Notes under the pieces: model-generated
The model's database searches: none
What the model was told of the DNA's origin: nothing
What the model saw: only the letters and a program-made list of their open reading frames with translations
Shown: in pieces, positions 1 through 64,000 of the stretch
Layout of the letters: each line of letters opens with the position of its first letter
How positions within the stretch are numbered: the first letter of the stretch is position 1
Translations under genes and position numbers: made by a program
Source: Dongia deserti
GTDB taxonomy: Bacteria; Pseudomonadota; Alphaproteobacteria; Dongiales; Dongiaceae
Length of the DNA: 64,000 bases
Direction of reading: 5' to 3'
NCBI RefSeq assembly: GCF_003574735.1
Contig: NZ_QORW01000014.1
Span: 62,001 to 126,000, forward strand

Positions 1-1
1 C

Positions 2-757
2 AGCTTCATCAAGAAATTCGCTCATGACCCCAAGGCGGTGCTGCCGGACCGCGCCAGCGTCACCATGACCACGCATTTCCTGCGCTCCTACAGCCTGCTG
101 CTCATCAAGACCTGCCATCAGCGCGGCGTGCATGCAATGGGCGGCATGGCCGCGCAGATCCCGATCAAGAGCGATCCCGCGGCCAACGAAGCGGCGATGG
201 CCAAGGTGCGTGCCGACAAGGAGCGTGAGGCGACCGACGGCCACGACGGGACCTGGGTTGCGCATCCGGCTCTGGTGCCGCTTGCGAAGGAGATCTTCGA
301 TCGCCTGATGAAGGAGCCGAACCAGATCGCGCGCCAGCGCCAGGACGTGCATGTCAGCGCCGCCGACCTGCTGGCCGTGCCGACCGGCGACATTACTGCA
401 GACGGTCTCGCCGTCAACATCTCCGTCGGCATCGCCTATCTCGAGGCATGGCTACGCGGCACCGGCTGCGTGCCGCTACACAACCTGATGGAGGACGCCG
501 CGACCGCCGAAATCTCCCGCGCGCAGGTGTGGCAGTGGCTGCGGCACGGCGCGACCCTGACGGACGGCCGCGTTGTGGACCGCGCCTTGTGCGAAAAGCT
601 GATCGCAGACGATCTCGCTGCGAACCGGCAGGCGCTCGGCGAAGCCTTCACCCGCAGCAAGTTCGAGGAGGCCGCCAAGCTGTTCGCGGAGCTCATCTTC
701 GCCGAGGAGTTCCCGGAGTTCCTGACCCTGCCGGCCTACGAGCGCGTGACCGCATAA
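2..757 (+). CDS. aceB: Malate synthase A, C-terminal part (5' end outside window)
   Basis: This enzyme condenses glyoxylate with acetyl-CoA to malate in the glyoxylate bypass. Only the last ~251 codons are present; the reading frame is open from base 2 without a start. The visible part has HFLRSYSLLLIKTCHQRG followed by HAMGGMAAQIPIK, both characteristic of malate synthase A. Near the C-terminus is MEDAATAEISRAQVWQW, the segment carrying the catalytic acid. The length left and the clean TAA at 755-757 fit the normal end of the family. Isocitrate lyase is not visible and may lie upstream. A weak hairpin follows the stop. Identity is confident; the A rather than G isoform is inferred from these motifs. 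Confidence 0.93.
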   Translation, partial: SFIKKFAHDPKAVLPDRASVTMTTHFLRSYSLLLIKTCHQRGVHAMGGMAAQIPIKSDPAANEAAMAKVRADKEREATDGHDGTWVAHPALVPLAKEIFDRLMKEPNQIARQRQDVHVSAADLLAVPTGDITADGLAVNISVGIAYLEAWLRGTGCVPLHNLMEDAATAEISRAQVWQWLRHGATLTDGRVVDRALCEKLIADDLAANRQALGEAFTRSKFEEAAKLFAELIFAEEFPEFLTLPAYERVTA

Positions 758-781
758 CGCCTCCACGTTTCGCGGTGGCGT
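757..781 (+). terminator. Possible imperfect terminator hairpin after malate synthase
   Basis: ACGCC at the stop codon pairs with GGCGT at 777-781, with a second short CC/GG block and a TTTC loop between. One internal T/T mismatch and no T-run follow, so this is only a weak candidate for a 3' end. Confidence 0.3.
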
Positions 782-809
782 TGTCGAGGCGACGCCTTCA
801 TACTCCCTC

Positions 810-872
810 CGTCACCCCCGGGCTTGACCCGGGGGTCCAAATTGGATTGCCGGGTCAAGCCTGGCAATGACG
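810..872. repeat. Three-way palindromic intergenic repeat, family B, copy 1
   Basis: Outer arms CGTCA (810-814) and TGACG (868-872) enclose two hairpins. The first is CCCCCGGG/CCCGGGGG (815-822 with 828-835, loop CTTGA). The second is TTGCCGGG/CCTGGCAA (847-854 with 860-867, loop TCAAG, one G-T pair). The same architecture recurs at 54661-54763. The core (CGTCA..GCCGGG.TTGACCCGG) resembles short palindromic repeats common in alphaproteobacterial intergenic DNA. It ends 24 bases before the next start codon. Confidence 0.85.
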
Positions 873-895
873 GTTGAAGAATGGGCGAGCGCTAG

Positions 896-2260
896 ATGTC
901 ACTCACGACCGGATTCTTGAACGGCTCTATCGGTCCTGGCTTCGATGCCGATGCGATGCGTGCCGCGCTCGAGGAACTCGACCGGCAGGCGATCGACCCA
1001 CTGACCAAGGGCTTCCCGCCGGCCCATGCGGCGCTGGCGCCCGGCGACATTGGCGAGCAAAGCTGGAACCTGCTGGCGGGCGATCTGCCGGCGCCGGTCG
1101 CCGTGCTGCGCAAGTCGGCGCTCGAGCACAATGCGCGCTGGATGCGGCATCTGTTGGACAAATTCGGCCTGCAGCTCGCGCCGCACGCTAAGACCACCAT
1201 GACCCCGCACCTGTGGGCGCAGCAGGCGGCCAATGGCTGCTGGGGCCTCACCGTTGCGACGGTGCAGCAAGCCGAGGTCGCGGTGGCGTATGGCTGCCGC
1301 AATTTGCTGATCGCCAACCAGGTGACCGGCCGCGCGCAGGTGCGCGGCATCGTCGCGCTCAACCACGCGCACGAGGATCTTGCCATCCATGTGCTGGTGG
1401 ATTCGCTGGCCGGGCTGAAGGCGCTTTCGGCGGACGTCGCGCATGCCAACACCGAGCAGCCGATCAATGTGCTGATCGAGATCGGATTCGAGGGCGGACG
1501 CACCGGCTGCCGCACCCTGGAGCAGGTGAGCCAATTGCTGGACGAATTGCCGACACACCAAGGGCGGGTGCGCCTCGCCGGGATCGCCGGCTATGAAGGC
1601 ATGATCGCAACCGCGACCGGCGCAGAAGATGGGCCACGCGCCGAAGCCTACTTCGACCGTTTCGCCGAGGCCGCACAGCTGGCCGACCGGCGCAACGCAT
1701 TCATCACCGACGAGGTAATCCTGACCGCGGGCGGCAGCGCTTATTACGACATCGTGGGGCGACGGCTAAGCCGGATCACGTTGGATAAGCCGACGGTCAA
1801 GATCCTGCGCAGCGGCTGCTATGTCACCCACGATTGCGGCACCTATGTCGAGCATCTGGAAGAAATGCAGCGCCGCGACCCGGCGGTCGCCAAGGACCTC
1901 GGGCTGCTGGAGCCGGCTTTGTTCGTCTGCTGCCTGGTGCAATCGGTGCCGGAGCCGGGCTTGGCGCTTTTGACCATGGGCAAGCGCGACGTCGGGTTCG
2001 ACCTGCATCTGCCGCAGCCGGTCTGGCGCTACCGTACGCACGCCACACCGCAGCCGGAGCCGACACCCAAGGAATGGCGGATCACCAAGCTCAACGACCA
2101 GCACGCATACCTCTCGGTCCCGGCGAATGCAGATATCGCGGTCGGCGACCTCATCTGCTGCGGGATCTCGCATCCCTGCACGACATTCGATCGCTGGCGC
2201 GTGATTCACGTGGTGGATGACGGCTGGACATCCTTGGGCGCCGTGCCGACCTTCTTCTGA
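896..2260 (+). CDS. D-threonine aldolase / D-serine dehydratase-like PLP enzyme (amino acid deaminase family)
   Basis: A 454-residue fold-type III PLP protein. The N-terminal alanine-racemase-like barrel has PHAKTTMTP, with Lys99 the expected Schiff-base lysine. The C-terminal D-serine-dehydratase-like domain ends in HPCTTFDRWR and then VVDDGW...TFF, where the His and Cys are the metal ligands in this family. Family members cleave or deaminate D-threonine, D-serine or beta-hydroxy D-amino acids; the substrate here is not determinable. It starts at ATG 896 with a poor ribosome site, just after a palindromic repeat. Its last 55 bases overlap the convergent flavoprotein gene at 2206-3537. The C-terminus ends in the family's usual TFF, so the overlap does not look like a truncation. 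Confidence 0.85.
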   Translation: MSLTTGFLNGSIGPGFDADAMRAALEELDRQAIDPLTKGFPPAHAALAPGDIGEQSWNLLAGDLPAPVAVLRKSALEHNARWMRHLLDKFGLQLAPHAKTTMTPHLWAQQAANGCWGLTVATVQQAEVAVAYGCRNLLIANQVTGRAQVRGIVALNHAHEDLAIHVLVDSLAGLKALSADVAHANTEQPINVLIEIGFEGGRTGCRTLEQVSQLLDELPTHQGRVRLAGIAGYEGMIATATGAEDGPRAEAYFDRFAEAAQLADRRNAFITDEVILTAGGSAYYDIVGRRLSRITLDKPTVKILRSGCYVTHDCGTYVEHLEEMQRRDPAVAKDLGLLEPALFVCCLVQSVPEPGLALLTMGKRDVGFDLHLPQPVWRYRTHATPQPEPTPKEWRITKLNDQHAYLSVPANADIAVGDLICCGISHPCTTFDRWRVIHVVDDGWTSLGAVPTFF

Positions 2261-3537
2261 TCGACGTTACGCTCCGCCCACCAATCCTGCAACTGCAGCT
2301 TCCAATAGGTAAGCTGCGCCGCCACCGGCCCCAGCGGCCCGCCGTTCCACGTGAGGCCGAACGGTGCGAACAGGCGGTAGCGATCATCGCCCTCCGCGAT
2401 CGCAGCGGCGATCAGGCATCCGGTCGCCGCAGTGGTGTTGAGCCCGTGTCCGCCGAATGCTGTGCAGTACCACACGCCCTCGCCCAGCCGTCCGACCTGC
2501 GGCATGTAATGCCGCGCATAGGCCATGAGCCCCGACCATGCGCATTCGATCGTGAGCCCCACGAGCTGCGGATAGACCTCGATCATGTCCCGCCGCAGCA
2601 GCTCGGCGAGATCAGCCGGGTCGCGCGTGCGGGCGGTGATCCTTCCGCCCCAGATCACTCGCCCATCGCTGGTGCGTCGATAATAATCGCCGGCGCGCCG
2701 GTCATCGCTGATGCAGAGCGATGTCGCGATCGCCGCGTCCAGCAGCGCGGGATTGCACTCGCTTGCCATGGCGTAGGTCGCGATCGGCAGCATGGCGCGC
2801 CGCAAGGCGGGCATGAAGCGGCCGGTATAGCCGCCGGTGCAGATCACCAGGTGATGCGCACTGACCCGGCCGCGCGGCGTTGCGACCAGATGCGAGGTGC
2901 CGAAGCGCCCGGTCGACAAGGCCGGCGAATTCTCGAACACTTTGCCGCCCCGTCGCTCGATCTCGCGCGCCATTGCCAGCGCATAATCCAGCGGCTGCAT
3001 GGCGAAGGTGGTAGGCTCGACGATGGACTCGAAGTAAAGCGGGCTCTTGAGCTGCGCGCGCGTCTCCTCGACGCTCTGCACCCGCATGTTGAAGCTCAGT
3101 GTCGCCATTTTGTCGCGATAGCGCTCCAGCGCACCGCGCGCCGGAATCCGCCGCGCGGATATATGACCGCGGCGCTTGGGATCCACCTTCATCCCGAACG
3201 CCGCCAGATTGTTCGCGACGTATTCGACGCCGTCCTGCGACAGGCCCATCAGCTCGCGCGCGGTCTCCTCGCCCGCCATCTGTGCGATCCGGTCATAGCC
3301 GACCGCGTAGCCCGGTGCGCAGAACCCGCCGTTGCGGCCCGACGCGCCCCAGCCGATGCGCCGCCCTTCCAGCAGCACGACCGAATGGCCGGCGCGCGCC
3401 AGCTCCAACGCGATGGTGAGGCCGGCCAGTCCGCCGCCGATCACGGCGGTGCCGGTCGCGATCGTACCGTCGAGAAACGGGCGCTGAGTCTGATCGGCGC
3501 GCGTGCGCGCGTAATGGCAATCGATATAGTCGCTCAT
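2206..3537 (-). CDS. FAD-dependent amine oxidase (DAO family, gamma-glutamylputrescine oxidase-like)
   Basis: A 443-residue flavoprotein of the D-amino-acid-oxidase/glycine-oxidase superfamily. The dinucleotide fold [14 protein letters not shown] is near the N-terminus, followed by [12 protein letters not shown], a stretch typical of gamma-glutamylputrescine oxidase (PuuB) relatives. The C-terminal half has [19 protein letters not shown], the second FAD contact. It is the last gene of the leucine-degradation operon: its ATG overlaps the HMG-CoA lyase stop as ATGA (3534-3537). That coupling is unusual, because a PuuB-like enzyme has no obvious step in leucine breakdown. A related protein is encoded at 22870-24150. 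The final ~18 residues lie in the overlap with the convergent gene. Substrate is unknown; oxidation of a secondary or gamma-glutamylated amine is the best guess. Confidence 0.85.
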
Positions 3538-4451
3538 TGCTGCGACTTCGCAGCCTTGAGGCGCAGCGCCATGGCGGCCTTCGAGCCCGGCGGGCGATCC
3601 AGCGCCTGCGAGATGAAGGCGCCGGTTTCCACCAGCTGATTGAGATCGATGCCGGTCTCGATGCCGAGCCCGTGCAGCATATAGACCACGTCTTCGGTCG
3701 CGACGTTGCCCGAGGCCCCCGGCGCATAGGGGCAGCCGCCGAGGCCGGACACCGATGCATCCATCACCGCTACGCCCATCTGCAGGACCGCGAGCAGGTT
3801 GGCGAGCGCCTGTCCGTAGGTATCATGGAAATGCGCGGCGAGGTGACTGATGTCCACGTCCTGCGCCACCACCTCGATCATGCGCTGCGCCTTGATCGGC
3901 GTGCCGATTCCGATTGTGTCGCCCAGGCTCACCTCGTAGCAGCCCATGCCGATCAGCGCCTTGGCGACGCGCGCGACCGCGTCCGGCGCGATCTCGCCTT
4001 CGTATGGGCAGCCGAGGACGCAGGAGACATAGCCGCGCACCTTCAATCCCGCCGATTGCGCGGCATCGCACACAGGACCGAACCGCTCCAGGCTCTCCTC
4101 GATCGAGCAGTTGATGTTGCGCTGCGAGAAGCTTTCCGAGGCCGCGCCGAACACCGCGATCTCCTGGACGCCGGCGGCAAGCGCCAGCTCCAGCCCCTTC
4201 ACGTTGGGCACCAGCACCGGATAGGAGACCTGCGGCTTCTGCTTGATGCGCCGGAACACTTCCGCTGAATCTGCCATCTGCGGCACCCATTTGGGCGAGA
4301 CGAACGCGCCGGCTTCGATGGCGGTGAGGCCGGTCTCCGACAAACGATCGATCAACGCGACCTTGGTCTCGAGCGGGACCGGCTTCGCCTCATTCTGCAG
4401 ACCGTCGCGCGGCCCGACTTCCACTACTTTCACGCGGGATGGCAGGCTCAT
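3534..4451 (-). CDS. mvaB: Hydroxymethylglutaryl-CoA lyase
   Basis: A 305-residue TIM-barrel lyase splitting HMG-CoA into acetoacetate and acetyl-CoA, the last step of leucine degradation. It begins [13 protein letters not shown], the family's first barrel strand with the metal-binding Asp. It has the metal-site HFHDTYG (residues 207-213) and the signature [14 protein letters not shown] with the catalytic Cys at about residue 240. ATG 4451 overlaps the upstream carboxylase stop as ATGA, and its own stop overlaps the next ATG the same way, so translation is coupled on both sides. Length and motifs are those of a complete bacterial enzyme. Confidence 0.96.
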
Positions 4452-6451
4452 GATTCCGCCTCGAACGCGATCAGCTCGACGCCCTCGGCGACGGGATCGC
4501 CGGCGCGGAACTTCACTTGGCGAACGATGCCGTCGGCATGGGCCGCGATCGTATGTTCCATCTTCATGGCTTCGACCACCATCAGCGGCTGGCCGCGCGT
4601 CACGCTCGCGCCGTCCTCGACCATCACCCGCACCACGGTTCCCGGCATGGGCGAGGCCAGCTGGTCGTGGCTGAGCGTGGCGGCTTCCGCCTCCGCCAGC
4701 ACGTCGACACGCGTCACGCGCGTGGCGCGGCCCCGCTCGATCACCGTCACCTGGCTGCCGTCCTGGACGATGGTGACGCGCAATCGCCCGTGATCGGTAC
4801 CGGCAACCAAGGCGCCATTGTCGATCCTGGGGGCGGTCAGGCGCAAGGGCGCGCCCGCATCGATCGCGATGCTCCAAAGCGCGCCTGAGAAGGTGAGGTG
4901 CGCATCGCGCTGCTGCCCTGCATTGTCCCGCAACAGGATCGAAGACCCGCCCTCGCCATTGAGCCGCCAGCCGTTGGTCAGGCCCCAGGGGGAATGCGGA
5001 TCGCCGCTGTGCCGCGCCGCTTCCGCTGCGCGTTGCCCATCGGCAAGGACCAGGAACGCCGCCGCCAATGCCAGCGCGCGGTCCGGCATAGCGCCCACCT
5101 CGGGCAGCAGCTCGGCGCGGTGCCGCTCGATGAAGCCGGTATCGATCTCTTCTTTCAGGAAGTTCGGGTGCCCGAGCACGTCGATCAGGAACCCGGCATT
5201 GGTGGCAAGGCCGGCAATCTCCGTCTCCGTCAGCGCACGGCGCAGCCGCTGGACCGCGCTGGTGCGATCCTCGCCCCAGGCGATCACCTTGGCGATCATC
5301 GGATCGTAATGGGTGGAGATGACGTCGCCCGCGCGCACGCCGGAATCGATGCGCAGGTTGTTGGCGGCGGTCGGCCAGACGAGATGCGCGAGGCGCCCGG
5401 TCGCCGGCAGGAAGCCCCTGGTAGGATCCTCCGCATAGAGCCGCACTTCCATCGCGTGGCCATAGCGCTGCAGCTCGCCTTGCGTCTCGGGCAGCTTCTC
5501 GCCACTCGCCACGCGCAGCTGCCATTCCACCAGATCGAGGCCGGCGATCATCTCCGTGACCGGATGCTCGACCTGCAGGCGCGTGTTCATCTCGATGAAG
5601 TAGAACTGGCCGTCGGCATAGAGGAACTCGACCGTCCCCGCGCCGACATAGCCCACCGCTTTCGCCGCCGCGACCGCCGCTTCGCCCATGCGCTTGCGCG
5701 TTTCCTCGCTCAGGCCGGGTGCCGGCGCTTCCTCAATCACCTTCTGGTGCCGGCGCTGGATCGAGCAATCGCGATCGTGGATATAGACCGCGTTGCCATA
5801 GCTATCAGCGAACACCTGCACCTCGACGTGGCGCGGCCGCTCCATATACTTCTCGATCAGCAGCCGCTCGTCGCCGAACGCGGCCTTGGCCTCGCGCCGC
5901 GCCCCGTCGATCGCCGGCTGCAGCTCGTGCTCCGCGCGCACAATGCGCATGCCCTTGCCACCGCCGCCGGCGGAGGCCTTGATCAGCACCGGAAAGCCGA
6001 TGCGCATGGCTTCGTGGATCAGGTGCGAATCCGCCTGTTCCGCGCCATGATAGCCCGGCACCAGAGGCACCCGCGCGCGTTCCATCAACAGTTTCGATTC
6101 CGACTTGGAGCCCATGGCGTGGATCGCCGCCGCCGGCGGGCCAATGAAGGTGACGCCGACCTTGCCGCAGGCTTCGGCGAAACGCGCATTCTCCGACAGG
6201 AACCCATAGCCGGGATGGATCGCCTCCGCGCCGGTCGCGACCGCCGCCGCGATCACCTTGTCCATGGCGAGATAGCTCTGCGCGGCGGGAGCGGAGCCCA
6301 GCAGCACCGCCTCGTCCGCCATCTCGACATGCAGCGCATGGGCATCCGCCTCGGAATAGACCGCGACGGTCGAGACGCCGAGCCGCTTGGTCGTGCGCAT
6401 GATGCGGCAGGCGATCTCGCCGCGATTGGCGATCAGGATCTTGCGGAACAT
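4448..6451 (-). CDS. liuD: Methylcrotonyl-CoA carboxylase, biotin-containing alpha subunit
   Basis: A 667-residue subunit combining biotin carboxylase and biotin carrier. It opens with [17 protein letters not shown], has the ATP-grasp glycine loop [14 protein letters not shown], and the carboxylase motif [16 protein letters not shown]. The carrier domain at the C-terminus has [10 protein letters not shown], with the biotinyl lysine at about residue 630. Context decides between acyl-CoA substrates: beside the beta subunit, methylglutaconyl-CoA hydratase and HMG-CoA lyase it should carboxylate 3-methylcrotonyl-CoA. A 97-base gap with a hairpin repeat separates it from the upstream hydratase. 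The AAGGGG sequence abuts the ATG at 6451, giving very short spacing. Confidence 0.95.
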
Positions 6452-6482
6452 CCCCTTAGACTTTCCCCCTCAGACTTGATTC

Positions 6483-6506
6483 CCCCTCCGCCAACTGGGG
6501 GAGGGG
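6483..6506. repeat. Short CCCCTCC...GGAGGGG hairpin repeat, family C, copy 1
   Basis: CCCCTCC (6483-6489) pairs with GGAGGGG (6500-6506). After a bulged G, CC/GG extends the stem, and the loop is AACTG. It lies inside the leucine operon between the hydratase stop and the carboxylase alpha start. Similar hairpins occur at 49360-49383 and inside addB. It could attenuate or stabilise the operon mRNA; no T-run follows on the transcribed strand. Confidence 0.7.
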
Positions 6507-6548
6507 ATTAGCGCGCATGCGTCGAACCATATGCAAATCGCCTTACCC

Positions 6549-7325
6549 TCAGCTCCAATTCGGTTTCCGCTTCTCGAGAAAAGCGACAATGCCTTCCTTG
6601 CCCTCGGCGGACGCGCGTGCATCCGCAATGCGCGATGCGGTGTCGCGGCGCAGGTCGTCATTCATTGGCGCGAAGGCGACGCGCTGGATCAGATCCTTGG
6701 CTGCGGCCAATGCATTCGGCCCGCTCTTCAGCAGATGCGCGACGATTTCATCATACGCGGTTCCGAGCGCCTCCGGCTCCATCACACGATGCACCAAGCC
6801 CAGCCGCTCTGCCGTCTCGGCATCGAATCGCTCCGCGGTCAGGAAGTACCGCCGGCAAGCGCGCGGCCCGATCGCGGCGGCGACATAGGGCGATATAACC
6901 GCGGGAATGAGCCCGAGCCGCACTTCCGAGAGGGAGAAGCTGGCCCTGGTGCTCGCGATCGCAATATCGCAGCAGGCGACAAGGCCGACACCGCCGCCGA
7001 ACGCGGCTCCTTGCACGATGGCGACGACCGGCTTGGGGCAACGATCGATCGCCTCCATCAGGTCCGCCAGCGCCAACGCGTCGCGCTCATTCTCCGCGCG
7101 ACCCATCGCCGACATGCGCTTCATCCAATCGAGATCGGCGCCGGCGGAAAAGCTCGGGCCATTGGCGGCGAGCACGACGACGCGCACCGAAGCATCGCTC
7201 GCAACGTCGCGGAACGCCTGCGTGAGTTCGGCGATCAGGTGTTCATCGAACGCATTGTGCTTGTCCGGCCGGTTGAGCCGCACCGTTGCAACCTTGTCCG
7301 CCTTCTCGATCTGAAGATACGACAT
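6549..7325 (-). CDS. liuC: Methylglutaconyl-CoA hydratase (enoyl-CoA hydratase/isomerase family)
   Basis: A 258-residue crotonase-fold protein. It shows the CoA-binding/oxyanion segment FSAGADLDWM and the second loop GAAFGGGVGLVACCDIAIAS, followed by SLSEVRLGLIPAVISPYV with the conserved Glu. A crotonase between the two methylcrotonyl-CoA carboxylase subunits is the usual arrangement for the enzyme that hydrates 3-methylglutaconyl-CoA to HMG-CoA. It starts four bases after the carboxylase beta stop. Specificity rests on context; the fold assignment is certain. Confidence 0.92.
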   Translation of the reverse strand: MSYLQIEKADKVATVRLNRPDKHNAFDEHLIAELTQAFRDVASDASVRVVVLAANGPSFSAGADLDWMKRMSAMGRAENERDALALADLMEAIDRCPKPVVAIVQGAAFGGGVGLVACCDIAIASTRASFSLSEVRLGLIPAVISPYVAAAIGPRACRRYFLTAERFDAETAERLGLVHRVMEPEALGTAYDEIVAHLLKSGPNALAAAKDLIQRVAFAPMNDDLRRDTASRIADARASAEGKEGIVAFLEKRKPNWS

Positions 7326-7329
7326 GGCG

Positions 7330-8937
7330 TTACATCCGGAAAATGCCGAACTGGGTGCGCTCGATCGGCGCGTTGAGCGCGGCGGAAAGTCCCAGCGCCA
7401 AGGTCATGCGCGCATCGGCGGGATCGACCAGGCCATCATCCCACAATCGCGCGCCGGCGAAATAGGGGTGGCCCTGCGCATCGTATTGCGCACGGATCGG
7501 CGCCTTGAACTCGTCCTCCTCGTGATCGGGCCAGTCCTGGCCGCGCGCCGTCATGGCATCGCGCTTGACTTGCGCCAGCACGTTCGCCGCCTGCTCGCCG
7601 CCCATCACGGAGATGCGCGCGTTCGGCCACATCCACAGGAACCGGGGCGAGAAGGCGCGGCCGCACATGCCATAATTGCCCGCGCCGAACGACCCGCCGA
7701 TCAGCATGGTGAGCTTCGGCACCTGCGCACACGAGACCGCCGTCACCATCTTGGCGCCGTCCTTGGCGATGCCACCGGCCTCGTATTTCCTGCCCACCAT
7801 GAAGCCGGTGATGTTCTGCAGGAACAGCAGGGGGATACCGCGCTGCGCGCACAGCTCCAAGAAGTGCGCGCCCTTCAGCGCGGATTCGGAGAACAGAATG
7901 CCGTTGTTGCCGACGATCCCAACCGGATAGCCCCAGATGCGGGCGAAGCCGCAGACAAGCGTCGTGCCATAGAGCTTCTTGAACTCGTCGAACCGGCTGC
8001 CGTCCACCAGCCGCGCGATCACCTCGCGCACGTCATAGGGCTGGCGCGGATCGGCGGGGATGATGCCGTAGATCTCTTGTGGATCGTAGAGCGGCTCTTC
8101 GGGTGCCGCCACGTCCACCGACACGGACTTGGTGCGATTGAGATGTGCGACGACCGAGCGCGCGATCTCCAGCGCGTGCCGGTCGTTCTCGGCATAGTGA
8201 TCGGTGACTCCCGATTGGCGTGAATGCACATCGGCGCCGCCCAGCTCCTCCGCGCTCACCACCTCGCCGGTCGCGGCCTTCACCAGAGGCGGACCGCCGA
8301 GAAAGATCGTGCCCTGGTTCTTGACGATGATGCTCTCGTCCGACATCGCCGGCACATAGGCACCGCCGGCGGTGCACGATCCCATCACCACCGCGATCTG
8401 CGGAATGCCCGCGGCCGACATGGTGGCCTGGTTGTAGAAGATGCGCCCGAAATGATCGCGGTCGGGAAACACCTCATCCTGGTTCGGCAGGTTGGCGCCG
8501 CCGCTATCGACCAGATAAATGCAGGGCAGGTTGTTCGCCTTGGCGATCTCCTGCGCCCGCAGGTGCTTCTTGACCGTGATCGGATAGTAGGTGCCGCCTT
8601 TCACCGTCGCATCGTTCGCAACGATGACGCATTCGCGCCCCGACACGCGCCCGATCCCGGTGATGATGCCCGCCGCCGGCACGTCGTCCTCATACACGTC
8701 ATAAGCCGCGAGCTGCGACAGCTCGAGGAAGGGCGCGCCCGCATCGATCAGGCAGCGGATGCGGTCGCGCGGCAGCAGCTTGCCGCGGCTCAAATGCTTG
8801 GTGCGCGCCGCTTCGCCGCCGCCCAGCTTGATGCGCTCGACGAGGCGCTTCAGGTCGTCGACCTGGGCCTGCATGGCGGCGTGGTTGCGTTGGAAGTTGT
8901 CGGAGCGGGTGTCGATCTCGCTTTTGAGGATGGACAT
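7330..8937 (-). CDS. liuB: Methylcrotonyl-CoA carboxylase, carboxyltransferase beta subunit
   Basis: A 535-residue acyl-CoA carboxyltransferase that moves the carboxyl group from biotin to 3-methylcrotonyl-CoA. The N-terminal half has [20 protein letters not shown] and [19 protein letters not shown], typical of the MCC rather than the propionyl-CoA branch. The C-terminal crotonase half has [20 protein letters not shown] and then [16 protein letters not shown], which are also typical MCC-beta motifs. I chose the ATG at 8937, which shares its A with the upstream dehydrogenase stop (TGATG). The open frame runs far upstream, but that part is only the antisense shadow of the next gene. Confidence 0.96.
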
Positions 8938-10100
8938 CAGGCCGTCTCTTCGAAGATTTCGCGGCCGATCAGCATGCGCCTGATCTCGCTGGTGCCGGCG
9001 CCGATCTCGTAGAGCTTGGCGTCGCGCAGCAGGCGTCCCGTCGGATAATCGTTGATATAGCCGTTGGCGCCCAGGCACTGGATCGCCTCCAGCGTCATCC
9101 AGGTCGCCTTCTCCGCGCAATAGAGGATAACGCCCGCGGCATCCTTGCGCGTGATCTGCCCCTTGTCGCATGCCTTCGCCACGGCGTAGCAATATGCGCG
9201 GCAGGCCGAGAGCGTGGAATACATGTCCGCGATCTTGCCCTGCATCAGCTGGAAAGTGCCGATCGGCTGGCCGAACTGCTTGCGGTCGTGGATGTAAGGC
9301 ACGACCGCATCCATCGCCGCCTGCATGATGCCAAGCGGCCCGGCGGCCAAAATGGCGCGCTCGTAGTCGAGGCCGCTCATCAGCACATTGACGCCCTTGC
9401 CTTCGGCCTGCAGCACGTTCTCCGCCGGCACCTCGCATTCGTCGAAGACCAGCTCGCCGGTGTTGGAGCCGCGCATGCCGAGCTTGTCCAGCTTCTGCGC
9501 GACCTGAAATCCCTTGGTCTTGGTTTCGACGATGAAGGTGGTGATGCCCTTCGGCCCCGCGTCGGCATCGGTCTTGGCATAGAGCACGATGATGTCGGCG
9601 TTGGGCCCGTTTGTGATCCACATCTTGGTGCCGTTGAGCACGTAACGGTTGCCGCGCCGCTCGGCCTTGAGCCGCATGGAGACGACGTCCGAGCCGGCGC
9701 CCGGCTCGCTCATGGCAAGGGCCCCCACATGCTCGCCGGAGATCAGCTTGGGCAGATACTTGCGCTTCTGCGCATCGGTGCCGTTGCGGCGGATCTGGTT
9801 CACGCACAGGTTGGAATGCGCTCCATAGGAGAGGCCCACCGAGGCGGAGGCGCGGGAGATCTCCTCCAGCGCGATGACATGCTCCAGATAGCCCATCCCG
9901 GCGCCGCCATACTCCTCCTCGACCGTGATGCCGAGCAGGCCGAGATTGCCGAACTTGCGCCACAAATCGGCGGGGAAGTCGTCCTGGCGGTCGATTTCGG
10001 CGGCGCGCGGGGCGATCTCGGCCTCTGCGAAGGACCGGACACTCTCGCGCAACGCCTCGGCCGTCTCGCCCAGGTCGAAGTCGAGGGATCGCAATTCCAT
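8937..10100 (-). CDS. liuA: Isovaleryl-CoA dehydrogenase
   Basis: A 387-residue acyl-CoA dehydrogenase, first gene of the operon, oxidising isovaleryl-CoA to 3-methylcrotonyl-CoA with FAD. It shows [33 protein letters not shown] and [13 protein letters not shown], then [21 protein letters not shown] and the C-terminal [21 protein letters not shown]. The latter matches the isovaleryl-CoA branch. A 25-codon upstream extension is possible, but ATG 10100 has a strong ribosome site (GGGAGGAG, five bases before it) and begins the conserved domain. Electrons should go to electron-transfer flavoprotein, not encoded here. The promoter should lie in the 256-base divergent gap upstream; no operon regulator is in the window. 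Confidence 0.95.
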
Positions 10101-10356
10101 GAATACTCCTCCCGGCGGGTGCTTGGATGGCGTGCCCCTTAGCCGGCATTCTAGACGGGCAGGGGCCGGCGGCAAGGGCGGTGGATACCGCGCAAGCTTT
10201 GGCCTTTAGCCCGACCATGTGGCGCAACGAGGTTGCGTGGGAAGCGTGGTCAAGCGACGTTTTGCTTTTTCGCGCGACTTGGTGGTCGAATCCGGTTTGT
10301 AGGACCGGCGGGCCTTCGCCTAGAGTCGCCGCCTCATTCTGGGAGAATTGCGTCGC

Positions 10357-12396
10357 ATGGCCGATCCGTTGTTGCAGCCGTTCCAGCTCAAGCACTTGAC
10401 GCTCCGCAACCGCGTCATCAGCACCTCGCACGAGCCGGCTTATTCCGAGGAGGCGCTGCCCAAGACCCGCTACCGGCTCTATCACGAGGAGAAGGCCCAG
10501 GGCGGCATCGCCATGACCATGATCGGTGGCTCCTCCATCGTGGCACCCGATTCGCCCCAAGCCTTCGGCAATCTCTATGTTGGCAGCGACGCCATTATCC
10601 CCTGGTTCAAGGAGCTGACATCCGGCGTGCACAAATACGGTGCGGCAGCGATGGTCCAGATCACGCATCTTGGCCGCCGCACCTCCTGGGCCAAGGAAAA
10701 TTGGCTGCCGGTCATCGCGCCGTCGCCGGTGCGCGAGCCGGCGCATCGGTCCTTCCCCAAGGAGATGGAGGACTGGGATTTCGAGCGGGTGGTTTCAGCT
10801 TACGGCGCCGCGGCGCGCCGCTGCCGCGAAGGCGGCATGGACGGGATCGAGATCGAATCCTACGGCCACCTGTTCGATGCCTTCTGGTCCCCGAACACCA
10901 ACCAGCGCACGGACGAGTACGGCACCCAGACGCTGGAGAATCGCCTGCGCTTCTCCTTCAACGTGTTGCGCGAGATTCGGCGCCAAGTCGGCGACGACTA
11001 CATCGTCGGCCTGCGCATGGTGGCGGACGAGACCATCGAGAACGGCCTCACCAGGAAGGATGGCCTCGAAATTGCGCAGCGCATGGCGGAAAGCGGCCTG
11101 ATCGACTTCATCAACGTGATCCAGGGCTACATCGGCAGTGACGAATCGATCTCCCACGTCATCCCCGGTATGGGCACGCCCGCCGGCCCGCATCTCGACC
11201 TCGCGCGCGAAGTGCGGCAGCTGGTGAAGCTGCCGGTGATGCAGGCCGCGCGCGTCAACGATGTCGCGACCGCGCGGCACGCGATCAGTTCCGGCGCGGT
11301 CGACCTCATCGGCATGACGCGCGCGCACATGGCTGACCCCCACATCGTCGCCAAGATCCTGCGCGGCGAGGAGCAACGCATCCGGCCCTGCGTCGGCGCC
11401 GGCTACTGCATCGACCGCCTCTACCAGGGGATGGAGGCCCTGTGCCTGCACAACCCGGCCACCAGCCGCGAACAGACCGTGCCCCACGTCATCTCGCCTA
11501 CCACGGGTGCCAAGAAGAAGGTGGTGGTGGTCGGCGCCGGTCCCGCAGGCCTGGAAGCGGCGCGCGTCAGCGCCGCGCGCGGGCACAAGGTCGTGTTGTT
11601 CGAGGCCGCCGACAAGCCGGGCGGTCAAATCCTCCTCGCTGCGAAATTGCAGCGCCGGCGCGAGATCATCGGCATCGTCGACTGGCTGGCGGCGGAGATA
11701 GAGCAACTCGGCGTCGATTGCCGTTACAACGCCTATGCCGAGGCGCCGGAGGTGCTGGCGGAGGCTCCGGACATCGTGGTGATCGCGACCGGCGGCCTAC
11801 CCTTCGCCGGCCGCCTCAAGTTCGGCGCGGAGCTCGCAACCAGTCCATGGGATGTGCTGGCCGGCCAGGTGCCGGTCGCGCCGGAGGTCCTCGTGTTCGA
11901 CGACCACGGCGCGCATGAAGGCCTGACCCTGGCAGAGTTCGTCGTCGATCACGGCGGCAAGCTGGAGTACGTCTCTCCGGAACGCGCCGCCGGTGTCGAT
12001 GTCGGCGGGATCAACTACCCCGCCTATTTCAAGAAGCTCTACGCCGCCAAGACGGCCTTCACCCTTAACCACCGCCTCAAAGGCATAAGGCGCGACGGCA
12101 ACAAGCTGGTGGCGGTCCTCACCAACGACTACGACAAGTCGGAGACCGAGCGTCGCACCGACCAGGTGATTGCCGAGCACGGCACCTTGCCTGCGGCCGA
12201 GATCTATTTCGCCCTCAAGGAGCAATCCTCCAACCGCGGCGAGATCGACATCGACGTCCTGATCGCCAACCGGCCGCAGACTCTAGTCCGGAACCGGGAC
12301 GGTCGCTTCCAGCTCTTCCGGGTCGGCGACGCGGTCAGCAGCCGCAACATCCACGCCGCGATCTACGACTCGCTCCGGCTCTGCCTCCAGTTTTGA
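10357..12396 (+). CDS. NADH:flavin oxidoreductase / N-methylproline demethylase-like two-domain flavoenzyme
   Basis: A 679-residue protein of the 2,4-dienoyl-CoA reductase / trimethylamine dehydrogenase class. An old-yellow-enzyme FMN barrel (about residues 5-340) carries [19 protein letters not shown] and [20 protein letters not shown]. An Fe-S segment follows, with Cys residues in [25 protein letters not shown]. The C-terminal half is a FAD/NAD(P) reductase domain starting [21 protein letters not shown]. The overall pattern resembles N-methylproline (stachydrine pathway) demethylases more than dienoyl-CoA reductase, but the substrate is unproven. ATG 10357 has GGGAGAA ten bases upstream, preferable to the TTG at 10348. 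It is transcribed divergently from the leucine operon. Confidence 0.82.
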
Positions 12397-12464
12397 CCCT
12401 TCTGGGCACGCGGTCTTTGAGGGCGGCTTGACGGCGCCTCCCGCGGCACCGCAGTGTCGGGCCC

Positions 12465-12902
12465 ATGAACAAGCCATTCCCCGGAACCCCGATCACGGCC
12501 GACGATCAGACGCTGATCGGCACCGCCAAGACCCTCATCGAGCAGCGCTACCTCGAGAACCGCCACCACATCGCCAGCGCGGTCCGGGGCGCGTCCGGCC
12601 GGGTCTACACCGGCCTGCACCTCGACACCTATGTCGGCCGCGCCTCGGTCTGCGCCGAGGCGGTCGCACTTGGCGCGGCCATGGCCGGCGGGGAAAAGGG
12701 CATCGCGGCCATCGTCTCCGTCCGCCACCCCCGCCCGCGGGAGCAGCACCAGGACTGCAAGGTAGTCTCCCCCTGCGGGATCTGCCGGGAGATGCTGACG
12801 GACTTCGCGCCTGGGGCGGCCGTCATCCTGATGCGCGACGATGTCCACGTCCGAGTCCCGGTTGAGGAGTTGCTGCCCGCCAAGTATCGGCGGCATCCCT
12901 AG
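12465..12902 (+). CDS. Cytidine deaminase-fold zinc hydrolase (blasticidin-S deaminase-like)
   Basis: A 145-residue protein with the two-part zinc site of the cytidine deaminase superfamily. These are SVCAEAVALG (Cys63 zinc ligand, Glu65 proton shuttle) and SPCGICREM (Cys104 and Cys107). The single-domain length and HLDTYVGRASVCAE spacing resemble the blasticidin-S deaminase / small CDA branch rather than classic Cdd. It may act on cytidine or on another cyclic amidine, and the sequence does not decide. It sits alone between two unrelated genes, 68 bases after the flavoenzyme. I see no resistance-island context. Confidence 0.8.
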   Translation: MNKPFPGTPITADDQTLIGTAKTLIEQRYLENRHHIASAVRGASGRVYTGLHLDTYVGRASVCAEAVALGAAMAGGEKGIAAIVSVRHPRPREQHQDCKVVSPCGICREMLTDFAPGAAVILMRDDVHVRVPVEELLPAKYRRHP

Positions 12903-13002
12903 GCCACCTGCGACAATCCCCGCCATTTTTCGGCTGCCAATCGGGGCCGCCAAGAGCTATGGTCCGCGCCGGAATTTGAGAGGCGAGAGGCCCGCAACCC
13001 CC

Positions 13003-14067
13003 GTGTCCTACGTCCAGACCGCACCCATCGGCGCAACCGCCGCGCGGCCGGCCACGGCCGACCGCGCCGTTGGCCTCTGGCTGCTGGCCTTGGCCGGCAT
13101 GGTGCTGGTGCAGGTGATGCTGGGCGCCATCACGCGCCTGACCGATTCCGGCCTCTCCATCATGGAATGGCAGCCGATCATGGGTGCGATTCCGCCCTTG
13201 AATGACGCCGAGTGGCACCGGGTCTTCGCCCTCTACCAGCAGATAGCCGAGTACCAGCAGGTCAATGCCAGCATGACCCTGGAGGGGTTCAAGTCCATTT
13301 TCTGGTGGGAATATGTCCACCGGCTGTGGGGGCGGCTGATCGGTGTCGCCTTCCTGCTGCCGTTCCTGTGGTTCTGGGTCCGGGGTCAGATGCGTGGTCG
13401 GACGAAGCGCCTGCTGGCGATCTTCGTCCTGGGCGGCCTGCAGGGCCTGGTGGGCTGGATCATGGTGGCGAGCGGCTTTGCCGACCGCACCGACGTCAGC
13501 CAGTATCGTCTGGTCGCGCATCTGCTGCTCGCCTTGGTGATCTATGCCGCGCTGCTGTGGAGCGCCCTCGACCTGCTCTCTCCAGCCCGCGTGTCCATGG
13601 ATCATCGGCTCCTGCGCCGGCACGGCCGGATCATGATGGCGGTCATCACGCTGGAGATCGCGATCGGCGGCTTCGTCGCCGGCCTCGATGGCGGGTTCGT
13701 CTACAATAACTTCCCGATGATGGGTGATCACTGGATCGCGCCGGACCTGTTCTTCCAGTCCCCCTGGTGGGTGAACTTCTTCGAGAATCCGGTGACGGCG
13801 CAATTCCTGCATCGTCTCGTCGCCGGCTTTGTCGCCATCGCGCTGATCTCGCTGGTGGTGCGCGCGCGTCGCGCCGAGCTTGATGAAGGCCTGAAGCGGC
13901 GCTTCTACTATCTGCCCTTCGGCCTGCTGGGCCAGGCGGCACTCGGCATCGCTACCTTGATGCTGGTGGTGCCGCTGCCGCTGGCGGTGGCGCATCAGGC
14001 CGGCGGGTTCATCCTGTTCTCGCTTGGCCTCTACGCGCTGCATGGCCTGCGCCGCGCGAAGGCGTAG
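13003..14067 (+). CDS. ctaA: Heme A synthase (CtaA/Cox15 family)
   Basis: An integral membrane mono-oxygenase turning the heme O C8 methyl into the formyl of heme A for cytochrome aa3 oxidase. About eight membrane spans are visible. Heme-ligand histidine motifs lie in EYVHRLWGRLIG, RLVAHLLLALV, FLHRLVAGFVA and VAHQAGG. ITRLTDSGLSIMEWQPIMGAIPP is the diagnostic first loop. The open frame extends upstream, but the plausible start is GTG 13003, with GCGAGAGG about 12 bases before it, giving 354 residues, normal for the alphaproteobacterial form. The start is uncertain by a few codons. The next gene starts seven bases later. Confidence 0.92.
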   Translation: MSYVQTAPIGATAARPATADRAVGLWLLALAGMVLVQVMLGAITRLTDSGLSIMEWQPIMGAIPPLNDAEWHRVFALYQQIAEYQQVNASMTLEGFKSIFWWEYVHRLWGRLIGVAFLLPFLWFWVRGQMRGRTKRLLAIFVLGGLQGLVGWIMVASGFADRTDVSQYRLVAHLLLALVIYAALLWSALDLLSPARVSMDHRLLRRHGRIMMAVITLEIAIGGFVAGLDGGFVYNNFPMMGDHWIAPDLFFQSPWWVNFFENPVTAQFLHRLVAGFVAIALISLVVRARRAELDEGLKRRFYYLPFGLLGQAALGIATLMLVVPLPLAVAHQAGGFILFSLGLYALHGLRRAKA

Positions 14068-14073
14068 TCGCCC

Positions 14074-15138
14074 ATGAGCGAAGCCGAGGCACCAGAGCTC
14101 GAACGGCTGCCGGTGTCGGTGATCACCGGCTTCCTGGGCTCGGGCAAGACGACGCTCCTCAAGAACCTGCTGCTGCAGCCGGACATGGCGGACACCGCCG
14201 TGGTGATCAACGAGTTCGGCGAGATCGGGCTCGACCACTTGCTGGTCGAGGAGGCGAAGGAAGACACCATCCTGATGTCGTCGGGCTGCCTGTGCTGCTC
14301 GATCCGCGGCGACCTGATCGATACGCTGCGCCGGCTCTACAAGCGGCGCGAGCGGGGCGAGGTGCCGCGCTTCAAGCGCTTGGTGATCGAGACGACCGGC
14401 CTCGCCGATCCCGCGCCGATCCTGCAGACCCTGATCGGCGATCCCTTGCTCAGCGCCTTCTATCGGCTGGACGGGGTCGTTACCACGGTCGATGCCGTCA
14501 ACGGCATGAGCCAACTCGACCGCCAGTTCGAATCGGTGAAGCAGGCGGCGGTGGCAGACCGACTTGTCTTGACCAAGATCGATCTGGCCGATGCCGATCA
14601 TCGCAAGGCGCTGGAGGCACGCCTGCGGGGCTTGAATCCCGCGGCGTCTTTGTTGCCAGTCGCACACGGGGCTGTAGCGGCGGAACAATTGTTCAATGCG
14701 GGCCTCTACAATCCCGCCGAAAAAAGCCCCGATGTGTCGCGCTGGCTGAAGGAAGAGGCCTACGCCGAGGCACAGGCTGATCATCACAACGGCCATGATC
14801 ACCACGACCATGGTCATGCCAACGACGTGAACCGCCATGACGATCATATCCGCGCCTTCTGCCTGACCTATGATCGCCCGATCGACTGGGACAAGTTCGT
14901 CAACTGGATCGAGATGCTGATCACGATGCGCGGTGCGGATCTGCTGCGGATCAAAGGCATTCTCGACGTCGCCGGATCGGATGTGCCGGTTGCGATCCAC
15001 GGCATTCAACATCTGTTCCATCCGCCCGCCGTGCTGCCGGGCTGGACCGGAGAGGATCGGCGCTCGCGCATCGTCTTCATCACGCGCGATCTGGAGCGTA
15101 CGTGGCTCGAGCAATCCATGGCGGAGTTCCTGGCCTAA
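14074..15138 (+). CDS. CobW/COG0523 (G3E) GTPase, putative metallochaperone
   Basis: A 354-residue G3E-family GTPase. Walker A is GFLGSGKTTLLK (from residue 19), the metal-binding signature GCLCCS is at residues 71-76, and the guanine motif is LTKID. A histidine-rich linker (residues ~235-255, several HH and HDHHDHGH) separates the GTPase from the C-terminal CobW_C domain. This is the COG0523 layout used for delivering zinc or another transition metal to client proteins. The gene starts seven bases after heme A synthase, so the two are probably co-transcribed. Client and metal are not visible, and no Zur-like box was recognised. Confidence 0.85.
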   Translation: MSEAEAPELERLPVSVITGFLGSGKTTLLKNLLLQPDMADTAVVINEFGEIGLDHLLVEEAKEDTILMSSGCLCCSIRGDLIDTLRRLYKRRERGEVPRFKRLVIETTGLADPAPILQTLIGDPLLSAFYRLDGVVTTVDAVNGMSQLDRQFESVKQAAVADRLVLTKIDLADADHRKALEARLRGLNPAASLLPVAHGAVAAEQLFNAGLYNPAEKSPDVSRWLKEEAYAEAQADHHNGHDHHDHGHANDVNRHDDHIRAFCLTYDRPIDWDKFVNWIEMLITMRGADLLRIKGILDVAGSDVPVAIHGIQHLFHPPAVLPGWTGEDRRSRIVFITRDLERTWLEQSMAEFLA

Positions 15139-15355
15139 GGCTCGAACTGCGTTTCCAGAACACAATCCGTTTCAGGATTTTACATTTAACTTGCGGCAGG
15201 CTACCGTTCGGCGCTTGGTCAGGGTTCGGCGCGGCTCCATGCATCCATCGTTCATGTGCCTCGCTGCCGCCTTGTCCGGCCAAGGATCCCGTCCCACCAC
15301 TGCGGATCCGTCGTCGAGTTTCCAACGGGGAAAAAACTCTAGGAGGCAACGCAAC

Positions 15356-16516
15356 ATGTCTCAACGTAGCAAGCTGACGGCAACCGTCACGGCCGTGGCC
15401 TTCGTCCTGGCTGGCCAGGCGGCCAGCGCCGACATGGTGACGAGCATCGGTCAGGGCGAGGGCGAAGTCTCGATCGTGGCCTGGCCGGGTTACATCGAGC
15501 GCGGCGAATCCGATCCCGCTTACGACTGGGTAACCGGCTTCGAGAAAGAGACCGGCTGCAAGGTGACAGTGAAGACCGCCGGCAGCTCCGACGAGATGGT
15601 CTCGCTGATGAATGCCGGCGGCTTTGATCTGGTGACCGCTTCGGGCGATGCCAGCCTGCGGTTAATTGCCGGCAAGACCGTGCAGGAGATCAACATCTCG
15701 CTCATCAAGGATTGGAGCAAGATCGACCCCAATCTGCAGAGCGCGGTCTGGCACACGGTCGGCGGCAAGCATTACGGCGTGCCGTGGCAGTGGGGCGCCA
15801 ACGTCCTCATGTACAATGCCGACGTGTTCGAGAACGCGCCGCAAAGCTGGTCGGTGGTGTTCGAGGAGCAGATGCTGCCCGACGGAAAGTCCAACAAGGG
15901 CCGCGTGCAGGCCTATTACGGGCCGATCTATGTGGCCGACGCTGCGCTGTATCTCAAGACCAACAATCCGTCGCTCGGCATCACCGATCCTTACGCACTC
16001 ACGAAGCCGCAGTTCGATGCCGCCATCGACCTGCTGCGCCAGCAGCGCAAGATCGTGAACAAATACTGGGGCGACGCGGCGGCGCAGGTTGACGATTTCA
16101 CCTCCGAAGGCGTCGTCGCCTCGACCTCTTGGCCATACCAGGTCAACACCCTGCGTGACGCCGGCAAGATCAAAATCGGCTCCACGATTCCGAAAGAAGG
16201 CGCCACCGGCTGGGCCGATACCACGATGATGCACGCTCAGGCGCCGCACCCGAACTGCGCCTACATGTGGCTCAACCACTCGCTGTCGAACAATGCCCAG
16301 GCCGGCACCGCCGCCTGGTTCGGCAGCGTCCCCGCCGTGCCCGCGGCCTGCCAGGACCCCATCCTGACGGAGCAGGGCTGCAAGACCAACGGCATCCAGA
16401 ATTTCAAGCGCATCTATTTCTGGAAGACACCGGTGCGCGACTGCGGAGGCGGCCGGGAGTGCGTGTCCTATCGCGACTGGGTGGCTGCCTATCAGGCGGT
16501 GCAAAGCGGAAGCTGA
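15356..16516 (+). CDS. Spermidine/putrescine-type ABC transporter, periplasmic binding protein
   Basis: A 386-residue extracellular solute-binding protein of the PotD/PotF group. A Sec signal peptide covers about residues 1-25, cut after ASA. The mature part starts with the segment VSIVAWPGYIERGE, typical of polyamine-binding proteins, then FEKETGCKVTVKTAGSSDEM. GTG and ATG starts further upstream are ignored because ATG 15356 has a perfect AGGAGG nine bases before it. It is the first gene of the importer operon. The 217-base leader (15139-15355) contains an AT-rich stretch around 15172-15190 that could hold the promoter. A strong hairpin follows the stop, suggesting higher expression than the rest of the operon. 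Confidence 0.9.
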   Translation: MSQRSKLTATVTAVAFVLAGQAASADMVTSIGQGEGEVSIVAWPGYIERGESDPAYDWVTGFEKETGCKVTVKTAGSSDEMVSLMNAGGFDLVTASGDASLRLIAGKTVQEINISLIKDWSKIDPNLQSAVWHTVGGKHYGVPWQWGANVLMYNADVFENAPQSWSVVFEEQMLPDGKSNKGRVQAYYGPIYVADAALYLKTNNPSLGITDPYALTKPQFDAAIDLLRQQRKIVNKYWGDAAAQVDDFTSEGVVASTSWPYQVNTLRDAGKIKIGSTIPKEGATGWADTTMMHAQAPHPNCAYMWLNHSLSNNAQAGTAAWFGSVPAVPAACQDPILTEQGCKTNGIQNFKRIYFWKTPVRDCGGGRECVSYRDWVAAYQAVQSGS

Positions 16517-16547
16517 TCGCTTTGCTCCAGCCGGACTTGATCTAACC

Positions 16548-16573
16548 GGGGCGGATCGGCGACGATCCGCCCC
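16548..16573 (+). promoter_or_regulatory. Perfect 11-bp hairpin with GCGA tetraloop between binding-protein and ATPase genes
   Basis: GGGGCGGATCG (16548-16558) pairs without mismatch with CGATCCGCCCC (16563-16573). The loop GCGA is a GNRA tetraloop. No T-run follows, so it is more likely an mRNA 3'-end stabiliser or partial terminator than a full stop. Such a hairpin after the binding-protein cistron is a known way to give excess binding protein over membrane components. Confidence 0.75.
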
Positions 16574-16609
16574 GACTCTATCCACCTGGTCCCAACTCAC
16601 ATCGAAGCG

Positions 16610-17635
16610 ATGCCCCAGACCTCGATCGCCGTGTCCTTCCGCGCCGTGTCGCGCCACTACGGCGCGGTCAAGGCGGTCGATGACGTCAGCTTCGATATCC
16701 TCGACGGCGAGTTCTTCGCCATGCTGGGGCCATCCGGCTCGGGCAAGACCACCTGCCTGCGCCTGATTGCCGGCTTCGAGCAGCCGACCAGCGGCGTGGT
16801 GACGATCCATGGGCAGGACATGGCCGGCGTCCCGCCCTATGACCGCGACGTCAACACCGTATTCCAGGACTATGCGCTCTTCCCCCACATGAACGTGGCG
16901 GAGAATGTCGCCTACGGTCTCATGATCAAGAAAGTATCAGCGGCGGAGCGCGCCAAGCGCGCGGAGGAGATGCTGGCGATGGTGAAGCTCGCCGGCTTCG
17001 GCGTGCGCAAACCCTCGCAATTGTCCGGCGGCCAGCGGCAGCGCGTGGCACTGGCGCGCGCGCTCGTGAACCGGCCGAGCGTGCTGCTGCTGGACGAGCC
17101 GCTGGGCGCGCTCGATCTTAAGCTGCGCGAGCAGATGCAAGTGGAGCTGAAGGCGATCCAGCGCCAGGTCGGCATCACCTTTATCTACGTGACCCACGAC
17201 CAGGGCGAGGCGCTGTCCATGAGCGATCGCGTTGCCGTGTTCAATCAGGGCAAGGTCGAGCAGATCGCCTCGCCCGCCGAGCTCTACGAAAATCCCAAGA
17301 CCGAGTTCGTCGCCGGCTTTGTCGGCGTCAGCAATCTGCTGCAGGGCGAAGCAGCCGCCGCCGTGACCGGCGCTGCGCGCGCCTGCTCGATCCGCCCGGA
17401 GAAGATCCATCTGGCGCCCGCCGGCAGCGCCACGCCTGATAACGCCATGACGATCGAGGGCGAGGTGGAAAGCCTGCTCTATCTCGGCGCCAACACCCGC
17501 TTCGACATCCGCCTCCCCGGCGGCGGCCACCTCGCCGTCATGCAGCAGAACCGCGGCACCCACTACGCCCCCGAGTTGGGCACGAAGGTCACGCTCTGGT
17601 GGGACCGCCGGCATTTGATGACGTTCGCAGGGTGA
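16610..17635 (+). CDS. Spermidine/putrescine-type ABC transporter, ATP-binding protein (PotA-like)
   Basis: A 341-residue importer ATPase. Walker A is GPSGSGKTT, the Q-loop lies in [13 protein letters not shown], the signature is [15 protein letters not shown], Walker B is [11 protein letters not shown], and the H-loop is [10 protein letters not shown]-terminal TOBE domain (from about residue 240) with [11 protein letters not shown] completes the PotA/CysA type. It energises uptake through the two permeases downstream. It is separated from the binding-protein gene by a hairpin and from the first permease by a GC-rich repeat, so the operon has two internal secondary-structure blocks. Confidence 0.95.
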
Positions 17636-17669
17636 GAGCGGCGATGTACGAAGCGCTTACCCCCCTCTT

Positions 17670-17800
17670 TCACCCCGGACAGTCGACGCGCGCGCCAGCG
17701 CGCGGCGATCTGATCCGGGGCCTATGCGATTTAGCCGGAACACTGATGGGCCACATGGGCCCCGGCTCCGCGCCCCTGCGGGGCTCGGCCGGGATGACAG
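17670..17800. repeat. Long palindromic intergenic repeat, family A, copy 1
   Basis: The gap between the ATPase and the first permease is almost filled by this element. The right end CGGCCGGGATGACAG matches the right ends of the elements at 27054-27165 and 42555-42659. The left end TCACCCCGG pairs with CCGGGATGA with one mismatch. Inside are smaller GC-rich pairs (CGCGCGC stretches; GGGGC around 17716 and 17777). It lies inside a likely transcript and may affect expression of the permeases. Confidence 0.7.
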
Positions 17801-17816
17801 AGTGGAGTGTGGCGCC

Positions 17817-18758
17817 ATGACTGCTGCCACCCTCGCCCCCAGCTTCACCAGCCGCCTCTCCACCTACTTCTACCTGCGGCCCAATCTGTTGCTGGCTGTG
17901 TTCCTGCTGCCGCCATTGCTGTGGCTGGGCGTCGTCTATCTCGGCTCGTTGTTCGCGCTCCTGGCGCAGAGCTTTTTCCAGCTCGACGATTTCACCGGGC
18001 AGGTCGTGTACGAGCCGACGCTCGACAATTACGGGCGCCTGTTGAGTGCGGTCAATCTCTCGATCATCGGCCGCACGCTCGGCATGGCAACCGTCGTCAC
18101 CATCATCAGCGGCATCATCGCCTTTCCGATCGCCTACTACATGGCGCGCTACGCGACAGGCAAGACCAAGGCGCTGTTCTATGTCGCGGTCATGCTGCCG
18201 CTCTGGTCGAACTACCTGGTGCGCGTCTATTCCTGGCGGCTGATCCTGGCCAAGGAGGGCGTGATCCATTGGGCCTTCAATGAGCTCGGGTTGGGCTGGC
18301 TGCTGGACTGGATCCTGTCGCAGGAGTACCTGCCGGCGTTGCAAGGCTCCTCGCTCTCGACCTCCTACATCGGCACCTGCATTACCTTCGTCTACATCTG
18401 GCTGCCCTACATGATCCTGCCGCTGCAGGCGGCGCTGGAGCGCGTGCCGCGCTCCTTCATCGAGGCGTCCAGCGATCTCGGCGCCAAGCCCAGCCAGACC
18501 TTCCGCAAGGTGATTTTCCCGCTCGCCATTCCCGGCGTTGCGGCGGGCTCGATCTTCACCTTCTCGCTCACCCTCGGCGACTACATCATCCCGCAGCTGA
18601 TCGGCTCCTCTCGGCCCTTCATCGGCCAGGCGGTCTATCAGTTCCAGGGGACGGCCGGCGACATCCCGATGGCTGCCGCCTTCGCGATGGCGCCGATCAT
18701 CATCATGGCGGTCTATCTCTCCATCGCCAAACGGTTCGGAGCCTTCGATGCGCTCTAA
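17817..18758 (+). CDS. Spermidine/putrescine-type ABC transporter permease 1 (PotB-like)
   Basis: A 313-residue inner-membrane protein with about six membrane spans. The EAA loop that contacts the ATPase is visible in [20 protein letters not shown]. The first span begins near residue 25 ([20 protein letters not shown]). I chose ATG 17817, preceded by GGAG nine bases upstream, over in-frame codons that lie in the repeat. Its 3' end overlaps the second permease start by 11 bases, so the two are translationally coupled and should form the channel heterodimer. Confidence 0.93.
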
Positions 18759-19581
18759 GGCTCTCGCAGCGGATCGCGCAACGCCGCGCGCCAATGCCGG
18801 CCTACGCGCCGCCGCCTGGTTCGCGGTGCTGTTCCTGAATCTGCCGATCCTCTTCATCGTGCTCTACGGCTTCACCACTGACGATCAGAGCTATTCCTTC
18901 CCGCCGCCCGGCCTCACCACGCGCTGGTTCGGCGTCGCCTTTGGGCGGGCGGATCTGTGGAGCGCCTTGTGGCTGTCGGTCTCGGTCGCCTTCATTGCCA
19001 TGATCGCGGCCTTGATCCTTGGCACGCTTGCGGCGGCGGCAATGTACCGCTTCAGCTTCTTCGGCAAGGAATCGATCACCCTGCTGATCCTGCTGCCGAT
19101 CGCGCTGCCAGGCATCGTGACCGGCATCTCGCTGCGCGCGGCCTTCGATCTGGCGGACATTCCCTTCAGCTATTGGACCATCGTGGCCGGCCACGCGACC
19201 TTCTGCATCGTGGTGGTCTACAACAACGCGATCGCGCGCCTGCGCCGCTCATCGCCGGCGCTGATCGAGGCCTCGATGGATCTCGGCGCCAATTCGCTGC
19301 AGACCTTTCGCCATGTGATCCTGCCGAACCTGGCGACGGCCTTGCTCGCCGGCGGCATGCTGGCCTTTGCTCTGTCGTTCGACGAGATCATCGTGACTAC
19401 CTTCACCGCGGGCCAGCAGACGACCCTGCCGATCTGGATGTTCCGGGAACTGGTCCGCCCGCACCAGCGCCCGGTCACCAACGTCGCCGCCATCATCGTG
19501 ATGGTGATCACCTTCGGGCCGATCCTCGTGGCCTACTATCTGACCCGGGACACGCAGGACGTGGCTGGCAGCGGGAAGTAG
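18748..19581 (+). CDS. Spermidine/putrescine-type ABC transporter permease 2 (PotC-like)
   Basis: A 277-residue permease with about six spans. Its EAA loop is [22 protein letters not shown], shown here by its first and last residues: L...[10 protein letters not shown] and TFRHVILP. It overlaps the first permease by 11 bases. The last cistron of the importer, it ends three bases before the stop of the convergent sulfite-oxidase-like gene, leaving no room for a dedicated terminator. Substrate class (polyamine) is inferred from the binding protein and from nearby polyamine genes. Confidence 0.93.
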
Positions 19582-19584
19582 CGC

Positions 19585-20630
19585 TCAGCGAACGGCCACG
19601 CGCACCGTGTGAACCGCGTTGCGCGCGCCGTCGAGCGGCTGGCCGGTTCCGCCGGCTTCGGAGGCACGCGCGCTCAATACAGTTTCACCTGGCTCGTTCG
19701 GAGTCCACGCCAGCGAGAAGCGCTGCCATGCCCAGCCGCGGCGTGATTCGAGTGTCGCGGACGCAAAGCTCTCGCCGCCATCAACGCTCACCTCGACCCG
19801 CGTGATTCCGCGGAACGACCAGGCCCAACCCCAGATCTCGACAGGCGCATCGCGCGTGACCGCCGCATCAGCCGCCGGCGCCACGATGATCGACTCGGTG
19901 CCACCGCCCACACCGGCCGCCGCTCCGGCTGGCCGGCGGCAATTTCCCTTGCGTCGAGCGGGTCGTTGTAGAGTACCGAAGCGAACTGCCCCTCGGCGCG
20001 CCGGTCGGCGAGGTGCAGCCGCCACAGCCATTTGACGCTGTTGGTCCCGTAATAGCCGGGCACCACCAGCCGCACCGGAAAGCCGTGCTCGGCCGGCAGC
20101 GGCGCGCCGTTCAGTTCGTAGGCGATGAGGACATCGCCCGCTTTCAGGCGCGCGAGGGGCAGGTCCTTGAGATACCAGTCGCATGGCGTCCCGGCGAAGT
20201 CGCCGCCATCGAGGCCGTACGACCAGAGATACCGCGCCTGCGCATCGACGCCGAACTCATCCAGCAGCGCCGCGAGATCGGCGCCGCCCCAGCGCACATT
20301 GGAGACGCGCCGCGTCGGCACCGTCGGCTCCATCGGGCTGCCGCAGCATTGATGCACCCCCTCTACGATCGCCTTGGGACGCGCTTTGAGCTGATCCAGG
20401 CTGAGCGTCATCGGGCGGCCCAGCAGGCCGTCGATGAGCAGGGACCATTGCGCAGGATCGACCCGCGGAATGCCGAGATGCGCCAGGACGAACAGGTCCT
20501 CGGTCGGCGTCACGGGATCGCCGGTTTCGTGCGGCTGCAGCTTGATGCGCCGGACGCCGCTGGGTGGATCCATCGGCGGGCGTGGTGGGACAGAGTGACC
20601 GGCCGGTAGGGGAGGCTGGGACGTTGCCAT
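19585..20630 (-). pseudogene. Sulfite oxidase-like molybdopterin oxidoreductase, single frameshift
   Basis: The first frame from ATG 20630 (GAGGA upstream) encodes the molybdopterin domain. It has TPTEDLFVLAHLGIPRVD, the Mo-ligand Cys in GVHQCCGSP (about residue 95), and ELNGAPLPAEHGFPVRLVVPG. After ...EIAAGQPERRPVWAV the homology jumps to the minus-one frame, which continues ESIIVAPAADAAV and the Mo-co dimerisation domain (APVEIWGWAW, VEVSVDGGESF) to a stop at 19585. One base appears to be missing near 19895-19910. No signal peptide is visible, so the ancestral protein looks cytoplasmic or lost its leader. Both halves are otherwise well conserved, so a sequencing or assembly error is possible. 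Confidence 0.8.
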
Positions 20631-20677
20631 CGCAATCCTCGCACAATGAATTGGTCATGGAACTCGCACTGATCCGC

Positions 20678-21628
20678 TCAGCTGCCGGCCTTCCTGCGCT
20701 CCGCCTCATAGGTCTGCAGGTGCACATTGGCGATGCGGAGCAGGGGTGTTGAAAGCCCGAAGCGCCGCGCCCGGCGCAGCATGTCGCCGAGGATGTGATC
20801 GCCCTCCGTCGCGCCGCCCTTCTGGATGTCGCGCAGCATGGAAGCGCTGGCGTTGGAGCCGGCCGCGGTCAGCATCCCGCGCGCCGCATTCAGATGCTGG
20901 TCGCTGGGCGGATAACCGGCGGCACGCGCGACCGACGTGGTCTCCGCCAGCAACTCTTCCATGACCGCCTTGCCCTCTTCGGTCGCGACGATCGAGCCGA
21001 CGCTGCCGCGCATTAGGCAGGTGCCGGCCGCCATCACCGTCAGCAGCACCCATTTCTCCCACAATCCCTGCTCGATCGGCTCGATGCGCTTGCTGGTGAA
21101 ATTGGCCTTTTCCATCATCTGCTCGATCGCGCTCGCCGGCGCGTCCAGCATCTTGCGGTCGATCTGGTCCTTGAACCGGCCGAAGGAGAGGCGCGGCGGC
21201 AAACCTTCCATCTGCACCACCGCGCCCTCGGGCGAGAGGGTCGCGAAGATACCGCATAGTCCGCCCAGCACGCGATCCTGCCCGAAGCGCTCGCGCAGCA
21301 CGTCGATATGCGCCATGCCATTCAGCAGCGGCATTGCGAGTCCGGCGCCGGCTTTCATATGCGGTGCAGCGGCCCCGATCGAGGACGCGAGGTCGTACGA
21401 CTTGCAGGTGACGAGGATGAGGTCGAACGGCTGGCCCGGGCCCGCGCTCGTGATCGTGCGGACAGGAAGCACCGCATCGCCCAGCGGGCTCTTGATAACA
21501 AGTCCGTGCTCGGCCAGCTGCCGGGCGCGCCGCTCGCGCACCAGGAAGGTCACATCCGCGCCTGACTGGATCAGCCGCCCGCCGAAATATCCGCCGACTC
21601 CGCCGGCGCCGATGACCAGGACTTTCAC
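20678..21628 (-). CDS. panE: 2-dehydropantoate 2-reductase (ketopantoate reductase family)
   Basis: A 316-residue NADPH-dependent reductase. The N-terminal Rossmann motif is VLVIGAGGVGGYFGGRL. The middle contains VTCKSYD (the ketopantoate reductase K-S-Y/F-D element), and the C-terminal helical domain has KWVLLTVMAAGTCLMRGSVG and a Glu-rich active-site helix. It starts at GTG 21628 with GGAG seven bases before; no ATG lies near the fold start. The reaction forms pantoate for coenzyme A. Family members also include distant paralogues of unknown substrate, so a role in pantothenate synthesis is probable rather than certain. It is divergent from the TfoX-like gene, 30 bases away. Confidence 0.87.
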   Translation of the reverse strand: MKVLVIGAGGVGGYFGGRLIQSGADVTFLVRERRARQLAEHGLVIKSPLGDAVLPVRTITSAGPGQPFDLILVTCKSYDLASSIGAAAPHMKAGAGLAMPLLNGMAHIDVLRERFGQDRVLGGLCGIFATLSPEGAVVQMEGLPPRLSFGRFKDQIDRKMLDAPASAIEQMMEKANFTSKRIEPIEQGLWEKWVLLTVMAAGTCLMRGSVGSIVATEEGKAVMEELLAETTSVARAAGYPPSDQHLNAARGMLTAAGSNASASMLRDIQKGGATEGDHILGDMLRRARRFGLSTPLLRIANVHLQTYEAERRKAGS

Positions 21629-21658
21629 GCTTGTCTCCGCTCGAATATGTTGTCGGCC

Positions 21659-21931
21659 ATGACCGACGATCTGCAGCGCCTGAAGAATATCGGCCCCGCC
21701 AGCATCCGCCAATTGCGCGAAGTGGGCATCGAGGATGCGGCCACCCTGCGCAAGCTGGGCGCGCTCGCCGTCTATCGCCGGCTGAAGCACGCGTTCCCCC
21801 GCGAAGTCTCCCTGGTCATGCTCTACGCGCTCGAAGGCGCGTTGCGCGATTGCCACTGGAATCGCCTGCCAGCGGGCGTGAAGGAGAGGCTCCAGGCAGC
21901 GGCAAAGACCGAACTACGCGCAATGCGATAG
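21659..21931 (+). CDS. TfoX C-terminal domain protein
   Basis: A 90-residue protein made only of the TfoX/Sxy C-terminal domain. It begins with the helix-hairpin-helix-like LKNIGPASIRQLREVGI and has VMLYALEGALRDCHWNRLP, both hallmarks of this domain. The N-terminal TfoX domain that accompanies it in competence regulators is absent, as in many proteobacterial stand-alone copies. The start could be ATG 21659 or the in-frame ATG 21647; neither has a good ribosome site. Function is unknown; DNA or protein binding is likely from the fold. Confidence 0.85.
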   Translation: MTDDLQRLKNIGPASIRQLREVGIEDAATLRKLGALAVYRRLKHAFPREVSLVMLYALEGALRDCHWNRLPAGVKERLQAAAKTELRAMR

Positions 21932-21994
21932 CCCGCTTCCAAGAATTGCAAGCTTTGCTTTATAAGATTCCAGGCGGTGGTTGGGAGGGAGCCT

Positions 21995-22866
21995 ATGCAT
22001 CGCGTTGCCGGACTATGTCTTGCCTTGGTCATCATGCTGGCGCCGGCCTTGTCGGTGGGCGATCAAGGTCCCTAGAGAAGGCCGCCTTCGACGCTCTGCA
22101 GTGGCGGGGAGAGGGCGCCTACAGTCTGACCAATTCGCGCGCGGTCATCCAACTCTCCGCCGGCCAGTTGGTATTGCTGGGCGCGGACGCCCAGCGCTAC
22201 AGCTGACTGGTGAGCGGCACCGAGTTTCCCGCGACCGAGGCGGTGCTGAGCACCGAATTCAGTGACAGCGACGTCTATTACGAGTGGCGCGATGAAGGCT
22301 ATGTCAGCGATTCCGACTGGTCGGATGTCGATGTCGACGCGTTGCTAGAGCAATACCGAGACGCTACGAAGGCCTCCAACGAGGAACGCAGTGCCAATGG
22401 CTTCAAGCCGATGCACGTGACCGGCTAGCTCGAGCCGCCCCATTACGACACGGCTACCAGGACCGTCACCTACGCGCTGGAACTGCATGATGAGGACGGC
22501 AGCTGGGCCAATGCCGTGGCGCTGCGCCTCAGGCGTGCCGGATATACCGAGTTCACCTGGGTTGGCCCGATCCAGCAGTTCAAGAACGCGAGCGGGCGGC
22601 CCGTGCTGCTCAACCAGGCGCTGGCCAGCCACGCCTTCGAGGAAGGTCATCGCTACGCCGACTTCAAGGAAGGCGACAAGGTCGCGGCCTATGGCGTTGC
22701 CGGCCTGCTCGCGACGGCCCTCGGCGTCAAGTTCGGCAAGGGCCTGATCGCGGGGCTGATCGCCTTCCTGATCGCGAGCAAGAAGATCATCATTCCCGTC
22801 GTGCTGGTCGCCGGCGCCGTGGTCCTCAAATTCGGCAAGCGCCTGTTCGGCCGCGGCCAGGCTTGA
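21995..22866 (+). pseudogene. DUF2167 membrane protein, decayed
   Basis: A signal peptide starts at ATG 21995 (GGGAGGGA upstream) and runs into TAG at 22073. Homology resumes in the minus-one frame (KAAFDALQWRGEGAYSL). It is then cut by TGA at 22204 after DAQRYS and by TAG at 22426 after FKPMHVTG, and continues in that same frame to TGA 22866. The pieces match DUF2167 in order: DVYYEWRDEGYVSDSDWSDVD, shown here by DVYYEWRDEGYV; NEERSANGF; EPPHYDTAT; RYADFKEGDKVAAYG; and a C-terminal hydrophobic segment. In the family HVTG is followed by Trp, so TAG 22426 is a TGG to TAG change. One frameshift plus two stops make a functional product unlikely. Confidence 0.85.
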
Positions 22867-22869
22867 GCC

Positions 22870-24150
22870 TCATAGCCGGTCGCGCATCGCATACCACAGC
22901 ATTGCCAGCGTCATCAGCGGATGGCGCAGCGCCGTGCCGCCGGGGAAGGGGCGGTGGGGCAGGTTGGCGAACACGTCGAACCGTTCGGCCGTCCCGCTCA
23001 GGGCCTCCGCGATCAGCTTGCCGGCAATGCCAGTGATGGCGACGCCCTGACCGGAATAGCCCTGGGCATAGAAGATGTTCCCGATGCGCCCGAGGTTGGG
23101 CAGGCGGCTCATGGTAATGCCGACCATGCCCGACCAGGCGTACTCGATCTTCTTGTCGGCGAGCTGCGGGAACACCCGCGCCATGTGCGGCCGCACGAAC
23201 GCGGCGATGTCGGGCGGCGGGGTCGGCGTGTATTTTTCACCGCCACCCCAGATCATGCGCCGGTCACCGGAAAGCCGGAAGTAATTGACAACGAAGCGGC
23301 TGTCGCACACACAGGAATCGCCGGGGATGAGCGCGCGCGCCTCCTCTTCGCTTAGCGGCTCGGTCGCGATCAGAAAGTTCGCGATCGGCATGATCCGCGT
23401 GGCGATGCGCGGCTCCAGATCGCCGAGATAGGCATCGCACGCGATGACGGCATAGGCCGCCTTGATCTGCCCGTTGCCGGTGGAGACGACGACGCCGCCC
23501 TGTGCCTCGTTGAGCGCGACGGCGCGCGTGCGCTCGTAGAGCTGCGCGCCCGCATCGATCGCGGCCTGCGCCAGCCCGAGTGCGTAGTTCAGAGGATGCA
23601 GGTGCCCGCCGCCCCAATCCGCGATGCCGGCATGGAAGGCGTCACTACCGATATACTCATCCAGCTCCTCGCGCGGGACGAAGCGCGCCTTGGTGTAGCC
23701 GAACTCGCGCCGCAAGGTCTCGACCTCGGCGCGCATCCAACCTTCTTCCTTCGGTCGGTGGGCGACCAGCAAGGTGTTGGCCTTGAGATCGCAGCGGATG
23801 CGATGCCGCGCCACCCGCTCGCGGATGATGCTGCGACCCTCCTCGGCCAGGCTGAACATGGCCTTGGCGCGGTCGCGGCCGTAGCGCGCCATCAGCTCGA
23901 TCGGCCCCTTGCGCAAGCCGGTGTTGATCTGCCCGCCATTGCGTCCCGATGCACCCCAGCCGATGCGTGCCTGCTCGATCAGCACGACGTTGTAGCCGCG
24001 TTCCGCCAGATTGAGCGCGGCGGAGAGGCCGGTATAGCCACCGCCGATCACGGCGACGTCTGCCATCGCCTCGCCCCGCAATTCGGGCAGATGCGGAAAC
24101 GGCCGCGCCGTCGCGACATAGTACGATTGAGGATGCTCGAGCGTATCCAT
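22870..24150 (-). CDS. Gamma-glutamylputrescine oxidase-like FAD oxidoreductase
   Basis: A 426-residue DAO-superfamily flavoprotein. It has VAVIGGGYTGLSAALNLAERG for FAD, then [17 protein letters not shown], the PuuB-type stretch. The C-terminal half has MIWGGGEKYTP, IEYAWSGMVG and YAQGYSGQGVAITGIAGKL. These segments match gamma-glutamylputrescine oxidase and its close relatives that oxidise secondary amines or methylated glycines. It is a paralogue of the protein at 2206-3537. The start at ATG 24150 gives a standard N-terminus, though no clear ribosome site is seen. A role in polyamine catabolism is supported by the ABC importer upstream and homospermidine synthase downstream; PuuA and PuuC partners are not in the window. 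Confidence 0.87.
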   Translation of the reverse strand: MDTLEHPQSYYVATARPFPHLPELRGEAMADVAVIGGGYTGLSAALNLAERGYNVVLIEQARIGWGASGRNGGQINTGLRKGPIELMARYGRDRAKAMFSLAEEGRSIIRERVARHRIRCDLKANTLLVAHRPKEEGWMRAEVETLRREFGYTKARFVPREELDEYIGSDAFHAGIADWGGGHLHPLNYALGLAQAAIDAGAQLYERTRAVALNEAQGGVVVSTGNGQIKAAYAVIACDAYLGDLEPRIATRIMPIANFLIATEPLSEEEARALIPGDSCVCDSRFVVNYFRLSGDRRMIWGGGEKYTPTPPPDIAAFVRPHMARVFPQLADKKIEYAWSGMVGITMSRLPNLGRIGNIFYAQGYSGQGVAITGIAGKLIAEALSGTAERFDVFANLPHRPFPGGTALRHPLMTLAMLWYAMRDRL

Positions 24151-24346
24151 GATGCAGGGCAGGATAGGCGACCGGCGCGAACCTTGCCAAGCCTCTGCAC
24201 GCCATGCAGTCTGCACTCGCCTTTCGTCATGGTCGTGCTTGGCACGTCCTTCCACGACTTTGCCTGCTACCGCGCGCTCTTGGATGACGAAACTCGTGGA
24301 TGGTCGGACCAAGTCCGACCATGACGGCGGAGGATAGGCCGTGCCT

Positions 24347-24931
24347 TTACTCCCCTCGTTCCACCAGCTTCAGGATGCGGTGCAGGCTGGTGTCGCCGAT
24401 GCCCATCTCTTCGAGATGCTGCACCGTGCTGAGCAGGTAGTCGCGGTTGCTGCCCATCACGCCGGTCGCGTGGCGGACGATCTCGGCGATCCTCCGCTCA
24501 TCGAGCTTGCCGGCATATTGGTAGTGCGTGCGGTCGGCGACATAGGTGAGGCCCTCGACATGTTTGCCGCGCGCAAGGCGCAGCGCGACACGCTTCGGCA
24601 CATAGCAACCGGTGATCAGTTCGCGCTGGTGCAGATATTCCGCGACATCCGCCGCGTCGGTCGGCCCAATGCGATAAAGCCGACCGATGCACATGCCGCC
24701 GCGATCGAGGCCGAGCACCAACCCGGGCTTTTCCGTGGTTCCGCGGTAGTGCGTGGAGGTGATGCAGAATGCGCGATGATAGCCGTAGAGCGTCGCCGGC
24801 ATGATCTCCACGAACGGGAAATCCGGCCGCCACATCAGCGAGCCATAGGCGAAGACATAGAAATCCTTGCCCGGCTCCGGCGTGTGGCGCCGGCTTTCGA
24901 TCAGGAGCTTCTCTGCATCGGTCACGCTCAT
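24347..24931 (-). CDS. ChaC-like gamma-glutamylcyclotransferase
   Basis: A 194-residue protein of the ChaC family. The substrate-binding loop is FVFAYGSL-type (VFAYGSLMWRPDF) and the catalytic Glu sits in HYRGTTEKPGLVLGLD. ChaC enzymes release 5-oxoproline from gamma-glutamyl peptides, chiefly glutathione. Here it overlaps the EamA transporter by ATGA (24928-24931), so both come from one message. A gamma-glutamyl-cleaving enzyme near a gamma-glutamylputrescine-oxidase-like gene is suggestive, but a direct link is not shown. Confidence 0.88.
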   Translation of the reverse strand: MSVTDAEKLLIESRRHTPEPGKDFYVFAYGSLMWRPDFPFVEIMPATLYGYHRAFCITSTHYRGTTEKPGLVLGLDRGGMCIGRLYRIGPTDAADVAEYLHQRELITGCYVPKRVALRLARGKHVEGLTYVADRTHYQYAGKLDERRIAEIVRHATGVMGSNRDYLLSTVQHLEEMGIGDTSLHRILKLVERGE

Positions 24932-25869
24932 ACGGGCCTGGTCCGGTTGAGCAGATAGAGGCCGAACACGATCACCGCCATGCCCGCGAGCGCCAGCGCC
25001 GACAAGGTCTCGCCGAACCAGAAATAGCTGCCGATGGCCGCGATCGGCGGGGTCAGATAGAACAGGCTGGCGACCTTGGAGGCGGCCCCGCGCGAGATCA
25101 TCCAGGTGAGCAGTGCGATCGAGACGCCGCTCAGCACGATCACCAGCCAGGCGAGGGCGAAGATGAAAGTCGGCGCCCAGTCGATGTCGCCGATGCCGAA
25201 CAGTAGACTGACTGGCACGGTTACCAAGGATGCAGCGATGTATTGGATGGCACTGCCGCTGCGCAGGTCGAAGCTGGGGCAGAACCGCTTCTGATAGATC
25301 GTGGCCGACGTGATGCCGAGCAGCGACAGGACCGCGAACAGCAAGGCTGCCGGATGGCTCAGGTCGATCACCATCCGCTCCCACAGCACCATCATCAGCC
25401 CGACGAAGCCGACGACGATTCCGATCCATTGCAGGGACCTCGTGCGTTCGCCCAGCACCGGCCCGGCCAAAGTCGCGGTCAGGATCGGTTGGAAGCCGAC
25501 GATCAGTGCCGCCATGCCGGCCGGCATGCCGCCATAAATCGCGAGATAGCAGCCGCCCAGATAGACCGCGTGCAGCAGGATCCCGATCACCGCGATGTGG
25601 CTGATCCGCTTCCAGGAGCGCGGCCACGGTGCGCGCATCAACATCGCCACGCTCGCCATCATGATCGCCGCCAGCACGAAGCGCATGGCGAGGATGGTCA
25701 TCGGCTGGGCATACGGCACGCCCAACTTGGCGATCAGGAATCCGGTCGCCCAGAGCAGCACGAAGATGCCCGGCGCCACCCGTGCCAGCGCGCTGGTGAA
25801 CGGCGTCTCCGGCGCTGTCGTGGCGGCCCCCGTCGTCTCGCTGGGCTGGCGTGCGGAATCGGCGCTCAT
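24928..25869 (-). CDS. EamA/DMT-family transporter
   Basis: A 313-residue inner-membrane protein with about ten predicted spans in two EamA repeats. The first starts at VAPGIFVLLWATGFLIAKLGVPY and the second carries LLGITSATIYQKRF and SLFYLTPPIAAIGSYFWFGE, the usual end-of-repeat element. I list the ATG at 25869 (MSADSAR); a further upstream ATG at 25962 would add 31 residues without membrane character. No strong ribosome site supports either. DMT proteins export or import small metabolites; substrate unknown. Its stop overlaps the ChaC-like start. Confidence 0.87.
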   Translation of the reverse strand: MSADSARQPSETTGAATTAPETPFTSALARVAPGIFVLLWATGFLIAKLGVPYAQPMTILAMRFVLAAIMMASVAMLMRAPWPRSWKRISHIAVIGILLHAVYLGGCYLAIYGGMPAGMAALIVGFQPILTATLAGPVLGERTRSLQWIGIVVGFVGLMMVLWERMVIDLSHPAALLFAVLSLLGITSATIYQKRFCPSFDLRSGSAIQYIAASLVTVPVSLLFGIGDIDWAPTFIFALAWLVIVLSGVSIALLTWMISRGAASKVASLFYLTPPIAAIGSYFWFGETLSALALAGMAVIVFGLYLLNRTRPV

Positions 25870-25954
25870 GGCTTGGTTCGCGAGGGAAATTCTGCTGGAC
25901 TTGGGCAGGCGTATGGCCGATGCAAAGCGCCGCACCATAACAACGGCAGCCCGC

Positions 25955-27043
25955 ATGCACAATCACCAGGCCAGCGATCAGCTGGGGCCGCGGCCCCGAT
26001 CCAAACGCGGGCTAGCGTTCCTGCTGATCGGCACGCTGGTTCTGCTCGTGGTCCTGGGCGGCGGCTACTATGCCTACTGGCGCATTGTCGCCCAACAATT
26101 GGAAGCGGGTGTGGAGGCCTGGGCGGAGCAGCAGCGCGCGCTCGGCAATGAGGTCACGTTCGAATGGGACGGCATCGGCGGCTTTCCCTTCCGCTTCGCG
26201 GCCACCTTCCGTCAGCCGGCGCTCCGCTGGCACTGGCCGCGCGGTGATGGCGCCTGGAAGGGCGCCAACCTCGACGCCTCGATGGCGCCCTGGAACCTGC
26301 GCCGGATCGACGTGAAGTCGGGCGGACAGCATGACGCGGCCCTCCACCTGGCCGATGATGCCGCGGACTGGCGCATCGCAAGCACCGCCCTGGCCGGCAC
26401 CATCACACTGCATGGCAGCGGCGCGTTGCGCGGCTTCACCCTAGCGCTGCAGCAGCCCGACCTCACACGGCCAGATGGCGTGGTGCTGTCAAGCGCGGCT
26501 GCGACCATCATGCTGGATCAGCCGGAGACGCCGCCGACGGACTACAGGATGCCGCTGGGGCGTGTCACGCTGGACGCGCGCGGCATCGCATTGCCGCCCG
26601 GCACGCGCCTGCTGACGCAGGACGCAATCGAGACTCTGTCTCTGGACGCGACGGTCAAAGGCCCGATGCCCTTGGCACCGCTGAAGGAGGCGCTGGCCGC
26701 CTGGCGCGATGCCGGCGGCGTGATGGAGCTGAGCAGCTTCGCCTTCGAGCAAGGGCCGCTCGGCTTGAGCGGCAATGCGACGCTGGCGCTCGATCAGGAC
26801 CTGCAGCCGCAGGGCGCCGGCACCGTCACCACCACAGGCCTCAGCGAAGCAGTCGAGATACTGATCCGCGACGGCATCATCCCCGCCGACCGTGCGCTCG
26901 TTGCGCGCACCACGGTGAAGGCACTCGAGAAGCCCGGGCAGGATGGCAAGCTGCACGCGACCATCGGACTATCACTGCAGAACCGCGTCATCAGCTTCGG
27001 CCCCGTCCCGCTGTTCGCCCTCGAACGCATCGAGTTGCCGTAG
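25955..27043 (+). CDS. DUF2125 domain-containing membrane-anchored protein
   Basis: A 362-residue protein. A charged N-terminus (RPRSKRG) precedes one membrane span (about residues 19-42: LAFLLIGTLVLLVVLGGGYY), followed by a large extracytoplasmic domain. The segment VTFEWDGIGGFPFRF and the late GLSGNATLALDQDLQPQG match DUF2125, an alphaproteobacterial family of unknown function related to AsmA-like envelope proteins. The start could instead be ATG 25913. It is divergent from the EamA transporter and ends just before a family A repeat. Confidence 0.82.
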   Translation: MHNHQASDQLGPRPRSKRGLAFLLIGTLVLLVVLGGGYYAYWRIVAQQLEAGVEAWAEQQRALGNEVTFEWDGIGGFPFRFAATFRQPALRWHWPRGDGAWKGANLDASMAPWNLRRIDVKSGGQHDAALHLADDAADWRIASTALAGTITLHGSGALRGFTLALQQPDLTRPDGVVLSSAAATIMLDQPETPPTDYRMPLGRVTLDARGIALPPGTRLLTQDAIETLSLDATVKGPMPLAPLKEALAAWRDAGGVMELSSFAFEQGPLGLSGNATLALDQDLQPQGAGTVTTTGLSEAVEILIRDGIIPADRALVARTTVKALEKPGQDGKLHATIGLSLQNRVISFGPVPLFALERIELP

Positions 27044-27053
27044 CCCTAAATAA

Positions 27054-27165
27054 CTGCCATCCCGGGCAGCCGCGAAGCGGCGTGACCTGGGACCCATGCC
27101 GCGATTCAGCGACGCGGAACGATCGAAGGGGTCCCGGCTCTCACTTCGTTCGGCCGGGATGACAG
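27054..27165. repeat. Long palindromic intergenic repeat, family A, copy 2
   Basis: The outer arms are TGCCATCCCGG (left, from 27055) and CCGGGATGACA (right, ending 27164), inverted with one mismatch. The left half contains CAGCCGCGAAGCGGC and the right half contains GGTCCCGGCTCTCACTTCGTTCGG. The right part closely matches copies at 17670-17800 and 42555-42659. It fills the gap between the convergent DUF2125 and homospermidine synthase genes, where a bidirectional transcript end would be expected. Confidence 0.8.
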
Positions 27166-27191
27166 TTTGAGAAGCGGTGTGGTCGTGCGCC

Positions 27192-28619
27192 TTACCTGCG
27201 CACCCGGAAGTTCTCGAACTGCCAGGGGTCGCTGGTGTCGATGTTCGGTTCCGGGAACAGCACGTTGCGGTCCTTGAGCGGTGTCCAGTCGGAGCGCACG
27301 CCGACCACCGGGCCCAGGTATGGCCGGCACACATCGAGCACGAAATCGTGGTCGAGGTCTTCCGGCTCCACCAGGCCGCGATCGGGATGCTCGATCAGCC
27401 AGATCGCGCCTGCCAGCACCGGCGCCGCGATCTGGATCGAGGTCGCGTTGTAGTCAGGCCCGAGCAGCTGCCGCGCTTCGTTGATGGAGAGCTGCGAGCC
27501 GTACCAGTAGGCGCCGAAATCGCCCATCAGCAGCGCGCCTAGTTCGTCGATGCCCTCGACGATCTCCTCGTTCAGCAGCCGCGCCTTGGCCTGCATCTCG
27601 AAGTTCTTCATCTGGTATTCGCGCACCGACAGCACCGCATCGTCGCACGGGTGGTAGGCGTAGTGCACGGTGGGGCGGAACACTGCCTTGCCGCTGCCGT
27701 CGAACACCGTGAAGTAATCCGCGGTCGTGACGGATTCGCCATGGGTGATGAGGAAGCCGATCATCGGCCCGCCGATCGGCGTCCAGGAGCGCACTTCGGT
27801 GACGCAGCCCGGCTGGCGCAGATAGATCGCCGCCTTGCAGCCGACCTTGTGCTGCGCGGCGTTCTCAGGCAGACGCTTTTCATGCGTGCCCCAGCCGAGC
27901 TCCGCCGGCTGCGAGCCTTCGCCGACAAAGCCGGGGATCGACCAGGTGTTGCAGAACTCGCCCGGCCGCTTCGGCACGTTCGTCACCTGCAGGTCATGCT
28001 CGGCGACATGGATGACCTTGGTGCCGGTCTTCTGCATCAGCTTCGCCCACCCGTCGCGGCTGGTGGGCTTGGTCGCGTCAAGGCCGCTTAACTTCGCGAC
28101 GTCGAGCACCGCCTGCTTGATGAAGTGCGTGATGAGGCCCGGATTTGCGCCGTGCGTCAGCAGGGCGGACGGCCCGCCCTTTGCGAAACTCTTGGCGGCT
28201 TCCAGCGCGCGATGCCGCAGGTAGTAGTTGGTGCGCTCTTCTTCCGGGATCTCGGAGTTGTCGTAGTAGTTGGCCCACGGCTCCACGCAGGTGTCGAGAT
28301 AGAGCACGCCATGCCGCTGGCACCACTTGATGACCTCAAGCGAATCCACCTCGACCGACAGGTTGAGGATGAGGTCGCCCTTCTTGCAGTATTTGCCGAG
28401 CGTCGAATCCATGTTCGACGGCACGATCGGCTGGACCAGGTAGTTCATCCCCTTGTCGATAAAGCGGCGGGCGTCGATGTGGTGGTCGTGGCCGTCGATC
28501 ACGGTCACGCGCGACAGCGGCATGTCGAAATGCTTCTCGATCAGCGGCATCGTGCAGCGGCCGACGGAGCCGTAGCCGATCATCAGGATGTTGCCGCTAT
28601 AGGGGAACTTGTCGATCAT
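27192..28619 (-). CDS. hss: Homospermidine synthase
   Basis: A 475-residue NAD-dependent enzyme making sym-homospermidine from putrescine (or putrescine plus spermidine). It opens with ILMIGYGSVGRCTMPLIEKH, the nucleotide-binding turn, and contains SVEVDSLEVIKWC, DTCVEPWANYYDN and LTHGANPGLITHF, all diagnostic of bacterial Hss. Length equals that of characterised alphaproteobacterial enzymes. ATG 28619 has GGAGG six bases upstream. Homospermidine is a common major triamine in alphaproteobacteria. The gene is divergent from a LuxR-type regulator across a gap rich in inverted repeats. Confidence 0.96.
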   Translation of the reverse strand: MIDKFPYSGNILMIGYGSVGRCTMPLIEKHFDMPLSRVTVIDGHDHHIDARRFIDKGMNYLVQPIVPSNMDSTLGKYCKKGDLILNLSVEVDSLEVIKWCQRHGVLYLDTCVEPWANYYDNSEIPEEERTNYYLRHRALEAAKSFAKGGPSALLTHGANPGLITHFIKQAVLDVAKLSGLDATKPTSRDGWAKLMQKTGTKVIHVAEHDLQVTNVPKRPGEFCNTWSIPGFVGEGSQPAELGWGTHEKRLPENAAQHKVGCKAAIYLRQPGCVTEVRSWTPIGGPMIGFLITHGESVTTADYFTVFDGSGKAVFRPTVHYAYHPCDDAVLSVREYQMKNFEMQAKARLLNEEIVEGIDELGALLMGDFGAYWYGSQLSINEARQLLGPDYNATSIQIAAPVLAGAIWLIEHPDRGLVEPEDLDHDFVLDVCRPYLGPVVGVRSDWTPLKDRNVLFPEPNIDTSDPWQFENFRVRR

Positions 28620-28738
28620 GCGTCACCTCCGGACCTGCACCTTGCTGCGATAATGGCGAGGGTCAAACCCGGCCGGCGATCGCACTGGGGGGCGACTAAT
28701 GCGGCCAGCGCGGTCTGGCGGGTTGTCGCTCAAGAAAA

Positions 28739-28787
28739 CTGGCGCGCCGTCAGGAACGTTCCGCGGGTCGTTATGCCGGCGCGCCAG
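28739..28787. promoter_or_regulatory. Nested inverted repeats in the hss / LuxR-regulator divergent gap
   Basis: CTGGCGCGCC (28739-28748) is an exact inverted copy of GGCGCGCCAG (28778-28787). Between them lies a perfect 10-base palindrome, GGAACGTTCC (28753-28762). A third pair, CCTCAA/TTGAGG (28813-28818 with 28831-28836), is closer to the regulator. These are candidate operators for the adjacent LuxR-type protein or another dimeric regulator; none matches a box I can name. Confidence 0.55.
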
Positions 28788-28880
28788 CCGCCGCAGTTAC
28801 GGGAATCGGACCCCTCAATCAAGCGAAATTTTGAGGACGCGGACCGACGCCACGCTCTATGTTGGCGCGGGGACATGGGT

Positions 28881-29714
28881 ATGGCTCAGCACCTTCATCT
28901 CACCGCGCCGAAATTCGCCGCCTGGAACAAGGGCTGCATGCGCGTCATCCAGGCCACGGAACCGGCGGCGATCGCCGATGCCCTGACAGACGCGCTGAAA
29001 ATCGTCCTGGATTTCGACGGCCTCTTCCTGGCCGCGCTCCATCGCGACGCGCCGCCTTCCGTGCCCTACTACAACGACCCGCGCGAGCCGGAGCTGAAGT
29101 ACCATGACGGGCCCTATCTACTCGACCCGTTCTACAACAGCTTTCTCGCCGGCAAGGCCGATGGCTGCTATCGCCTGGCGGAGCTGGCGCCCGAGGGCTT
29201 CCTGCGCAGCGAATACTTCGCCAGCTATTATCATCTGCTGGACTTCAGCGATGAACTCGGCCTGCTGGCGAGCCTCGATACCGATGCCTCAGCGCACCTT
29301 TCCGTCATACGGCGGCGCGGCCGGCCGCGCTTCAACCGGCGCGACCACGACTGGCTGGAAGCGGCGGCACCCCTGGTGCGCGAGGCCGTGCGGCGCATGC
29401 ATGAAACGCAGCACCCCGCACCCAACGATCGGTCCGGTCTGCATGAAAGCTTACGCCAGGCCTATCGGCATTTCGGCGCATCGACTTTGACGGATCGCGA
29501 ACGCGAAGTCGTGCAGCTTCTGCTGCGCGGCAATTCGGCCAAGGCGATCGCGCGGGTGCTCACCATCTCGCCGGAGACTGCGCGTAACCATCTGAAGCGC
29601 ATCTATCCAAAGCTCGGGGTCGCCTCCCAGGCGGAATTGTTCGCCCTGTTCTTCAAGGCTCTGGAGCAGGTCGAACCAGGCTTCGAAGGCGACCCGCTGA
29701 CGCGGCTGCGCTGA
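28881..29714 (+). CDS. LuxR-type (GerE domain) transcriptional regulator
   Basis: A 277-residue regulator. The C-terminal ~65 residues are a GerE helix-turn-helix: LTDREREVVQLLLRGNSAKAIARVL, given here as LTDREREVVQLL and SAKAIARVL, then ISPETARNHLKRIYPKLGV. The N-terminal ~200 residues show no homoserine-lactone-type or receiver motif that I recognise. ATG 28881 has GGGGA about eight bases before it; ATG 28875 is an alternative. It lies 72 bases before the aminotransferase gene and divergent from homospermidine synthase, so control of polyamine or amine genes is a reasonable guess. Confidence 0.85.
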   Translation: MAQHLHLTAPKFAAWNKGCMRVIQATEPAAIADALTDALKIVLDFDGLFLAALHRDAPPSVPYYNDPREPELKYHDGPYLLDPFYNSFLAGKADGCYRLAELAPEGFLRSEYFASYYHLLDFSDELGLLASLDTDASAHLSVIRRRGRPRFNRRDHDWLEAAAPLVREAVRRMHETQHPAPNDRSGLHESLRQAYRHFGASTLTDREREVVQLLLRGNSAKAIARVLTISPETARNHLKRIYPKLGVASQAELFALFFKALEQVEPGFEGDPLTRLR

Positions 29715-29786
29715 CCCATCTAGGCTATTTCGCTGAACGGCGCCGCCCGGCACACTCCATCTGACGTGATGGAATGGAGCATCGTT

Positions 29787-31217
29787 ATGCGCGAAGAACC
29801 CTTATTCGGCGCAGGCGTGGCGCCTGCATCCAACTACGACACGGACCGCATCTGGCGCGATGACCAGCGCCATTTCGTCCATCCCTTCACGCATTTCGAC
29901 AGCTTCAAGAAAGACGGCTCGCTGGTGATCACCGGCGCCAAGGGCGCCACCATCACCGACTCGCGCGGCAAGTGCTATCTCGACGGCATCGGCGGGCTGT
30001 GGTGCATGTCCATCGGCTTCGGCGAGGAAGAGATGGCTGAGGCGGTTGCCGATCAGATCCGGCGTCTCTGCTTCTATTCTGCCTTTGTCGACACCACAAA
30101 CCCGCCTGCGGTGGAGCTGGCGACGAAGCTGGCTCAGCTGGCGCCCGGCGATCTCAACCGCGTGTTCTACACCTGCTCCGGCTCGGCGGCGAACGACACG
30201 GCGGTGCGCCTCATCCACTATTACAACGCGCGGCGCGGCAAGCCGGAGAAGCGGCACCTCATCTCGCGCATCGGCTCGTATCACGGCAGCACCTATCTCG
30301 CCATGTCGCTGACGGGGCGCGAGAGCGACCGCTCCCCGCACTTCCAGTACGCGACGGATTTCATCCATCACGTCTCCTGCCCCTATGTCTATCGCCGGCC
30401 GGAGGGGATGAGCGTCGCGGAATTCTGCGATCATCTGGTGGACGAACTGGAGCAGAAGATCCTTGAGCTCGGCCCCGACAAGGTCGCGGCCTTCTTCGCT
30501 GAGCCGATCCTGGGTGCGGGCGGGGTGATCGTGCCGCCGCCCGGCTATCACCAGCGCACCTGGGAGATCTGCCGGAAATACGACGTGCTCTACGTGTCGG
30601 ACGAAGTGGTCACGGCGTTCGGCCGATTGGGTCATTGGTTCGCGTCGAAGGACGTGTTCGGCATCGAGCCCGACATCATCGTCTCGGCCAAGGGCATCTC
30701 ATCCGGCTACGTGCCGCTGGGCGCGGTCATTTTCAGCGATCGCATCTATGACGTGATCTCATCGCCCGATCCCGATGCCTGGTTCACCCACGGCTTCACC
30801 TATTCGGGCCATCCGGTCGCCTGCGCCGCGGGCCTGAAGACCATCGAGATCATGGAGAAGCGCGATATCTGCGGTCATGTGCGCAAGGTCGGGCCCTACC
30901 TCGAGCAGCGCCTCAACGGCTTGCGCGACTTGCCGCTGGTCGGCGACGTGCGCGGGAGCCATTTCATGATGTGCACGGAATACGTCGCCAACAAGCAGAC
31001 GCGCGCGCTTCTGCCCGACGGCGCCAACGTCGGCAAGCGCATCTCCAACCATTGCGAGGCGCGCGGTTTGATCATCCGGCCGCTCGCGCACCTCAACATC
31101 ATGTCGCCGCCCTTGGTGCTGACCGAGGCCGAAGTCGACGAGCTGATCGCCGGCCTCTCTGCTGGCATCAAGGCCGCTGCCGATGACCTGGTGCGCGAAG
31201 GCGTAAAGATCGATTAG
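29787..31217 (+). CDS. Class III aminotransferase (putrescine/omega-amino acid:pyruvate type)
   Basis: A 476-residue fold-type I PLP enzyme of subgroup II/III. It has the N-terminal KGATITDSRGKCYLDGIGGLW, phosphate loop CSGSAANDTAVRL, the PLP-ring Asp in YVSDEVVTAFGRLG, and the Schiff-base Lys in VSAKGISSGYVPLGAV. FTYSGHPVACAAGLK completes the active site. The pattern fits SpuC-like putrescine:pyruvate and taurine/beta-alanine-type transaminases. ATG 29787 is chosen because GGAG lies seven bases upstream; GTG 29766 and ATG 29769 are possible. Near homospermidine synthase and the polyamine importer, putrescine or a related diamine is the likely amino donor, but this is inference. Confidence 0.9.
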   Translation: MREEPLFGAGVAPASNYDTDRIWRDDQRHFVHPFTHFDSFKKDGSLVITGAKGATITDSRGKCYLDGIGGLWCMSIGFGEEEMAEAVADQIRRLCFYSAFVDTTNPPAVELATKLAQLAPGDLNRVFYTCSGSAANDTAVRLIHYYNARRGKPEKRHLISRIGSYHGSTYLAMSLTGRESDRSPHFQYATDFIHHVSCPYVYRRPEGMSVAEFCDHLVDELEQKILELGPDKVAAFFAEPILGAGGVIVPPPGYHQRTWEICRKYDVLYVSDEVVTAFGRLGHWFASKDVFGIEPDIIVSAKGISSGYVPLGAVIFSDRIYDVISSPDPDAWFTHGFTYSGHPVACAAGLKTIEIMEKRDICGHVRKVGPYLEQRLNGLRDLPLVGDVRGSHFMMCTEYVANKQTRALLPDGANVGKRISNHCEARGLIIRPLAHLNIMSPPLVLTEAEVDELIAGLSAGIKAAADDLVREGVKID

Positions 31218-31273
31218 CCCGGAGCTTTTTCCGCCGGACTGGAAGCCGGTTCGGCGCAGAAAATGCGACGATT

Positions 31274-31918
31274 CTAGCGTGTTCCTGTGCGCAGGAAGCT
31301 GGCCCAGGCGGCGTTCACCGCATCCGGCGTCGCGGCGCGGTGGTCCCCGCAGTCCAGCCTGAGGTCGGCCTCGCCGAGCGGCGCATCGACGAACCTGCAA
31401 TGGTGCCGCCCGGCCGGGTTGTGCGGATGCGCATCGGGCTGGAAGTGCACGCAGGTCACGCACAGGCGCTGCGGCACGATTTGGCCGTCGATCTGCAGCC
31501 GGCGGATCACTTTGATCAGGATGCGCAGGAACAGCGCGCGCTCGGCTTCGTCGAGCTCCTGCATGGCCGCGATCAGAAAGTCGGGCCATTGCGCCGCGAC
31601 GCGCGCCGCGACCTCGCCCTGACGCGTCAGTTTCAGCGATGAGGCACGTCGGTCGCTGGAGTCGGGCACTTTGGCGACCAGACCCTTGGCGACCAGGGCC
31701 GCGATTGCTACGCTCGCGGTCTGCGGAGTGATGCCCAACGCGTCGGCCGCGTCGCCTGATCGGGGGTTCTGCGCCGACCGCGCCGCAATGAAGGCCAGGA
31801 TCTGGCTTTGCGTGGGCGTCAGGCCGGATTCAGTGGCATCTCCCCATGCGGCGCTGCGCATCGCCAGGCCGATGCGGTTGAGCCCGCTCAGCAGTTTGTT
31901 CGAAACCTCGTCCGCCAT
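31274..31918 (-). CDS. MarR-family regulator with Cys-rich C-terminal extension
   Basis: A 214-residue winged-helix regulator. The recognition helix region is DAADALGITPQTASVAIAAL and the wing is PDSSDRRASSLKLTRQG, a standard MarR DRR element. After the dimerisation helices (to about residue 145) there is an extension with Cys153, Cys156 (CVTC), HHC (Cys174) and Cys190 (LDCGDH). Four cysteines with nearby histidines suggest a zinc or redox site. ATG 31918 is preferred over one 18 codons upstream. It is divergent from the UDP-sugar dehydrogenase gene, with a palindrome in between. Confidence 0.85.
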   Translation of the reverse strand: MADEVSNKLLSGLNRIGLAMRSAAWGDATESGLTPTQSQILAFIAARSAQNPRSGDAADALGITPQTASVAIAALVAKGLVAKVPDSSDRRASSLKLTRQGEVAARVAAQWPDFLIAAMQELDEAERALFLRILIKVIRRLQIDGQIVPQRLCVTCVHFQPDAHPHNPAGRHHCRFVDAPLGEADLRLDCGDHRAATPDAVNAAWASFLRTGTR

Positions 31919-31976
31919 CTGTGACTCGTCCCGTCCCCAAGCTCGGTGGTTCGTTCTACTGACAAAGTTCACCGCG

Positions 31977-31996
31977 ACATGAATAAGCGTTCATGT
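31977..31996. promoter_or_regulatory. 20-base inverted repeat, candidate MarR operator
   Basis: ACATGAA and TTCATGT are exact inverted 7-base arms around a 6-base spacer. The element lies 59 bases upstream of the MarR start and 82 upstream of the divergent dehydrogenase start. Size and placement fit an autoregulatory MarR site. The surrounding DNA is AT-richer than the window average, as expected for a promoter region. Confidence 0.6.
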
Positions 31997-32078
31997 TTGT
32001 ATCCGAACCTTTAGTTTGCAAAAAGGGTGAACCATACGCGTTTGCACACCGGAAGGGGCATCTTAGGCAAGAAAAGCA

Positions 32079-33443
32079 ATGAAAACTTCTAAAAGCCGCA
32101 TGAAATGGCATGAGACTGACTGGTCTGCACTGCGCCAGGCGATCCTGGCCCACAAGGCGCGGGTCGGGGTCATAGGCCTGGGTTACGTCGGCCTGCCCCT
32201 GGGGTGCCTGTTGGCGGAGAAGGGCTTTCCGACCACCGGCTTCGACATCGACACGCCCAAGGTGACCGCGCTCAATTCCGGCCGCTCCTACATCAAGCAC
32301 ATTCCGAACAAGCGCATCGCCGCGATCCGCAAGGCCGGCACGTTCGAGGCCACGGATGACTTCAATGGGCTGAGGCAGATGGACGTTATCATCATCTGCG
32401 TGCCGACGCCGCTCACCAAGTATCGCGAGCCTGACCTTCAATTCATCGTCAAGACCGGGCAGGAGATCGCGCCCAAGCTGCGCAAGGGCCAGCTGGTGGT
32501 GCTGGAGTCGAGCAGCTATCCCGGCACGACGCGCGAAGAGCTGAAGCCCATCCTGGAAGCGACCGGCCTCAAATCCGGCACTGATTTCTGGCTCGCCTAT
32601 TCGCCGGAGCGCGAGGATCCCGGCAACGCCAATTTCGGCACCAACGACATTCCGAAAGTGGTGGGCGGCGACGGCAAGGTGGCGCTCGATCTCGCCATCG
32701 CGCTCTATGACCAGGTGGTGGTGAAGACCGTGCCGGTGAGCTCGCCGGAAACGGCAGAGACGGTGAAGCTGACCGAGAACATCTTCCGTGCCGTCAATAT
32801 TGCGCTGGTGAACGAGCTCAAGGTGATCTGCGCCGCGATGGGCGTCGACGTGTGGGAAGTGATCGACGCAGCCAAGACCAAGCCCTTCGGCTTCATGCCG
32901 TTCTATCCCGGCCCGGGTCTTGGTGGTCACTGCATCCCGATCGACCCCTTCTATCTTACCTGGAAAGCGCGCGAGTTCGGCATCAACACCCGCTTCATCG
33001 AGCTGGCGGGCGAGATCAACACCGCGATGCCGCGCTACGTCGTCGCGCGCCTTGCGGAGGAGCTGAGCCAGCAGCGCTCCAAGGCGCTGAAGGGTGCCAA
33101 CATCCTGATGCTCGGCCTCGCCTACAAGAAGAACGTCGACGACATGCGCGAAAGCCCGGCCTTGATCCTGATCGAGCTGCTGGAAAAGGCCGGCGCCAAG
33201 GTCTCCTACCACGATCCCTTCATCCCGGCGGTGAAGCCGAGCCGCGAGCATGGGGCTCTGACGGGGCGCAAGTCGGTTCCGCTCACAGCAAAGTCACTGT
33301 CGACCGTCGATGCGGTGCTCATCGTCACCGATCACGACGATGTCGACTATTCGATGGTTGCGAAGCATGGACGGCTCGTGCTGGATACGCGGAATGCCAT
33401 GAATCGCGCCGGCCTCGCCGGCACCCATATTCGCAAGGCCTGA
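32079..33443 (+). CDS. UDP-sugar (UDP-GlcNAc/UDP-glucose type) 6-dehydrogenase
   Basis: A 454-residue NAD-dependent four-electron dehydrogenase of the UDP-glucose/GDP-mannose family. It has VIGLGYVGLPLG (residues 31-42), FDIDTPKV for the NAD ribose, the catalytic Cys in GPGLGGHCIPIDPFYLTW, and the late GLAYKKNVDDMRESPAL. The sequence is closer to the WbpA/TviB branch (UDP-N-acetylhexosamine dehydrogenases) than to Ugd. However, the next gene looks like a UDP-glucuronate 4-epimerase, so UDP-glucose may be the real substrate. The two genes are nine bases apart and likely supply acidic sugars for a surface polysaccharide. Confidence 0.88.
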   Translation: MKTSKSRMKWHETDWSALRQAILAHKARVGVIGLGYVGLPLGCLLAEKGFPTTGFDIDTPKVTALNSGRSYIKHIPNKRIAAIRKAGTFEATDDFNGLRQMDVIIICVPTPLTKYREPDLQFIVKTGQEIAPKLRKGQLVVLESSSYPGTTREELKPILEATGLKSGTDFWLAYSPEREDPGNANFGTNDIPKVVGGDGKVALDLAIALYDQVVVKTVPVSSPETAETVKLTENIFRAVNIALVNELKVICAAMGVDVWEVIDAAKTKPFGFMPFYPGPGLGGHCIPIDPFYLTWKAREFGINTRFIELAGEINTAMPRYVVARLAEELSQQRSKALKGANILMLGLAYKKNVDDMRESPALILIELLEKAGAKVSYHDPFIPAVKPSREHGALTGRKSVPLTAKSLSTVDAVLIVTDHDDVDYSMVAKHGRLVLDTRNAMNRAGLAGTHIRKA

Positions 33444-33451
33444 CCTTAGGG

Positions 33452-34435
33452 ATGCCAGAGATCATCGTCACCGGCGCCGCCGGGTTCATCGGATCCTTCG
33501 TTGCGACTGCTCTGCTTGATCGCGGCCAACAGGTGCTGGGCATTGACAGCCTCAATGCCTATTACGATCCGGCACTAAAGAAGGCGCGGCTGCAGCGGCT
33601 GGAGGGCCGCAACGGCTTCCGCTTCCGCCAGGTCGACATCGCCGATGAGGCGGCGTTGAAATCGGGACTGGAGGATGTGCTGCCCGAAGCGCATCACATC
33701 ATTCATCTCGCCGCGCAGGCCGGCGTGCGGTACTCCATCCAGCAGCCGGAAGATTATGTGCGCGCCAATCTCAACGGCCATTTCAACATGCTGCAGATGG
33801 CGCGCCAGGCGCCGAAGCTCGAGCACCTGGTCTATGCCAGCTCCAGCTCTGTCTATGGTGCCTCGAAGAAGGTGCCGTTCGCGCTGGACGACGCCGCCGA
33901 TCATCCGGTCTCTCTCTATGCCGCGACCAAGCGCGCGGACGAACTGCTCAGTATTTCCTACTCGCGCATCTTTTGGCTACCCCAGACCGGATTGCGCTTC
34001 TTTACTGTTTATGGGCCGTGGGGCCGGCCCGATATGGCTTATTACAAATTCACCAAAGCCATTCTCGAGGGGCAACCGATCGAGACCTACGCCGGCGGCG
34101 CCCTGCAGCGTGACTTCACCTACATCGACGACATTGTGGCCGGTGTCCTCGCAGCACTCGATAGACCTCCACCCGTCGGTGGAGAAGAGCCGCATCGCCT
34201 GTTCAATCTCGGCAACGACAGCCCTGAATCCGTGAACGCGCTGGTGACTGCGATCGAAGCAGCCTGCGGCCGTAAGGCCCAGCGCATCGACCAGCCCATG
34301 CCCTTGGGCGACGTGCCCAAGACCTGGGCCGACATCTCGGCGTCGCGCCAGGAACTCGGCTATTCACCGACGGTCAAGCTCGAAGAAGGCATCCGCCACT
34401 TCGTGGCGTGGTACCGCGAGTACGCGAAGGTCTGA
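33452..34435 (+). CDS. NAD-dependent epimerase, UDP-glucuronate 4-epimerase type
   Basis: A 327-residue extended short-chain dehydrogenase/reductase. It has IVTGAAGFIGSFVATAL for NAD, HLAAQAGVRYSIQQPEDYV, the catalytic Ser-Tyr-Lys in YASSSSVYG and SLYAATKRADE, and FFTVYGPWGRPDMAYYKFT. The GPWGRPDMA element is characteristic of enzymes interconverting UDP-glucuronate and UDP-galacturonate. It starts at ATG 33452 with a weak ribosome site and should be co-transcribed with the dehydrogenase. It converges on the Pmp3 gene with a 17-base gap. Confidence 0.88.
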   Translation: MPEIIVTGAAGFIGSFVATALLDRGQQVLGIDSLNAYYDPALKKARLQRLEGRNGFRFRQVDIADEAALKSGLEDVLPEAHHIIHLAAQAGVRYSIQQPEDYVRANLNGHFNMLQMARQAPKLEHLVYASSSSVYGASKKVPFALDDAADHPVSLYAATKRADELLSISYSRIFWLPQTGLRFFTVYGPWGRPDMAYYKFTKAILEGQPIETYAGGALQRDFTYIDDIVAGVLAALDRPPPVGGEEPHRLFNLGNDSPESVNALVTAIEAACGRKAQRIDQPMPLGDVPKTWADISASRQELGYSPTVKLEEGIRHFVAWYREYAKV

Positions 34436-34452
34436 GCCAGCAGCGCTCAGGA

Positions 34453-34611
34453 TCAGCGCTTTGCGATGATGTAGACCGCGTGGACGATCCCGGGGATGTA
34501 TCCCAGGAGAGTCAACAGGATGTTCAGCCAGAACTGTCCCCCAAAGCCGACCTGCAGGAAAACGCCGAGCGGCGGAAGAAGAATTGCGATGATGATTCGA
34601 ACGATGTCCAC
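34453..34611 (-). CDS. Pmp3/YqaE-family small membrane protein (GTG start)
   Basis: A 52-residue proteolipid with two membrane spans. It reads DIVRIIIAILLPPLGVFLQ, a short GFGGQFW turn, then LLGYIPGIVHAVYIIAKR; the PPLGVFLQ and GYIPGIVHA elements are diagnostic. The open frame reaches back to an ATG 26 codons upstream, but the family starts just before DIVRI. GTG 34611 with AAGG upstream gives exactly the usual length. Pmp3 homologues influence membrane potential and salt or cold stress tolerance in yeast and plants; bacterial roles are unclear. Confidence 0.88.
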   Translation of the reverse strand: MDIVRIIIAILLPPLGVFLQVGFGGQFWLNILLTLLGYIPGIVHAVYIIAKR

Positions 34612-34769
34612 TGGGGCCTTCGATTTTCTCTGTTTGACCCCTGATCTAACCGGCCACACGTTCGAGAGTTCCACGGCCGTGGCGATCACGGCGATATGTT
34701 CCGCTGCTTCTGCAGCTCGGCCTGTTCGATCTCCAAGTCCCGTTCGTCAAGGCTTTGTATGGAAGAGTC

Positions 34770-35213
34770 TCACTTCTTATGCACCCCCGGCACCCAGCAA
34801 TAGCCCTCGGGATCCAATATGTAGGCCTCGCGCAATCCGTGCGGCTTGTCGGCCGCTTCCGCCAGCACGTGGTGTCCGAGCTTCTGCGCGCGCGCGACCG
34901 CCACATCCGGGTCGCAGTGATAGAGCCTGAGCTCCGCGCCCACGCCGCGCACCTGCGCATCACCGATCAGGCCCAGGAGCGGATTGCTGTGATAGGTACC
35001 GTCGCTGTGCACCATCCATTCCGCGCGACTCGGGCCGCACGCGTACCGCAAGACCGCAAAGTCCTTGTCGGCATAGGCGACACTCGCCCCCAGTACGTCG
35101 CGTGCGAACGCGACCGCGCGGCCCACATCACGCACCAGCAGGTTGATGCCAAGCCCTTGCAGGGACCGGCCATATTCCTCGGCCGGCATGAACTCCTTGT
35201 CAGCAGCGCCCAT
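34770..35213 (-). CDS. VOC-superfamily (glyoxalase/bleomycin-resistance fold) protein
   Basis: A 147-residue protein with two beta-alpha-beta-beta-beta modules. The first is [25 protein letters not shown]; quoted in part, [12 protein letters not shown] and DVLGA. The second ends [16 protein letters not shown], where the Asp-Pro-(D/E)-G turn and preceding Glu-type metal position are typical. ATG 35213 has GGGGA five bases upstream. Substrate is not inferable. It is divergent from mutL by 74 bases. It is one of four VOC domains encoded within about 11 kb. Confidence 0.82.
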
Positions 35214-35287
35214 CTCTTCCCCCAGCACTGATTTCCGCCATACTAGCGACTCGGATGTTAGCCGAAAAAGCTGCTAGACTTGTCACC

Positions 35288-37114
35288 ATGACAATCCGCC
35301 TTCTGCCGCCCAATCTCGTGAACCAGATCGCCGCCGGCGAGGTGGTGGAGCGGCCCGCCTCCGTGGTGAAGGAACTTGTAGAGAATGCGCTGGATGCCGG
35401 CGCGCGCCGAATCGACATCCATCTGCGCGATGGCGGCCGCTCCCTCGTCGTGGTGGAGGATGATGGCGATGGCATGACGCGCGCGGAACTGGCGCTGAGC
35501 GTGGAGCGCCACGCCACCTCCAAGCTGCCGGACGACGACCTCGTCCACATCCATTCCTTCGGCTTCCGCGGCGAGGCCTTGCCCTCGATCGGCGCGGTCG
35601 GCCGCCTCTCGATCGCCAGCCGCGCCCGGGCCGCCGATACGGCGTGGTCGATCGCGGTCGATGGCGGAATACGATCGGAACCGCACCCGGCCGCGCGCGG
35701 CGAGGGCACGCGGGTGGAATTGCGCGACCTGTTCTATGCCGTGCCGGCGCGCCTCAAGTTCCTGAAGACGCCACGTTCGGAATTGAACGCCGCGCAGGAG
35801 ATCGTGGAGCGCCTTGCCATGGCGCATCCCGATGTCAGCTTCACCTTGCGCGATGAGGAACGGCTGGCCTTGCGCCTGCCTGCGATCGGCGCCGATCTGC
35901 TGCAGGATCCGGCGGCGGCAACCCTGGAGCGGCTCGGCGCCATCATGGGGCGCGACTTCGCCGACAATGCCGCGCGCCTTGATGCGATGCGCGAGACCGT
36001 GCGGCTCACCGGTTTCGCCGGCTTGCCGACGCTGAACCGCGCGACCTCGACCCAGCAGTTCCTGTTCGTGAACGGCCGGCCGGTGAAGGACCGGCTCATC
36101 ATCGGCGCGATCCGCGGCGCCTATCAGGATTTCCTGGCGCGCGACCGGCACCCGATGGTGGCTCTGTTTCTCGACCTGCCGTCGGAAGAAGTCGACGTGA
36201 ATGTGCATCCTGCCAAGGCCGAAGTGCGCTTCCGCGACGCCGCCCTGGTGCGTGGCCTGATCGTGAGCGCCATCCGCGCCGCTCTGGCGCAGGCCGGGCA
36301 CCGCGCCTCCACCACCGTCGCCACCAGCACGCTCGGTTCCTTCACCGCGCCGACGCAATTTCCGACCCAACTCTCAAGTCCGGCGCCGTGGCGCGGCTAT
36401 ACACCAGGGCCCGCGCGCTCCAGCACTGCGCTGGCGGCGCAGGCCATGGCCGCCTTCGCACCGCTATCGGCGGAAATCGACCGCCCCAGCGCACGTGTCG
36501 AGGAGGCGCCCACGGCGGAGAGCGCGCCAACTTCGCATCCGCTCGGTGTCGCCCGCGCGCAGCTGCACGAGACTTACATCGTTGCGCAGACGGCAGACGG
36601 CATCGTGATCATCGATCAGCATGCCGCCCATGAGCGCCTGGTCTATGAACGCATGAAGGCGGCGCTCGATGCGGGCACCGTGGCACGTCAGGCGCTGCTG
36701 ATTCCCGAGGTGGTGGAGCTCGATGGCCCGAGCGCCGAGCGCTTGAGCGCGCGCGCCGGCGAGCTGGCCGAGCTCGGCCTCGTCATCGAAGGTTTCGGCA
36801 GCGGCGCCATCGTGGTGCGCGAAGTGCCGGCCCTGCTCGGCCAGTCCGATGTGCGCGGCCTGATCCAGGATCTCGCCGACGAATTGGCGGAGTTCGGCGA
36901 CGCGCTCTCCTTGAAGGAGCGCCTGCAGGAGGTGTGCTCCACGATGGCGTGCCATGGCTCGGTGCGCGCGGGCCGCCGCCTGACCCAGCCGGAAATGGAC
37001 GCGCTGCTGCGCCAGATGGAAGCAACGCCCCATTCCGGCCAGTGCAACCACGGCCGCCCGACCTACGTCGAACTGAAGCTCGCCGACATCGAGCGCCTGT
37101 TCGGACGAAGGTAG
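35288..37114 (+). CDS. mutL: DNA mismatch repair protein MutL
   Basis: A 608-residue GHKL ATPase coordinating mismatch repair between MutS and downstream nucleases. Motif I is [13 protein letters not shown], motif [10 protein letters not shown], and motif [27 protein letters not shown] is the end of the ATPase transducer domain. The C-terminal dimerisation domain has [16 protein letters not shown], the DQHAxxER element found in MutL with endonuclease-type sites, and [10 protein letters not shown] and CNHGRPTY, whose metal-site residues suggest a nicking form. ATG 35288 precedes the standard [22 protein letters not shown] (here TIRLLPPNL). It is followed six bases later by a methyltransferase gene. 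Confidence 0.97.
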
Positions 37115-37120
37115 TCTTCC

Positions 37121-37654
37121 ATGCCGGCAACGGAAATCCCGGACCGCGTCGTCTGGGCAGTGGAGACATTGGCTCTCGATCCGTCAGATCAGGTGCTGGA
37201 GATCGGCTGCGGCCACGGCCTCGCTGTCTCCCTGGTTTGCGACAAGCTGTCACGCGGTAGACTCACGGCGATCGATCGCTCACCGAAGATGATCACAGCA
37301 GCGCAGCAGCGGAACGCGGCATATGTCGCTGCCAACAAGGTCCGGTTTGAGACTGTGGCGCTGGCAGACGGCGATTTCGGACAACGACGCTTCTCGAAAA
37401 TCTTCGCCATCAATGTCAATCTATTCTGGATCGATCCATCCAAGGAACTGCCAGTGGTCAGAATGCTGCTGCGGCTGGATGGTACGCTCTATCTCTTCTA
37501 TCAACCGCCGAGCTCTGCACAGCTCAAGCCATTAGCGGCCAAGCTCGCGCGCAATCTGGAAGCCGGAGGCTTCAGGGTGGACCAGGTCATCTCTGGCCGC
37601 GGCTCTGTAGGTTCGCTGTGTATCATTGCCCGGCCTGCAAAGGAGGCAGCATGA
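37121..37654 (+). CDS. Small class I SAM-dependent methyltransferase
   Basis: A 177-residue Rossmann methyltransferase. Motif I is QVLEIGCGHGLAVSLV, and motif II is LTAIDRSPKMI. The motif IV position has FAINVNLFW, a segment seen in small stand-alone methyltransferases of unknown substrate. Base composition is unlike its neighbours: I count about 55% G+C in 37261-37500 against a clearly higher level in mutL. Its stop overlaps the next ATG as ATGA, so it is coupled to the VOC gene. The substrate is unknown. Confidence 0.83.
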   Translation: MPATEIPDRVVWAVETLALDPSDQVLEIGCGHGLAVSLVCDKLSRGRLTAIDRSPKMITAAQQRNAAYVAANKVRFETVALADGDFGQRRFSKIFAINVNLFWIDPSKELPVVRMLLRLDGTLYLFYQPPSSAQLKPLAAKLARNLEAGGFRVDQVISGRGSVGSLCIIARPAKEAA

Positions 37655-38040
37655 CTCAGCATCTCGCCGCCGTTGCCCTCGTCGTTCCCGACTACGACGA
37701 AGCGATCGCCTTCTATGTCGGCAAGCTCGGCTTCGAGCTGATCGAAGACACCAGGCTCAGCGAGACCAAGCGCTGGGTGCTGGTCGCGCCGCCAGGCTCC
37801 CACGAAACGCGCCTGCTGCTGGCCAAGGCCGACAGCCCCGAGCAGAAGACCCGCATCGGCAACCAGACCGGTGGCCGTGTTTTCCTCTTCCTCCACACCG
37901 ACGATTTCCAGCGCGACTACGCAACGATGCGTGACCGCGGCATCCGCTTCCTCGAGGCGCCGCGCCACGAGCCCTATGGCACGGTCGCGGTATTCGTCGA
38001 TCCCTACGGCAACAAATGGGACCTGATCCAGCCGGCGTGA
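37651..38040 (+). CDS. VOC-superfamily protein (glyoxalase-like)
   Basis: A 129-residue two-module VOC protein. It starts AAVALVVPDYDEAIAFYVGKLGF, quoted in part as VALVVPDYDEAIAFYVGKL, and ends YGTVAVFVDPYGNKWDLIQ, the classical VOC closing turn. ATG 37651 has AGGAGG five bases upstream and overlaps the methyltransferase stop. Members include glyoxalase I, fosfomycin thiol transferases and dioxygenases; nothing here picks one. Coupling to a methyltransferase may mean a shared small-molecule substrate. Confidence 0.85.
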   Translation: MTQHLAAVALVVPDYDEAIAFYVGKLGFELIEDTRLSETKRWVLVAPPGSHETRLLLAKADSPEQKTRIGNQTGGRVFLFLHTDDFQRDYATMRDRGIRFLEAPRHEPYGTVAVFVDPYGNKWDLIQPA

Positions 38041-38052
38041 TCGAGCCCGTCT

Positions 38053-40107
38053 TCAGAACCCGATCTTCACTGTGCGCAGGTTCTTTGCCGCCACTTCCTG
38101 CTCCAACAGGCGCACGATGTCGGGCGCCTCGTCGCCGGGCTGGCCGAGCAGGCGCAGCTTCTTCGCGACCACCGCGAAGTCACCGGGCGTAAGATGCTCG
38201 ATGGAGCGCAGCGCCGCCGGCGGCTCGCATCCGAAGAACTGGCGATAGGCCGCAGCGCTCTGTACCGGGGTCATGAAATCGAACTTCACCTTTAAGGTGA
38301 AGCGCCGCAACGCCGCTGGATCGATGCAGTCGAGATGGTTTGTGGTGCAGGCGAAAGGCAGAGGATGGGTCTCCATCTGCACCAGCAGCTCGTTCACAAT
38401 CGACACTTCCCACGATCGGCTTGCGCCCGAGCGGCTCCACAGGAAGGTCTCCACTTCGTCAATGATGAGAAAGGCGTCGTCCTGCCGCGCCTCTTCGAAG
38501 GCCTCGGCCAGGCGCTGCTCGGTTTCGCCCACCCACATGGAGAGCAGGTCGGACCCGCGCGTCAGTAGCGGCTCGAGCCCCATGGCGGCAGCGAGCGCGC
38601 GTGCAAAGGCGCTCTTGCCGGTGCCGGGCGGGCCCGAGAGGCAGAGCGAGAAATCGCGCGCGCCGCCGGGTGCGGCCAGCGCCCGCTGCAAATGCCGGAG
38701 ATCAGGATCGGTGTTGGCGAGGTCGGCCTGGAAGCGGCCGTGTGTCGCGATGCGGTTCGACCGCCGCCCGCTCAGAGGGTGCGCCAGCGACTTGACGACG
38801 AAGTCGAGCTCGTCGCTGCCGCCGCCGGCCATCGCTACGGCGTGGACAGCCCCGGTCATGAGGCCCGGCGAGACCTTGTGCAGGCGCGCCAGGACATCGG
38901 CGTCTTCTGCCTGCATGCGAAGGCCCTGGCGCCGTGCCGCCGCTTCCCACAGGCGCGCACGGCCCGCGGCGGGCAGAGCCTTCATCTCGAATGCGAAGGT
39001 CATGCGCCGCAGGAAGGCGGGATCGAACTCGTCGATCGCATTGGCGGTCCATAGGACCGGCACCTGGTTCTGCTCCAGCAGCCGGTTGAAGAACACTTTC
39101 GATCCGGCGCGCCGCACCGGCCCGCGCCCGGAGCTGGCGCGCTCGCCGCGTTGCAGAATGTCCTCCATCTCGTCGAACAGCAGCAGCGCCTTGCCGCGGC
39201 GCGCCGCCAGCTTGTCCGCAAGTCGCAGTGCGTCCAGGCGATCGCTGCGCGAGGGCTCTTCGCCGCTTTCATCGGTCTCGCCGACCGCAAACAGGTCGCG
39301 CCCGACTGCGCGCGCCACCATCTTGCAGAACTCCGACTTGCCGGTGCCCGGCCCGCCATAGAGCAGGATGTTGATTCCCATCCGCCCCTCGGCGCCGCGC
39401 AGCAGGCGCAGCACGAAGTCGCGCTCTTGCGCCACGTGGTCATAGGCTGCCAGATCCAGCTGCGGCGGCAGTGGTTCACCGATCAGCGCACGCTCCATGT
39501 CGGCGACCGACTCGTTGGGCGGCATCAGCGCCGCGACGATGCGGTAGGGCACATAGTAAGTGAAGCGGTCGGTGCCGCTGCTGGCGATATCCACCAGATG
39601 CAGGCCCTTGAGCGGCCCACGCAGCAGCTTGTCCCAGATCTCCGTCGGCTTGCGCCCGAGGCAGAGCGCGGTGAGGCTAAGCGTATCGATTGCGCGGGTC
39701 TCCACGATGCCGTTACACAGCCGCTCGAAAGTCGCGTCGCGATCGGTGTGGAACACGAACCGGAAGATCTCCGCTTCCAGCGGATCGAGACCCACCGCCC
39801 GCACGAACGCGTCCAGATTCGCCGAGACCGCATCCGCGGCGGTTGCGCCGGCCGATGCGCTCCTGGCGATCGCGGCCCGGAGGCGCGCCCAAAGGCGCTG
39901 CGGCAAGGGCTTGTCCCATGCCGGCGACTTGCGCTTGCGCCCCTTCGGCGTGCGCGCGGTCGTAGCGGCCTCGAAATCGAGGCCCACCATGCACTGGTTG
40001 CTGCGCAGCCAAAAGGTGAGTCGCCGGCCCGGCGGCGAAGCCGGGTCGAAGGCTTGCATCATGGCGTGCACATAGGCGGCGACTGCCGCCTGCGATGCGG
40101 TGATCAT
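38053..40107 (-). CDS. Tandem AAA+ ATPase (two AAA modules)
   Basis: A 684-residue protein. The N-terminal ~240 residues match no domain I recognise. AAA module 1 has Walker A GGPGTGKS (251-258), Walker B ALLLFDE (307-313), sensor TAN (354-356) and RR at 367-368. AAA module 2 has Walker A GPPGTGKS (492-499), Walker B FLIIDE (546-551), sensor TTN (588-590) and RR at 601-602. The second module resembles proteasomal/FtsH-type or Cdc48-type unfoldase modules, yet no protease domain or membrane span is present. GGAAAG lies before ATG 40107. It is divergent from the metallopeptidase/ATP-grasp pair, which hints at a joint role. Function unknown. Confidence 0.85.
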   Translation of the reverse strand: MITASQAAVAAYVHAMMQAFDPASPPGRRLTFWLRSNQCMVGLDFEAATTARTPKGRKRKSPAWDKPLPQRLWARLRAAIARSASAGATAADAVSANLDAFVRAVGLDPLEAEIFRFVFHTDRDATFERLCNGIVETRAIDTLSLTALCLGRKPTEIWDKLLRGPLKGLHLVDIASSGTDRFTYYVPYRIVAALMPPNESVADMERALIGEPLPPQLDLAAYDHVAQERDFVLRLLRGAEGRMGINILLYGGPGTGKSEFCKMVARAVGRDLFAVGETDESGEEPSRSDRLDALRLADKLAARRGKALLLFDEMEDILQRGERASSGRGPVRRAGSKVFFNRLLEQNQVPVLWTANAIDEFDPAFLRRMTFAFEMKALPAAGRARLWEAAARRQGLRMQAEDADVLARLHKVSPGLMTGAVHAVAMAGGGSDELDFVVKSLAHPLSGRRSNRIATHGRFQADLANTDPDLRHLQRALAAPGGARDFSLCLSGPPGTGKSAFARALAAAMGLEPLLTRGSDLLSMWVGETEQRLAEAFEEARQDDAFLIIDEVETFLWSRSGASRSWEVSIVNELLVQMETHPLPFACTTNHLDCIDPAALRRFTLKVKFDFMTPVQSAAAYRQFFGCEPPAALRSIEHLTPGDFAVVAKKLRLLGQPGDEAPDIVRLLEQEVAAKNLRTVKIGF

Positions 40108-40450
40108 GATTGTCGCTTTCCAAATCCAGAACGCACGGAACTCTCGGCGGCAGCGCGAAAGCGCGCCGTCTCAGGCTCAACTCTGCTCGTGTCTAACGCC
40201 GGCCTGGTCCCAGATGCCGGCCAGCGCCGCTATCGCGGCTGGAAAGCAATCCAGGACAAAGCTGGCTGCATGTGAGAACGCATGGGTTTCTCCGTTGCCA
40301 ACTTTGTTCGCCGCCTAGCTGCTGGCGAAGGGCGGTGTAGCTACCAGAAGTGCAACCGGAAATCAATCCCCCGAGTCGCGCCCGCCGCTTGCCTCTGCAG
40401 GTACCCCGTGACACCATCCCGCCGGTGGTTCCAACCCGATTCGGAGCGCC
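40108..40450. promoter_or_regulatory. 343-base divergent gap with strong hairpins
   Basis: This region has no convincing gene. It must hold promoters for the AAA gene (minus) and the metallopeptidase gene (plus). A strong hairpin spans 40146-40170: GGCGGC-a-GCGC, GAAA tetraloop, then GCGC-GCCGTC, with one bulged A and one G-T pair. A second, CCAGC..CGC with GCGGCTGG, spans 40221-40242. Around 40267-40283 is the imperfect palindrome GCATGTGAGAACGCATG. Roles are not assignable by eye. Confidence 0.5.
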
Positions 40451-41476
40451 ATGGCGTCGCGGTTTCCCTGGGCCTCGTTGCCGGACGAGGAACTCCTCGA
40501 ATTGCGCCTCAAGGACCTCAAGGTCACCGTCGAAGGGACGTGGCTGGAGCTGTGCCTGCGCGCGCTCCACGGCGAGCTGGAGGCGAAAGGTCTGCGCATC
40601 CGCCCACACGCCTGGATCTCCAACGAGTGGTTCAGCCCGGATACCACCCCCGGCATCGCGATCCCGTTCTATCTCGCCCATCCGCGCCTGATGCGGCTGG
40701 AGCGCAAGATGATCATCGACGTCGAGGGTGGCACGGTGCCGGACTGCATGCGCATCCTGCGCCACGAGGCCGGCCACGTGATCCAGCATTCCTATCAGCT
40801 CAACCGCCGCCGCCGCTGGCAGCAATTGTTCGGCCGTTCCTCCACACGCTATCCCGATTTCTACCGGCCCAACCCCGCCAGCAAGAACTACGTCCAGCAT
40901 CTGCGCCTGTGGTACGCGCAGAGCCATCCGGACGAGGATTTCGCCGAAACCTTCGCCGTCTGGCTGCGGCCGCGCTCCGACTGGCGCAAGCGCTATGAGG
41001 GCTGGCCGGCCTTCAAGAAGCTCGAATATGTCGACGAGCTGATGCAGGAGATCGCGACAGAGCGGCCGGTGCTCACCCATCGCCATCGCATCGATCCCTT
41101 GAGCAAGCTGACGCAGACGTTGGCCGAGCACTACGCGCAGAAGCAGGCGCTCTACGCGATGCCCACCACCACGATCTATGACCGCGATCTGCGCCGCATC
41201 TTTTCCGACGAGCCGCGCCATCGCCACTGGCCGGCGGCCTCCACCTTCATCAGGCATCATCGCGCGCGCATCCGGCGCATGGTCGCGAAATGGACCGGCG
41301 AATATCAGCTCACCCTGGATTCGGTGCTGGACGAGATGATCGCGCGCTGCCGCGAGCTCAAGCTGCGGGCCGTCGGCAATCAGCGGGAACTCATCATCAA
41401 CTTCACCGTGCTATTGACGGCAAAGACGGTGCATTCGCTCTACAGTCCGTCGCGGCGGGAATGGTTCGCGCTATGA
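40451..41476 (+). CDS. Putative zinc metallopeptidase (HEAGH zincin)
   Basis: A 341-residue cytoplasmic-looking protein without signal peptide. RHEAGHVIQH supplies the HExxH zinc site (His105, Glu106, His109). DEDFAETFAVWL about 55 residues later gives a third ligand candidate (Glu166 in AET), a gluzincin-like layout. The family is annotated as putative zinc-binding metallopeptidase in proteobacteria, with no known substrate to my knowledge. The C-terminal half is basic and helical (HHRARIRRMVAKWTG). CGGAG lies five bases before the start. Its stop overlaps the ATP-grasp start as ATGA (41473-41476), a clear sign of joint function. Confidence 0.8.
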   Translation: MASRFPWASLPDEELLELRLKDLKVTVEGTWLELCLRALHGELEAKGLRIRPHAWISNEWFSPDTTPGIAIPFYLAHPRLMRLERKMIIDVEGGTVPDCMRILRHEAGHVIQHSYQLNRRRRWQQLFGRSSTRYPDFYRPNPASKNYVQHLRLWYAQSHPDEDFAETFAVWLRPRSDWRKRYEGWPAFKKLEYVDELMQEIATERPVLTHRHRIDPLSKLTQTLAEHYAQKQALYAMPTTTIYDRDLRRIFSDEPRHRHWPAASTFIRHHRARIRRMVAKWTGEYQLTLDSVLDEMIARCRELKLRAVGNQRELIINFTVLLTAKTVHSLYSPSRREWFAL

Positions 41477-42498
41477 AGAAACTGCGCATCCTGGTTCTGC
41501 TCCACCCCGATCTGATGCCGCCCGATTCCTTGAAGGGCCACAGCGAGAAAGACATCAATGTCTGGAAGACCGAGTACGACGTGGTGAGCACGCTCCGCTC
41601 GGCCGGACATGAAGTCATGCCGCTCGGCGTCCAGTACGAGCTGAAGCCGATCCGCGATGCGATCGAGGAGTTCAAGGCCGACGTCGCCTTCAACCTGCTG
41701 GAGCAGTTCCATGGCGAGACGGCCTACGACACGAACGTTGCCTCCTATCTGGAGCTGCTGAAGATTCCCTACACTGGCTGCAATCCCCGCGGCCTCATGC
41801 TGGCGCGCGGCAAGGCGCTTTCGAAGAAGCTCGTCGCCTATCACCGCATCCCGGTGCCGGCCTTCGCGGTCTTTCCCAAGCGGCGCAAGGTGAAGCGGCC
41901 CGCCCGCCTCGGCTTCCCGCTGATCGTCAAGAGCGTGAGCGAGGACGCCTCGGTCGGCATCGCCCAGGCGTCGGTGGTGGAGAACGACGAGAAGCTGGAG
42001 GAGCGTGTCCACTTCATCCACGAGAAGGTCGGCACAGACGCGCTGGTCGAGCAATATATCGAGGGACGCGAGCTCTACGTCGGCGTGCTCGGCAACGAGC
42101 GCCTGCGCGTGTTCCCGGTGTGGGAGCTGGAATTCGGCGACATGGCCGAAGGCGGCCACTCCATCGCCACCGCCAAGGTGAAGCACGATCTCGAATATCA
42201 GGAGAAGCTCGGCATCAAGAGCGGCCCGGCCAAAGACCTGTCGCCGGAACTGCGCACCCGCATCAGCAACGTCGCCAAGCGCATCTGCCGCACGCTCGAG
42301 CTCGACGGCTACTCCCGCGTCGATTTCCGACTCTCGGCCGATGGCATCCCGTATTTCCTGGAAGCCAACCCCAATCCCGAGATCGCCAAGGTCGAGGATT
42401 TCGCCGAAGCCGCCGCCAAGGACGGCATCAAGTACCGCGACCTCCTGAACCGCATCGTTACCCTCGCCATCCAACGCGCCACCGTGGCGGGTAGTTGA
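41473..42498 (+). CDS. ATP-grasp ligase (D-Ala-D-Ala ligase-like)
   Basis: A 341-residue ATP-grasp enzyme. NLLEQFHGETAYDTNVASYLE, given here as NLLEQFHGETAYD, resembles the D-Ala-D-Ala ligase substrate loop. The central ATP-grasp has FPLIVKSVSEDASVGI and LVEQYIEGRELYVGVLG, and the Mg/ATP site is SRVDFRLSADG...FLEANPNPE. Such enzymes form amide bonds from an acyl phosphate. It differs from Ddl in length and in the KMRH-like end, and no cell-wall genes adjoin it, so it is not Ddl by context. Coupling to a zinc peptidase suggests a make-and-break peptide modification pair. Substrate unknown. Confidence 0.85.
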   Translation: MKKLRILVLLHPDLMPPDSLKGHSEKDINVWKTEYDVVSTLRSAGHEVMPLGVQYELKPIRDAIEEFKADVAFNLLEQFHGETAYDTNVASYLELLKIPYTGCNPRGLMLARGKALSKKLVAYHRIPVPAFAVFPKRRKVKRPARLGFPLIVKSVSEDASVGIAQASVVENDEKLEERVHFIHEKVGTDALVEQYIEGRELYVGVLGNERLRVFPVWELEFGDMAEGGHSIATAKVKHDLEYQEKLGIKSGPAKDLSPELRTRISNVAKRICRTLELDGYSRVDFRLSADGIPYFLEANPNPEIAKVEDFAEAAAKDGIKYRDLLNRIVTLAIQRATVAGS

Positions 42499-42522
42499 CG
42501 CGCGTTTTCGCCGCTTCTCACA

Positions 42523-42659
42523 TGTCGTCCCGGGCGCGCGTGCTGCTTCTCGCGTGTCATCCCGGGCGCGCGCAGCGCGACCCGGGACCCATGCGTCCTA
42601 TGAGCGCCGCGGCGAGACCGCATAGGCCCGGCTCGCACTGCGCTCGGCCGGGGTGACAG
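42523..42659. repeat. Palindromic intergenic repeat, family A, copy 3 with partial duplicate
   Basis: A full element runs from TGTCATCCCGGG (42555) to GGCCGGGGTGACA (ending 42658). It encloses CGCGCGCAGCGCGACCCGGGACCC and GGCCCGGCTCGCACTGCGCTCGG. A partial left half, TGTCGTCCCGGGCGCGCG, precedes it at 42523-42540. It fills the gap between the convergent ATP-grasp and VOC-cupin genes. Confidence 0.8.
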
Positions 42660-42672
42660 TAAGTGTTGCTGG

Positions 42673-43791
42673 CTATGTGTGCGGCAATTCCGCGGGCAGC
42701 GTCACTTCCAGTATCTCTGATCCCGCGCCAGCGCTCAGCGCATAGACGGCGCCTGCCGGAATGACGCAGCTGTCGTTGCCCCTCAGAGAATGATCGCCGT
42801 GCCGCTCAACGTGGAGACCGACTTCGCCCGTCAGCACGAACAAGAACAGGAACTCGCCCCCATGCGCACCGAACTTCGCGATAGCGGCGCCACCGCGTGG
42901 GCGAACGACGCGCGCGCCTGCCAATCCATCGGTTGCCGCCGCGATACCGGTATCGCGCATCTCGAATCCATCCGCGCGCCAGGGCAGCCACTTTGCGTCC
43001 GCCGCGATATGACGCACGAAGCGCTGGCCACCGAAATGGCGCTCCGGCAGCACATGCGGCGTCGGCAAGGTCATGGCGTGGTCGGCGAAGGTCTCGTGCA
43101 CCGCGGGGCAGCCGAGCTCAATCACCTCCAGTCCGGCCGAGGCTTCCAGCACCCGGTGGCGGATCTCCGGCGGCTGCAGCACGCAATCGCCGGCCTTGAA
43201 CAGGAACGGCGCGCCCTGGTCCTCGTAGACCAGCCGCGCCCAGCCCGCCTTGCAATAGATCATCTGGAAGCGGATGTGATGGAAGTGCACGTAGTCCGGC
43301 ACCGGCCCGCCGTCGGGAATGCGGATATGCGAGGCGATGAAGCGCCCGCCAAGCCGGCTGGGAATGAGGTCGCGATATTGCATGCCGGCGCGCCCGACGC
43401 CCCAATGCTCCTCCATGCGGCCCAGCACGAACTCATGCGTGCCGGCTGGAATTTCAAGCGGCCGCTTTGCTTCTATCAGTTCGATGCGCGTTCCGCTCGG
43501 CGCGGTCATCCCCTGCGCCGTGCCCGCCGGCAGCGACGCCAAGTCGCAAAGTAGGCGGAGTGTGATCGGCGGCGCATCCGCATCCGCCGCCTCGAGCCGC
43601 AGAGTGAGTCCATATCCCGACATCACGACGACCTGCGGCGAATCCGCCGGGAAGATCAGGGTGACCTTGAAACCCAATTCATCCGTGAAGAACGCCAGGT
43701 TCGCCGCTAGGTCGCGGCAGGGCAGCACTACCTGTGCGAGCTGGATATGCTCCGTCAGCGCTGCCGCGCGATTGTGCCCGATGTCGTCCAT
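42673..43791 (-). CDS. VOC-bicupin fusion protein
   Basis: A 372-residue protein. The N-terminal ~115 residues form a VOC module: HIQLAQVVLPCRDLAANLAFF, quoted as QLAQVVLPCRDLAANLAFF, then TDELGFKVTLIFP. Two cupin modules follow. The first has PDYVHFHHIRFQMIYCKAGW and FLFKAGDCVLQPPEIRHRV, the standard cupin motifs 1 and 2 with His metal ligands. The second has AHGGEFLFLFVLTGEVGLHV and DSCVIPAGAVYALSAG. I chose ATG 43791 because the ~35 residues upstream are low-complexity and unlike a fold. VOC-cupin fusions are uncommon, and a ring-cleavage or isomerase reaction is conceivable. The gene stands alone. Confidence 0.82.
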   Translation of the reverse strand: MDDIGHNRAAALTEHIQLAQVVLPCRDLAANLAFFTDELGFKVTLIFPADSPQVVVMSGYGLTLRLEAADADAPPITLRLLCDLASLPAGTAQGMTAPSGTRIELIEAKRPLEIPAGTHEFVLGRMEEHWGVGRAGMQYRDLIPSRLGGRFIASHIRIPDGGPVPDYVHFHHIRFQMIYCKAGWARLVYEDQGAPFLFKAGDCVLQPPEIRHRVLEASAGLEVIELGCPAVHETFADHAMTLPTPHVLPERHFGGQRFVRHIAADAKWLPWRADGFEMRDTGIAAATDGLAGARVVRPRGGAAIAKFGAHGGEFLFLFVLTGEVGLHVERHGDHSLRGNDSCVIPAGAVYALSAGAGSEILEVTLPAELPHT

Positions 43792-43934
43792 GCCCGAACA
43801 TTGCCTCGGCGGGCGGTGCGAAGGCAAGGACCCGCAACATCTCGGTGACAATAGAGGCGCGTCGGAAAAGAGACACAATTGCTGGCTTCTATGCACGATG
43901 ATCTACGCGACCTGCGGCAATCGAGAGACACGGC

Positions 43935-44969
43935 ATGACGGATCTTGCGGCTGAGATCACTTCGCAACGCCTGCGGCGCGCGCGCAGCAGCTGGTCGCTG
44001 CTGCTGCGGGTCCTCGCGGCAGGGCTTCTGCTGTGCCAAGTCATCATCTGGTACCAGCCCCAAACACCACTCCTCGCCGTGCTGGATCAGTTCGCGATCC
44101 AGCTCGCCGGTTTGGCCGTGCTCGCTGCCGTGTGCGCGCTTCTCTCGCGGCGTTGGCTGTGCTTGGTCTTGCTGGCCGCGCTGGCCGCGACCCTGTCCTG
44201 GCCGATCTTCGCAGAGCGCGGCGAGGCGGCGACCGTCACCGACCCGGCCCGGCTCAAGGTCCTGTCGGTCAATCTCTGGCATTCGGCCGCCGGCCACCAG
44301 CGGACGATCGACGCCTTGCTGGCGAGCGATGCCGACGTCATGGGCCTCATCGAGGTGACACCCGCCTGGCGCGCGGTCTTGGGTCCGCTGTTCGCCAAAT
44401 ATCCGTATCAGGTCGAATGCTTCGATCGCGATCCGGAATGCCTGACCATGCTGCTCTCGAAGGTGCCGATCGAGAAGTCATTCGCCGGCCGCATCTGGAA
44501 AGCGACGCCAATCGTCGCGAGCGGCGAGATCCTTTGGCAGGGTCGCCCCGTCACCGTGCTGGCGGCGCATTGGTTCCGCCCCGTGGTTACCAGCGCCGAC
44601 AGTCGTTGGGGTGCCAAGGACCCGAAGCGCGCCGCCTATATGGCGGAAGGTCTGCCGCTGAGCCGCCAGGCAGGGCAAGCCGGCCTGCTCGCCAAATATC
44701 TCAACCGCCAGCCGCGCGATCTCATCCTGATGGGCGATCTCAACAGCGTGCCGTGGAGCCGCGTGCAGCGCGCCTTCCGCGCCAGGACTGGCCTCGACAA
44801 CCAGGCCGGATGGTCATCCTCCTGGCCGTCCTTCCTGCCCTGGCCGTTGCGCCTGCCGATCGACCATATTCTCGCGCGCGGCCATCTCGTGGTGACCAAG
44901 TTCTCCACCGGACCGGAGACCGATTCCGATCACTTCCCCGTCGTGGCCGAAATCGGCTGGCGCGACTAG
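43935..44969 (+). CDS. Membrane-anchored endonuclease/exonuclease/phosphatase-family protein
   Basis: A 344-residue protein with about three N-terminal membrane spans (roughly residues 22-95) followed by an EEP catalytic domain. The domain shows LKVLSVNLWH (first metal-site Asn), ADVMGLIEVTP (catalytic Glu), VLAAHWFRP, LILMGDLNSVPWSRV (Asp and Asn of the core) and DSDHFPVVAEI (Asp-His pair). The span-plus-EEP layout matches widespread bacterial proteins, often annotated as metal-dependent hydrolases of the DNase I/sphingomyelinase type. The catalytic domain probably faces the periplasm. It ends directly before the convergent VOC gene. Confidence 0.87.
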   Translation: MTDLAAEITSQRLRRARSSWSLLLRVLAAGLLLCQVIIWYQPQTPLLAVLDQFAIQLAGLAVLAAVCALLSRRWLCLVLLAALAATLSWPIFAERGEAATVTDPARLKVLSVNLWHSAAGHQRTIDALLASDADVMGLIEVTPAWRAVLGPLFAKYPYQVECFDRDPECLTMLLSKVPIEKSFAGRIWKATPIVASGEILWQGRPVTVLAAHWFRPVVTSADSRWGAKDPKRAAYMAEGLPLSRQAGQAGLLAKYLNRQPRDLILMGDLNSVPWSRVQRAFRARTGLDNQAGWSSSWPSFLPWPLRLPIDHILARGHLVVTKFSTGPETDSDHFPVVAEIGWRD

Positions 44970-45380
44970 TCAGGTGCTGCCGGCGAACAGCAGCAGGTTG
45001 CCATCGGGGTCAGTGACGATGAAGGTCTGCACACCCCACGGCTCAGTGCGCAGCGCCTGGTTGAACGTCGCCCCCGTCGCCTGGAACTCGCGACAGAGTG
45101 CCATCACGTCATCCACGGCAAGGCTGGCCGCCAGCATGTCGACATCGGCCTTCATGGCTGCTGCCAGCCGGTCAAGCACCGCCCGATCCAGATGCCTCAG
45201 CGCCAGCGACGCGCCGTCGCGCGAGACCTGAGCATAGAACGGCGGCTCGCCGTAAATGAACTCCACGCCGAAGCCGAGTGTCTGGATGAAGAAGTCACAC
45301 AATGCCACGATGTCTGACACGAACAATTGCGGCGTGGCATTGATCAGAACAGGCCTTGAGGCTGTTTCGCGATCCGTCAT
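44970..45380 (-). CDS. VOC-superfamily (bleomycin-resistance type) protein
   Basis: A 136-residue VOC protein. NATPQLFVSDIVALCDFFIQ begins module 1, and WGVQTFIVTDPDGNLLLFAG closes module 2 with the DPDGN turn. The ATG at 45380 is preferred to one 12 codons upstream because the conserved fold begins ten residues later. It starts 39 bases before the stop of the MttB-family gene on the same strand... more exactly, it lies downstream of that gene and may share its transcript. Substrate unknown. Confidence 0.83.
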   Translation of the reverse strand: MTDRETASRPVLINATPQLFVSDIVALCDFFIQTLGFGVEFIYGEPPFYAQVSRDGASLALRHLDRAVLDRLAAAMKADVDMLAASLAVDDVMALCREFQATGATFNQALRTEPWGVQTFIVTDPDGNLLLFAGST

Positions 45381-45418
45381 GGCTCGATCTCCGCCTGGTG
45401 CGGAAGATCGTAGCAAAG

Positions 45419-46990
45419 TCAGCCGATCGCGTCCGGCACCATCTTGCCTTTGGTGATCTCTTCCTTGCGTTTCGCCACATAGGCATCAAGTGCTTCCTTG
45501 CGGCCTTCTTCCATCGGCGGCGGCTCGTAGCTTTTGAGCAGTTCCTTCCAGATCGCGTTGGCGCGCTCCGTGCCATTGCGTGCGCCGGCATTCTCCCAGC
45601 TCTGATAGTTGCGCCAGTCGGACAGCATCGGCTCGTAGAAGGCGGTGGAGAACCGCTCCAGCGTGTGGCCGACGCCGAAGAAATGGCCGCCTGGTCCGAC
45701 TTCGGCGATCGCGTCGACCCCCATCTCCGCTTCATCGACCGCGATCGGCTTCAGAAACTCGCGCATGTTCTGCAAGAGCTCCGCATCGAGGATCAGCTTT
45801 TCGAACGAGGCGGTGAGGCCGCCTTCCATCCAGCCCGCCGCATGCTCGATGAGATTGACTCCGCCCATGATCGCACCCCACAGCGACATCATCGATTCGT
45901 AGGAGGCCTGGATGTCGACGCAGTTCGATGCCGTCACGTTGCTGGAGCGGTACGGTACGCCGACCCTGCGCGCCAGCTGCCCGCCTGCCAGCGCAGCCTT
46001 CGTGTATTCCGGCGTGCCGAAGGCCGGTGAACCCGATCGCATATCGACATTGGAGGTGAACCCGCCATAGAGCACCGGCGCGTCCGGCGATGCGATCTGC
46101 GACAAGGCCAGCATCGCCAGCGCCTCGGCATGCTGCTGCACGAGCGCGCCGGCCAGCGTCACGGGACTCATCGCGCCCGACAGCGTGAAGGGCGTCATCG
46201 CCACCGGCTGGCCGCTGCGCCCCATCGCCAGCAGCGCCTCGCACATCGGGATATCGAGCCGGAGCGGCGAATTGGAATTGATGATGGTGAGGGTGACGGG
46301 GACAGCTTTCATCTCCGCGCGGCTCAGGCCATAGGCGATACCGGCCATGTTGATCGCATCCTCGACGCGATACTCGCCCAGCGCCCAGCATTGCCAGGTC
46401 TTGTCGGTCAGCGTCAGCGCCGCCTGATAGAAATCGAGATGACGCGTATCCGCCGGCAGGTCCGTCGGCTCGATCGGGCAGCCGCCTTCCTGGTGGATCA
46501 CGTTCAGCTGATGCACCAGCTTCAGGTAATCGCACATGTCGGCGTAATTGCCCGGCCGCTTGCCGCGGTCGCAATCATGGGCGAAGGCCGGCCCGCCCGT
46601 GGCGGCGAAGATGATCTCGCCCGCGCCGCAGCCGATGTCGTAGGCGCGGTTGCGCGCCTGCATCCGGAAGCTGGCCGGTGCCTGGGCGATGCTCTGCTCC
46701 ACCAACATGGGGTCGAAGCGCACGCGCTGCGTCGCTTCGTCCACCTCGGCGCCGGCCACTTTCAGGATTGCGCGCGCGTCGTCCTGCATGACCTCGATGC
46801 CGGTCTCGCGCAGCAATTTCAGGGCAGTGTGATGGATGGTCTCGACCTGATCCGCGCTCAGCACCTCGATCGGCCGATAACGGTTGACCGCCCGCGCAAA
46901 GGGTAGCTGGCGCACTGCGGCCTGGGGCGCGCGGCGCTCCCGGCGACGGGTCGCGGCGGTGGCGGTGCTGGTGGGGGCGACTTCGGTCAT
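45419..46990 (-). CDS. Trimethylamine methyltransferase (MttB) family protein, non-pyrrolysine type
   Basis: A 523-residue protein of the MttB superfamily, TIM-barrel enzymes that move a methyl group from a quaternary or tertiary amine to a corrinoid protein. Segments typical of the family include EVMQDDARAILKVAGAEVD, IFAATGGPAFAHDCDRGKRP, VLYGGFTSNVDMRSGSPAFG and GGHFFGVGHTLERF. There is no in-frame amber codon, so it belongs with the glycine-betaine-type non-Pyl members. No corrinoid partner or ramA-like activator is in the window, so the acceptor is unclear. AAGGAGG lies seven bases before ATG 46990. A perfect palindrome lies just upstream. Confidence 0.88.
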   Translation of the reverse strand: MTEVAPTSTATAATRRRERRAPQAAVRQLPFARAVNRYRPIEVLSADQVETIHHTALKLLRETGIEVMQDDARAILKVAGAEVDEATQRVRFDPMLVEQSIAQAPASFRMQARNRAYDIGCGAGEIIFAATGGPAFAHDCDRGKRPGNYADMCDYLKLVHQLNVIHQEGGCPIEPTDLPADTRHLDFYQAALTLTDKTWQCWALGEYRVEDAINMAGIAYGLSRAEMKAVPVTLTIINSNSPLRLDIPMCEALLAMGRSGQPVAMTPFTLSGAMSPVTLAGALVQQHAEALAMLALSQIASPDAPVLYGGFTSNVDMRSGSPAFGTPEYTKAALAGGQLARRVGVPYRSSNVTASNCVDIQASYESMMSLWGAIMGGVNLIEHAAGWMEGGLTASFEKLILDAELLQNMREFLKPIAVDEAEMGVDAIAEVGPGGHFFGVGHTLERFSTAFYEPMLSDWRNYQSWENAGARNGTERANAIWKELLKSYEPPPMEEGRKEALDAYVAKRKEEITKGKMVPDAIG

Positions 46991-47025
46991 GCGGCGCCTC
47001 CTTGGGCCTCGCGGATCGGGCCGTT

Positions 47026-47041
47026 AAGCTGTATACAGCTT
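47026..47041. promoter_or_regulatory. Perfect 16-base palindrome AAGCTGTATACAGCTT upstream of the MttB-family gene
   Basis: The sequence equals its own reverse complement over all 16 bases. Its core CTGTATACAG resembles FadR-subfamily GntR operators (GT-n-AC with TGTATACA core). It lies 36-51 bases upstream of the ATG at 46990, where an operator overlapping a promoter would be expected. No GntR gene occurs in the window, so the regulator must be elsewhere. Confidence 0.7.
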
Positions 47042-47052
47042 CCGCAACCGTG

Positions 47053-47904
47053 TCAATTCATTGAGATTTCCTGCCCAACCGGAAACAGCTGGCTGATTAG
47101 CTCCGCCCGGAGATATGGCGCAAAGGCCTTGGCCGACACCACGATTCCGATCGTGGTGCCGCTCTTCGGCGCATCGGCGAAGCCCACGATCAGGCCGATC
47201 AGCTTGGGCTGGCCGCCGGAGACCAGGACCACCGGCCCCCCGCTGTCGCCCAGGCGGATGATGCAGTTGGTGGCGAAGAACAACTCGCCCTCAGTGACGC
47301 CATTGGGATCCGGCGGCAACGGGCCGCAGCCATTGTGGGCACGCAGCGTATCCTTCGCGCCCTGGCCATAGCCGGCGGAATAGAAGTACGCGCCACGGGC
47401 GATCTCGGCACGGACCATGGCCGTCGACAGCGGCGCCAGGGGTAGCGGCCGGACATGCGTCATCGGCGGCGTGATGCGCACCAGTGCCCAATCGGTCTGG
47501 GCCTGATCCGCCTTGATGCTGCCGGGCGCGACGCTGCCGCCCTCGGCGACGATGGCCGCACCCTTGGCCCGCATGGCGGGCGACGCGCTGGAGGTGAAGA
47601 CCAGCTGGCCGGGCGCGGCGAATCGGCCCTTCGGCCGCAAACAGTGGGACGTGGTCGCGATCATGTCTGGCCGCACCAGGACGGCCGTGCAAACTTCGGG
47701 CGATCCGGTCACATCGAGGCTCCCGATCGCTCCCTGCCAGGATACCGGTGCGGGCGGGGGAGCCTCCGGCGGGCGGACGGCGCAGGCGCCCAGCCAGGCA
47801 CAGCCGATGGCGAGGACCAAAAGTCGCAGCGTTGCGCGACAGGATGGCCGAAGCCTCGCGATCGCGGCTAAGCTTGGCTCACTAGGTTCTTCGGAGTTCG
47901 ACAT
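47053..47904 (-). CDS. Trypsin-like serine protease, putative lipoprotein (1)
   Basis: A 283-residue chymotrypsin-fold protein. A hydrophobic export segment ends in the lipobox WLGAC, so Cys41 is the likely lipidated residue, and a Pro-rich linker follows. The catalytic triad is complete: TTSHC (His87), QTDWAL (Asp138) and GDSGGP (Ser221). A disulfide-type Cys pair flanks the active site. The export segment is preceded by a ~20-residue N-tail, so the true start may be internal. Similar in size and layout to the protease at 48425-49216. It is divergent from the copper chaperone with a two-base gap. Confidence 0.85.
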   Translation of the reverse strand: MSNSEEPSEPSLAAIARLRPSCRATLRLLVLAIGCAWLGACAVRPPEAPPPAPVSWQGAIGSLDVTGSPEVCTAVLVRPDMIATTSHCLRPKGRFAAPGQLVFTSSASPAMRAKGAAIVAEGGSVAPGSIKADQAQTDWALVRITPPMTHVRPLPLAPLSTAMVRAEIARGAYFYSAGYGQGAKDTLRAHNGCGPLPPDPNGVTEGELFFATNCIIRLGDSGGPVVLVSGGQPKLIGLIVGFADAPKSGTTIGIVVSAKAFAPYLRAELISQLFPVGQEISMN

Positions 47905-47906
47905 CC

Positions 47907-48386
47907 ATGTTCCCCGTCACGCGACGTTCAGCCCTGCTCGGCAGCCTCGCGCTCGCTGCCTGCCTTTGTCCCGCGGTCGCGTCGGCCCATGACGTCACTG
48001 CGGGCGCTCTCACCATCCAGCATCCCTGGTCGCGCGCGACGGCCGGCAGCGCCAAGACCGGCGCGCTCTATGTAACCGTCACCAACAATGGCACACAACC
48101 CGACCGTCTGCTCGGCGTTTCCACCGACGTCGCAGAGCATTGCGAGCTTCACACGTCGGAGGCCAGCGGCGACGTGATGATCATGCGCATGGTCGAGCAT
48201 CTCGAAATACCCGCCGGCGGCAGCGTCAGCCTCGCGCCCAAGGGCACCCATGTCATGCTGATGGGCCTGAAAGCGCCGCTGCAGAAAGGCACGACGTTCG
48301 CCGCGACCCTGCGCTTCGAGAAGGCGGGGGAGGTCGCGATCGACGTGGCGGTGCAGGGCATTGCCGATTTGCAGCCGATGGATTGA
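47907..48386 (+). CDS. Copper chaperone PCu(A)C
   Basis: A 159-residue secreted protein. A signal peptide with an Arg pair (TRRSALLGSLALAACL) is cut near ASA at residue 27. The Cu(I) site matches the family formula H(x10)M(x21)HxM exactly: His82, Met93, His115, Met117. It delivers copper to the CuA or CuB centre of cytochrome oxidase together with Sco-type proteins. The heme A synthase gene at 13003 belongs to the same assembly process but is far away. Start codons of this gene and the first protease face each other across two bases, so their promoters must overlap the other gene's coding sequence. Confidence 0.92.
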   Translation: MFPVTRRSALLGSLALAACLCPAVASAHDVTAGALTIQHPWSRATAGSAKTGALYVTVTNNGTQPDRLLGVSTDVAEHCELHTSEASGDVMIMRMVEHLEIPAGGSVSLAPKGTHVMLMGLKAPLQKGTTFAATLRFEKAGEVAIDVAVQGIADLQPMD

Positions 48387-48424
48387 TATTTGCTCCGTGG
48401 CTGCGCCGGTCACCGATGCGGCTG

Positions 48425-49216
48425 TCACTGGAGCTTCTGGGCAAAGGCTCTGGCGCCGACCGCCAGGCTGACCGATCCCGGCGGTTCCGGGCGCCGCCAG
48501 AAGCCTGACACGACGGCGATCAGCCGGCGCTTCTCCGCTTTGTCGGTCAGCAGGATCGGCCCGCCGCTATCGCCCTTGATCACCGGGCAGGTGGTGATGA
48601 CCAGCTCGTCGTTGGTCCCTTCCGTCAATTCGCGCCAGTCCGGGATAAGGGTGCAGCCCTCGCTGCGGTGCAGCCGCCGGCTGATGGTGATGCCATAGGT
48701 GCCGTAGCCGAGGTTGGACAGCACGTCGCCGTTCTGGATCCGCCGTTCGATCTCCGCCAGGCCGATCGCCTCGACCGGGATCGGCGGCACGTCGATGACG
48801 GGCCGGGTCAACCGCAGGATCGCCCAATCGACTTCGGTCGGCGAGGATTCCGGGTTTTCCGGGTCCATCTTTTCGACGCCGAGTCCGACGATCTCCAGCA
48901 CCCGCACCGTTGGCAGGCGCTGCGCGCCTACGTTCGGCGTGAATGTGAGCTCAGCCGGCGACAGCTTCCGCCCTTTCGGGAACAGGCAATGCGCCGCGGT
49001 GACGATGACGTCCGGCTCCACCAGGGTCGCCGTGCAGGAGGTGGAATCGCCCTCCGCATCCAGCCTGCCGATGGCGGCCGTCCAGGGAATCGGGCCGCTC
49101 GGCTCCGGCGGCCGCCTGGCCGGCGTCTCACAGGCCGTCAAGAGGACGGTAATGGCAATAAACCCGGCAAAAGCCGCGGAAAAAGGGATCGGAAAGCCTG
49201 ACCCGGACTTGAACAT
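48425..49216 (-). CDS. Trypsin-like serine protease, putative lipoprotein (2)
   Basis: A 263-residue chymotrypsin-fold protein. The export segment ends in the lipobox LLTAC (Cys29). The triad is TAAHC (His76), VDWAIL (Asp130) and GDSGGP (Ser217). It aligns by eye with protease 1: both have PWxxAIGxLD, a Cys-Thr-A-x-LV-x-PD-x-I segment, an HCL...PKGR stretch and the same triad spacing. They therefore look like paralogues. ATG 49216 has no good ribosome site; GTG 49222 two codons upstream is an alternative. The open frame upstream of this is noncoding shadow of pyrF. Confidence 0.85.
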   Translation of the reverse strand: MFKSGSGFPIPFSAAFAGFIAITVLLTACETPARRPPEPSGPIPWTAAIGRLDAEGDSTSCTATLVEPDVIVTAAHCLFPKGRKLSPAELTFTPNVGAQRLPTVRVLEIVGLGVEKMDPENPESSPTEVDWAILRLTRPVIDVPPIPVEAIGLAEIERRIQNGDVLSNLGYGTYGITISRRLHRSEGCTLIPDWRELTEGTNDELVITTCPVIKGDSGGPILLTDKAEKRRLIAVVSGFWRRPEPPGSVSLAVGARAFAQKLQ

Positions 49217-49359
49217 TGGCACGTGACGGTGATCTCCCCACCGGATAGTGGGCAGGTCTGCTGTCCTTCTGTCAAGCGTCCACCCGTGACGCGGCCGCAA
49301 TCGACAGGGCGGGCAAAGCCGGCTAGACAGGCGCCAACTACGCAAGGCGATTCTCGCAA

Positions 49360-49383
49360 TCCCTTCCCCAGCTTTGGGAGGGA
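49360..49383. repeat. Short hairpin repeat, family C, copy 2
   Basis: TCCCTTCC (49360-49367) pairs with GGGAGGGA (49376-49383), one G-T pair, loop CCAGCTTT. It lies in the pyrF leader, about 62 bases before the start codon. It is similar to 6483-6506 and to the element within addB. Confidence 0.55.
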
Positions 49384-49444
49384 AACCGAGCCACCTTCGC
49401 CAAGCGATTTGGCTCGCGAAACGACAAGATAAGGACTCAGGCGC

Positions 49445-50161
49445 ATGGCGCGCGGCATTCTGGTTGCGCTCGACACGACGGAGGTGGCGGTGGCCGCGGG
49501 CTGGGCGCGCGCGACCAGGGACTCGGTCGCCGGCGTCAAGCTCGGCCTGGAGTTCTTCAATGCCCGCGGACCGGCGGGAGTAGCGGAGGTCGCAGCCCTC
49601 GGCGCGCCCCTGTTCCTTGATCTCAAGTTCCACGACATTCCGAACACGGTGGCGGGTGCCGTGCGGGCGGTGGCCCCGCTGAGGCCGATGATCCTCAACC
49701 TGCATGCCTCGGGCGGCGCCGCGATGATGAAGGCCGCGCGCGATGCTGCGCGCGACGCCGCGGCCAGGCTCGGTAGCACGCCGCCGAAGCTGATCGGCGT
49801 AACGGTCCTCACCAGCCTCAGCGACGAGGATCTGGCTCAGGTGGGCCAGCACGCAAGCGCATCGGATCAGGTGCGCCGCCTGGCGGCGCTGACCAAGGAA
49901 TGCGGCCTCGATGGCGTGGTGTGCTCGCCCCACGAGATCGCCGTGCTGCGCCGCGACCTCGGCCCGGATTTCCTCCTCGTGACACCGGGCGTGCGCCCGG
50001 CCTGGGCGGCGGCCGGCGATCAGAAGCGCGTGATGGAGCCGCGCCAAGCGATGGAAGCCGGCGCGGACTACCTCGTCGTCGGACGGCCGATTACGGGTGC
50101 GGCCGATCCCGCCGAGGCTGCGCGCCGCATCCAGGCGGAGATCGCGGGAGTTGCCGCCTGA
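49445..50161 (+). CDS. pyrF: Orotidine 5'-phosphate decarboxylase
   Basis: A 238-residue TIM-barrel enzyme making UMP from OMP, the last step of pyrimidine synthesis. The catalytic motif FLDLKFHDIPNTV contains the Asp-Lys-Asp set (Asp59, Lys61, Asp64). VTVLTSLSD and TPGVRPAWAAAGDQKRVMEP form the phosphate and pyrimidine loops, and the end is DYLVVGRPITGAADP. Its TGA shares the A with the ATG of the membrane protein gene downstream (TGATG), so those are coupled. It begins the long housekeeping block of the window. Confidence 0.97.
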   Translation: MARGILVALDTTEVAVAAGWARATRDSVAGVKLGLEFFNARGPAGVAEVAALGAPLFLDLKFHDIPNTVAGAVRAVAPLRPMILNLHASGGAAMMKAARDAARDAAARLGSTPPKLIGVTVLTSLSDEDLAQVGQHASASDQVRRLAALTKECGLDGVVCSPHEIAVLRRDLGPDFLLVTPGVRPAWAAAGDQKRVMEPRQAMEAGADYLVVGRPITGAADPAEAARRIQAEIAGVAA

Positions 50162-50943
50162 TGCCGGCATTGCGACCGCAACCTATTCCGGTCTTGCTGC
50201 TGGTCAAGTCCGCCTTCCAGGTCCTCTGGCAGCAGCGGGACGATGGGTTGCGCCTCGGCTTCGTTCCGACCCTGATCTGCTTCGCGGCGGTGGCCTATGG
50301 CCAGGGCGCAGCGCACAGAGCCATGCAGTACATGCAGGCCGGGACGCCGGAGCGGGTCTCGTCGGGCGACCTCTTCACGATGATCCTGTCGGTGCTGATT
50401 GCGATGGCCGCGTTGGGTGTGCTGGTGGCGAACTGGCTGCGCTTCACGCTGCTAGGCCCGATGGCGGCCATCGGCCTGGGGCTCAGTATCGGCCGGGGCC
50501 ATGTCGGGTTTGTGGTCACCTGCATTGTCCTGATGTTCGTGGCCAGTATCGCGTTCGCGGTCATCTGCATGCCGTTGCTGTTCCTTCCCCCCTTCCTGAA
50601 GGGCATCGGCATCGCGGTCGCGTTCATTGCCGTCCTGGTAGCCATGGCGCGCTTGCTGCCCTTCGCGGTCGCGCAGGCGATCGGTCAGCCTTTGACGCTG
50701 CAGCAGTCCTGGAACGCGTCCCGTGGCAATGGCGTGCCGCTGACCAGCGCGCTGATCCTGGTGTGGCTGCCATTGTGGTTGCTCGGCGGCATCGTCACCA
50801 ATGTGCTGTTCGCTGTTGGATTCGGCCAAATCGCACCGCTCGCCATGGTGTTCATCGCGGCGGTGTTCCAGAGTGCGACCTCCATCCTGCAGGCGATCGT
50901 GCTCGCCAATGCGTTCCGGCAGATGGTCGGCGTGCAGGTCTGA
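50161..50943 (+). CDS. Hypothetical inner-membrane protein between pyrF and trpF
   Basis: A 260-residue protein with about six membrane spans, grouped as one near residues 35-50, a cluster at 70-160 and two at 195-250. The N-terminus (PVLLLVKSAFQVLWQQRDD) looks amphipathic, as in families annotated with a DUF4013- or glycerophosphodiesterase-membrane-like domain, but I cannot place it. It is translationally coupled to pyrF and lies five bases before trpF. That makes it part of the pyrimidine/tryptophan transcript without an obvious role there. Confidence 0.75.
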   Translation: MPALRPQPIPVLLLVKSAFQVLWQQRDDGLRLGFVPTLICFAAVAYGQGAAHRAMQYMQAGTPERVSSGDLFTMILSVLIAMAALGVLVANWLRFTLLGPMAAIGLGLSIGRGHVGFVVTCIVLMFVASIAFAVICMPLLFLPPFLKGIGIAVAFIAVLVAMARLLPFAVAQAIGQPLTLQQSWNASRGNGVPLTSALILVWLPLWLLGGIVTNVLFAVGFGQIAPLAMVFIAAVFQSATSILQAIVLANAFRQMVGVQV

Positions 50944-50947
50944 TGTC

Positions 50948-51595
50948 ATGACAGTCAGTGCCAAGATCTGTGGGTTGAAGACGCCGAAGACAGTCGCCGC
51001 CGCGGTCGCCGGTGGTGCCTCGCTAGTCGGCTTCAATTTCTATGCAAAGAGCCCGCGCAGCGTCGATCCGGCGACAGTGAAGCGACTCGCGGCCGACGTG
51101 CCGACCACCGTGCGCACAGTCGGCGTCATCGTCGATGAAAACGACGCGCGCATCGCGGAAATTCTCGGCGCCTGCGAGCTCGACCTGCTGCAGCTCCACG
51201 GCCACGAGACGCCCGAGCGTGTGGCGCAGATCCGTGCGCGCTTCGGCAAGCAGGTGATCAAGGCCATCCCGGTCAGCGATGCCGCCGACCTCGAGCGCGC
51301 CGCCGCTTACGAAGACGTCGCCGATTACCTGATGTTCGACGCCAAGCCCCCCAAGTCGATGGCGAACGCCTTGCCCGGCGGCAATGCGCTCAGCTTCGAC
51401 TGGACCCTGCTCGCCGGCCGGCGCCTGCAGCGGCCCTGGCTCCTGGCGGGTGGCCTCACCCCCGACAATCTCATCGAGGCGGTGCGCATTTCCGGCGCTC
51501 CGATGGTGGATGTCTCGTCCGGGGTGGAGGATCGGCCGGGCGAGAAGAACATCAGCAAAATCAAGGCGTTCCTGGACGCAAGCCGGCGCATCTAG
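50948..51595 (+). CDS. trpF: Phosphoribosylanthranilate isomerase
   Basis: A 215-residue TIM barrel converting phosphoribosylanthranilate to its deoxyribulose form in tryptophan synthesis. It starts VSAKICGLKTPKTV, with the catalytic Cys in KICGL. LVGFNFYAKSPRSV, GVIVDEN, LDLLQLHGHETPE and LAGGLTPDNL follow, with the catalytic Asp in VDVSSGVED. All elements are in family order and length is normal. It precedes trpB by 66 bases. Confidence 0.97.
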   Translation: MTVSAKICGLKTPKTVAAAVAGGASLVGFNFYAKSPRSVDPATVKRLAADVPTTVRTVGVIVDENDARIAEILGACELDLLQLHGHETPERVAQIRARFGKQVIKAIPVSDAADLERAAAYEDVADYLMFDAKPPKSMANALPGGNALSFDWTLLAGRRLQRPWLLAGGLTPDNLIEAVRISGAPMVDVSSGVEDRPGEKNISKIKAFLDASRRI

Positions 51596-51661
51596 GTCGT
51601 TTCCGGCCTTTGACCTTTCCCTGAGCCTATGGTTGATTGCAGCCCGCAATCGAACCCCAGG

Positions 51662-52897
51662 ATGATCGCTTTGACCGCCTCAGCTCCCGCTCCGCGCAAT
51701 ACCTATCGCAACGGCCCCGACGAGTTCGGGCGCTTCGGCATGTTCGGCGGACGCTTTGTCGCCGAGACTTTGATGCCGCTCATCCTGGAGGTGGAGAAGG
51801 CCTACAAGGCCGCCAAGGCCGACCCGAAGTTCGCGGAGGAGATGGAGTATTACCGCAAGCATTATATCGGCCGGCCCAGCCCGCTTTATTTCGCGCCGCG
51901 CCTGACCGAGCATTTCGGCGGCGCCAAGATCTATTTGAAGCGTGACGAGCTCAACCACACCGGCTCGCACAAGATCAACAACTGCATGGGCCAGATCCTG
52001 CTCGCCAAGCGCATGGGCAAGACCCGCATCATCGCGGAAACCGGCGCCGGCCAGCATGGCGTCGCGACCGCCACGGTCTGCGCGCTCTTCAATCTGCCGT
52101 GCACCGTCTATATGGGCGAGACCGATATCGCGCGCCAGCAGCCCAATGTCTTCCGCATGAAGTTGCTCGGCGCCGAGGTCGTGCCGGTGAAGTCCGGCAC
52201 CCGCACGCTGAAAGACGCAATGAACGAGGCGCTGCGCGACTGGGTCACGAATGTCGAGAGCACGTTCTACATCATCGGCACCGTTGCCGGCCCGCACCCC
52301 TATCCGACTTTGGTGCGCGACTTCCAATCCATCATCGGCGAGGAAGTGCGCTGGCAGATGGCGGAGGCCGAGGGTCGCTTGCCGGACACGCTGGTTGCCT
52401 GCATCGGCGGCGGCTCCAACGCCATGGGACTGTTCCACCCGTTCCTCGATGACCAGAGCGTCGAGGTCTACGGCGTCGAGGCCGGCGGCGACGGGGTCGA
52501 GACGGGGCGCCATGCGGCCTCGCTCACCGGCGGACGGCCGGGCGTGCTGCACGGCAACCGTACCTATCTGCTGCAGAACGAGGATGGCCAGATCAACGAC
52601 GCGCATTCGATCTCGGCCGGCCTCGACTATCCCGGCATCGGCCCGGAGCATGCCTGGCTGCACGACATGAAGCGCGTGAAATACGTCTCCGCCACCGACA
52701 AGGAGGCGCTGGAGGCTTTCCAGCTGCTCTCGAAATTGGAGGGCATCATTCCCGCGCTCGAGCCCTCCCATGCGCTGGCCTACGTCTCCAAGATCGCGCC
52801 CACGCTGCCCAAGGATCATCTGATCGTGATGAATCTGTGCGGCCGTGGGGACAAGGATATCTTCGCTGTCGCCCAGCATCTCGGGGTGAAGCTGTGA
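51662..52897 (+). CDS. trpB: Tryptophan synthase beta subunit
   Basis: A 411-residue PLP enzyme joining indole and serine to tryptophan. It has [18 protein letters not shown], the Schiff-base Lys in [27 protein letters not shown], the phosphate loop [10 protein letters not shown], and NLCGRGDKD near the end. ATG 51662 gives the standard length; an in-frame ATG at 51629 would add 11 residues that do not resemble the family. The last bases overlap the possible GTG start of trpA. Confidence 0.97.
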
Positions 52898-52911
52898 GCG
52901 CGGACGGACCG

Positions 52912-53742
52912 ATGACCACGACCCGCATTGAGCGCCGCTTCGCCGCGCTCAAGAGTGCCAGCCGCGGCGGCCTCGTCACTTTCATCACCGCCGGCGACCC
53001 CAACTACGAGCTGTCGCTTGATCTGCTGCGGCGGCTGCCGGAAGCGGGCGCCGACGTGATCGAGCTCGGCATGCCGTTCACCGATCCGATGGCGGACGGC
53101 CCCGCGATCCAGGCGTCATCGCTACGCGCCTTGCGCAACGGCATGACCCTGAAGAAGACGCTGCAGCTTGTGACGGAGTTCCGCAAGGGTGACACCGAAA
53201 CGCCCATCATCCTCATGGGCTATTACAACCCGATCTATTCCTACGGCGTGCCTGCGTTTTTGAAAGATGCGAAAGCCGCCGGCGTCGACGGCCTGATCGT
53301 GGTCGACCTCCCGCCGGAAGAGGATGAAGAGCTCTGCATCCCGGCGCTCAGGGCCGGCCTCAATTTCATCCGCCTCGCGACGCCGACGACCGACGACAAA
53401 CGCCTGCCGACGGTGCTGCGCAACACGTCGGGCTTTGTTTACTACGTCTCGATCGCCGGCATCACCGGCACGCGGTCGGCCGCGAACGCGGATGTCTCCG
53501 CCGCTGTCGGGCGGCTGAAGCGCCACACCGATCTGCCGGTCGCGGTCGGCTTCGGCATCAAGACCGCCGACCAGGCCGCCGCGATCGCCAAGGTCGCCGA
53601 TGCCGCCGTTGTCGGCTCTGCCTTGGTGAGCCGCATCGGCGCCCATGTCGATGAGAGGGGCACGGCTTCGCCGAAGGCAGTCGAGGACACGTTGGCCCTG
53701 GTGCGCGAGCTCGCCGCCGGCGTCCGCCGAGCACGACAATAG
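52912..53742 (+). CDS. trpA: Tryptophan synthase alpha subunit
   Basis: A 276-residue TIM barrel releasing indole from indole-3-glycerol phosphate and channelling it to TrpB. It has [14 protein letters not shown], the catalytic Glu in [18 protein letters not shown] (Glu), and the catalytic Asp in [27 protein letters not shown] is the phosphate loop. I chose ATG 52912 (TTTRIERRF), the common alphaproteobacterial N-terminus. GTG 52894, which overlaps the trpB stop as GTGA, would add six residues and is a real alternative. Confidence 0.96.
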
Positions 53743-53764
53743 GAATTGGAAAGGGAGTTCGTCC

Positions 53765-54631
53765 ATGAGCTGGCTGACCAATTTCGTCCGACCCAAGATC
53801 CGCGCCCTGGTGCGCAAGACCGACGTTCCGGAAAACCTATGGGACAAGTGCCCCGGCTGTGGTCAGATGATCTTCCACCGTGACCTCGAGGCCAACTTGA
53901 GGGTCTGTCCGCAATGCGGCGCTCACATGCGCATCGCCGTGAAAAAGCGCCTGGAGCTGCTGTTCGACAACGGCACCTATGAGCGCGCGGAACTGCCGAA
54001 GGTCGAGTTTGACCCGCTGAAGTTCCGCGACCGCAAGCGCTATTCCGATCGGCTGAAGGAAGCGCAGAGCAAGACCGAAGAGCAGGACGCCATCATCGTG
54101 GCGCACGGCCTGATCGGCGGATTGAAGGCGGTCGTCGCCGCGTTCAACTTCGATTTCATGGGCGGCTCGATGGGCGCCGCGGTGGGCGAGGGGCTGGTCG
54201 CCGCGTCCGACCTCGCGGTGAAGGAGCGCGCGGCCCTGATCGCGATTCCCGCCTCCGGTGGCGCCCGCATGCAGGAGGGCATCCTGTCGCTCATGCAAAT
54301 GCCGCGCACCGTGATTGCCGTCGATCGCGTGAAGGAAGCCGGCCTGCCCTTCATCGTGCTCTTGACCGACCCCACCACGGGCGGCGTCAGTGCGTCGTTC
54401 GCCATGCTCGGCGACATCCACGTCTCGGAGCCCGGCGCCCAGATCGGCTTCGCCGGCGCCCGCGTGATCGAGGAAACCATCCGCGAGAAGCTGCCCGAAG
54501 GCTTCCAGCGCGCCGAATATCTGCTCGACCATGGCATCGTCGACCTGGTCGTCGCCCGCAAGGACTTGCCGACGGAGCTGGCGAAGATCATCGGCCTCCT
54601 GACGAAGCAGCCGAAACAAGAGGCGGCGTAG
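53765..54631 (+). CDS. accD: Acetyl-CoA carboxylase carboxyltransferase beta subunit
   Basis: A 288-residue subunit of the enzyme making malonyl-CoA. The N-terminal four-Cys zinc ribbon is CPGC...CPQC (Cys29, 32, 48, 51), a carboxyl-transfer hallmark. The crotonase fold has FDFMGGSMGAAVGEGLV, PASGGARMQEG and GFAGARVIEETIREKLP. AAAGGGAG-type ribosome site (AAAGGGAG) is nine to ten bases before ATG 53765. It sits in the conserved trpFBA-accD-folC order. Confidence 0.97.
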   Translation: MSWLTNFVRPKIRALVRKTDVPENLWDKCPGCGQMIFHRDLEANLRVCPQCGAHMRIAVKKRLELLFDNGTYERAELPKVEFDPLKFRDRKRYSDRLKEAQSKTEEQDAIIVAHGLIGGLKAVVAAFNFDFMGGSMGAAVGEGLVAASDLAVKERAALIAIPASGGARMQEGILSLMQMPRTVIAVDRVKEAGLPFIVLLTDPTTGGVSASFAMLGDIHVSEPGAQIGFAGARVIEETIREKLPEGFQRAEYLLDHGIVDLVVARKDLPTELAKIIGLLTKQPKQEAA

Positions 54632-54660
54632 AGAGTTACACCTTTGCCGTACTTTTCTTC

Positions 54661-54763
54661 CGTCATCGCCGGGCCTGACCCGGCGATCCAAGTTCGCTTC
54701 AGAGCGGCTCATCAATACTTGGATCACCGGGTCGCGCAGCTTCGCTGCGGCCCGGTGATGACG
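54661..54763. repeat. Three-way palindromic intergenic repeat, family B, copy 2
   Basis: Outer arms CGTCA (54661-54665) and TGACG (54759-54763) match copy 1 at 810-872. Hairpin 1 is TCGCCGGG/CCCGGCGA (54666-54673 with 54679-54686, loop CCTGA). Hairpin 2 is ATCACCGGG/CCCGGTGAT with an internal GCGCAGC/GCTGC stem. It lies between accD and folC inside the likely transcript. Confidence 0.85.
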
Positions 54764-54786
54764 GGAGGAGGCGGGGAACGATCGCA

Positions 54787-56085
54787 ATGACCGCCGCCAG
54801 CGACATCGTGCTGGAGCGCGTCATGCGGCTCCATCCGAAGATCATCGATCTGGAGCTCACGCGCGTCGAGCGGCTGCTGAACCTGGTCGGCAATCCCGAA
54901 CGCAACCTGCCGCCAGTGGTGCATGTCGCCGGCACCAACGGCAAAGGCTCGGTCATCGCCTATCTGCGCGCGATGCTGGAAGCCGCCGGCAAACGCGTGC
55001 ATGTCTACACCTCGCCGCATCTAGTGCGCTTCCATGAGCGTATCCGCCTCGCCGGCGAACTTATCGAGGAGCAGGCGCTGGTCGACCTCATCGAGGAATG
55101 CGAGCGCGCCAACGGCGGCGATCCCATCACCTTTTTCGAGATCACCACCGTCGCCGCCTTCCTCGCCTTCTCGCGCGTGAAGGCGGACATCCTGCTGCTG
55201 GAAACCGGCCTCGGTGGTGAATTCGACGCGACCAACGTGATCGACGCGCCGCGCGCCACCATCATCACGCCGATCTCTTTCGACCACATGCAGTTCCTGG
55301 GTAATTCCCTGGCCAAGATCGCGGCCGCCAAAGCCGGCATCCTGAAGCCGGGCCGCCCGGCGATCATCGCGCAGCAGCCGCCGGAAGCCGCGGCGGTGAT
55401 TGACGCGCGCGCCGCGGCGTTGCGCGCGCCGCTCTGGCGTTGCGGCAGCGAGTGGAATTTCGAGATCGGCGAGCGTGGCTTCACCTACCGCGACTCGCAC
55501 GGCGCCATCGCGCTGCCCAAGCCGGTGCTGCCGGGTCGCCATCAGTTCGGCAACGCGGCGACCGCCGTGGCGGCGACGCGCTGGCTCGAGGATTTCGCAC
55601 TGTCGGAGCATGCGATGGCCGCTGGCCTTGCCAACGCAGTCTGGCCCGCGCGCATGCAGCGCCTGAGCCGCGGACCATTGGTCGATCTGCTGCCGCCGGG
55701 TTGGGAGCTGTGGCTGGATGGCGGCCACAACGCGGATGCGGGGCAGATCATCGCCGACATGATCGGCGAGTGGCAGCAACAGGAACGCAAGCCCGTCAGC
55801 CTCATCTTCGGCATGCTCACCAGCAAGGATCCGCTCGCCTTCCTGCGTCCGCTCGCGCCACTGGCAGAGGATCTCTCCGCCGTCGCCATTCCCGGCGACC
55901 ACTCATCGCTCTCCGCCGCCGACGCCGTCAGCTTCGCGGGCCAGGCCGGCTTGCCTGCCGCGGGCTATGAGTCCATCGCCGCGGCGCTCGCGGCGATCAT
56001 CGAGCGCCATGGTCTGGCGCCGCGCCGCGTCCTCATCTGCGGCTCGCTCTATCTCGCCGGCACGGTGCTGGCGGAGAATGGGTGA
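54787..56085 (+). CDS. folC: Bifunctional folylpolyglutamate synthase / dihydrofolate synthase
   Basis: A 432-residue Mur-ligase-fold enzyme adding glutamate to dihydropteroate and folates. The P-loop is VAGTNGKGSVIAY, the substrate loop is YTSPHLVRFHERI, LLETGLGGEFDATN has the catalytic Glu, and SFDHMQFLGN supplies the metal His. The C-terminal domain has ELWLDGGHNADAG. Length and order are normal. It ends 109 bases before a small lipoprotein gene. Confidence 0.96.
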   Translation: MTAASDIVLERVMRLHPKIIDLELTRVERLLNLVGNPERNLPPVVHVAGTNGKGSVIAYLRAMLEAAGKRVHVYTSPHLVRFHERIRLAGELIEEQALVDLIEECERANGGDPITFFEITTVAAFLAFSRVKADILLLETGLGGEFDATNVIDAPRATIITPISFDHMQFLGNSLAKIAAAKAGILKPGRPAIIAQQPPEAAAVIDARAAALRAPLWRCGSEWNFEIGERGFTYRDSHGAIALPKPVLPGRHQFGNAATAVAATRWLEDFALSEHAMAAGLANAVWPARMQRLSRGPLVDLLPPGWELWLDGGHNADAGQIIADMIGEWQQQERKPVSLIFGMLTSKDPLAFLRPLAPLAEDLSAVAIPGDHSSLSAADAVSFAGQAGLPAAGYESIAAALAAIIERHGLAPRRVLICGSLYLAGTVLAENG

Positions 56086-56194
56086 ATAGACCTGCGGGAA
56101 CCGAGCGTCCTTCTGTGTGTTGCTCCGCCATTCCGAGCTTGCCGGCGCGAATCGCTCCGGTTAGTTTTGCGCCGTCACGTCCTCGAGAGTCTTC

Positions 56195-56578
56195 ATGCAC
56201 CGAGTCGTCTTGGTCCTCGCTGTGTGCGCAGCTTTTCTATCCGCGTGTGCGACCGAGTCCAGTCCTGCGTGGCGGCCTGCCCAGCCAGCGGGCAAGCCGG
56301 TCTTCATTACGCTGCAGGTCGAGCGGCACCTCAACAAATACTACAGCACCGTCGGCGCCGGACGCAGCGGCGCCTTCGCGGTGTCCGAGAAAGGGCATGT
56401 CGGCTTCTACGCCTATTGCCAGGCATTCAGCTGCCGCGACGAAGTCAGCTTCACCCGCGAAGCCTTGCGCGGCTGTGAGGTGCGCGCGCACTCACCTTGC
56501 GTCATCTTGGCCGTGGGCCGCACCGTCCGCCATCGCTATATGACCTACCGCCAAGCCGAAGCGGAAGGACTGCTCTAG
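56195..56578 (+). CDS. Small putative lipoprotein, unknown function
   Basis: A 127-residue protein. The export segment VVLVLAVCAAFLSAC ends in a lipobox with Cys18, followed by a short Pro-rich linker. The mature ~100 residues contain no domain I recognise. Four Cys (CQAFSC, CEV, SPC) suggest disulfide bonds in the periplasm, and there is a VERHLNKYYSTVGAG stretch. It lies between folC and the terminator shared with trxA. Its position is variable in this otherwise conserved neighbourhood. Confidence 0.7.
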   Translation: MHRVVLVLAVCAAFLSACATESSPAWRPAQPAGKPVFITLQVERHLNKYYSTVGAGRSGAFAVSEKGHVGFYAYCQAFSCRDEVSFTREALRGCEVRAHSPCVILAVGRTVRHRYMTYRQAEAEGLL

Positions 56579-56593
56579 CGCCAAATAAGAAAA

Positions 56594-56613
56594 CCCCGCG
56601 CCGAAGCGCGGGG
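56594..56613 (-). terminator. Intrinsic terminator of the addB-addA-trxA transcript
   Basis: On the minus strand CCCCGCGC pairs exactly with GCGCGGGG around a TTCG loop, followed by TTTTCTT. The UUCG tetraloop and T-run make this a textbook rho-independent terminator for trxA. It lies between convergent genes, so it may also stop plus-strand transcription weakly. Confidence 0.9.
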
Positions 56614-56641
56614 CTTGTCTCATGCGCAATGTGGGATCGGA

Positions 56642-56992
56642 TCAGAGGACCGATTCGATCCAGTCGGCGAGCTGGCGCTTCGGCATGTTGCCGATCTTGG
56701 TCGCCGCGACCTGGCCGTCCTTGAAGATCATCAAGGTCGGAATGCCGCGCACGCCATAGCGCTTCGGCGTCTGCTGATTGTGGTCGATGTTGATCTTAGC
56801 GAGCGTCAGCTTGCCGTCGAGCTCGCGCGTGATCTCATCGAGCGCGGGCGCGATCATCTTGCAGGGGCCGCACCATTCCGCCCAGAAATCGACCAGCACG
56901 GGGCCGGCAGCTTTCAGGACGTCGGCCTCGAACGAAGCGTCGCTGACATGGATGGTGTGAGAGTGGGTCGTGGTAGCCGTAGCAGCTGTCAT
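56642..56992 (-). CDS. trxA: Thioredoxin
   Basis: A 116-residue thioredoxin. The active site is [16 protein letters not shown] (Cys41, Cys44), followed by [22 protein letters not shown] with the cis-Pro loop, quoted here as KINIDHNQQ and [11 protein letters not shown]. The first ~12 residues ([11 protein letters not shown]) are a low-complexity tail beyond the usual fold. ATG 56992 has AAGGA upstream; the frame extends further but lacks homology. It reduces cytosolic disulfides. It is the last gene of the addB-addA-trxA group and is followed by a strong terminator. Confidence 0.95.
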
Positions 56993-57154
56993 CCCAGTGT
57001 TCCTTGTGTGGGCCGGCCGGTGGAGGTGAACCGGACCGGATCCCGTTTGGTTGCCGCATTCCGCTCTGGCGTCGGGACAAAGCGGAACGTGAAGGGGGCG
57101 AACCCTCGGGCTGGAATCTAGGGAGCCGCCTCCACCCTCGTCAAGGCGACGCAT

Positions 57155-60100
57155 TCAGCCATGCGCGTTTAACATATCGATTGGGATTTCCATCAGGCGC
57201 GGCCCTTCCGTCCATAGCAGGAAGCAGCGAATTCTCTTGGTTTCATAGAGGTTTGAGAGAGCGGACCGATAGGCGCCCAATTGCCGCATGTACTGCTGTG
57301 AAACATGCATGACCTGCATGGGAGCAGGGCGATTGCTCTTGAAATCGACCACCCAGACCTCGTCGTCCAGTACTACCAGCCGGTCGATCTGCCCGCTCAG
57401 CACCTCGGTCCTGCCGTCGGGCGCGCGGCGGGTCGCCACCACCGGCACCTCGGCGCGGCTGTCGGGGCCGAAGATCGCGGCGAACTCCGGCACGTCCAGC
57501 AAGGCGGTCACGTCGCGCGCCAGCGGCTCGCGCTCGGCCGGCGGAACGGCGCTCGAGCGCCGCGCGACATAGGCCTGCGCAGCGGCAAGGCGCGCCTCCT
57601 TCGGCAATTGCGGCAGCATCTCGAGCAGGTGATGGATGACGCGCCCGCGCTGATAACGCCAACCCTGGTCCTCGCCCAGCGGCGACAAGGTCGCCGGGTC
57701 CGGCTCGCTCGGCCGCGACGGAGTCAAGGGCCGCGGCGGATCCGGCAGGTCGGGAATCGGCGCATTGAGCCAGGCGGGCAGGGCGACCTCGCTCTGCGTT
57801 GGCGCCGGCGCTGCCACAGCGGCGATCAGCTCGCCCGCGGTGACGCGCAGCAAGTCGCCATTCCATCCGTCCTCCGGCCCGCTCAGCCACGCCGGCCGCT
57901 CCTCGGCCCGCACATGCGGCGCCTTCATCGCGGCCTCGCGCACGTGGTCGTGCCAATTCGCGTTCTTGATCGGCTGCAGGCCGCACCAGCCGCAGACGTA
58001 AAGCCGCTCTTCCGCCCGTGTCAGCGCGACATAGAGCAGGCGGTTCTCCTCCTCCTGCTGGCGCTGCATCGCCTCCGCGCGCGCCGCCGCGGCGACCGGA
58101 TCGTCGCTGCCCATGTTGGGCGACCATATCGGAATCTGCGCATCGCCGGCCTCGATCCAGAACAAGCCGCTGAGCGGCTGCGGCCTGCGCCGCTGGTCCG
58201 CCAGGAACACGATCGGCGCTTCCAATCCTTTCGCGCCGTGCACCGTCATGATGCGCACGCGGCCTGCGCCTTCGTCGAGGTCGCGCTTCACCTGCAGCTC
58301 GCCTTGCTCCATCCAGGCCAGCATGTCCTGCAGGTTGGGCGCGTGGCGCGATTCGTAGGCCAGCGCCAGGTTGAGGAACTCGTCGATCGCCTCGCCGCAT
58401 TCATCGCCGAGGCGCGCATAGAGCCGCTGCCGTCCGCCCGCCGCTTCCAGCAGTTCCGACAGCTGCTCGTACGGCGTCGCGAACCCCGCGCGATCCAGGA
58501 ACGGCTCCAGCAGGTCGCGCGCCCGTGCCGCGGCCGGTATCGCGTCGGCCAGTTCCTGCACGCGCATCCACAGGTTCTTCCGACCGCGATCGACACAGAG
58601 CTCGAACAGCTCTTCTTCCGTGACGCCGACCAGCGGCGACTTGAGCAACGCCGCCAGATTGAGGTCGTCCTCCGGCAACAAGAGGAACCGGCAGAACGCG
58701 ATCAGGTCCATGACCGCGATCTGGTCCAGCAACGTCATGCGGTCGACGCCGACCACCGGGATCGCGCGGCGCTTCAGGGCGCGCACCATCAGGTCCATGA
58801 ACTTGGTGCGGTTACGCACCAGGATCATGACGTCGCCCGCCGTGACACGCCGCGCCACGCCATTCTGGTGCGTGCTGCCGCTCTCCCGCAGGTGCGCGAT
58901 CTCCGCGGCGATGCTTTCCGCCAGGCGCGCTTCCGGTGCCGCCGCCAGCTCGCGGATGGTCGGCGGCGACCAGGGCGCCGGGCTGTCGGCCGCGATCGGC
59001 TTCGCGATCGGCCAGATCACGATCTCGCCGAACTCGCCGATGCGGCTGACACGATGGCTGATGTCCTCCTCGATCGCCGCCACGCCTGCGCGCGCTGCGC
59101 CGCCGAACACGGTGTCGACGATCTCCAGCACCGCTTCGGTGGAGCGGAACGAGGTGCGCAGCGGGACTGATTGGAAGCGGTCTACGCGCTGTCCGTAGTG
59201 CTGCTCATAACGCAGGAACTCCTCCGGCGCCGCGCCCTGGAAGGAGAAGATCGATTGTTTGCGGTCGCCGACCGCGAAGATCGAGCGCGGATTCTCCGAG
59301 GCACCCTGGCCGGCGAAGAACTCCTCAGTCAGCGCCGCGATTACGCGCCATTGCTCTGGGTTGGTATCCTGCGCCTCGTCGATCAGCACATGGTCGATGC
59401 CGCCATCGAGCTTGTAGAGCACCCACGGCGCGATGCCCGGCCGCTGCAGCAGGTCGACCGCCTTCTGGATCAAATCCTCGTAGTCGAGCTGCGCCGCCAC
59501 CGCCTTGCGCCGCGCATAGCGCCGGAGCACGTCGGCGCTGACATGGATTAGCGCCTCGGTGCCGACGGCAACCTCGACCGCACGCAGTTTCTCCCGGACC
59601 TTGGCGAGGCGATCCGCTTCTGCAGTCAGGCAGGCAACGAGGTCGGACCAGGTCGCGACCGCGCCCTTGGTCGCCAGCCTCTTCAGGATCGATCCATCCT
59701 GCGTGAAGAAGAGGCTGCAATAATCGTCGAACGTCTCAGCCCGTCCGGTGGGATCGGCATTGAGCCAGCTGCGCAATGTCTCCGCGCGCTCCTGGTCCTT
59801 GTCCGAGCCTCGCGCCAGCGCGTCCGCCGCGCGCCGCAGAAGGGCAGGATTGCAGGCGATATCCGCCACCGCTTCGGCCAGAACCGACTCCCGAGTCTCG
59901 TCCTCGCCCACCTTCAGCAACCGCCGCAGCGCCGTGCGGATGGCCGGCATCTCCGCGCTGTCGATCAGGCGCTCGAAGCGCGCGCGGCGGGTGAACAGCT
60001 CCTTCATCAGGTCGTTGAGCCGGCCTTCCAGCATGCGCGCGACCACCATGTCGAGCGCCTGGCGCAACGGCGTGTCCGCCGCGTTGCGTGCGGCATTCAG

Positions 60101-60604
60101 CATCTCGTCGCGTGCCTCGCCCATCAGGGCCGTGGCGTCGCGTTCCTCGATCAGAGTGAAATGCGGCGCCACCTCCGCTTCCAAGGGGAAGCGCCGCAGC
60201 AACGACTGGCAGAACGCATGGATGGTCATGATCTTCATGCCGCCCGGCGTGTCGAGCACGCGCGCGAACAGCCGGCGCGCCACCGGCATCAAGGCGGCGG
60301 TATCCTTGCCGCCGGTCAGCGCGCGCAGCTCCGCGCGCAGCGTGTCGTCGGAGGCGGCCGCCCAGGATGCCAGCCGCTCAGCGATACGGTTGGACATTTC
60401 CGCCGCTGCCGCTTTGGTGAAGGTCAGGCACAGGATCTTCGCCGGCGGCACGTTGCTGAGCAGCAGGCGCACCACGCGGTCACCCAGAACCTTGGTCTTG
60501 CCCGATCCCGCCGAGGCCGAAACCCATGCGGAGTAGCTTGGGTCCGAGCCGCGGCGTTGCGCCTCGGTCGCTTGCCGCAGAATGTCGCGCTTGACGGCGG
60601 TCAT
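57155..60604 (-). CDS. addA: ATP-dependent helicase/nuclease AddA
   Basis: A 1149-residue UvrD-type helicase with C-terminal RecB-like nuclease. Walker A is ASAGSGKTKVLGDRV (residues 30-44), motif Ia LCLTFTKAAAAEM, motif II VLIDEAQDTNPEQW and motif III AVGDRKQSIFSFQGA. Motif V/VI are VHGAKGLEAPIV and LLYVALTRAEERLYV. The nuclease near the C-terminus has VWVVDFKSN with the catalytic Asp and Lys. With AddB it processes double-strand breaks for RecA loading. Its ATG overlaps the addB stop as ATGA (60601-60604). Confidence 0.96.
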   Translation of the reverse strand: MTAVKRDILRQATEAQRRGSDPSYSAWVSASAGSGKTKVLGDRVVRLLLSNVPPAKILCLTFTKAAAAEMSNRIAERLASWAAASDDTLRAELRALTGGKDTAALMPVARRLFARVLDTPGGMKIMTIHAFCQSLLRRFPLEAEVAPHFTLIEERDATALMGEARDEMLNAARNAADTPLRQALDMVVARMLEGRLNDLMKELFTRRARFERLIDSAEMPAIRTALRRLLKVGEDETRESVLAEAVADIACNPALLRRAADALARGSDKDQERAETLRSWLNADPTGRAETFDDYCSLFFTQDGSILKRLATKGAVATWSDLVACLTAEADRLAKVREKLRAVEVAVGTEALIHVSADVLRRYARRKAVAAQLDYEDLIQKAVDLLQRPGIAPWVLYKLDGGIDHVLIDEAQDTNPEQWRVIAALTEEFFAGQGASENPRSIFAVGDRKQSIFSFQGAAPEEFLRYEQHYGQRVDRFQSVPLRTSFRSTEAVLEIVDTVFGGAARAGVAAIEEDISHRVSRIGEFGEIVIWPIAKPIAADSPAPWSPPTIRELAAAPEARLAESIAAEIAHLRESGSTHQNGVARRVTAGDVMILVRNRTKFMDLMVRALKRRAIPVVGVDRMTLLDQIAVMDLIAFCRFLLLPEDDLNLAALLKSPLVGVTEEELFELCVDRGRKNLWMRVQELADAIPAAARARDLLEPFLDRAGFATPYEQLSELLEAAGGRQRLYARLGDECGEAIDEFLNLALAYESRHAPNLQDMLAWMEQGELQVKRDLDEGAGRVRIMTVHGAKGLEAPIVFLADQRRRPQPLSGLFWIEAGDAQIPIWSPNMGSDDPVAAAARAEAMQRQQEEENRLLYVALTRAEERLYVCGWCGLQPIKNANWHDHVREAAMKAPHVRAEERPAWLSGPEDGWNGDLLRVTAGELIAAVAAPAPTQSEVALPAWLNAPIPDLPDPPRPLTPSRPSEPDPATLSPLGEDQGWRYQRGRVIHHLLEMLPQLPKEARLAAAQAYVARRSSAVPPAEREPLARDVTALLDVPEFAAIFGPDSRAEVPVVATRRAPDGRTEVLSGQIDRLVVLDDEVWVVDFKSNRPAPMQVMHVSQQYMRQLGAYRSALSNLYETKRIRCFLLWTEGPRLMEIPIDMLNAHG

Positions 60605-63600
60605 GGCCACTGCTCCCGCTCGCTCAGCCACTCGATGTTGCGCGCCAGGTGCGCGTAGTCATCGTATCTGGGGGCGAATTGCGGATCGGGCGTCGCGACA
60701 TAGGCCGCGGTGTCGTCGCTGAAGTCGCGTACCAATGCGATCAGGCCAGCGATCGCGGCACCGGCGAGCGCCATAAGGTTGCCTTTGACGCGATCGACTG
60801 TTCCGCCATCGCGACTGCCCGACAGTTTCCAGTGCGCCAGTTCCGCGATCTGCGTGCCGCCAATGCCCTCGAATGCGCCCGCGAGCGCCATCGCCGCCTC
60901 CAGGGTCAATTGCGGCGCGAAGCCGAGCTCAATGTCCTCCTTCTTGGGGAGCGTGCCGGTCTTGTAGTCGATGATCGTCAGACCGCCATCCCGCCACGTG
61001 TCGATGCGATCGGCGCGCGCGGCCAGCGTGAAGGACGGCGCGACGTCTGCCAGTTCCAGCGTGCCCTTCAGCTCGGTGGCGATGGCGGTCAGCTGTGGCG
61101 TTCTACGCTCGCGCTCCTGCTTCAGCCACCAGGCCGCGATGCGCTGGAAGCGCGGCTGCCAGAACGCCCACACGTTCGGTCGGTCGAGCCACGGCCGGAA
61201 CGCCGCTTCCCCTTCGGCGCGCAGCAGCGCCAGCGCATCCGACGGCAACGCGTGTGGGAACGTGCGCGTGAACTCATGCAGCGCCGCATGCACCGCGGTC
61301 CCGAGTTCCGCCGCGTTTGGATCCTGGTCCAAGGGATCGAGTGCCTCCAGGCGCAGGATGTGGCGCGCATAGATCGCATATGGATTGCGCCGCCACGCTT
61401 CGATTTGGGTGACTGACAATTTGTTCGGCCGCCGCGCGGCGCCAGGTTTCGGCATCGGTCGCCGGCCGGTCTCGACCTTGTCCGGTCGATCAATCATGTG
61501 CGCGAGGCGCCGTTCCAGCGCATGCGCGTTCGCGGGCAATCCGTCACCCGTGCAGCTCAGGAACGCATTGAGCCGCAGCAGCCAGCGCGACGGCACGGTC
61601 GGCGCGCCATCGACCCGCTCGGCGCGGGTCAGCAGCACCTTGGGCGCGCCCATCGCCTGCTGGAAATCGTGCGCACTGAGGCCAATCTTGCGCTCCGGCG
61701 CCGGCAGGCCGAAGCCCTGGCGCATCGGCCGGTTGAGCCAGGGATCGATCGCGCTCTCCGCCGGCCAGGTCCCTTCATTCAGGCTGCCCAGGACAAGAAG
61801 ATCAGCCTGCTGCAAGCGTGCTTCGAGCGGCCCCCAGATGAAGAGCCGCGGGTGCCGCCCGAAGCGCGGCCGCACCGCGATGCCGGACAGCAGCTCCAGC
61901 ATCAACGCGGTGAAATCCTCCGCCGGCACGTTCGGCAATCCGCTGAAAGACTGCAGTGCATCGTGCACGAAGTCGGACAAGGCCTCGCCCGCTTCGCCGC
62001 GCCACAGGCGCTGGATGCCGATCTCCTCGCTGGTCGCGGCCAGCGCCTCGGCCGAGGCGACGACGGCGCGCAACCGCTCGACCGGCGGCATCGGCTTTGT
62101 CCAATCCGCCATCGCTGCTGTCGCGCGCTCCAGGCTGTCAATCACCTTGAGCAGTTTCTCGGCATCGAGATCGGACAGGCTGGAGAACTCATCGCGCGCT
62201 TCTATTGCCTGCCGCAGGCCTTGCCAGCCCGGCGCCGGGCGCGGCCCGCGCAGCAGGTCGCGATCCAGCCGCCGCGCCGACTTGCGCAGCGATCCGAGCC
62301 TGCGCCCGCCGGCGGCGAGCGGATGCTTCAACAGCGCCAGCAAGGGGATCGGCGCCCACTCGTTCGCCGCCGCATCGCACAGCGCGAGCAGATAGGCGCC
62401 CGGCGCGGTCTGCGACAGAGGCTGGCCGGCGGAATCGTCGATCTCGATGCGCCAGCGTTTCAGCTCCGCCGCCACCCGCCGCGCCAGCCTGCGATCGGGA
62501 GTCACCAGGGCTGCGACGCCTTCCTCGTGCTCCGCGATGAATCGGCGCAAGGCAAGGGCGACGACCTGCGCTTCCTCGCGCTCGCTCGGGCAGTCGATGC
62601 GAGAGACCCCCGCTATGGCGGCGCCAACGGCCAGCGGCAACAATGTCTCCGCACGCTCTTTCCAACCATGCGTGCGCTCCGCCGGCAGCAAAGCGGCAGA
62701 CACGATCTCCGCGCGCGCTTGGCGCGGCGCATCAAGAATACGCGCCCGGCTCTCGTCTCCTTCCCCCGCCTCGGGGGAGGGAAGCTCGCTTCGGGAGAGG
62801 GGATTTGGGACTGCAACATCCGCCACCTGATCCCGCGTAGCCTCGAACCGCTTCAGCAGCTGCGCCAGGCCATATTGCGGATGGCTGGGATCGTCCGCGA
62901 TCGCCTGCCAATCCTCGTCACTCGGCGCGCGATCAAGTCCGGGCAGATAGACCGCACCCTGCGGCAGGCGCGCGATCGTATGCATGAGGTCCGCCGCTGC
63001 AGGAATCGAACCCGTGGAGCCCGCCGCGATGATCGGCATCTGCGGCGGTGCTGCTTCCCACACGGCGCGTTGCAGATCGAGCAGGCGATTGCGTCGCTCC
63101 GCCGGATCGATCGCCCCTTCCTCCGCCAGGATATCGGGCCAGGCCCGGCGCAGGATGTCGAGGAAGTTGATGGTGAGCTGCCAGTGCGCTGCCAGGCTCT
63201 CCGGCACCAGCCCTTCCAGCGCGGAGAGATCCTTGCGCTCCGTCTCCACCTGGTCGAGCAGCCGCGCAAGCTCCGCCGCCAGTTGCGTCGCCTGGTCCAG
63301 CCGGATCGTGCCCGCCCGCGGCCCGCCGCGGGCGGGCGCTGCCATGATCAGCCGCGCCAGCAGCATGCGGCGCTTCAATTCGCCGATCGCCGGCGGAATG
63401 TCCGCCGCCTCGCCGAACAGAGCACCACCCAGCACCGTCAGATCATCCGAGTCGAGATCGCCAATCGGCATCAGGCGCGGCAGCAGGCTGGCGCTGCTCT
63501 GGTCGGGGCGCACCGCCTGGCGCAGGAACGCCTCCTGCAGCGTGCGGCACGCGCGCCGGTTCGGCAGCAGCACCGTCATTTCGCTGAGCTTCAGTGGATC

Positions 63601-63705
63601 GCCCTCCACCTGGCGCAACAATTCCGCCGCCAGCGTCTCGGCAAAGGAGACGCCCGATGGAATCGAAAAAACCCGAGGTGTGTCGCGGAGCAGGGGACTC
63701 GGCAT
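60601..63705 (-). CDS. addB: Double-strand break repair protein AddB
   Basis: A 1034-residue partner of AddA. The N-terminus carries MTVLLPNRRACRTLQEAFL, and it has an inactivated helicase-like core. The C-terminal RecB-type nuclease has TIIDYKTGTLPKKEDIELG with the catalytic Asp and Lys, then APQLTLEAAM. LSVTQIEAWRRNPYAIYARHIL, quoted as LSVTQIEAWRRNPYA, precedes it. No Cys cluster for an iron-sulfur centre is visible, as expected for the alphaproteobacterial type. Residues around 300-320 (NPLSRSELPSPEAGEGDES) are encoded by an in-frame palindromic repeat, described separately. It starts 14 bases after the nucleotidyltransferase stop. Confidence 0.95.
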   Translation of the reverse strand: MPSPLLRDTPRVFSIPSGVSFAETLAAELLRQVEGDPLKLSEMTVLLPNRRACRTLQEAFLRQAVRPDQSSASLLPRLMPIGDLDSDDLTVLGGALFGEAADIPPAIGELKRRMLLARLIMAAPARGGPRAGTIRLDQATQLAAELARLLDQVETERKDLSALEGLVPESLAAHWQLTINFLDILRRAWPDILAEEGAIDPAERRNRLLDLQRAVWEAAPPQMPIIAAGSTGSIPAAADLMHTIARLPQGAVYLPGLDRAPSDEDWQAIADDPSHPQYGLAQLLKRFEATRDQVADVAVPNPLSRSELPSPEAGEGDESRARILDAPRQARAEIVSAALLPAERTHGWKERAETLLPLAVGAAIAGVSRIDCPSEREEAQVVALALRRFIAEHEEGVAALVTPDRRLARRVAAELKRWRIEIDDSAGQPLSQTAPGAYLLALCDAAANEWAPIPLLALLKHPLAAGGRRLGSLRKSARRLDRDLLRGPRPAPGWQGLRQAIEARDEFSSLSDLDAEKLLKVIDSLERATAAMADWTKPMPPVERLRAVVASAEALAATSEEIGIQRLWRGEAGEALSDFVHDALQSFSGLPNVPAEDFTALMLELLSGIAVRPRFGRHPRLFIWGPLEARLQQADLLVLGSLNEGTWPAESAIDPWLNRPMRQGFGLPAPERKIGLSAHDFQQAMGAPKVLLTRAERVDGAPTVPSRWLLRLNAFLSCTGDGLPANAHALERRLAHMIDRPDKVETGRRPMPKPGAARRPNKLSVTQIEAWRRNPYAIYARHILRLEALDPLDQDPNAAELGTAVHAALHEFTRTFPHALPSDALALLRAEGEAAFRPWLDRPNVWAFWQPRFQRIAAWWLKQERERRTPQLTAIATELKGTLELADVAPSFTLAARADRIDTWRDGGLTIIDYKTGTLPKKEDIELGFAPQLTLEAAMALAGAFEGIGGTQIAELAHWKLSGSRDGGTVDRVKGNLMALAGAAIAGLIALVRDFSDDTAAYVATPDPQFAPRYDDYAHLARNIEWLSEREQWP
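62755..62812. repeat. Family C palindromic element in frame inside addB
   Basis: Nine base pairs (62759-62767 with 62773-62781, one G-T pair) form a CCCCC/GGGGG hairpin with loop GCCTC. A second part, GAAGCTCGCTTCGGGAGAGGGGATT, follows. The sequence resembles the intergenic hairpins at 6483-6506 and 49360-49383. It is read through as PLSRSELPSPEAGEGDES without breaking the AddB frame. Confidence 0.7.
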
Positions 63706-63719
63706 CCCCTGAGTCTGTC

Positions 63720-64000
63720 TCAGAACCGCCAGCCGTGGAAGGTCAGGTCGCGCTCGACGTCCTCAAGATGCTTGGGTGTGGAGACATGGTACCACTCGCC
63801 GTCATGGCGAATGCCATAGAGCCGCCCTTCCTCGATCGCGCGGTCCCACAGCACGTTGGCCGAGAACGCACCCTTCGGTGCGTCGCGGAACAGGCGCGGA
63901 TGGCACAGCTGAATGCCGGCATAGAGGAATGGCGCCACCTGCCGCTCCGGCCGCCGCGTCAGGCGACCGAGCGGGTCCATCAGGAAGTCGCCCATCCCGT
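63720..64000 (-). CDS. Nucleotidyltransferase family protein, C-terminal part (5' end outside window)
   Basis: Only the last ~93 codons lie in the window; the frame is open to the right edge. The part begins GDFLMDPLGRLTRRPE and contains FLYAGIQLCHPRLF and WYHVSTPKHLEDVERDL, the closing segments of the sugar-phosphate nucleotidyltransferase fold. Closest in type are MurU-like (N-acetylmuramate-1-phosphate) and mannose-1-phosphate transferases. In alphaproteobacteria this gene commonly precedes addB, together with a phosphotransferase and tsaE, which would be to the right of the window. The Met at 63995 is internal. Confidence 0.85.
   Translation of the reverse strand, partial: GMGDFLMDPLGRLTRRPERQVAPFLYAGIQLCHPRLFRDAPKGAFSANVLWDRAIEEGRLYGIRHDGEWYHVSTPKHLEDVERDLTFHGWRF

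Follow-up and report, generated by a model that had tools for sequence, protein, structure and literature searches.

Three genes occupy positions 38053 to 42498 of the window, the whole 64,000-nucleotide stretch of DNA that was analyzed. On the reverse strand, an open reading frame (38053..40107) encodes a two-module AAA ATPase of 684 amino acids that contains two Pfam AAA stretches, two P-loops (GGPGTGKS and GPPGTGKS), and two acidic Walker B stretches (LLLFDEMEDI and FLIIDEVETF). Divergent from this gene on the forward strand is a gene for an HExxH zincin peptidase of 341 amino acids (40451..41476), recognized from its open reading frame, an alignment, and a match to Pfam Peptidase_Mx (PF15887). 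It is followed on the same strand by a gene for a Ddl-like ATP-grasp ligase, likewise of 341 amino acids (41473..42498), which is assigned on the basis of Pfam matches, alignments, a structure model, and a tree. The ligase start codon is part of the sequence ATGAAG at 41473, the point from which homologs align; the mechanical list of open reading frames begins at 41290. The peptidase stop and the ligase start share the four bases ATGA (41473..41476, forward strand). A preliminary description of this DNA had joined all three genes into one system, with the AAA ATPase as an unfoldase. Its readings of the individual elements, including this overlap, the Walker A and B motifs of both AAA modules, the zinc motif with a downstream glutamate candidate, and the Mg/ATP motifs of the ligase, are borne out by the bases and alignments, but its inclusion of the ATPase is not.

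The peptidase and ligase genes constitute an all-or-none, two-gene module at the thresholds used. Among 80 named loci, which rank best among 297 confirmed relatives and several of which come from the same assemblies as genomes in the order set, the ligase gene lies directly downstream of the zincin gene in every case, an adjacency that goes beyond chance, and the ligase alignment starts exactly at the overlapping base in 66. When the window is added to these loci, an in-frame ligase start is found over the peptidase stop in 72 of 81 cases, either as ATGA (66) or as GTGA (6), and the pair is probably translationally coupled. The genes are still adjacent in a divergent pair (36%/43% identity). 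Of 17 genomes from the order, nine carry both genes and eight carry neither, without exception, when a ligase ortholog is defined by at least 72% identity (the ligase of G006 is cut by a contig end). Across the class (289 genomes; thresholds of E ≤ 1e-20 and ≤ 1e-60), both genes are present in four genomes and neither in 285. A second genus, probably Bradyrhizobium as judged from the named loci, carries both genes in 61 of 117 genomes and neither in 56, with coordinates that place them side by side in 61 of 61. In none of the three genome sets searched for both was one gene seen without the other, which supports the earlier reading of the two as a unit.

The divergence of the peptidase is correlated with that of the ligase (r = 0.879 over 76 of the 81 loci, with L072, L074, L113, L117, and L126 left out), and none of 1000 shuffles gave a value as high. 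Correlated divergence is expected for any linked genes. Also, distant Ddl-like ligase relatives (~30% identity) are present in genomes that have no zincin, including tandem genes in G015 and G016.

The peptidase carries a HEAGH zinc motif at residues 105-109 (40763..40777), read directly from the bases, and the sequence DEDFAETF at residues 161-168 (40931..40954). Residues H105, E106, H109, and E166 are identical in all 81 proteins from the window and the best 80 of 297 relatives, as are residues 162-168, and E166 is the probable third zinc ligand. The match to Peptidase_Mx (32.9 bits, cut-off 27) covers only model positions 90-164 of 236, and the combination of HExxH with a downstream ED(F/W)AE is found both in these 81 zincins and in six of six canonical Peptidase_Mx proteins examined. 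The only canonical protein scanned (L159) carries the zinc ribbon PF10005, which has no match in the zincin of the window, a distant Peptidase_Mx relative that lacks this ribbon. Its structure model is poor (pLDDT 71.5, pTM 0.48), too poor for the fold search, which yielded no match at E ≤ 0.001. When solved relatives were sought by sequence, two proteins matched weakly (E 0.0095 and 1.2), and in neither does the best stretch reach the active site. Neither enzyme of the pair has a strongly hydrophobic stretch, with highest 19-residue hydropathy means of 1.14 and 1.05.

The ligase matches Dala_Dala_lig_C with 104.8 bits (cut-off 24), far more strongly than it matches the RimK family of Pfam (23.8 bits, cut-off 21, and only over positions 1-85 of 188), and no Pfam match to the circularly permuted ATP-grasp families was found. 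As modeled (pLDDT 87.3), the protein has the Ddl fold, and its best solved match is DdlA (8evx; TM 0.77, E 5.1e-26). Its catalytic residues, like those of the peptidase, are invariant where they can be read in the window and the best 80 of 297 relatives.

At about even probability, our leading interpretation is that the ligase and the metallopeptidase make and cleave one and the same amide bond. The Ddl-like ligase would use ATP to activate a carboxylate and would join it to an amine, and the zincin would cut an amide bond within that product, to undo the modification or to trim it. Such a pair would work like RimK/RimB, whose ATP-grasp ligase extends a protein C-terminus with residues that its partner peptidase takes off again, except that the two roles would fall to a Ddl-type ligase and to a metallopeptidase of the Peptidase_Mx type. 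RimK/RimB is a tested precedent for making and breaking the same bond (PMC11957791). The analysis shows the gene pairing, the conserved catalytic residues, the ligase fold, and the loss of the Ddl acceptor motif, and we infer a single substrate for both enzymes, the direction of the peptidase step, a cytosolic location, and a polypeptide end as the substrate. Several observations weigh against this interpretation: a ligase and a peptidase from one operon could act in sequence rather than in opposition, no gene for a substrate, a precursor, or a regulator recurs next to the pair, the peptidase model is poor, and the ligase relatives at ~30% identity occur without the zincin.

Sequential action is the essence of an alternative that we regard as possible but unlikely, in which the product of the ligase would be a small peptide or amide metabolite, to be released or matured by the peptidase. 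Ddl-type ligases produce free dipeptides, and the patchy presence of the pair in the second genus (61 of 117 genomes) would fit an accessory metabolic trait. In graspetide loci, zincins encoded beside the ATP-grasp ligases have a proposed role in leader removal or product maturation (PMC8939145), which also fits this alternative. However, no transporter, regulator, precursor, or substrate gene recurs as a third partner of the pair in a search at the level of query reading frames of at least 100 amino acids, which would miss a short precursor. These neighbor counts are lower bounds because the flanks are incomplete, with at least 2.5 kb available upstream at 67 and on both sides at 51 of the best 80 of 297 loci. 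The lack of a recurrent substrate gene implies that the substrate is encoded elsewhere or is a metabolite.

Other scans of the locus and its relatives were also carried out. A search for signs of mobile spread gave the peptidase no match among 72,556 plasmid and 50,697 phage records; the divergent peptidase of L217 likewise has no plasmid or phage match, and the L219 peptidase, compared with phages only, has none. Six IMG/VR contigs carry peptidase relatives, one of them together with the ligase. No RNA families were found within the window, a promoter and terminator scan of 39900-42700 returned nothing, and neither enzyme of the pair has a match in PADLOC or PHROGs. The literature searched contained no description of this pair; a study of ATP-grasp amidoligases (Iyer et al., 2009) may mention it.

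A second alternative is suggested by the C-terminal tail of the peptidase, RREWFAL (residues 335-341; 41453..41473). In the window and the best 80 of 297 relatives, the protein ends in A-[L/M/V] in 81 of 81 cases, W338 is present in 79 of 81, and the distance from DFAETFA to the end is always 178-180 residues. Nine loci that have no start codon over the stop still keep the conserved tail, so its conservation does not simply follow from a ligase start that overlaps it. In L101, one of these nine, the overlap is where the ligase alignment starts, even though no start codon stands there. Ligase C-termini from the same loci, which serve as the fair control, vary widely, with 55 distinct last-four sequences among 76 usable of 81 (L072, L074, L113, L119, and L126 were left out). 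The varied ends of canonical Peptidase_Mx proteins are a looser control because that set is more diverse than the pair set, and five of its 29 proteins were missed by the pattern.

Given these regularities, the tail might be the substrate or docking site of the ligase, so that the peptidase itself would carry the modified end, much as LysW presents its C-terminus to LysX. Under this proposal, which we consider improbable, the nearly invariant and possibly flexible R-R-x-W-hydrophobic-A-L-COOH end would be the acceptor or docking element, and the added residue or residues would be clipped off by the peptidase's own HExxH domain. If true, the two genes would encode a self-contained cycle of aminoacylation and de-aminoacylation that needs no separate carrier protein. 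The tail region has low confidence in the structure model. LysX is described as coupling substrates onto the C-terminal Glu of LysW (PMC10433800), whereas the last residue of the peptidase is Leu, Met, or Val, none of which has the side-chain carboxylate used by LysW. Furthermore, a fixed C-terminus could equally serve folding, dimerization, or self-inhibition. The divergent L217 peptidase speaks on both sides, since its end lies 178 residues on (...RGKFILP), preserving the length but neither the W nor the A-L end.

Even less probable is that an accessory D-Ala-D-Ala-type ligase is paired with a zincin acting as a cell-wall peptide hydrolase to form a side branch of peptidoglycan metabolism. 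The Ddl fold and the Dala_Dala_lig_C match favor this view, but the ligase scores 144.2 bits at best against the NCBIfam Ddl families, where 243 is needed, and falls below the cut-off in all 25 listed of the 58 models matched. It also reaches only 19.3 bits against Dala_Dala_lig_N (PF01820; cut-off 34.6), compared with 75.9 for the genome's own Ddl. The Ddl acceptor motif N-x-x-P-G-M-T-x-x-S, whose positions we take to have an acceptor-site role, is replaced by NPNPEIA within EANPNPEIA (residues 297-305; 42361..42387), where E297 and N299 are kept. Among 77 readable ligases of 81 loci, the G position of the motif holds E in 75 and D in two, and the S position holds E or Q in all 77. In addition, the tree sets the ligase clade apart from nine same-family Ddls (support 100/98), the genome's true Ddl adjoins murB, ftsA, and ftsZ elsewhere, and the neighbor search described above shows no recurrent peptidoglycan gene, or any other, beside the pair; the preliminary description had named such a neighborhood as evidence against its system. 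A cell-wall Ddl paralog is thus disfavored by cut-offs, acceptor motif, clade, and genome context.

The three-part system with an AAA unfoldase, suggested by the divergent arrangement in this genome, is almost certainly wrong given how the genes are distributed. No AAA gene occurs at any of the best 80 of 297 loci (67 of which include 2.5 kb or more of upstream sequence), an ortholog is found in just two of 17 genomes of the order, in one of which AAA and pair are on separate contigs, and the class set has AAA in nine of 289 genomes, the pair in four, and both only in the window's own genome. Among the genomes searched, the AAA gene adjoins the pair in this genome alone, an outcome that the preliminary description had itself set as a refutation, and it looks like an unrelated bystander. 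Its product scores 78.5 bits against the IetA-type anti-phage ATPase, below the curated cut-off of 510, and its best PADLOC match is 95.5 bits, for which PADLOC gives no cut-off.

To our knowledge, bacteria have few described systems in which residues that a ligase attaches to a protein end are taken off by a partner peptidase, and RimK/RimB is the best studied. If the present pair functions in that way, its unrelated make-up would mean that this problem has been solved independently. With only two genes, the pair is a compact target in the search for a new modification of proteins or peptides; 61 of the 117 genomes sampled from the second genus carry it, and it was not found split there. The analysis also corrects the tempting reading of three genes with an unfoldase.

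Comparisons with described systems help to place the pair. Canonical Peptidase_Mx proteins (PF15887 plus ribbon PF10005) share HExGH and HPxED(F/W)AE and the above-threshold Pfam match, but they score 265-376 bits compared with 33 here and carry the ribbon. CP-ATPgrasp or Alpha-E genes lie within 1.5 kb of them at three of 29 loci (one query each; the window's own locus, L193, was left out of 30, and one of the three is the L158 genome again), whereas the pair has a Ddl-type ligase at 80 of 80. The Anbu operon, described as comprising an ATP-grasp protein, Alpha-E, a transglutaminase, and Anbu, with protein tagging proposed (PMC6376114), also sets an ATP-grasp enzyme beside a peptidase-like protein. 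Alpha-E and CP_ATPgrasp genes lie next to a canonical Peptidase_Mx gene at one of six fetched 15-kb loci (L158), where a frame taken by eye for Anbu has no Pfam match at 1e-4. With frequencies of 1/6 and 3/29, this context is a minority one for Peptidase_Mx and is not that of the pair, whose ligase matches no circularly permuted ATP-grasp family and beside which no Alpha-E, transglutaminase, or Anbu recurs; an Anbu-type operon was thus rejected. The Rlo operon of P. aeruginosa (RloA/B/C) likewise combines peptidases with an ATP-grasp protein, but the peptidases are described as secreted aspartic enzymes with a membrane transglutaminase-like partner (PMC12239564), whereas here the peptidase is a zincin without a recurrent third partner. 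Ddl enzymes share the fold and the ATP/Mg residues with the ligase and differ in acceptor motif, family score, clade, and genome context. The parallel behind our leading interpretation is the rim operon of Pseudomonas, where a peptidase is described as removing what an ATP-grasp ligase adds to RpsF (PMC11957791; PMC12239564). In both cases a single operon encodes an ATP-grasp ligase together with a peptidase, but RimB is a retropepsin-like aspartic peptidase, whereas the present pair joins a zincin with a Peptidase_Mx match to a ligase of the Ddl type.

Three genes are confirmed in the sequence as the preliminary description had them. An AAA gene (38053-40107, reverse strand, 684 amino acids, two complete AAA modules) diverges from a forward-strand zincin gene carrying the HEAGH motif (40451-41476, 341 amino acids), which overlaps by ATGA with a Ddl-like ATP-grasp ligase gene (41473-42498, forward strand, 341 amino acids from the ATG within the overlap). 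A mechanical ORF list places the ligase start at 41290, whereas alignment of homologues places it at 41473. A gene of the MTTB (trimethylamine methyltransferase) family lies at 45419-46990 on the reverse strand (523 amino acids).

The zincin and ligase form a conserved, all-or-none module, and the part of the earlier proposal that joins them as a unit stands. Nine of the 17 genomes examined from the order carry the zincin, and the same nine carry an adjoining ligase orthologue (at least 72% identity; that of G006 runs off its contig). A scan of named genomes confirmed 297 zincin relatives, and in each of the best 80 of these 297 the ligase lies downstream of the zincin at a spacing of 0 to 140 bases. 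These loci are nearly all labelled Alphaproteobacteria (Bradyrhizobium, Xanthobacteraceae, Dongia, Rhodospirillaceae), the labelled exceptions being one Gammaproteobacteria (L080) and one Gemmatimonadota (L100). With the window included, ATGA or GTGA at the zincin stop supplies a start codon in the ligase frame in 72 of 81 sequences, and the ligase alignment begins exactly at the overlapping start in 66 of the 80 named loci. With the thresholds applied, four of 289 genomes sampled from the class hold both genes and the other 285 hold neither. The corresponding numbers for 117 genomes of a second genus are 61 and 56, with the genes adjacent by coordinates in 61 of 61. Pairwise distances of the two proteins are correlated across 76 loci (r = 0.879, a value reached in 0 of 1000 shuffles). 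This is expected of linked genes and demonstrates joint inheritance rather than contact. When ORFs of eight reference loci were used as queries, no third gene recurred in at least 12 of the 80 loci, the exceptions being a distant ORF of locus L098 (14/80) and frames that overlap the pair, although these counts are lower bounds because the flanks of some loci are incomplete. No prior description of the pair was found in the literature searched, a search made without the survey of Iyer et al. (2009).

Set against canonical Peptidase_Mx proteins, the zincin is a separate, distant branch. It scores 32.9 bits against a Pfam cut-off of 27, matching over the active site only, and shows no zinc ribbon. 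In 200 genomes sampled from the phylum, canonical Peptidase_Mx proteins reach 265-376 bits, and the single one scanned has the ribbon. Residues H105, E106, H109 and E162-F168 are kept in 81 of 81 zincins, and six canonical proteins inspected share the pattern HExGH...HPxED(F/W)AE. A zincin search of 398 phylum genomes found the zincin proper in nine, and six additional weak matches were canonical Peptidase_Mx proteins. Structure prediction gave a poor model of the zincin (pLDDT 71.5, with low confidence across residues 126-176), and a fold search with it returned no match.

Both pair proteins look cytosolic on a simple measure of hydropathy, their highest 19-residue means being 1.14 and 1.05. 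The simplest account is that they would make and break an amide bond of one product: the ligase would form this bond and the zincin would hydrolyse it, reversing or completing the work of the ligase. It is also conceivable, if improbable, that the zincin's own tail is the acceptor or docking end for the ligase. This reading is retained because the zincin C-terminus is fixed in sequence and length, unlike the ligase ends. It reads A-[L/M/V] in 81 of 81 sequences, 79 of which have W at the fourth position from the C-terminus, and it lies 178-180 residues beyond DFAETFA in all 81; the ligases encoded at these loci have 55 different four-residue endings among 76 usable cases. The motif-to-end distance in canonical Peptidase_Mx proteins, a more diverse set, is 93 to 134 residues (24 recognised of 29). 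Confidence of the zincin model is low at the tail, which may reflect flexibility or merely a shallow alignment. The tail is not a by-product of gene overlap, since nine loci with no start codon over the zincin stop also keep it.

Six relatives of the zincin were found in a viral collection (IMG/VR). On one contig, L217, a 36% identical zincin is followed about 60 bases on by a ligase with 43% identity across residues 69-336. This zincin ends 178 residues after the motif as RGKFILP, keeping the length and not the W-x-A-L letters. A glycosyl hydrolase family 31 gene adjoins this pair and suggests that the contig is cellular in origin. The other five have no such ligase within the flanking DNA examined. 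Proteins encoded on two IMG/VR contigs (L218:2533-3705 and L220:2089-3420) join an N-terminal PHROG 1238 match, HAD-like by eye, to a Peptidase_Mx-type zincin, that of L220 scoring below the Pfam cut-off. Another zincin of this type, encoded on a viral contig of 181 kb (L219:2944-3585), stands alone with a 5'-3' exonuclease gene as its neighbour.

The ligase is modelled with good confidence in a Ddl fold (pLDDT 87.3; best match P. aeruginosa DdlA, TM 0.77), and its ATP/Mg residues K153, R282, D284, E297 and N299 are the same in every sequence that can be read there. By four tests it is not Ddl. Its score falls short of every Ddl model among those listed, its N-terminal Ddl domain falls below the cut-off, it has NPNPEIA where Ddl has its presumed acceptor motif N-x-x-P-G-M-T, and a clade of 16 pair ligases (100/98) stands separate from nine Ddls of that family. 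The genome's own Ddl has NTQPGMT and an N-terminal match above the cut-off, and is located with murB, ftsA and ftsZ. Two zincin-free genomes of the order, G015 and G016, carry tandem pairs of Ddl-like ATP-grasp genes (L061:9700-11609 and L062), one copy of each falling on the pair-ligase side and the other on the Ddl side (branch 99/95).

The AAA protein, initially proposed as the unfoldase of a three-part write/erase system, is rejected as a component, as among the genomes searched its gene lies beside the pair only here, the outcome that the preliminary description had named as refuting the triplet. It is absent from all 80 named pair loci (tblastn, E <= 1e-8), 67 of which extend 2.5 kb or more in the upstream direction from the zincin. 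Full orthologues occur in two of the 17 order genomes: the window's own and G008, where a 54% identical copy is on a different contig from the pair. In the 289-genome class sample, the AAA family occurs in nine and the pair in four, with both only in the window's own genome. A related regulator with a WYL and/or WCX domain lies within about 8 kb of the AAA-family gene in five of nine foreign stretches (L209, L210, L212, L213 and L214 among L208-L216), including genomes of 0.9, 1.7 and 2.1 Mb; the other four have none, and none was seen beside the window's AAA gene. The family and regulator possibly mark a defence-type or mobile setting.

In a minority of cases, genes for CP_ATPgrasp (circularly permuted ATP-grasp) and canonical Peptidase_Mx proteins also share a locus, an arrangement reminiscent of the Anbu operon (PMC6376114). 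At one such locus, L158, the canonical Peptidase_Mx gene adjoins Alpha-E and CP_ATPgrasp genes; a nearby frame that appears Anbu-like by eye has no Pfam match. RimK polyglutamylates RpsF, and RimB takes the glutamates off and stimulates RimK (PMC11957791, PMC12239564). This is a tested precedent for pairing a ligase with a peptidase. Both pair enzymes belong to other families, and thus the make-and-break account would have the pair work like RimK/RimB without being a member of that system. The pair is a conserved ligase/peptidase module with enzyme families other than those of RimK/RimB.
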